This document shows, one piece after another, positions 1-21,462 of a DNA stretch of 21,462 bases; within the stretch, counting starts at the first letter, position 1; every line of letters begins with the position of its first letter. Under the pieces are notes generated by a model. The model did no database searches. It saw only the letters and a list, made by a program, of their open reading frames with translations, and was not told where the DNA came from. The translations under genes were made by a program, and so were the position numbers. Source of the DNA: a virus. The stretch is taken from the IMG/VR virus record IMGVR_UViG_3300029286_000279, positions 1 through 21,462 of that record. One strand, written 5' to 3'.

Positions 1-64
1 CAGAGCCATCGCCAGAGCCAGAGCCAGAGCCATCGCCAGTATCTACAATTTTTGTTAGTGCCAT
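1..64 (-). CDS. N-terminal fragment of Gly/Ser/Asp-rich phage protein (runs off window)
   Basis: Only the first 21 codons are inside the window; the gene continues past position 1. It opens with an ATG at 64-62, reading MALTKIVDT and then a low-complexity GDGSGSGSGDGS run. A ribosome binding site (GGAGAG) lies inside the last codons of the upstream gene, whose TAA is 1 nt before this ATG, so translation is probably coupled. The DNA shows short direct repeats coding GSG and GDG units. Such Gly-Ser-Asp runs often act as flexible or collagen-like linkers in phage proteins. With only 21 residues visible no function can be assigned. Confidence 0.5.
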   Translation of the reverse strand, partial: MALTKIVDTGDGSGSGSGDGS

Positions 65-65
65 T

Positions 66-440
66 TTAGCTCTCCTGCCATACTCCGACCGCTGCTATGC
101 TCTTTCTTGCCTTTTCTGAACATGGAATAATCTCTATCGCCTGTAACAATTCAATACTTGGAACTTCGCATGGAAATTTGCAATTCTTTGGCTTTTTAAC
201 CCCATCAACCGCCAACTGTGAAAGGCTGGCGGCTCCGTCCCAATACCATAATCTACGAGCGTTTATCATCTTAACTTCCTGCCCATTTCGTTCTTTCAGG
301 TATCCTGCAAATACTCCTGCCGAGTATGTCCTGCAAATAACATAGGGCATACCATCTAAGCTCTCTGCTTCTTTTTCGCTCGAACCTTTAGGGACATAAG
401 ACACTCCATTGATACTGATTTCCTGAACATTCGTTTCCAT
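66..440 (-). CDS. DUF6948-like phage protein of unknown function
   Basis: About 124 residues if started at the ATG at 440, which has AAGGAG at 7-nt spacing; the ATG two codons earlier sits too close to that site. The middle and end carry the pattern I associate with the DUF6948 family: YVICRTYSAGVFAGYL, then NARRLWYWDGAASLSQLA, then CKFP and IEIIPCSEKARKSI near the C-terminus. This family is common in phage genomes and has no established biochemical role. No signal peptide or membrane segment is seen. It lies at the distal end of the leftward early operon, just downstream of the DNA methyltransferase. The family name is recalled from sequence pattern; a profile search would settle it. Confidence 0.65.
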   Translation of the reverse strand: METNVQEISINGVSYVPKGSSEKEAESLDGMPYVICRTYSAGVFAGYLKERNGQEVKMINARRLWYWDGAASLSQLAVDGVKKPKNCKFPCEVPSIELLQAIEIIPCSEKARKSIAAVGVWQES

Positions 441-500
441 AATCATTCTCCTTTATTATTTTTAGACTCGGACTGATTTTTACCTCCTAACTTCTCTTAT

Positions 501-1565
501 TTATCCGATCCAAGCAACCCTGTCAAATACCATTTTCACGATTGGGACTGAAACTGCATTACCTAACATTTTGTAGCGTTGACTATCCGAAACCTTGTTT
601 CCATCACAATCAAACTCTGTCCAGCCCGGATAAAACCCCTGAAGTTTTTCGCACTCTCCCGGCGTTAAGCGTCTTATCCGTTTACCATTAAACACTCCAT
701 GCTTGTCCTGCCTGTCTTTGCTCCTCCCCCCCCCCGCTTGTCCTACTAATGTAGTTGATTGTCCTACTAATGTAGTTGACACGCCCTTTGTATCTCTCAC
801 TCTATACCCCTGACTGTTTTTTCTTGTTTGTGCATACTGTTTACTTTCAACAACATAACTTCCGTCGCCCCCCCCCTCGTATCTTGCTTTGATAGCGTTT
901 GTAATTGATTGTCCTTGTAACCCATCAGCCGTTTCGTTGTCGCCTCTGATAGGAAATACTTTTCGTCCACCTGTTCCTGCAAGATGTCCGATAAAATATA
1001 TCCGCTCTCTATTTTGGGGTAGAACCCATTTAGTGTTAAGCAATTGCCATTCACACTCATAAATCCGCAAGTCGGCAACTGTTCGCAATACTTCGACAAA
1101 ATCTCGTCCTCCCCCACTTGAAAAAAGACCTTTGACGTTCTCAAAGACAAATATCTGTGGTTTGAGTTCTCTGATAAGCCGTATTGCCTCAAAGAACAGT
1201 CCACTTCGGCTACCTCCGAGACCTTTTCTGTTTCCAGCAATTGATAAATCTTGGCATGGAAATCCAAAGGTAATGAGGTCGATTTTACCGAGTTCTTCCG
1301 GCTTGATGTTCCTGATGTCGCCGAGGGTAATAGCGTCAGGAAAGTGTCGCTGATACACTCTTGTGGCGTATTTGTCGATTTCGCTGAAGTAGTGCTTACT
1401 AAATGGGGACTTGAGTCGAGCGTGAACGAGTTCACGCTGCTCGTCAGCGGTCCCGTTCCCCCCTTCTTCGGATCTCCGCATCTCGGACTGTGGCTGATTA
1501 TTGTATGCTTCTGTGATTCCAAGTGCAAAACCTCCTATTCCTGAAAATAGATCAAGATACCGCAT
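501..1565 (-). CDS. DNA (cytosine-5-)-methyltransferase
   Basis: 354 residues, normal for a monospecific C5-methyltransferase. The motifs are in canonical order: SAM-binding DLFSGIGGFALG (residues 5-16), catalytic motif IV GFPCQDLS with Cys104, motif VI FENV (141-144), motif VIII QNRERIYF (184-191), motif IX RRLTPGECEKLQGF (298-311) and motif X GNAVSVPIV (335-343). It should transfer a methyl group from SAM to C5 of cytosine, probably protecting phage DNA from host restriction. No partner endonuclease is adjacent. Oddities are an insert of about 30 residues after motif I (roughly 21-55), a duplicated STTLVGQ heptapeptide (263-276) in the target-recognition region, and two long G tracts in the coding strand (forward C runs at 726-735 and 868-876). 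The start is ATG at 1565 with GGAG at 7-nt spacing. The recognition sequence cannot be predicted. Confidence 0.95.
   Translation of the reverse strand: MRYLDLFSGIGGFALGITEAYNNQPQSEMRRSEEGGNGTADEQRELVHARLKSPFSKHYFSEIDKYATRVYQRHFPDAITLGDIRNIKPEELGKIDLITFGFPCQDLSIAGNRKGLGGSRSGLFFEAIRLIRELKPQIFVFENVKGLFSSGGGRDFVEVLRTVADLRIYECEWQLLNTKWVLPQNRERIYFIGHLAGTGGRKVFPIRGDNETADGLQGQSITNAIKARYEGGGDGSYVVESKQYAQTRKNSQGYRVRDTKGVSTTLVGQSTTLVGQAGGGRSKDRQDKHGVFNGKRIRRLTPGECEKLQGFYPGWTEFDCDGNKVSDSQRYKMLGNAVSVPIVKMVFDRVAWIG
739..780 (-). repeat. 21-bp tandem duplication inside the methyltransferase gene
   Basis: Two adjacent 21-bp units (739-759 and 760-780) differ only in their last base. In the coding frame they give STTLVGQ twice, in frame, within the variable target-recognition region between motifs VIII and IX. 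Single-copy relatives as I remember them carry one such segment, so this looks like a recent slippage duplication. It lies 4 bp from a 10-base C tract. Confidence 0.8.
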
Positions 1566-1569
1566 TTCA

Positions 1570-2208
1570 TTACTCCAATCCCAATAATTTAAGCGTTGAC
1601 CTGCTAACTTTCACCGTCTTACCATTAGCCGTTATCTCTACTTCATCTATGTTCGTGTCAATGCCTGTTATTCTTTTGAACATAACAGCGTCAAATTCTG
1701 GTAGACTCTTGACATACTCGATAGCTTCTTTTGGCATATCTTTCCACGCTTCGTATGGTTTTTGCCAATCTTTTAGTGTTTCTGTTATCTCAGAGGCGTC
1801 TACTTTTTTCCAGTCTTTTCCCGCTTTCAACCATAGTTTTTTTGCGTTGTTAAATTCTGGATACCAGTCATTTAATTTTGTTTGTAGATTTGACCAAACT
1901 TCTTCAAATCTTTCTTCGCTAACATCTTTACCAAAGATAGAGTATGTTCTGGGCTTGTCTGATAAAAACAGAGCGTTGTCTACACCATAGGAATTTAGTA
2001 TTCCGTTTGACCCATTCACTCCGTATGACTCATTCACTCCGTATGACCAATTCACTCCGTATGACTCATTCACTCCGTTTGACCAATTCACTCCGTTTGA
2101 CCCAGTCACTCCTTTTGACCCAGTCACTCCGTTTGACCAATTCACTCCGTTTGACCCATTCACTCCGTATGACTCATTCACTCCGTATGAATTTTCAACA
2201 CTACTCAT
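1570..2208 (-). CDS. Phage protein with N-terminal YGVN hexapeptide repeat array and conserved C-terminal domain
   Basis: 212 residues in two parts. Residues 6-76 are about 12 hexapeptide units of consensus N-(E/G/W)-S-(Y/N)-G-V. Residues 77-212 form a non-repetitive domain beginning DNALFLSDKPRTYSIFGKDVSEERFEEVW and rich in Trp, Lys and Glu. The same combination of YGVN repeats followed by a 'SIFG..V.EERF' domain occurs in other phage hypothetical proteins I recall, but with no known function. Period-6 repeats of this kind could form a beta-solenoid (inference). The start is ATG with AGGAG at 7 nt, overlapping the upstream gene's stop by 4 bp. It ends 4 nt before the methyltransferase start. 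Confidence 0.75.
   Translation of the reverse strand: MSSVENSYGVNESYGVNGSNGVNWSNGVTGSKGVTGSNGVNWSNGVNESYGVNWSYGVNESYGVNGSNGILNSYGVDNALFLSDKPRTYSIFGKDVSEERFEEVWSNLQTKLNDWYPEFNNAKKLWLKAGKDWKKVDASEITETLKDWQKPYEAWKDMPKEAIEYVKSLPEFDAVMFKRITGIDTNIDEVEITANGKTVKVSRSTLKLLGLE
1981..2193 (-). repeat. 18-bp minisatellite coding hexapeptide repeats
   Basis: About 12 tandem 18-bp units, visible on the forward strand as repeats of cattcactccg(t/a)(t/a)tga. Every unit keeps the reading frame. Variation is concentrated at codon 2 (Glu, Gly or Trp) and codon 4 (Tyr, Asn or once Lys), while Ser, Gly and Val stay nearly constant. All units with Glu at position 2 have Tyr at position 4, and Gly pairs with Asn or Lys, which points to duplication of unit blocks. 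Confidence 0.9.
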
Positions 2209-2462
2209 TTTGTTTCTCCTAACTTCTCAATATTTTCTAGCATTAGTGAACGGCAATAATTTTTGCCCTCATTGAACCAGTCATCCTCTATCGTGGGATG
2301 TTTCCCGACATTATCTTCTTCAGGCACTATCTCTTTCATAAGTGTCTTACAGACAGAGATAATGTCGGTGGTGAATTGTTGTTCGACAGGCACATATGGA
2401 TGATGTATTAACTTATCACTTGAAAAATCCACCCACTTTTCAAAAAGTTCGTTTATTGTCAT
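2205..2462 (-). CDS. Hypothetical early phage protein (85 aa)
   Basis: I do not recognise this protein. It is acidic and hydrophilic, starts MTINELFEKWVDFSS, and has two Cys residues and no obvious motif, signal peptide or membrane segment. It is embedded in the leftward operon, with a 4-bp ATGA overlap with the genes on both sides, which supports coupled translation and a real gene. A GGGG site lies 7 nt before the ATG. Its position between the methyltransferase group and the replication genes suggests an early accessory protein, but no role can be inferred. Confidence 0.7.
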   Translation of the reverse strand: MTINELFEKWVDFSSDKLIHHPYVPVEQQFTTDIISVCKTLMKEIVPEEDNVGKHPTIEDDWFNEGKNYCRSLMLENIEKLGETK

Positions 2463-2866
2463 TTCATTACCCCTTTCTGAATCTGTATATCTTGGTATCC
2501 AAAATCAAAGCCGTTTTCAAATCCCAGCCAGTAAACAGCATCTATAAACTCGTCTAGCATAGCGTCGCAGAAGTCGAGATACATCTGTGGTTTATCGAAC
2601 AACTCACAATCATAGTTATCACACCTCCCAACACCCTTACAATGAACTTTTTTGCTCACATAATCCCTATCAACATCTTCTTTTAGAATATAGCAATCAT
2701 TAAGTTTATCTTTATGTATATAATCCATTTTTACTATTTCTTTCTCTACAAAGTTAGCTGTTACAAAATCAGCTACGCCCTTAAACGGATTCCCTGCTAC
2801 TCGTCTGTTGCAAATTGCTTCTACCCATATCTCTCTCAACTTCTCAGCAAGGTCTTGTGTGTTCAT
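2459..2866 (-). CDS. Hypothetical early phage protein (135 aa)
   Basis: Unrecognised 135-residue protein. The N-terminal half is helical-looking and mixed-charge (LAEKLREIWVEAIC). The middle contains HCKGVGRCDNYDCELF, with three closely spaced Cys plus a His that might bind metal. The C-terminal end is aromatic (AVYWLGFENGFDFGYQD). The start ATG has a strong AAGGAGG at 7 nt, and the gene overlaps both neighbours by 4 bp. No signal peptide is seen. The metal-binding idea is inference only. Confidence 0.7.
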   Translation of the reverse strand: MNTQDLAEKLREIWVEAICNRRVAGNPFKGVADFVTANFVEKEIVKMDYIHKDKLNDCYILKEDVDRDYVSKKVHCKGVGRCDNYDCELFDKPQMYLDFCDAMLDEFIDAVYWLGFENGFDFGYQDIQIQKGVMK

Positions 2867-3186
2867 TTAAGAGCCTCCTTAATATAACCACGACCGATGT
2901 CATACTTATCCGGGTATTGAACGGGGATCTTATTTAAGAACTCCATCTCTTGTGTGTGATTTAAAGGTTGTAGATTGCGATCCTTTATGAGCCCACGCTT
3001 AAGAACAAACATTGATTCATTAGGCTCTGTGTGCGCCAATAAGAAACGATAATAAGTTTGCTGGTCAAACTTGTATTGTTCTGTTCCAGGTTGATTGCGC
3101 TCGGAAGCCCAGAGACAAGAAAGGAAGTAGCGGTCATCAGCTACCCCCCTTTTATCTTGTAAGGCTTTTTCTATTTGGTCTTTCAT
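2863..3186 (-). CDS. Hypothetical phage protein next to replication gene (107 aa)
   Basis: Unrecognised 107-residue soluble protein, rich in Gln, Tyr and charged residues (for example DRYFLSCLWASERNQPG). It overlaps by 4 bp with the replisome-organiser-like gene upstream and with the 135-aa gene downstream, so all are probably one transcript. The nearest Shine-Dalgarno (GGAG) is about 11 nt before the ATG, longer than ideal, so coupling to the upstream gene may matter. Its tight link to a replication-initiation candidate hints at a replication accessory role, for instance a loader partner, but nothing in the sequence proves it. Confidence 0.65.
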   Translation of the reverse strand: MKDQIEKALQDKRGVADDRYFLSCLWASERNQPGTEQYKFDQQTYYRFLLAHTEPNESMFVLKRGLIKDRNLQPLNHTQEMEFLNKIPVQYPDKYDIGRGYIKEALK

Positions 3187-4217
3187 TTTATCTTAAACTC
3201 CTTTAAGGCTGCTCTTGCTGCCTCCGGCATGGGGACAATAGGCCCTTCGTCAGGGGTTGGCACGTATACAGGTTGTTTATAAACAGGCTCAACTTTACCG
3301 GAAAATCCTGTATCTCTTTTTTCCCATGTCCGCACACACGCTTTCCAATCTATCATTTTGCTTTTTCCTATAAACCAGTTCTTTGCGATATAAAAATCAA
3401 GAAATGTCTGCGCATCAACCTTGTTTTTTCTTTCCTTGCAATAGTCCTGTATCTCTTTAAGTGTAGGCTTAACGAACGCCGTACTCTTTTTTTCTTTTAC
3501 AGGAGTATTGATTATTATTTTTTGTGGTTCCTGTCCTATGGTTTCAATAGTCTCTACATTTTTTATCTTTGGAAGAATTAGATGTAGGAGATTAAGACTA
3601 TATTCACCGTCAACGAATACTTTATCATTAGATAAAAAGAACAGCCTTATGTATTCTATTACTCTATCTTTCTTGTATTGTTTCATAATGGGGCGCAGGA
3701 TCTTCTGGCCTTTGTCCCAGTCAATGGTGAATGGCTTTGACATTTTTCCGTTCCACGATGCCGCAAAGAAATCAAGAACTTCTTTTATTTCTGTGTTTTT
3801 ATTTACAAAGTTACCTCTTCCGGTCTTTTCCAACAATTCATCAAATGCTCCTACCTGTTCAAGCCATGTCTGCGTAGGGAAGGATAATTCTCCCAGTTGT
3901 TTGTTAGCATTAAACAGGAATGTTGGTCTTGAATATGTCTGATATTTTATATAATTTCTTATATATATAACCCCAAGTTCTTTATTATATAGCATCTTGT
4001 TGGCTGTTTTAGCTTTTTCTAAAAATGAAACAATATCTTCTTCACTTATTTCAGCCTCATACACCACCAAGGACCACGGTATTTCATATACTCCACATAA
4101 GGTCGTGTGCATATTTGTAATAAAATAAAGAAAAGCTAATTTTTCAGATGGGTTTAGAGTTCTAACAAAAGGATCGTGCCAAAACCAACTATGGATTGTT
4201 CTGTTTACTCCGGCCAT
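3183..4217 (-). CDS. Putative phage replisome organiser / replication initiation protein
   Basis: 344 residues. Residues 1 to about 110 (NRTIHSWFWHDPFVRTLNPSEKLAFLYFITN, then GVYEIPWSLVV and LGVIYIRNYIKYQ) resemble the N-terminal winged-helix DNA-binding domain of phage replisome organisers, which start by resembling a small helical 'target size' domain. A linker rich in Lys, Thr and Pro (about 225-250) leads to a C-terminal helical domain with FLDFYIAKNWFIGKSKMIDWKACVRTWEKR (about 265-300), the pattern seen at the end of DnaD/DnaT-like and phage replication proteins. Such proteins bind the phage origin and recruit host helicase. A cluster of DnaA boxes and repeats at 8.9-9.1 kb is a plausible target. 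The ATG has GGGAGGGG at a good distance. The assignment is by fold-like pattern, not by a decisive motif. Confidence 0.6.
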   Translation of the reverse strand: MAGVNRTIHSWFWHDPFVRTLNPSEKLAFLYFITNMHTTLCGVYEIPWSLVVYEAEISEEDIVSFLEKAKTANKMLYNKELGVIYIRNYIKYQTYSRPTFLFNANKQLGELSFPTQTWLEQVGAFDELLEKTGRGNFVNKNTEIKEVLDFFAASWNGKMSKPFTIDWDKGQKILRPIMKQYKKDRVIEYIRLFFLSNDKVFVDGEYSLNLLHLILPKIKNVETIETIGQEPQKIIINTPVKEKKSTAFVKPTLKEIQDYCKERKNKVDAQTFLDFYIAKNWFIGKSKMIDWKACVRTWEKRDTGFSGKVEPVYKQPVYVPTPDEGPIVPMPEAARAALKEFKIK

Positions 4218-4436
4218 TTAATTCCCCTCCCATGTTTCTAGTCCTTCGCCTTTTATGTATTGGTTGAACGATAAAACAATATCATCTTTGAGTCTCCAGA
4301 ACTCCAGCTTGATAGGTTTCTTGAGTTCATAGGCACATTCATTCTCAAGTTCTTTCATAAGTTTTGCAACGTGGCGGTTGGTTAATTGTTCTATGCGGTC
4401 GTGCAGCATTTTTAGATCATTTTGATTCATTAGCAT
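4218..4436 (-). CDS. Hypothetical small phage protein, helical (72 aa)
   Basis: 72 residues, mixed-charge and predicted mostly helical (NDLKMLHDRIEQLTNRHVAKLMKELENECAYEL). It does not match a family I know. The start is uncertain: ATG at 4436 (10 nt after GGAAAG) or the next ATG at 4430. In either case the gene overlaps the end of the upstream small Cys protein by 14-20 bp in another frame. It ends one base before the replisome-organiser start, whose ribosome binding site lies in its last codons. Confidence 0.6.
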   Translation of the reverse strand: MLMNQNDLKMLHDRIEQLTNRHVAKLMKELENECAYELKKPIKLEFWRLKDDIVLSFNQYIKGEGLETWEGN

Positions 4437-4575
4437 TTACTGTCTTCTTTCCATTTCTGTAGGGGTAGAGATCGCACGATTTCATATCGCACGACTCTAC
4501 CTCCCTTTTCACTCCACCGGAACAAGAAAGACAATACTTCCTAATAGCAATAATAGGTTTATCTTCTTTTTTCAT
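4417..4575 (-). CDS. Small CxxC phage protein with 'YCLxCSGG...CxxxxCxLYPYR' motif
   Basis: 52 residues, read directly from the minus strand: ATG at 4575, TGA at 4419-4417. The core is AIRKYCLSCSGG then EVESCDMKSCDLYPYR, with four Cys (15, 18, 29, 34) in a C-x2-C ... C-x4-C arrangement. This is a very common small phage protein type, and the SGG, EV and LYPYR positions match what I remember. It probably binds one zinc ion. The function is not established. It starts 2 nt after the stop of the preceding 239-aa gene in the leftward operon, and its 3' end overlaps the next gene's start. Confidence 0.8.
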   Translation of the reverse strand: MKKEDKPIIAIRKYCLSCSGGVKREVESCDMKSCDLYPYRNGKKTVNANESK

Positions 4576-4576
4576 A

Positions 4577-5296
4577 TTAGAATTTCAGATTCTCTCCTTC
4601 GTCTTTAGTTCTATCTATTAATTCTTCTTCAACGCCTGTCTGTTCAAGGTGTGCCTTAAATTGGTTCTTAATAGCAGCCATTTTTAGTATCTGGGATTCT
4701 GATAGCGCATCCCCCAGCGACATTTTTATCTTGGCGAACTTAAACCCTCCGCTTTCGGCTGTTTCAAGCGCGAATTTAACATTAAACATGATAGGCGGCT
4801 TTTTCTCGTGTATCATCGTGCTGATAAACCCGTCAAATATCTTTAACGATGTTGGTGGGATAGTAAGCACGACCGGGTAAAGGTCATCTGTCTTCTCAAC
4901 CAACATAACTCTTCTCATTTCCTTACAGGCCTTGCCATTGCCGCCCTTTCCTGATCCCCACGCGTTCATCGGGCAGGATTCGCACGGCCTTGTCTCAACT
5001 ACATCAGCAGCCTTGAAAGTCCCGGTCTTGCCGTTAAGGGACGAGCATAGCGGTAACTTCTGCCCCTCTTCCCATAATCCGCGGATCTTCTGGTTAATAA
5101 CTATCACGCCTTCTACGGTATCTTTCCGTATCTTCATGTTGTCAACATTGTAAAACTCGAGTGATTTGTGGTCAACGGTATAGCGCGGGGGTCTGAATGA
5201 AATCCCTTCCTGCGCGTCTTTAAGGTCGTCAAGCAGCATATCCTTCATGGTAACGGACATTTTTGTATCGCCGAGAGTGGTCATTTTATCTGTCAT
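4577..5296 (-). CDS. Putative ssDNA-binding or recombination accessory protein with Cys cluster
   Basis: 239 residues. The central region carries LPLCSSLNGKTG, then RPCESCPMNAWGSGKGGNGKACKEMRRVM (about residues 83-131). This is a pattern of four Cys with CPxNxWGS and GKACxxxRR that I recall from phage proteins encoded next to recombination nucleases. The rest looks beta-rich. A role in binding ssDNA or supporting the adjacent nuclease is inferred mainly from context, since this gene overlaps the PD-(D/E)XK nuclease gene by 4 bp (ATGA). The start ATG has an ideal AAGGAGG 7 nt upstream. The C-terminus is acidic (EEELIDRTKDEGENLKF), as in many phage and bacterial ssDNA-binding proteins. Confidence in the gene is high; confidence in the role is low to moderate. 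Confidence 0.6.
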   Translation of the reverse strand: MTDKMTTLGDTKMSVTMKDMLLDDLKDAQEGISFRPPRYTVDHKSLEFYNVDNMKIRKDTVEGVIVINQKIRGLWEEGQKLPLCSSLNGKTGTFKAADVVETRPCESCPMNAWGSGKGGNGKACKEMRRVMLVEKTDDLYPVVLTIPPTSLKIFDGFISTMIHEKKPPIMFNVKFALETAESGGFKFAKIKMSLGDALSESQILKMAAIKNQFKAHLEQTGVEEELIDRTKDEGENLKF

Positions 5297-6249
5297 ATCA
5301 ATTCCTCCTTCAATATATTTTGAACCTCATCAGAGAACGCGGCCGTGTCTGTCTTCTGTAAAGCCTCCTTTTCTTGTAATTTTTGTTTCCAATATACACA
5401 AAAATGGTTTACGGGGCAATAGCTTTCACACCTCTTGTCTTCCCACCTTTCGTCAACTGTGCATATTTCCGGTGTTTTGTTGAGTTCCAGCGCGGACAAT
5501 AGTGCTCGCGACTTCTCATTAAAGTAATCCAGCACTTCTTGATCCGGCATAAACGGCACATCTATCAATTCAACAGGCTTTAGGTCGTGGCCTATTATCT
5601 TGGTATTTTTAGCCATATTATAATCTTTAATGAACGCCTCTATAATCATACGGTCTATCTTGAACCCTGCTTTTTCAAACATGATGCGATAATGGTTTAC
5701 CTGCAATATCCAGTCCCTCATGTCAATAGAGTCTGTCTTGCGGTATTCTGACAACATTTTGGGCTGACCCTTGCGCGGTCCTGACTTGAACACCTGATCT
5801 GTCGGTATCTCGACCTTTTTGATACCGAGCGCTTTCTTGACCTTGTATGCCGCGGAGGTCTTGAAATCGTATAGCGTTGTGATGCCGTTCTCCATTTCAA
5901 GGCAATCGGGTTTCCCTGATATGCCTTCATTGAACTGTTCTTCCTGGAGTGACATCTCATCATCCTGCGCCTCAAGGCCGGAGTGAACCTTTGTGCCTTG
6001 CACTCTGAAGGCCATATTCATGGGCGACTCGTAGAAGTCATTCGTGATCTTGAGGAATTCCATGAGTGTTCCGTTGAGCAATTGCGTGGTTGACGGGATC
6101 CCGTTCCATTTTCTTGTCCGGCTCATAAGTTGTAAGGTAGGCCGCGAACAACAACGCAGACCATCCGGAGATATACACTTGGATAAACATTCTTCAAACT
6201 TGATAGGGCAACCATCGGCTTTTGGACAACGAAAGCCTTTTAGTCCCAT
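5293..6249 (-). CDS. Cas4/RecB-type PD-(D/E)XK exonuclease with Cys cluster
   Basis: 318 residues. The nuclease signatures are in order: GTKVHSGLE with His89 (motif I), GKPDCLE with Asp115, LYDFKTS with Asp128 and Lys130 (the D/ExK step), and QVNHY with Gln183 and Tyr187. At the C-terminus Cys263, then C274-x3-C278-x5-C284, resemble the Cys set that binds an Fe-S cluster in Cas4 and AddB. The N-terminus has six more Cys between residues 8 and 34. Phage proteins of this type act as DNA exonucleases in recombination or replication. There is no Cas1, Cas2 or CRISPR array nearby, so a CRISPR role is unlikely. The start has AGAGGAG upstream. It overlaps the next gene by 4 bp. Confidence 0.85.
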   Translation of the reverse strand: MGLKGFRCPKADGCPIKFEECLSKCISPDGLRCCSRPTLQLMSRTRKWNGIPSTTQLLNGTLMEFLKITNDFYESPMNMAFRVQGTKVHSGLEAQDDEMSLQEEQFNEGISGKPDCLEMENGITTLYDFKTSAAYKVKKALGIKKVEIPTDQVFKSGPRKGQPKMLSEYRKTDSIDMRDWILQVNHYRIMFEKAGFKIDRMIIEAFIKDYNMAKNTKIIGHDLKPVELIDVPFMPDQEVLDYFNEKSRALLSALELNKTPEICTVDERWEDKRCESYCPVNHFCVYWKQKLQEKEALQKTDTAAFSDEVQNILKEELI

Positions 6250-6291
6250 GTTTTTGCTCCTCTTGTATTTAATTCTCTCATTTTTAACCCT

Positions 6292-6573
6292 TTAAGCATT
6301 TTTCCATTCCTCCTCTAACGCCCGGACAACTCTTCGCAGTAAACTTTTAGCGGACTCGCTTGTTGACCCGCACAATATGACTAGCTCTATACCCTCTATA
6401 ATGGATTTATGTTTCGCTTTTTTTGCAACCTTGATCTCTTCCCGTATCTCTTCCATTGTTTTTTCTGCTACTTCTTCCATTTTTTCTTCCTCTCTTTCTT
6501 TGTTGTTTAGATATTCATCGAGTTGACGCTCTCTGAATTTATCTTCCGCGCTATTGTTGAAAATCCCGCTCAT
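6292..6573 (-). CDS. Hypothetical coiled-coil phage protein (93 aa)
   Basis: 93 residues, strongly charged. A long Glu/Lys/Arg-rich helix (about residues 12-55, with LNNKEREEEKMEEVAEK) is probably coiled coil, followed by a short hydrophobic segment IIEGIELVILCG and a second helix ending ALEEEWKNA. The start ATG has AAGGAGG 5 nt upstream. Its 5' end overlaps the small ribbon-helix-helix gene by 23 bp. The 42-nt gap to the nuclease gene holds only that gene's ribosome binding site. No family is recognised. Confidence 0.65.
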   Translation of the reverse strand: MSGIFNNSAEDKFRERQLDEYLNNKEREEEKMEEVAEKTMEEIREEIKVAKKAKHKSIIEGIELVILCGSTSESAKSLLRRVVRALEEEWKNA

Positions 6574-6715
6574 TGATCCTCCTTATTTTTTCCTTAACAG
6601 CCATGCGCACAAAAGCGGTTAAACTTAACCCCATACTTCCCCCGATATACTTGATTTCTTTAATATCATGCTTATTAAATGCGATCAGTTTCAATGCTTT
6701 TTTATCCTTTGGCAA
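6551..6715 (-). CDS. Small ribbon-helix-helix (Arc/CopG-like) DNA-binding protein
   Basis: 54 residues, read directly from the minus strand with a TTG start at 6715 and TAG at 6553-6551. GGAG lies 7 nt before the TTG, and a stop two codons upstream rules out an earlier start. The first strand region KKALKLIAFNKHDIKEIKYI is followed by GGSMGLSLTAFVRMAVKEKIRRINE, the typical 'G-S-G-LS-S-FIR-A--EK' second half of ribbon-helix-helix regulators. These bind DNA as dimers through the N-terminal beta strand, so an early transcriptional regulator is likely. It overlaps the previous gene by 14 bp and the next by 23 bp in different frames. Confidence 0.7.
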   Translation of the reverse strand: MPKDKKALKLIAFNKHDIKEIKYIGGSMGLSLTAFVRMAVKEKIRRINERDFQQ

Positions 6716-6890
6716 GCATTATCTCCGTTTCTTTTATTCTGCCTTTTTGCGGTGTGATACCACAAGACGACAAAATAATATTTCTTACTCTGACATTGAG
6801 AGCCTCAAGAGCCTGCGATCCGATCTGATGATTGTTTTCTTTTGCAAACTCTCTAACATATTTTACCTTAATAAATTTCAGTCCTTTCAA
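6702..6890 (-). CDS. Small basic protein, possibly histone-fold-like
   Basis: 62 residues with a TTG start at 6890, set by GGAGG 8 nt upstream and by the stop of the preceding gene directly before it. The sequence FIKVKYVREFAKENNHQI then GSQALEALNVRVRNIIL then KGRIKETEIML matches the spacing of short bacterial and archaeal histone-fold proteins (K-V-K-x-F-A-K-x-x-G ... ALxxxVxxL ... GRKTxxxxD). It lacks the usual RKT triplet exactly, having KGRIKET. If correct, it would bind DNA as a dimer. A generic small helical protein is the alternative. Confidence 0.55.
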   Translation of the reverse strand: MKGLKFIKVKYVREFAKENNHQIGSQALEALNVRVRNIILSSCGITPQKGRIKETEIMLAKG

Positions 6891-7067
6891 TTATTCCACC
6901 TCCAAAACTATTTCATATATTCTTTCAGGGTCAATATCCAGGTCAAAGTCTAATTTTTCTACTATCTGAAATTCTTTATTAGGAAATACTTGCTTTGCTT
7001 TTCTTTCAATAAATCCGTCTAACTCTCTCTTTATTTCTTCGCCTCTCACATTTATAATAACTCTCAT
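6891..7067 (-). CDS. Hypothetical small phage protein (58 aa)
   Basis: Read directly from the minus strand: ATG at 7067, TAA at 6893-6891, 58 residues. It starts MRVIINVRGEEIKRELDGF and ends IDPERIYEIVLEVE, an alternating beta-alpha pattern with an acidic C-terminus. The upstream site GGGG lies 9-10 nt before the ATG. Its stop codon directly abuts the TTG start of the next gene, and the next gene's GGAGG is inside its last codons, which strongly supports translation of both. No family is recognised. Confidence 0.65.
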   Translation of the reverse strand: MRVIINVRGEEIKRELDGFIERKAKQVFPNKEFQIVEKLDFDLDIDPERIYEIVLEVE

Positions 7068-7076
7068 ATAATACCC

Positions 7077-7136
7077 CTATATGTTACCTTTTTTCTTTAA
7101 TCCAACAAGCCATTTAGTTTTTTTCTTTTTATTCAT
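7077..7136 (-). CDS. Possible 19-aa lysine-rich peptide
   Basis: A 19-codon frame, ATG at 7136 and TAG at 7079-7077, reading MNKKKKTKWLVGLKKKGNI. It has a good AGAGGG at about 7 nt, overlaps the end of the upstream gene by 8 bp, and fills the space before the next gene. It is highly basic. Tiny frames can arise by chance, so this is offered only because spacing and ribosome binding site fit the operon. Confidence 0.3.
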   Translation of the reverse strand: MNKKKKTKWLVGLKKKGNI

Positions 7137-7344
7137 CTTGTTTCCCTCTCTTGATAGACAGAACAAACTTTCCAAAATCTTTATAAGTGAACACTATTTC
7201 ATCTTTGGCGTTGTCTACAAAACACAAGTCACAATCATCTATATTAAATTGATCGTAGTTTATATTTCCAAAGAGGGTATCATAAATAGTATTCATAATC
7301 TGTGTTTTTTTCCGGTCTTTCATTGTTTTAATTTTGTTTAGCAT
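7129..7344 (-). CDS. Hypothetical small phage protein (71 aa)
   Basis: 71 residues. A basic N-terminus (MLNKIKTMKDRKKTQ) is followed by NYDQFNIDDCDLCFVDNAKDEIVFTYKDFGKFVLSI, a beta-rich acidic domain. It resembles no family I can name. The ATG at 7344 has GGAGG 9 nt upstream, located in the last codons of the preceding gene, with which it overlaps by 7 bp. An internal Met at residue 8 could also serve. Confidence 0.6.
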   Translation of the reverse strand: MLNKIKTMKDRKKTQIMNTIYDTLFGNINYDQFNIDDCDLCFVDNAKDEIVFTYKDFGKFVLSIKRGKQDE

Positions 7345-7643
7345 ATTGCAAGTCCTCCGGAGTATTGGCCGATCTTGTGCTGTTGTTTTGTTATCAGGTA
7401 CAGCGAGCAGCCGCGGGGATCGCTTTGATGATAGGCAAGAAAGCCTATATTATCCGCCAATATTTGCGCTCTTCTCATTAAGCGATCCAGCCTGATCCCG
7501 TGCTGTTGTTCTGTATAATCCCCGTTACAATAATGGGTGTCGGCGTTGTTTATCTGCTTGGATATTTTCCTAAGCTTGTTAAATATGTATATCCCATACC
7601 CTAATTCCCGGAGCCGTCTTAATTCTTTCTCGTTTTTGTTCAT
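7338..7643 (-). CDS. Conserved phage protein with 'DPRGCSLYL' motif, function unknown
   Basis: 101 residues. An N-terminal helical region ELRRLRELGYGIYIFNKLRKIS precedes NADTHYCNGDYTEQQHGIRLDRLMRRAQ, and the C-terminal part has AYHQSDPRGCSLYL. The trio 'CNGD', 'R..RL..RA' and 'H..DPRG.SLYL' is a pattern I recognise from many small phage hypothetical proteins across hosts. No biochemical role is known to me. It has GAGG 6 nt before the ATG and lies at the head of the cluster of very small genes. Confidence 0.7.
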   Translation of the reverse strand: MNKNEKELRRLRELGYGIYIFNKLRKISKQINNADTHYCNGDYTEQQHGIRLDRLMRRAQILADNIGFLAYHQSDPRGCSLYLITKQQHKIGQYSGGLAIC

Positions 7644-7675
7644 TTATTCCTCACTTCTCTATGCGGAAACAGTCA

Positions 7676-7718
7676 CCGCCGGACGCCTCGCATAGAAAGC
7701 TATCCGGCGGCTATGCGA
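7676..7718 (-). other. Nested inverted repeats between two small genes (possible RNA structure)
   Basis: Two overlapping 8-bp inverted repeats: ccgccgga (7676-7683) with tccggcgg (7703-7710), and tcgcatag (7688-7695) with ctatgcga (7711-7718). The arms interleave, so the two stems cannot form as ordinary nested hairpins: they are alternatives or a pseudoknot. There is no T run, so it is not a standard terminator. It lies in the leader of the 101-aa gene, 33 nt before its start. Confidence 0.55.
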
Positions 7719-7719
7719 T

Positions 7720-7809
7720 CTAAACCTTGAGCGCTTCTATCAATGCGCGCCAAAAGCTCATGCGGCACACAGAGCGGAACATCTTGAAGGCCTGTATCTT
7801 ATGCGCCAT
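7720..7809 (-). CDS. Possible 29-aa basic peptide
   Basis: ATG at 7809, TAG at 7722-7720: 29 residues reading MAHKIQAFKMFRSVCRMSFWRALIEALKV. A strong AAGGAGG lies 8 nt upstream inside the previous gene's last codons, and the frame starts 3 nt after that gene's stop. It is basic and amphipathic. Very short peptides with this 'FR...R.SFWRAL' look occur in phage early regions as I recall, but no role is known. Confidence 0.45.
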   Translation of the reverse strand: MAHKIQAFKMFRSVCRMSFWRALIEALKV

Positions 7810-7812
7810 GAT

Positions 7813-7959
7813 CTATCCCTCCTTTCTGTATGATTGATAATCTCTGATTATCTTGTCGGCTATCTCTAACTCGTTGATCTCCGCGCGGTCTACCTCAAGC
7901 CAACCGTGGCCCGGGTCGTTGAAGAAGGTGTATATCTTTTGGCCTGTTGCTGTTATCAT
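7813..7959 (-). CDS. Short 'DPGHGWLEV' phage protein, probably truncated
   Basis: 48 residues, ATG at 7959 and TAG at 7815-7813. The sequence TFFNDPGHGWLEVDRAEINELEIADKI matches a widespread small phage/plasmid family with an 'F-DPGHGWL-V-R--L-ELGIADKIS' core. Family members as I remember them continue for a further 20-40 residues to an acidic end such as YLEEDCD. Here the frame stops soon after the core (DYQSYRKEG), so it looks like a short or truncated member. A weak AGGAA (8 nt) precedes the ATG, and it starts 3 nt after the stop of the gene before it. Confidence 0.6.
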   Translation of the reverse strand: MITATGQKIYTFFNDPGHGWLEVDRAEINELEIADKIIRDYQSYRKEG

Positions 7960-7962
7960 TTC

Positions 7963-8145
7963 TTAGTTCCTCCCATGTTTTCTTAAACTCTCAAGCCCGC
8001 GCATGATCTCCCGCTGTTCTACCTTACTGCCACATATTGCCATCAGCAACGCATAATGCAACAAGTCCCCCTGTACCTCTTTTTCGCTGTTGTTGATGAA
8101 TACTTCTCTCATCCCGGAATGTTTGTCGATCTCTCTAACTCGCAT
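7963..8145 (-). CDS. First gene of leftward operon, hypothetical (60 aa)
   Basis: 60 residues from the ATG at 8145, which has GGAGGGGAG 6 nt upstream. A longer frame to 8352 exists but would run through the promoter, so it is rejected. Sequence: MRVREIDKHSGMREVFINN, then an amphipathic helix LLHYALLMAICGSKVEQREIMRGLESLRK. It is a small soluble helical protein with no family I recognise. As the first gene behind the promoter it should be expressed earliest and most strongly. Confidence 0.7.
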   Translation of the reverse strand: MRVREIDKHSGMREVFINNSEKEVQGDLLHYALLMAICGSKVEQREIMRGLESLRKHGRN

Positions 8146-8190
8146 ATTATTCTCCCCTCCTCTCTTTGTTGTTTTAGCTCTATAAAAAAC

Positions 8191-8220
8191 ATTATACAAC
8201 AGTGACCCGGAGATTGTCAA
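8191..8220 (-). promoter_or_regulatory. Leftward sigma70-type promoter
   Basis: On the minus strand, TTGACA (8220-8215) and TATAAT (8196-8191) are both perfect consensus hexamers with an 18-bp spacer. The start point would fall near 8184, giving a leader of about 40 nt before the ATG at 8145. Inverted arms cccgga (8206-8211) and tccggg (8227-8232) flank the -35 box and could be an operator. This should drive the whole leftward early operon. Confidence 0.85.
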
Positions 8221-8350
8221 GTTATTTCCGGGATATAGGCGGAGTAACCGAACTGTAACGGGGTTGTAGCGATCATGGAGTAGGGCGATGAAGATGCGGA
8301 GGAACGGGATATTGTGAAAAAAAGTACAATAAACTGACCATCTACTATCC

Positions 8351-8394
8351 AACTACCGCCTAACTACTTACCAACTACTTACCAACTCCTTTAC
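8351..8394. repeat. 11-bp tandem repeat
   Basis: Two perfect adjacent copies of aactacttacc (8362-8372 and 8373-8383), flanked by one degenerate copy on each side (8351-8361 and 8384-8394), keeping an 11-bp period. The period equals about one helical turn. It is upstream of the leftward promoter and could be a protein-binding array. Confidence 0.65.
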
Positions 8395-8401
8395 CTCTTC
8401 C

Positions 8402-8431
8402 TTTTCCTTTTCCTTTTCCTTTTCCTTTTCC
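8402..8431. repeat. TTTTCC hexamer array (homopyrimidine tract)
   Basis: Five perfect TTTTCC units, with degenerate neighbours on both sides, giving a nearly pure pyrimidine stretch from about 8385 to 8442 interrupted only by a few adenines. On the other strand it is GGAAAA repeats. Such tracts may form triplex or bent DNA. It lies between the leftward promoter and the DnaA-box cluster. Confidence 0.85.
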
Positions 8432-8897
8432 TTTACCTTTACTAAAGAGCGCAAACAATCAAAATTGGATCATTCGCTGTCGCTCATTGCGTATTTAAGA
8501 AATTTCAAAGAAACAAAAAAGATCGGAATTCTCTTATCTTAAAAGCTCCGGCATTGATGATCTATCAGCTCTTCCGCCAGCAATAGACTTGTTCCGCCTC
8601 GCCACAGCTCATTATCGCCTCTAATAGCCACGTTAAATTGTGTCGGGCTATCCTACCCCTATGTCGTGTCGTTGCGTTCGTCCTTGCTTAAATGCTGTTG
8701 TCTTGTGCTGTTGTGTCGCATGATGTGTGCCACCTCAATGATGAATGCAAAGATATAGGGAAACATCGTAATATATAACAGCGTGTGAATATATAGCGCG
8801 CATAATATATAATAGAGATGAGGTAATGATGTGTTGTGGCGATATATAGGGTGGCAAGGTTTGTTAAGCCGCCCCCATATTTTAATTATCCCCGTTT
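8432..8897. other. Non-coding stretch with AT-rich segment, part of origin region
   Basis: No convincing gene is seen on either strand; the only long frame (8659-8919, minus) has no ribosome binding site and unlikely composition. The segment at about 8768-8815 is very AT-rich, with several atatat steps, and could be the unwinding element of the origin. A 9-bp direct repeat tgctgttgt occurs at 8693-8701 and 8706-8714. Nothing else is recognisable. Confidence 0.5.
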
Positions 8898-8955
8898 CTA
8901 CACCGCAGGATAATTTCAAAAATAGTCTAGGGTATGCTACACCGCAGGATAATTT
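8898..8955. repeat. 19-bp direct repeat, iteron-like
   Basis: The sequence ctacaccgcaggataattt occurs exactly twice, at 8898-8916 and 8937-8955, with a 39-bp period. It lies 22 bp before the first DnaA box. Paired identical repeats next to a DnaA-box cluster look like binding sites for a phage replication initiator (iterons) or a late-transcription regulator. Confidence 0.8.
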
Positions 8956-8976
8956 TGAATTTTGACCCTTTAGCGC

Positions 8977-9083
8977 TTATCCACAATCTATCCACAGCTT
9001 GTCGAGGAGTTATGCACAGGTTATGCACAGGGTAAAAAACAGTAAAGTAGCTCTTAATTTAACTACTTATCCACATATCCACA
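8977..9083 (+). other. DnaA-box cluster, candidate replication origin
   Basis: Six matches to the DnaA box TTWTNCACA or one step from it, all in the same orientation: TTATCCACA at 8977, CTATCCACA at 8988, TTATGCACA at 9010 and 9021, TTATCCACA at 9067, ATATCCACA at 9075. The first four start points are 11, 22 and 11 bp apart, so they lie on one face of the helix. Together with the AT-rich segment and 19-bp repeats just left of it, and its place between divergent operons, this is a strong origin candidate that would recruit host DnaA. Confidence 0.8.
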
Positions 9084-9169
9084 GTTACTACTACTACTGC
9101 TATCTTTCTCTTTGTCTTAAATCCGGAAGTAAATAAGAATAATAAATAGTTCAAAAAACCAAAAAAACT

Positions 9170-9197
9170 TTGTTTGGTTAAAAAATCGTGATATACT
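9170..9197 (+). promoter_or_regulatory. Putative rightward promoter before packaging genes
   Basis: TTGTTT (9170-9175) and TATACT (9192-9197) with a 16-bp spacer, about 30 bp before the first rightward gene. The -10 is close to consensus and the -35 is weaker, as expected for a regulated promoter. A 7-bp inverted repeat, aaccaaa (9157-9163) and tttggtt (9173-9179), overlaps the -35 and may be an operator. Confidence 0.5.
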
Positions 9198-9227
9198 TAA
9201 ATTAGATAGATATGGAGGGAAAGATAT

Positions 9228-9494
9228 ATGGCAAAGAGTTCCTCTGGGGTGACAACAAAGATCAGCGATATAAAGCGTTGGCAGGAGAATGGGTTATACA
9301 GTCTTGCTGATGAAGCTATTCGGAGATGTTTACAGAGTACGAAGCACTGTTTAGAGATGACGAAGTGGATATACGAGCAAAAGAACGGGAAAGCAGCGCA
9401 GGGTGTAGAGCTAAGTGGAGACATTGGGTTTAGTATAACGGACTTAGCGAAGAAGGCTTTAGAGATAAACCGGGATAATGTTAGTCACACCTAG
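9228..9494 (+). CDS. terS: Putative small terminase subunit
   Basis: 88 residues, ATG preceded by GGAGGG at 8 nt. It lies directly before the large terminase with a 17-bp overlap, the usual place for the small subunit, which recognises phage DNA and regulates packaging. The sequence ISDIKRWQENGLYSLADEAIRRCLQSTKHCLEMTKWIYEQKNGKA is helical and shares with small terminases and related phage DNA-binding proteins the 'ADEAI' and 'W..K.GKA.Q..ELSGDI' features. It is short for the family (often 130-180 residues) and has no clear helix-turn-helix, so the call relies mainly on position. Confidence 0.55.
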   Translation: MAKSSSGVTTKISDIKRWQENGLYSLADEAIRRCLQSTKHCLEMTKWIYEQKNGKAAQGVELSGDIGFSITDLAKKALEINRDNVSHT

Positions 9495-11982
9495 CGTTAT
9501 GAGCGATGTCGAAGGGATGGAAGCGATTTTGGACCGCGGAGCGCAAGACCCGTGTTGGTTTGTTGAGAATGTTTTAGGAGTAGACACTCTAATTTGGCAG
9601 GGGCATAAGGACATATTAAATGCTTTTCTTACGAACGATAGAGTTGCAGTCAAGAGTGGCCATTGTTTTTGTAAAGGCACAAAAATTCTTATGTCAGACG
9701 GAAGAGTTAAGAAAGTTGAAGATATTGAAGTAAGCGAATTGATTATGGGCGATGACTCTTCTCCTAGAAAAGTTTTAAGTTTAAGTCGTGGACAGGAAAG
9801 GATGTATAGAGTAACTTATTATGATGGAACAGAATATATACATAACGAGTCTCATATACTCTGCCTTAAGGGAATGTCTAATCATGGAAAAATGGTTAAA
9901 GATAAAATCATTGAGATTAGTATTAAAGATTTTCTCAAACTTGGATCACATCATAAACGAAGATACGCCGGGTTCAGAGTTGGAGTTGAATATGAACAAA
10001 AATCACTTCCAATTCCAGCGTATATTTTTGGCATTTGGCTTGGAGATGGATGTAAAACAACTTCCGACTTTGCAAATATTGATAAAGAAATTCTTGACGA
10101 ACTTAAAAATTATACAGAAACTATCGGATGTGAGTTTACGAATAATAAGAACGGTAGAAACCATAATATTTCAGCAAGAAAAAAACGCAATCCTTTTCTT
10201 GGGAAATTACGGGACTTAGGAGTATTTAATAATAAATGTATACCGGATATTTATATGACAGGTTCAAGACAGCAAAGATTGGAACTTTTGGCAGGGATGA
10301 TAGATTCAGATGGGTCAAGACATGAGCAAGGAGGCGGATATGAAATTATACAAAAACGCAAAGAACTTGCAGAGCAAATATTCGTTCTTGCAAGGTCTCT
10401 TGGAGTATTTGCGAGTATTAACGAAAAATATGTTTCATCAGATTTTGAAGATGGATCTCATACTGAAGGGACTTATTATAGAGTTTATATCGGCAGAGGC
10501 TTATGTGATTTGCCATCAAGATTATTACGCAAAAGACCATTGTGTGTTTCAGGCAATAGAGATTTAAATTGTACGGCAATTAGGTCGATAGAAGACTTAG
10601 GAATAGGAGATTATTATGGATTTGTTATTGATGGGAACCAACGATTTCTCGGATCAGACTTTATGGTTCTCCACAATAGCATGGGGAAAGATTTCATATC
10701 AGGAGTTCTTAGTCTATGGTTCTTATTGTGTCACAGGCCGTCGATAGTAATAACAACTGCCCCGTCAATGAGGCAGGTGTCAAATATTGTGTGGGGGGAA
10801 ATAAGGAAATATTATCACAGATGCAGGATACCAATAGGTGGCAAACTGAAACAACAGGAGTTGAGGATTTCGGACGATTGGTATGCAATCGGTTTCACAA
10901 CCAAGGAGACGCACAATACAATTGGTAAGTTCCAAGGGTTCAAAGGAGCAAACATTTTGGTTTTAGCAACAGAAGCCCAGGCGATGGAAGCCTCTATCTT
11001 TGAACAGATGGAAGGTATTCTTACCGCGGAGAACTCAAAGCTGTATGTTGCAGGAAACCCGCTCGGCACGGACTGCTATTTCTACCAGATATTCCGCGAT
11101 CCGTCCTATAAACATTTTTCTTTTTCATGTTACGACTCACCTAATTACATCGCAAATAAAACGATCGTCCCCGGCATGGTAGGCCGCAAATGGGTAGAAG
11201 ACAAAGAAAAACGCTGGGGTAAAAACTCACCTCTTTTCCAAGGCAGAGTTCTCGGCCAGTTCCCGGACTTATCTATCAACTCCATGGTCTCGCTCACACA
11301 GCTTGAGAGGTCGGTAACGAACGAAAAACCAAAAGAAGGCATCAAAGTTATAGGTCTTGACCCCGCACGAAAAGGAAACGATTCTACAGTATTTTATGCT
11401 GTTGACGGCGGCAAGACTTTAGAGAAAAAACAGTATTACGGAAAAGCCACAAACGAAACCGAGGACATCGCATTTGACATGATAAAGAGAATAAAACCAA
11501 AATATATTATTGTTGACGAAGGAAGTTTCGGTATCGCTATTATTGACGCACTGGAGCGGTATCTTCCGGAGTTCAATAAAACTTATAACTGCGATACAGA
11601 GGTTATTACTTTCAGGTTCGGAGGCAGGGCTACTGACAGGAATTTTGCTAACGCAGGAACGCAAACTTATTTTGAGGTGTGCGATAAAATAGCAAAGGGC
11701 GATATTCAAATGGCGGAAGACTATGAACTGTTTAACGAACTCGCCGCACGTAAATATGAATACCGAAAAGGTATCATGATAATGGAGCCGAAAGAAGATT
11801 TCAAGAAACGAATAGGACATTCACCTGACAGCGCGGACGCGTGTGTCATGGCGTTCAGCATCTCTATGGAAGATACTTTTTCTGAAAAGTTCGAGCAGGA
11901 ACAGGAAGAGATAGAGCAGGAAATAAAGATGGACATTGATTCAGTAACAGGTTATCGCCAGATATACGGAAAGATAAATTAA
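9478..11982 (+). CDS. terL: Terminase large subunit with in-frame intein
   Basis: 834-residue precursor. Removing residues 63-400 (intein) leaves a 496-residue terminase of normal size. The rejoined sequence gives the Walker A loop VKSGHSMGKDF across the splice point. Walker B is near ILVLATEAQ with Glu499, where the usual Asp is Thr498. The coupling motif AGNPLG is at 525-530. The RNase H-like nuclease has Asp628 (VIGLDPARKG), Asp680 (YIIVDEG) and Asp784/787 (SPDSADA). The enzyme cuts concatemeric DNA and pumps it through the portal. The start could also be the Met at 9499, 4 nt after the upstream stop; neither has a strong ribosome binding site, and coupling to the upstream gene is likely. 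The intein region is more AT-rich than the flanking extein. Confidence 0.95.
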   Translation: MLVTPSVMSDVEGMEAILDRGAQDPCWFVENVLGVDTLIWQGHKDILNAFLTNDRVAVKSGHCFCKGTKILMSDGRVKKVEDIEVSELIMGDDSSPRKVLSLSRGQERMYRVTYYDGTEYIHNESHILCLKGMSNHGKMVKDKIIEISIKDFLKLGSHHKRRYAGFRVGVEYEQKSLPIPAYIFGIWLGDGCKTTSDFANIDKEILDELKNYTETIGCEFTNNKNGRNHNISARKKRNPFLGKLRDLGVFNNKCIPDIYMTGSRQQRLELLAGMIDSDGSRHEQGGGYEIIQKRKELAEQIFVLARSLGVFASINEKYVSSDFEDGSHTEGTYYRVYIGRGLCDLPSRLLRKRPLCVSGNRDLNCTAIRSIEDLGIGDYYGFVIDGNQRFLGSDFMVLHNSMGKDFISGVLSLWFLLCHRPSIVITTAPSMRQVSNIVWGEIRKYYHRCRIPIGGKLKQQELRISDDWYAIGFTTKETHNTIGKFQGFKGANILVLATEAQAMEASIFEQMEGILTAENSKLYVAGNPLGTDCYFYQIFRDPSYKHFSFSCYDSPNYIANKTIVPGMVGRKWVEDKEKRWGKNSPLFQGRVLGQFPDLSINSMVSLTQLERSVTNEKPKEGIKVIGLDPARKGNDSTVFYAVDGGKTLEKKQYYGKATNETEDIAFDMIKRIKPKYIIVDEGSFGIAIIDALERYLPEFNKTYNCDTEVITFRFGGRATDRNFANAGTQTYFEVCDKIAKGDIQMAEDYELFNELAARKYEYRKGIMIMEPKEDFKKRIGHSPDSADACVMAFSISMEDTFSEKFEQEQEEIEQEIKMDIDSVTGYRQIYGKIN
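9664..10677 (+). mobile_element. Intein with LAGLIDADG homing endonuclease in the terminase P-loop
   Basis: 338 residues, precursor positions 63-400. Block A starts at Cys63 (CFCKGTKILMSDG). Block B is IHNESH with His126, having Asn in place of the usual Thr. The endonuclease has two LAGLIDADG helices, IFGIWLGDG (Asp190) and LAGMIDSDG (Asp278). The C-terminal blocks are DYYGFVIDGNQRFLG and MVLHN, followed by Ser401 as the first C-extein residue. All residues needed for self-splicing (Cys1, penultimate His, terminal Asn, +1 Ser) are present, so it should be active. The endonuclease would cut intein-free terminase genes at the P-loop codons and copy the intein in. Confidence 0.93.
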
Positions 11983-12012
11983 AATGGCAATACAATTAAA
12001 AGGAAATAAAAA

Positions 12013-14040
12013 ATGAGCGAATCACTTCAAGATAAAGATTTAATAACTGCTGAAAAAATATCTTCTGAAGAGAGTTACGGAACTTTCAACTTAGAAAATG
12101 AGAACCTAAGGAAGAAAGTGTTTAATGCGGTGATGGACAGACTGAACTCGGTCAAGCCACAACACGATGCGCAGGTTGAAAAGTGGGAACTATGGGAAAA
12201 GATGTATCAGTCTTCTTATGTCGCCCAGGATAAGCAGACACTTGCTACTATCAATACCGGCATGATGTGGAACTCAGTTGAGGATTGGGTGGCCGTTATC
12301 ATGGATGCCGTGTTCTCCGTTCAGCCGATATTTGATGTCAAGCCTTCTCCTAATAAAGTAAAAGCTCCGCCTATTGTTTACGAGAAAATAAAATCAGCTC
12401 TCTGGTCTGACTCTATTGCAACTTCTTTGGAAGATAATTCAGAGATAGGGATTCGCTACGGAGTGATGTTTGGAAACTTCACTTTCAAAAAATGCGTCCA
12501 GCTTGATGAAGATAAACGCATAGTCAGAAAACAAAGACCTGCTATGTTTAATATCGGCAATTATTCCATGCCTATACCGGGACGTTCAGAACAGTATATG
12601 GAGTATGAAGTAAACAATATAGAGAGGACAGCTCTCAAGCCTGTTGATCCGCGCAACCTTTATTTCAGGAGCGATAAAGTATCATGGATAATCGAGAAGT
12701 CGGTATTGCCGTGGGATGTTATAAAGAACCAAGCCAGAGAATACCAACTCTACGGGAATATCGAGAAGGCGATGGAGACAACACTCCCTGACCAGATACA
12801 GACAGCGAACATACAAACTTCTTCGTCTGCAGGCTCTGCAACAAAAGAACAAAATAAAAACATTTTTCAACTTGACGGAGAAGTAGAGATACTTGAAGCA
12901 CATCATATTCCATTGAAATTAAGCGAAGACGACGGAGTTCCTCCGGAATATGCAAACAGAAAAATACTTTGTATCGTGACTATCGCAAACCAGAAAGAAG
13001 TAATAAGAATTCAGCCGACACCTTATGATGAACCGCCGTATATAATATCTCCGTTCGTTCCAAGAAGGAATTCCTCTTACGGTATCGGTGTATGCGAAAT
13101 GCTTGAGCAATCGACAAGAGAGTTCAACACAAGAAGAAATCAGGCTCTTGACTTAAATACTCTAGGTCTTTATGCGATGATAGTTGCTAATCCGAAATAT
13201 CTCAAAGACCCGTCACAACTAAAGATACGCCCTCATGGAAGAATTGACCTGAAGAACTGCGACCCTACATCAGCAGGAAAGGTTGTTGATTTTATACGGC
13301 CTCCTATGGAGGCGGCCAATACAGCCATGCAACATTGCGCTGCTATTCAGGAAGAAGCGCAGAGAAATTCAAGACTTAAATCCGTTATGAGCGGAAATAT
13401 GACAACTCCGATAACATCTGCCACGGAAGTTTCTTACATGATGAAAGAAGCCATTAAGTCTGTAAGGATGATATTCAGGCGTATTGACAGGAATATTTAC
13501 GCGAAGTATTTCCAGTTTGCTTATGAGATGGCTCTATTCCACAGGAAAGCTCCGTGGCTGACAGATGTGCGCGACCCGTTCACCGGACAGATCGTCTTCA
13601 ATGAAGTGTCCGTGGAAGATATTTATACCGACGGGATCGATATAGAGATAGTAGGGTTTACAAGACTTGAAGATGATATTATTTCTAAGAACCAAGATAT
13701 GCAGATCATGGATTTGGCGATGAAAGTATTTTCAGCTCCCGTTCCTAACGAATACGGGCAGCTTGTATTGCCGAATACTTACAAGATGTTCAACGACATT
13801 ATGATAAAATCAGGCAAGGAAAACCCGCAGGACTATTGGGTTGTTCTTCCGGGTCAACAGATGGCGCCAGGCACGGCAAATCCCAATGCGATGGCTGAAA
13901 CAAAAAACCCTAATCATGCGTTCACGGCTCCTAATTCTCCAAGCGGACCCGATGCAGTTACAGGGGGGTCGATGCCGACTTTTGAGAATGTAGCAAAGGG
14001 AACTGTGGAAAGCGCAACGCCGACAGGAGGGAACACATGA
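12013..14040 (+). CDS. Portal protein
   Basis: 675 residues, in the size range of large P22-like portals. The order terminase-portal-scaffold-capsid and the sequence fit: an N-terminal helical region QHDAQVEKWELWEKMYQSS (about 50-70), a central block with SSYGIGVCEMLEQSTREFNTRRNQALD (about 353-380), and a long helix EAAN...IQEEAQRNSRLKSVMSG followed by TPITSATEVSYMMKEA, typical of portal stem and wing regions. The last 50 residues are low-complexity, rich in Pro, Gly, Asn and Thr. The portal dodecamer forms the DNA entry and exit channel and scaffolding nucleus. RBS AAAGGAAA precedes the ATG. It overlaps the next gene by 4 bp. Confidence 0.85.
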   Translation: MSESLQDKDLITAEKISSEESYGTFNLENENLRKKVFNAVMDRLNSVKPQHDAQVEKWELWEKMYQSSYVAQDKQTLATINTGMMWNSVEDWVAVIMDAVFSVQPIFDVKPSPNKVKAPPIVYEKIKSALWSDSIATSLEDNSEIGIRYGVMFGNFTFKKCVQLDEDKRIVRKQRPAMFNIGNYSMPIPGRSEQYMEYEVNNIERTALKPVDPRNLYFRSDKVSWIIEKSVLPWDVIKNQAREYQLYGNIEKAMETTLPDQIQTANIQTSSSAGSATKEQNKNIFQLDGEVEILEAHHIPLKLSEDDGVPPEYANRKILCIVTIANQKEVIRIQPTPYDEPPYIISPFVPRRNSSYGIGVCEMLEQSTREFNTRRNQALDLNTLGLYAMIVANPKYLKDPSQLKIRPHGRIDLKNCDPTSAGKVVDFIRPPMEAANTAMQHCAAIQEEAQRNSRLKSVMSGNMTTPITSATEVSYMMKEAIKSVRMIFRRIDRNIYAKYFQFAYEMALFHRKAPWLTDVRDPFTGQIVFNEVSVEDIYTDGIDIEIVGFTRLEDDIISKNQDMQIMDLAMKVFSAPVPNEYGQLVLPNTYKMFNDIMIKSGKENPQDYWVVLPGQQMAPGTANPNAMAETKNPNHAFTAPNSPSGPDAVTGGSMPTFENVAKGTVESATPTGGNT

Positions 14041-14258
14041 ACAAGGCCGAATTAGCAGAAGTCCTTGATACGCAGTTCTGGAAAGAGTGTGTCACGTATC
14101 TTGAGGAGCAGCGAAGAGAAACTTTCGCGGAGCTTGGAAGTTTGAATTTTAGAGACGCTGATTCAGCAATAACAGCTCATGGACACCAGAAATTCATTTT
14201 AGGGATAGACGAAATTTTTGCGTTCGTTGAAAAAATGAAAGAAGATGCCGAAGTTTGA
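14037..14258 (+). CDS. Small hypothetical protein between portal and scaffold (73 aa)
   Basis: 73 residues, helical, mixed-charge (LDTQFWKECVTYLEEQRRETFAELGSL then FILGIDEIFAFVEKMKEDAEV). It has GGAGGG before the ATG inside the portal gene's last codons and a 4-bp overlap with it. Small helical proteins at this place are common in phage head modules and may be assembly cofactors, but I cannot name a family. Confidence 0.7.
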   Translation: MNKAELAEVLDTQFWKECVTYLEEQRRETFAELGSLNFRDADSAITAHGHQKFILGIDEIFAFVEKMKEDAEV

Positions 14259-14282
14259 TATTACAAAGAAAGGAAAAACATC

Positions 14283-15233
14283 ATGGCAGGACAAACGGAA
14301 TTAGCGATCGGTGGAACTGCCGAAGTGTCGGCTCCGGTTACTGAACAAGTAACTGCTCCGAGTTCGGAAGTTACATCTGATACACAAATTACGCCAAGTG
14401 AAAATGTTGGCGTGACTGATGGTAACGCTACTGCGCCTGAAGTGGTTAGTAATGAACAGACAGTAGAGCCAAGAACTGAAAATGTTCCTATTACTTTATA
14501 CGAGAACAGGGTGCAGGAAGCAAGACGGTTGCAGTCCGAGAGAGATAGAGCGGAGGCCTATACAAGAAAACTTCTTGAAAGTGTTATGCCTTACGTGCAA
14601 GTTGATAATATGGGTAACGTTACCGGCCCAAGACAGCAGGAAGTAAAGCCCGATATGACAAAAGTATATGACGAGCTGTCTATGAGAGCCGCGGCAGGCG
14701 ATACAGATGCTATTAAGCAGATGAATATGCTTGTCAAAGATGAGGCGAAGCGTGAAGCGTTGAGCGAGTTCAGGAGTATTCAGTCACAGGAAGCAGTAAA
14801 GACGCAGATAACGAATGAGATAAAAACTGAATTCCCTGACCTATTCAATGAACAGGGCGCGCCTAATCAGGATAATCCCATATGGAATGAGGCAAACAAT
14901 ATTGTTAATCAGGAGCGAAAAGGATGGTACGATATGAATAATCCGTATCATGTTAAATCAGTACTTGAGATAGCCCGTTCAAGGGTTATACTTAACGCGT
15001 ATCCTGAATTAAAGAAAGCGATAAAAAAAGAAGTTATGACAGACATTAAAAAGACCGGCGCTTTATCAACGGCCACCGTCACGGCGTCCCAGACCCAGGA
15101 ACCTGAAAAACTTTCTCTTTCACCGGAGCAGTTAGAGGTTCTTAAAAAATCAGGGGTAGAATCTCCTGATGACCTAAGGAGAATATCCAATATGGTCAAA
15201 TCTGTAAAGAATAGGAGCTTTGTAATATCATGA
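14283..15233 (+). CDS. Putative scaffolding protein
   Basis: 316 residues. The first 65 are low-complexity, rich in Thr, Val, Ser, Glu and Pro. The middle (70-240) is helical and highly charged (ENRVQEARRLQSERDRAEAY, then DEAKREALSEFRSIQSQEA). The basic end reads SNMVKSVKNRSF. This disordered N-terminus, helical core and charged C-terminus, just upstream of the capsid genes, is typical of phage scaffolds, which direct procapsid assembly and then leave. No protease is visible here. AAAGGAAA is 8 nt before the ATG. It overlaps the next gene by 4 bp. Confidence 0.75.
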   Translation: MAGQTELAIGGTAEVSAPVTEQVTAPSSEVTSDTQITPSENVGVTDGNATAPEVVSNEQTVEPRTENVPITLYENRVQEARRLQSERDRAEAYTRKLLESVMPYVQVDNMGNVTGPRQQEVKPDMTKVYDELSMRAAAGDTDAIKQMNMLVKDEAKREALSEFRSIQSQEAVKTQITNEIKTEFPDLFNEQGAPNQDNPIWNEANNIVNQERKGWYDMNNPYHVKSVLEIARSRVILNAYPELKKAIKKEVMTDIKKTGALSTATVTASQTQEPEKLSLSPEQLEVLKKSGVESPDDLRRISNMVKSVKNRSFVIS

Positions 15234-15820
15234 GTAAAGAATATAAAAAAGTTTGTAAATGCGGAGTGGAGTTCACAGCAACGCACCCGGCTACTAAAAA
15301 GTGCGATGCGTGCAGGGGTTTGAATGTCGAAAGCAAAGAGCTTGCTCTTGGAGTTGAAGAAACTCCGAAAGAAAATATCGCTAAACAACCAGAATATAAG
15401 CCGTTTCTTGAAGTTCAACAGTTGTCCAGTGTTGATAAAAGTATTCTGGATGTTTACAACAAGAACCCGAACTATCAGTTTATGTGGAGGATGAAAGCTA
15501 AGATGGGATCAGGAGTCCAGGGTATTTGGCATACAGTCGATAAGCGTCACCCTGATTTTGCGGGTATGACAGTTGAGCAGGATGATACGCCCAACGAATC
15601 CTATTTTTCTACTGGTGATCTTGTATTGACTTGCTGCCGAATGGAAACTTGGCTCGCGGCTAAAAAACGACAGATGAACTTCACGAGAGAAAGGTCAGAA
15701 GGTTTTGAGAAAAGACACAAAATCGCGCTTGATAGGATTTCCAGAGAAGGGATGAAAGGTTTATCCAACAAAACTTCCGAGGAGATGGACAACCTAATAA
15801 GCGATTATTCAAAGAAGTAA
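15230..15820 (+). CDS. Head-module protein with N-terminal zinc ribbon, unknown function
   Basis: 196 residues. Residues 9-28 contain C-x-C and C-x2-C pairs (VCKCG ... KKCDAC), a likely zinc ribbon. After a Glu/Pro linker comes a compact domain with FMWRMKAKMGSGVQGIWHTV, then ESYFSTGDLVLTCCRMETWLAAKKRQ. The C-terminal half is basic and helical. Its place between scaffold and decoration genes suggests a virion or assembly protein. I recall similar 'M..Y..GDLVL..M....A..RR' proteins in phage head modules, but no role. It overlaps the scaffold stop by 4 bp; the nearest SD (AGGAG) is 12 nt before the ATG. Confidence 0.65.
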   Translation: MSKEYKKVCKCGVEFTATHPATKKCDACRGLNVESKELALGVEETPKENIAKQPEYKPFLEVQQLSSVDKSILDVYNKNPNYQFMWRMKAKMGSGVQGIWHTVDKRHPDFAGMTVEQDDTPNESYFSTGDLVLTCCRMETWLAAKKRQMNFTRERSEGFEKRHKIALDRISREGMKGLSNKTSEEMDNLISDYSKK

Positions 15821-15840
15821 GACGAAAGGAGTGATATTGA

Positions 15841-16344
15841 ATGGCAAATGCCACAAGATACGGGTTCAAACCCGTCATGAAAGGGTTTGGAATAGACCCT
15901 AATCCAAGAAAATATCCCGCTACAAGCGCAGCAACTATCGCAATAGGCGATGCAGTTATTATTGACAGCGCAGGCAGAGTTTCGGTTGCAACAGCTGCGA
16001 GTTCTACGGAACTTTTAGGCGTTGCGGCATCTGCTGTAACTTCCGCAACAGAAGGTGACCCTATATACGTTTGGGATAACCCGGATATGCTTTTTGAAGC
16101 TATGGCTTCGACGGGAGCATTAGCAGACAGTTATACCACTCGTTCAAGGGCTGCGTGTTTTGATCTTGCAGGAACTACAGGCGAAATGTATGTAAATGCC
16201 GCGGCTTCTTCAGAGGATCTATTTAAGTGCATAGGTGAATGCGCTAAAGACCCCTCAAGCGGAGCTGATTCTGCGGTAGGTTCAAATCAGATGAAATACT
16301 GGAAAATTTCCAGTGGCGCTCATGTTTACGGAACAATAGCATAA
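15841..16344 (+). CDS. Capsid decoration-type structural protein, copy 1
   Basis: 167 residues. The opening MANATRYGFKPVMKG, the beta-rich core with IGDAVIIDSAGRV, GVAASAVT and DPIYVWDNPDMLFEAM, and the end DLFKCIGEC ... VGSNQMKYWKI match a phage structural family I recall near capsid genes, with 'M..TARYGFRPV...', 'VYDDPD..FE' and 'E.GAN.K..VKI' positions. It probably coats or stabilises the head. RBS AAAGGAG lies before the ATG. The next gene is a clear paralogue. The exact role is inferred from family and place. Confidence 0.65.
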   Translation: MANATRYGFKPVMKGFGIDPNPRKYPATSAATIAIGDAVIIDSAGRVSVATAASSTELLGVAASAVTSATEGDPIYVWDNPDMLFEAMASTGALADSYTTRSRAACFDLAGTTGEMYVNAAASSEDLFKCIGECAKDPSSGADSAVGSNQMKYWKISSGAHVYGTIA

Positions 16345-16365
16345 AAAAGATAGGAGGCGAATTTC

Positions 16366-16872
16366 ATGGCTAATACGGCAAGATACGGTTTTAAACCTGT
16401 AATGAAAGGGATGGGAGATGACCCGACACCTAGAAAGTATCCTTTGGCTGCTTCGCAGACAATAGGTGTTAACGATGTTGTGGCGCTTGACAGCGCAGGT
16501 AGGGTAACAATAGCCACTTCGACTACGACAAAAGGTCTATATCTCGGAGTAGCAGCAACACCTTGCACATCAAGTACTGTTGGTGACCCGATTTATGTTT
16601 ATGACGACCCGAATATGATATATGAAGCTATGGCTTCTACGGGTGCGTTGGCTGATAGTTACACAACGAGGTCAGCAGGTGCTTGCTTTGACTTAACAGG
16701 CGCAACCGGAGCACAGTATGTGAATACTGCATCTCATACTTATGACCTGTTCAAGTGCATTGGCGAGTGTTCAAAAGATCCTGTTACAGGAGCAGATTCA
16801 GCAGTCGGTTCTAACCAGATGAAGTTTTGGAAGATTAATTCAATAGCACATGCCTATGGCACGGTGGCTTAA
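16366..16872 (+). CDS. Capsid decoration-type structural protein, copy 2 (paralogue)
   Basis: 168 residues, aligned with copy 1 end to end with nearly no gaps. Identical blocks include RYGFKPVMKG, DSAGRV, EAMASTGALADSYTTRS, LFKCIGEC and GADSAVGSNQMK. The DNA under those blocks differs at many third positions, so the duplication is old and both copies are kept by selection. AGGAGGCG lies 7 nt before the ATG. The difference lies mostly in the surface-like Thr/Ser segments. The two may form a mixed shell or sit at different sites on the capsid. Confidence 0.65.
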   Translation: MANTARYGFKPVMKGMGDDPTPRKYPLAASQTIGVNDVVALDSAGRVTIATSTTTKGLYLGVAATPCTSSTVGDPIYVYDDPNMIYEAMASTGALADSYTTRSAGACFDLTGATGAQYVNTASHTYDLFKCIGECSKDPVTGADSAVGSNQMKFWKINSIAHAYGTVA

Positions 16873-16894
16873 ATAAAGAAAGGAAGTGAATGAT

Positions 16895-17803
16895 ATGGGA
16901 ACAATGTTAAGTGGAGCTTTTGCAGATTTTATGGCTCCTGGTTTAATGAATGTTATAGCGTTGAAGTATAAGGAGTTTCCAGTAACTTATACTCAATACA
17001 TGAATACTGTAAAGTCTAAAAAACAGTATGAAAAAGCAAGCGGAGTAGAGGGAATGGGAATAGCTCCTCAAAAGAATGAGGGATCATCAGTTAGCTATGA
17101 TTCACTGACACAGGGATATGATACCACGTTCACGAATATCACTTTTGGACAGGGTGGAAGGGTGACGCGTGAATGCTGGGATGATGACCTGTATAGCGTG
17201 TTTGAAGGAAAGTTGGGTAAATTCCTTGCAAGGTCAGTCAAGATAAGACAGGAGCTTCTGTGCGCAGATGTCCTGAACAACGGATTTGCAGCTTATACAG
17301 CTTCAGGTCAGTCAGGTGGAGACGGTTCTTATCTGTTTGCCACGAATCACCCATTCGCTTCAGGTGGGACATACGCCAACAAGGCGTCAACTGACGCTAC
17401 TCTTTCTCACACATCTTTAGAGGCGATGATAACGCTTCTAAGGAAACAGAAAGATGCTCATAGTGTTCCTATCATGCTGGTAGAGAAGAAACTCATTATC
17501 CCTTCAGACCTTGAATGGACAGCAAGAGTTATTCTTGATTCGGACCAGAAATCAGGGACAGCAAACAACGATGTGAACGTGCTGAAAAAGAGATTACAGA
17601 TAGTTGATGTTCCTTATTTGTCCTCAACAACGGCATGGTTCTTGCAGGCTGACGAACATAGCATGGAGTATATTGACAGACAGGCTCCGACTATGGAGTG
17701 GAGCGATGACTTTGACACCGGCGATGCAAAAGTCAAAGTAACACTTAGGGCTTCGGCTGGATACGAACAGGCGATCGGGATGTATGGATCAGACGGAGTG
17801 TAG
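16895..17803 (+). CDS. Major capsid protein (HK97-fold, Mu gpT-like)
   Basis: 302 residues from the ATG at 16895, chosen because AAAGGAAG lies 8 nt upstream; a GTG three codons earlier falls inside that site. The sequence has the flow of Mu gpT-like capsid proteins: ALKYKEFPVTYTQYMNTVKSKKQYEKASGVEGMG near the N-terminus, GGRVTRECWDDDLY, YLFATNHPFASGGTYAN in the middle, and LQIVDVPYLSSTTAWFL, then ...SAGYEQAIGMYGSDGV at the end. It forms the head shell together with the scaffold and decoration proteins upstream. No separate protease domain is visible. Confidence 0.85.
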   Translation: MGTMLSGAFADFMAPGLMNVIALKYKEFPVTYTQYMNTVKSKKQYEKASGVEGMGIAPQKNEGSSVSYDSLTQGYDTTFTNITFGQGGRVTRECWDDDLYSVFEGKLGKFLARSVKIRQELLCADVLNNGFAAYTASGQSGGDGSYLFATNHPFASGGTYANKASTDATLSHTSLEAMITLLRKQKDAHSVPIMLVEKKLIIPSDLEWTARVILDSDQKSGTANNDVNVLKKRLQIVDVPYLSSTTAWFLQADEHSMEYIDRQAPTMEWSDDFDTGDAKVKVTLRASAGYEQAIGMYGSDGV

Positions 17804-17870
17804 CCTAGTTTATTTCAAGGTTTACTGGCTTTCCTATAAAAAACCAGACCTTAATAAAGGGGGGATTTAA

Positions 17871-18230
17871 GTGAAAAAAGTTTTTTCTGGATGGGAGCTA
17901 ATAGGAGCGGTAATTATAGTTTTAGGGTTAGTTGTTGCCTGTAATGCCGGCACAACAAATTTTGATGATTTAGCTGCCGATAGCATAACTATCACTGGAA
18001 CAAGTACCTTCGGCGCAACAGTTCTTGGTGCCACTACTGTTAGTGGATTACTAACATTATCAAGCACCGTAGAAGGCGTAGTGCAGTTAAAACCACAGAC
18101 TACTGCGGAAGCTAATGTGATTATAGGAACAACCGCGACTAAAGAGGGTACGTGTTATTATAATTCGACCTCAAAGAAAATTCAGGTGTGGAATGCCACG
18201 TCATGGAAGACAGTTTCGTTCGAGCCGTAG
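17871..18230 (+). CDS. Short fibre-like protein with N-terminal hydrophobic signal
   Basis: 119 residues, GTG start with AAAGGGGGG 8 nt upstream. Residues 1-24 (KKVFSGWELIGAVIIVLGLVVAC) form a basic-hydrophobic signal ending in VVAC, which fits a lipobox with Cys24. The rest has phage fibre character: ITITGTSTFGATVLGATTVSGLLTL repeats, then a C-terminal EGTCYYNSTSKKIQVWNATSWKTVSF pattern found at the tips of many phage and secreted fibres. It is therefore either a membrane-linked or a lipoprotein-like fibre protein. In the 67-nt gap before it an imperfect hairpin (17818-17855) may be a weak terminator for the head operon. Confidence 0.6.
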   Translation: MKKVFSGWELIGAVIIVLGLVVACNAGTTNFDDLAADSITITGTSTFGATVLGATTVSGLLTLSSTVEGVVQLKPQTTAEANVIIGTTATKEGTCYYNSTSKKIQVWNATSWKTVSFEP

Positions 18231-18244
18231 TTTAATTACTTGAA

Positions 18245-18269
18245 GGAGGGTACATTAAAAATACCCTCC
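18245..18269 (+). other. Perfect 8-bp hairpin before signal-peptide gene
   Basis: GGAGGGTA (18245-18252) and TACCCTCC (18262-18269) with a 9-nt loop. No T run follows, so an intrinsic terminator is unlikely on the plus strand. The 5' arm holds an anti-Shine-Dalgarno-like GGAGGG that pairs with itself here. It may stabilise or attenuate the message between two virion-region genes. Confidence 0.6.
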
Positions 18270-18291
18270 CTAGAGTTTGAAAGGAATATAC

Positions 18292-18573
18292 ATGTTAAAA
18301 AAGTTTATACTTAGTGCGTTATTAGTAACTGCACTGAGTGCTAATGTTTTAGCCCAACAAATACCAGTGTTATTGGATGGAATGAAACTGGCTCTTATAG
18401 ATGACAAGTTTGTTACACTTGGTAATGTCGGACAAAACATCAATGAATCCCACAATTATTCATGGGGAATATTTGTAAGGAATATGAGAACAGGTGACTT
18501 ATACAAAGTATACAAGAGTGATGAGAGTGGTTTATATCTTATGCCTTTATCAGTCTGGTGGATAACTAACTGA
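18292..18573 (+). CDS. Small secreted protein with Sec signal peptide (93 aa)
   Basis: 93 residues from the ATG at 18292, which has GAAAGG 8 nt upstream; a TTG five codons earlier is part of that site. MLKKFILSALLVTALSANVLA is a clear Sec signal peptide with a probable type I cut after ANVLA. The mature part (about 72 residues) has IPVLLDGMKLALIDDKFVTLG and ends YKSDESGLYLMPLSVWWITN. No family is recognised. It overlaps the next gene by 1 nt (TGATG). A secreted product in a phage structural region is unusual. Confidence 0.65.
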   Translation: MLKKFILSALLVTALSANVLAQQIPVLLDGMKLALIDDKFVTLGNVGQNINESHNYSWGIFVRNMRTGDLYKVYKSDESGLYLMPLSVWWITN

Positions 18574-18755
18574 TGAAAAAGAATAGAGGGGATATGCCAA
18601 CCAAGGATGGGCGTTTCCAGGGAACTTTGTACGAGTGCAAAGTTTGCGGGCTTGCTTTAAGAAAGAAAGACGCAAGATGGCAAAGGGGAGGCTGGGTCCA
18701 TAGAAATACTTGCTGGGATGAAAGGGGATATAGAGAAAATGTTTCCAATAGGTGA
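18573..18755 (+). CDS. Small zinc-ribbon-like protein (60 aa)
   Basis: 60 residues. The core YECKVCGLALRKKDARWQRGGWVHRNTCW has C-x2-C at the front and H-x3-C at the back, the shape of a small treble-clef or zinc-ribbon finger with a long basic middle. Basic overall, so nucleic acid binding is possible. Its ATG shares a base with the stop of the gene before it (TGATG) and its end overlaps the GroES-like gene by 17-38 bp, depending on that gene's start. Confidence 0.6.
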   Translation: MKKNRGDMPTKDGRFQGTLYECKVCGLALRKKDARWQRGGWVHRNTCWDERGYRENVSNR

Positions 18756-19011
18756 CAACATAATACTGAAACCAATGTATCCTGAAGACAAAACCAAGAG
18801 CGGGCTTATACTTGCATCAGGCGGTAATTCAGAATTAGTAAGACAGGTTTATCCTGACAGGGGCGTTGTTTTAGTATCAAAAAAAAGCGAGTTTAAGGAG
18901 GGTGAAGTTGTTGTATTTAACAGGTTTGGGAGCAATATTATAAATGATGGGAATATTGAGTATTATGTTGTCCCTGTTTGCGATATTATTGCAAAGATAG
19001 AAGAAAACTAG
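18739..19011 (+). CDS. GroES-like co-chaperonin
   Basis: 90 residues from the ATG at 18739 (AAAGGGG 11 nt upstream); a longer form from 18718 is possible but the shorter one begins where GroES does. Alignment by eye: FPIGDNIILKPMYPEDKTKSGLILAS against the GroES start 'RPLHDRVIVKR...TKSAGGIVL', then GVVLVS, EFKEGEVVVFNRFGS against the 'KVGDIVIFN.GYG' strand, and the end VCDIIAKIE against 'ESDILAIVE'. LIL (23-25) fits the IVL tripeptide of the mobile loop that docks to GroEL. It would cap host GroEL to fold phage proteins, as T4 gp31 does. No GroEL gene is in the window. Confidence 0.82.
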   Translation: MFPIGDNIILKPMYPEDKTKSGLILASGGNSELVRQVYPDRGVVLVSKKSEFKEGEVVVFNRFGSNIINDGNIEYYVVPVCDIIAKIEEN

Positions 19012-19023
19012 AAAGGAGATACC

Positions 19024-19431
19024 ATGAAGAATTTATTGATTGGTTTGTGTTTAATAGTTTTAAGTGGAGTTAGTTTCGCAGGGTTATCTGATCCGAGTCA
19101 GTTGTCTATGAAAGCCAGTACTCAGATAACTTCCTCAGCGGCAGTTACAGTAGTGGGGAATTGGAGTTCGCTAGACAAGTATTTAACGAAGACCATTTGG
19201 GCATATAATACAGTAGGAGCTGGTAATGGATTTGCGGCTACTATTGAAGGTTCGGTCAATGGAATAAATTGGGCTACACTAGATTCCTCGTCTTTAACAG
19301 GAATAGGTACAGACCAAGCAAAAACAGTAACACTCAGTAATGCTCTGCCCTATATAAGAGTAAGAGTAGCAAATGCGACAGCAGTCGGAATAACAACCCC
19401 AGAAGTATGGGGCAAGATGTTAACGAACTAA
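19024..19431 (+). CDS. Secreted beta-sandwich-like virion-region protein (135 aa)
   Basis: 135 residues. MKNLLIGLCLIVLSGVSFA is a typical Sec signal peptide (cut after SFA). The remainder is beta-rich with Ser/Thr/Ala-rich strands: ATIEGSVNGINWATLDSSSL, and the end LPYIRVRVANATAVGITTPEVWGKML. That 'IEGS.DG..W..L' and 'YIRVRV.N' pattern is common in phage tail or baseplate beta-sandwich domains. AAAGGAG lies 6 nt before the ATG. The next gene appears to have a related fold without a signal peptide. Confidence 0.65.
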   Translation: MKNLLIGLCLIVLSGVSFAGLSDPSQLSMKASTQITSSAAVTVVGNWSSLDKYLTKTIWAYNTVGAGNGFAATIEGSVNGINWATLDSSSLTGIGTDQAKTVTLSNALPYIRVRVANATAVGITTPEVWGKMLTN

Positions 19432-19441
19432 GGAGAAACAA

Positions 19442-19789
19442 ATGACAAACAAGATAATGAGTGCATGGAAGATAACGGCGGCATCGATCGCGGCCAGTGG
19501 CTCGTTCACATCAGGCGCTTTGAATATAGGCAGAGGAGAGAATTTTAGCGTTGCAGTAACGGCAGTAACAGGTACTTCACCTGATTTCAGTATTACATAT
19601 ACCGCCTGCCCAACAGAGGACGGAACATTTATTTCACCAGCCTCTAACACAATCGCAGCTAATGCAGACACCACAGGAATATGGAGCTTCACTCCGGTTC
19701 CGACAAAGTGGATAAAGATTGTTATAACAAATAACAATTCAGTCAATGCCGTAGTTCCGACTGTAATATTTCAAATGCAGGAGGACTAA
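19442..19789 (+). CDS. Beta-sandwich-like phage structural protein (115 aa)
   Basis: 115 residues, without a signal peptide. GALNIGRGENFSVAVTAVTGTSPDFSITYTACPTEDGTF, then WSFTPVPTKWIKIVITNNNS, suggests the same beta-sandwich style as the preceding protein (strand, 'DGTF', then W-hydrophobic strand). Likely a virion component. AAGGAG lies 7 nt before the ATG, 10 nt after the upstream gene. No named family. Confidence 0.6.
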   Translation: MTNKIMSAWKITAASIAASGSFTSGALNIGRGENFSVAVTAVTGTSPDFSITYTACPTEDGTFISPASNTIAANADTTGIWSFTPVPTKWIKIVITNNNSVNAVVPTVIFQMQED

Positions 19790-19790
19790 A

Positions 19791-20291
19791 ATGGGATTTG
19801 CCAAATCTAAAGATAACGTAACAACCAAGGTAACGGAACGTCTAATAGATAGAATAGTTGAAGTCCCAAAGTTTGTAGAAAAAATAGTAGAGATTCCAAA
19901 GTACGTAGAAAAAATATATGAAGTCCCTAGGATAGTTTATGTAGACAAGATAGTAGAAGTAGAAAAGATTAAGTGGATAGAAGTGGAAAAAAGAGTTGAC
20001 GTTCCAAGATACCACGATATAGATATAGCAAAGCCTATATTTAGAGAAGTTGAAGTTCTTAAGCCTATATTAAAACCAAAAGAAGTTGAATATGAAAAGC
20101 CTGTGTATCGTAGAAAAATAGTAGAAGTTTCAGAAATAAAAATAGTTCCCAAGATAGTGGAAAAAGAGATAGAAATAGAAAAACCTAAGTATGTAAACAA
20201 AGAAGTTATAAATGCGATAATAAAGAATGTAACAGTTGAAGCAGTAAAGCCTAAGTATGTTTGTCAGAAATGTGGAAATGAAATTATTTAA
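19791..20291 (+). CDS. VPK/IVE-repeat protein (alveolin/articulin-like repeats) with C-terminal CxxC
   Basis: 166 residues. From residue 21 there is a 10-residue repeat: RIVEVPKFVE, KIVEIPKYVE, KIYEVPRIVY, then VDKIVEVEKI, followed by looser repeats of V, E, K and P to about 150. The pattern (EKIVEVPK) is the one known from alveolin and articulin cytoskeletal proteins of protists. Whether there is real homology or just similar low-complexity cannot be told. The end, KPKYVCQKCGNEII, holds a C-x2-C knuckle (Cys158, Cys161). A fibrous tether or tail component is possible. RBS AGGAGG is 6 nt before the ATG; it overlaps the next gene by 1 nt. Confidence 0.7.
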   Translation: MGFAKSKDNVTTKVTERLIDRIVEVPKFVEKIVEIPKYVEKIYEVPRIVYVDKIVEVEKIKWIEVEKRVDVPRYHDIDIAKPIFREVEVLKPILKPKEVEYEKPVYRRKIVEVSEIKIVPKIVEKEIEIEKPKYVNKEVINAIIKNVTVEAVKPKYVCQKCGNEII

Positions 20292-20581
20292 TGACATTTG
20301 AAGGATTAAATAAAGTAGAAATTGCCGGGGGTCCTATAAGTTACAACTTAGAAGGAACCTCCACTAATCTCTATATAGAAAAAGTATTTGGAAATGGTAT
20401 GAACTCTATTTCAATAGTAAATGACCACGCAACAGATCCAATTCAAGTCTCCTACGACGGAGCCACTCTTGCTGGAACAATTAAAGCAAATGAGGAAATC
20501 ACGTTAAACGTACGAGGAAAGAGTTCTGTTTATATAAAGTCTACAGGAGGAACGGCTAACTACCGTCTATTCGCATGGTAA
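20291..20581 (+). CDS. Small beta-rich phage structural protein (96 aa)
   Basis: 96 residues: VEIAGGPISYNLEGTSTNLYIEKVFG, NSISIVNDHATDPIQVSYDGATLAGTIKANEEITLNVRGKSSVYIKSTGG, ending NYRLFAW. Alternating hydrophobic strands with a 'SIVND....IQVSYDG......I.A.E.ITLNVRGK.SVYIKS' pattern fit the small beta-sandwich domains of phage heads and tails. Its ATG uses the last A of the upstream stop, so translation is coupled. A virion role is inferred. Confidence 0.6.
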   Translation: MTFEGLNKVEIAGGPISYNLEGTSTNLYIEKVFGNGMNSISIVNDHATDPIQVSYDGATLAGTIKANEEITLNVRGKSSVYIKSTGGTANYRLFAW

Positions 20582-20769
20582 TACGCAGTAAAGAGATAAC
20601 AGTCCCTACTAATGTGGAAGGTTCCGTAGTTGTTGCCCCTAAGTACCCAGCATCCGTCACAATCACTCGCAATGCAAGTAATTTCATCACAGGTATCGAT
20701 GATGGCACAAGGGTATGGGCGATTGTCAGAGATTCAAATAACTACATAACGAGTTACACAATAACATGA
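20575..20769 (+). CDS. Small beta-rich phage protein (64 aa)
   Basis: 64 residues, MVIRSKEITVPTNVEGSVVVAPKYPASVTITRN and then ITGIDDGTRVWAIVRDSNNYITSYTIT. It is beta-rich, with 'NASNFITGIDDG' and 'DSNNYITSYT' forming two similar segments of the N-(F/Y)-I-T-(G/S)-(I/Y) type seen in phage fibre proteins. It overlaps its upstream gene by 7 nt and its downstream gene by 4 nt. Function unknown; a virion role is inferred from position. Confidence 0.6.
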   Translation: MVIRSKEITVPTNVEGSVVVAPKYPASVTITRNASNFITGIDDGTRVWAIVRDSNNYITSYTIT

Positions 20770-20939
20770 ACGAACTAATCTATAAATCTAAACCTGATGT
20801 TGACGGATACATAGAAGCGTATATCGACACGCCAAAGGGTGTTAAATACCTTTATTGCAAAGAAGATAACTTAGAGAATGCAATGAACGCCATAGAAGAA
20901 GTGGCGATGGAGGAAGAACAATTACCGATACTAGAATAA
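20766..20939 (+). CDS. Hypothetical small acidic protein (57 aa)
   Basis: 57 residues: ATG at 20766 overlaps the upstream TGA (ATGA), TAA at 20937-20939. Sequence MNELIYKSKPDVDGYIEAYIDTPKGVKYLYC, then an acidic helix LENAMNAIEEVAMEEEQLPILE. No motif recognised. Its last codons contain GGAGGA, which is at the right distance from a following ATT codon for the next frame. It could alternatively be the N-terminal part of a frameshifted product. Confidence 0.6.
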   Translation: MNELIYKSKPDVDGYIEAYIDTPKGVKYLYCKEDNLENAMNAIEEVAMEEEQLPILE

Positions 20940-21462
20940 TTAGTGTTGTAAACACGCCTTCAGACCAGATAGTGACAACACCGTCTACTGCAAAGACATT
21001 GACTTCTGGGGCAATACCTAAAGCCGATACAGGAAATACACTTATCGATTCTATTATTACCGAGAGTGCTGGAGCGATTGATATAGCAGGAAATGTAGCT
21101 GTTGATGATGTAAACGCAACAGGCACGGTAACTGCAACACACCTCACAGTGGACACCACAATGTTACTAGAGAGTGCGTCCATAACAGACTCGTCTGGAA
21201 CGATAACTTTTAACGATGAAAACCTCAATACTTCTGGGACTATAAGTCTACTATCAGATACCAACGATTTTATAGTCGGGGAAGGAAGTGATATGTCAGT
21301 TGGCTACACTGGAACGGTAGGCAGAATAGATACTTCCTTAGTAGCTCCGTCTGACTTGCAAATTGATTGCGGAACAGATAAAACAATAGTTCTTGATGAG
21401 TCAGTTTGGGACGATATTCAGTTTGCTACAAGCACAGGGAAAGTTCCGTCAGCAAACTACCC
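20921..21462 (+). CDS. Fibre-like protein, N-terminal part, with unusual ATT start (runs off window)
   Basis: An open frame of at least 180 codons to the window edge. It has no ATG, GTG or TTG between its upstream stop (20867-20869) and 20954. The ATT at 20921 has GGAGGA 6 nt upstream, so AUU initiation, as in infC, is the best guess; a -1 frameshift from the 57-aa gene is the alternative. Sequence: VNTPSDQIVTTPSTAKTL, then NTLIDSIITESAGAIDIAG and VDDVNATGTVTATHLTVDT, repeated Thr/Ser/Asp-rich beta strands of the type found in trimeric phage tail fibres and in the 119-aa protein at 17871. It probably encodes a tail fibre or appendage shaft. Confidence 0.7.
   Translation, partial: MTDTRIISVVNTPSDQIVTTPSTAKTLTSGAIPKADTGNTLIDSIITESAGAIDIAGNVAVDDVNATGTVTATHLTVDTTMLLESASITDSSGTITFNDENLNTSGTISLLSDTNDFIVGEGSDMSVGYTGTVGRIDTSLVAPSDLQIDCGTDKTIVLDESVWDDIQFATSTGKVPSANY

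Follow-up and report, generated by a model that had tools for sequence, protein, structure and literature searches.

A probable host-DnaA-dependent replication origin with the anatomy of a bacterial basal unwinding system in an uncultured tailed phage

The intergenic region between the early and late operons of a viral contig contains an element whose anatomy, as read from the sequence, is that of the basal unwinding system (BUS) of bacterial chromosomes. The element is probably a host-DnaA-dependent replication origin of the phage, or one of its origins, built as a BUS; this reading draws on the anatomy of the sequence, for which chromosomes served as calibration, and on the conservation seen in other phages. 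The contig, referred to here as the window, is the whole IMG/VR record of 21,462 bp and is probably a genome fragment of an uncultured tailed phage. A BUS features a pair of co-oriented DnaA boxes followed by DnaA-trios, on which DnaA oligomerizes to melt the DNA (PMC8287927, PMC6669920, PMC10721633, PMC8235120). The DnaA-trio is a 3'-GAT-5' repeat that reads 5'-CTA-3' on the strand of the boxes (PMC8287927).

The element features six DnaA boxes, all on the + strand, that span 107 bp (8977-9083), as an earlier note on this DNA had reported. Four of the six match TTATNCACA exactly and two deviate at position 1. Box 1 (8977-8985, TTATCCACA) matches the consensus, box 2 (8988-8996, CTATCCACA) has one mismatch, boxes 3 and 4 (9010-9018 and 9021-9029) both read TTATGCACA, and boxes 5 (9067-9075, TTATCCACA) and 6 (9075-9083, ATATCCACA) are the strong and the weaker box of a fused pair adjoining the trios. 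The densest same-strand cluster per 107 bp in 100 first-order Markov sequences held 3 boxes and was seen once, and a Poisson estimate for the six-box cluster is 3e-10; the cluster is not explained by chance. The boxes had also been described as helically phased. The spacings are, in order, 11, 22, 11, 46, and 8 bp, so the phasing applies to boxes 1-4, which are one or two helical turns apart, but not to boxes 5 and 6, as box 5 is 8.57 turns (10.5 bp per turn) from box 1. Phased tandem boxes were discarded as a novelty because viral contigs commonly have 11-bp pairs (at least 120 contigs, versus 40 for the reversed pattern). A strong trio run was found in 2 of the 120 tandem-box viral contigs listed and the other 118 lack one; since most viral box clusters are without trios, boxes alone need not mean a BUS mechanism.

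Two features of the window were missed by the earlier note. Boxes 5 and 6 share one base (9067-9075/9075-9083), and the fused boxes are followed by an in-register DnaA-trio run, TTA CTA CTA CTA CTG CTA, at 9085-9102 (+ strand; trio definition from PMC8287927), which reads 3'-AAT GAT GAT GAT GAC GAT-5' on the bottom strand. The run consists of six NTN triplets, four of which are CTA, and begins 9 nt past consensus box 5 and 1 nt past fused box 6. If the first TTA is taken as spacer, the box 6-to-trio spacer is GTTA (9084-9087), which reaches the canonical 4 nt, and five trios remain from 9088 (CTA CTA CTA CTG CTA, 9088-9102). GTTA is canonical in length and lacks the GC-richness typical of a BUS; the published BUS search sets a spacer length and no required sequence (PMC8287927). 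The + strand of the window has no other run with at least five [CT]T[AG] triplets. Given the local base composition, the chance of such a trio score within 16 nt of a given site is ~3e-4, and that of a strict trio run within 6 nt is ~5e-5.

Published BUS rules describe a DnaA box by the trios, often as a tandem co-oriented pair of which the upstream box is nearer to the consensus (PMC8287927). The trio criterion used here was at least three in-register DnaA-trios (3'-GAT-5'-like, with a middle A), 0-16 nt away and on the correct strand and side. The window has such a pair in TTATCCACA and ATATCCACA, in-register trios 9 nt past the strong box, and unstable DNA past the trios, and its spacing, orientation, and fused boxes agree with the published rules. 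The boxes by the trios are likewise fused or overlapping in B. subtilis and H. pylori; window box 5 resembles B. subtilis box 6 and H. pylori ts1, and the window trio 3'-GAC-5' has a counterpart in the H. pylori run (PMC8235120).

Low-stability DNA lies on the side predicted by the polarity of the boxes, the same polarity as in E. coli, from R1 to the unwinding element (DUE). A probable DUE was assigned to 9103-9190 from duplex stability; the stretch to the right of the trios is in the top 0.3-0.5% of positions for instability, and 9126-9185 belongs to the 0.3% of the window with the lowest stability. The AT-rich segment at 8768-8815, which the earlier note had proposed as the partner of the boxes, does not fit this role. 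It is located behind the boxes, which is the wrong side given their polarity, and its instability is no more than moderate (top 6-14% of positions), so it was rejected as an unwinding element. The paired 19-bp repeat of the same note was recovered as two 100% identical direct copies of CTACACCGCAGGATAATTT on the + strand (8898-8916 and 8937-8955), which are 39 bp apart, start to start, the second ending 22 bp before box 1. This repeat was not found in other viral contigs and is possibly a site for a phage regulator or initiator. Beyond the two-copy repeat, no iteron array was found beside the DnaA boxes.

The sequence pattern was calibrated on bacterial chromosomes by searching one genome per species (84,980 genomes) with a strict pattern consisting of the fused boxes, G, up to 5 nt, and YTACTACTA. 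The search gave 111 matches over many phyla, and 102 of these adjoin dnaA/dnaN, with a median of 168 nt to dnaA (tblastn with E. coli proteins); the strict pattern therefore marks oriC specifically. A 4-nt spacer is present in 106 of the 111 matches, and the median chromosomal trio score of 16.5 is the window's own score. The chromosomal spacers are GC-rich in nearly all matches, unlike the GTTA of the window. At one chromosomal locus (L444) the trios start directly after the G, as they do in the window.

The main competing explanation is a DnaA-responsive regulatory region, in which the boxes would act on the late promoter (about 9170-9197) or on the early promoter without opening an origin, and host DnaA would activate or repress transcription, tying the lytic switch to host growth. 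The boxes occupy a divergent regulatory region, and a plausible extended -10 element follows them at a distance of about 100-200 bp. This possible element (TGnTATACT, 9189-9197, + strand) was identified by eye, was missed by a consensus scan, and would belong to a rightward late promoter; the unstable DNA to the right of the trios may also be this promoter. Many viral contigs carry box clusters without trios, DnaA is able to act as a transcription factor, and box-like sites at lambda pO have been footprinted (PMC3985674). However, a promoter requires neither a fused pair nor in-register trios, and in the window both match chromosomal origins in spacing and score. A regulatory role in place of an origin is therefore considered unlikely.

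The non-coding region with the BUS-type element is roughly 1 kb long and is located between the early and late operons, as had been stated before. Leftward genes up to ~8.35 kb encode a C5 methyltransferase, a DnaD-like helicase loader or replisome organizer (3183-4217, - strand; PHROGs 1701, 1.3e-15, and 6251, 3e-14), an early-operon exonuclease (5293-6249, - strand; phrog_2139, 3.7e-15), and small genes. Rightward genes from 9228 include a first late gene that was assigned to the small-terminase position without a family match (9228-9494, + strand), the terminase large subunit (9478-11982, + strand; family matches), a portal-like protein, the major capsid protein, and others. The terminase large subunit bears, near its ATPase motif, an intein with a LAGLIDADG homing endonuclease. 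A perfect leftward sigma-70 promoter (TTGACA-18-TATAAT) is found at 8220-8191, and upstream of it, at 8333-8440, 11/22-bp tandem repeats precede nine TCCTTT units. Elsewhere in the window, 1570-2208 encodes a protein whose N-terminal part consists of about ten 18-bp (six-residue) tandem repeats, 15841-16344 and 16366-16872 encode neighbouring paralogous proteins (68% identical) in the decoration-protein position before the capsid gene, and 18718-19011 encodes a GroES-like co-chaperonin of the phage (PF00166, 3.7e-8).

GC skew had been suggested as a check on the origin, and a minimum is found at 8659. However, the skew changes in the same intergenic region in which the genes change direction, so the test is uninformative and the minimum was rejected as origin proof. 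A megablast of the window against 50,697 phage records gave no match. A TerL search matched one viral contig at 33% identity, which is without a DnaA-box cluster, and found no relative among genomes. Contigs with the loader's C-terminal domain in common share little else with the window, and DnaA-box clusters were absent from them. Neither TerL (viral contigs and genomes), the phage megablast, nor the 19-bp repeat led to a close relative, in searches from which IMG/VR records close to the window may have been excluded. One BLAST match among the phage records, MT836067 (L447, 'Bacteriophage sp.'), holds a bacterial dnaA-oriC-dnaN region that looks like host sequence and was discarded.

The same element is present in other viral contigs. 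Fused boxes with three trios were found in 18 contigs among the 2.9 million of IMG/VR, so a strict BUS is rare among them; a control with polarity-reversed trios gave 4 contigs, of which 3 are the same loci as in the strict set, with TTATTATTA runs. A loose BUS pattern matched at least 119 contigs, but most of these matches are a third degenerate box, TTAxTAACA, and not trios, so it was rejected as a criterion and the strict pattern was adopted. The 18 strict contigs and 7 looser cases were followed as 25 BUS-type contigs. The contigs carrying the element are mostly unrelated, 9 of the 25 have a terminase match, and their elements are mostly intergenic with additional co-oriented boxes. None of the 25 encodes DnaA or DnaN, and they are therefore not misfiled dnaA-type oriC regions. 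The window itself was rejected as a misfiled bacterial oriC on account of its phage early and late gene flanks and its lack of dnaA/dnaN neighbours.

Three related tailed-phage contigs (L318, L320, and L257) share 65-84% nucleotide identity where aligned, and tape measure, tail fibre, and tail genes are found in this group (gene matches made on L318). The core TTATCCACATTATCCACAGG(A/G)CCTATTACTACTACTA is kept in all three with one substitution while the flanks have strongly diverged, which suggests that purifying selection acts on the element in those phages, a conclusion that does not extend to the window phage. Two BUS contigs besides the window encode a DnaD-like loader. In G004 the element occurs together with exonucleases, an annealing protein, and a DnaD-like loader that belongs to the same families as that of the window, and G018 carries it with another DnaD-like loader and DnaB. 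The loader is found in 3 of 23 or 24 BUS contigs and in 0 of 29 control contigs, a suggestive association in small numbers.

A 275-kb viral contig (L324) has a BUS element at a gene-direction switch (8343-8369) and also encodes its own clamp loader, primase, and DnaB. The complete 4.8-kb ssDNA genome of Gokushovirus WZ-2015a (L446, KT264804) has an intergenic BUS-like element at 1414-1537, in which three DnaA boxes are followed by TTATCCACATTTCCACAGCACC and five CTA trios. The microvirus bajarodmic virus 162 (L451) has five tandem DnaA boxes 11-12 bp apart at 1501-1555, immediately adjacent to where the replication initiator gene is annotated to end, with no trios at the boxes.

The earlier note had suggested a chromosome-like origin that relies on host DnaA, perhaps with plasmid-like replication. 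Its core gains from the fused boxes, the trios, the unstable DNA on the expected side, and the viral contigs without dnaA; the AT-rich partner falls away, and plasmid-like replication finds no support. ParA (PF13614) was not seen in the window, which is a fragment, nor in any of 22 BUS contigs, and a phage-plasmid reading was set aside.

We infer from the anatomy that DnaA binds, the DNA melts, helicases are loaded, and the element is used during infection, as follows. Host DnaA-ATP would bind boxes 1-4 upstream as well as the fused pair at 9067-9083. Starting at the fused pair, it would oligomerize along the bottom strand of the trio run (9085-9102) and melt the unstable DNA to the right, at about 9085-9190. 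The phage DnaD-like protein (3183-4217), with a host or phage helicase loader and helicase, would then place helicases on the open strands, and theta replication would start in the region that separates the early from the late operon. At a later stage, the exonuclease would drive recombination-dependent replication, which would provide the packaging substrate. The + strand complementary to the trios features TnnT repeats, and TnnT repeats form the DnaD recognition element (DRE) of B. subtilis (PMC10201434). The repeats at 9085-9102 are a possible DnaD recognition element, and the phage DnaD-like protein may use the TnnT strand to recruit the helicase. TnnT follows automatically from the trios, so the repeats are not independent evidence.

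The loader also allows a second competing explanation, in which the organizer opens the true origin elsewhere and the element is an auxiliary site that aids helicase reloading or gives a second origin. Many phages with replisome organizers open their own origin, the most unstable 40-60 bp of the window are inside the loader gene (3931-3991), and other origins may lie outside the window because it is a fragment. Against this, no iteron-like repeats were found in or beside the loader gene, which was rejected as a site of origin iterons, and the BUS lies in a non-coding stretch of roughly 1 kb that makes the obvious candidate for the origin; there is little likelihood that the element is merely auxiliary. 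That it is a captured remnant or decoy, a piece of host oriC that at most titrates DnaA and restrains host replication, is very improbable: its arrangement is the chromosomal one and DnaA titration sites are known in bacteria, but a titration site requires neither trios nor spacing, traces of dnaA/dnaN are absent beside the element, and the core in other phages looks to be under purifying selection.

With the element read as an origin, a broader proposal can be put forward tentatively. Unrelated phages may have independently adopted a minimal bacterial oriC, so that host DnaA-ATP starts their replication and replication follows the host cell cycle, with some adding a DnaD-like protein to take over helicase loading. 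The adopters would be the window phage, several tailed-phage lineages, the 275-kb phage contig, and possibly the ssDNA gokushovirus. In the usual view, the opening of a phage origin is the task of a phage initiator. If phages do carry a complete chromosomal opening module, some of them would hand replication initiation over to host DnaA, and their burst would be tied to the growth state of the host and sensitive to whatever lowers DnaA-ATP. The phage elements are natural, very small BUS variants for asking which parts of the module are needed, and the BUS signature finds candidate origins in uncultured phages.

The closest known systems are B. subtilis oriC incC (boxes 6/7 and trios) and H. 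pylori oriC2 (ts1/ts2 and trios), both of which feature a fused co-oriented pair. The window has in common with these chromosomal systems a spacer of 4 nt and a run of about 5-6 trios, located on the same side and strand, as well as AT-rich DNA past the trios and extra upstream boxes. The B. subtilis trios read 5'-CTACTATTACTTCTACTA-3' (PMC10201434), compared with TTACTACTACTACTGCTA in the window. Unlike the chromosomal BUS, the window element is in a phage and away from dnaA/dnaN, its spacer is GTTA, and its DnaD-like partner is phage-encoded. The plasmid origin oriR of P1/P7 is also a phage origin bearing host DnaA boxes; however, P7 oriR features RepA iterons and Dam sites, its boxes are without trios, and it needs the phage RepA, whereas the window has no RepA-like iteron array and no ParA. 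The window encodes a protein of the phage replisome organizer or DnaD-like loader systems (phrog_1701, phrog_6251). Phages with replisome organizers are generally thought to open their own origin via a phage protein, and the window differs from them in also having a host-initiator module. Opening of the lambda origin depends on lambda O, which acts at iterons, and on transcriptional activation; to our knowledge this origin contains no BUS. In lambda, as proposed for the window, phage DNA close to the origin is contacted by host DnaA, with an effect on replication, and footprints were obtained at DnaA-box-like sites close to the pO promoter (PMC3985674); DnaA only assists there, unlike the role proposed for the window element. 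Predicted DnaA sites without positional asymmetry have been reported for alphaproteobacterial phages (PMC9437464), and an Ori-Finder origin with DnaA boxes has been reported for a Pseudomonas phage (PMC11512268). No description of DnaA-trios in a phage was found in the open-licence papers examined. By its sequence features, the element belongs with the BUS, found here in a phage.
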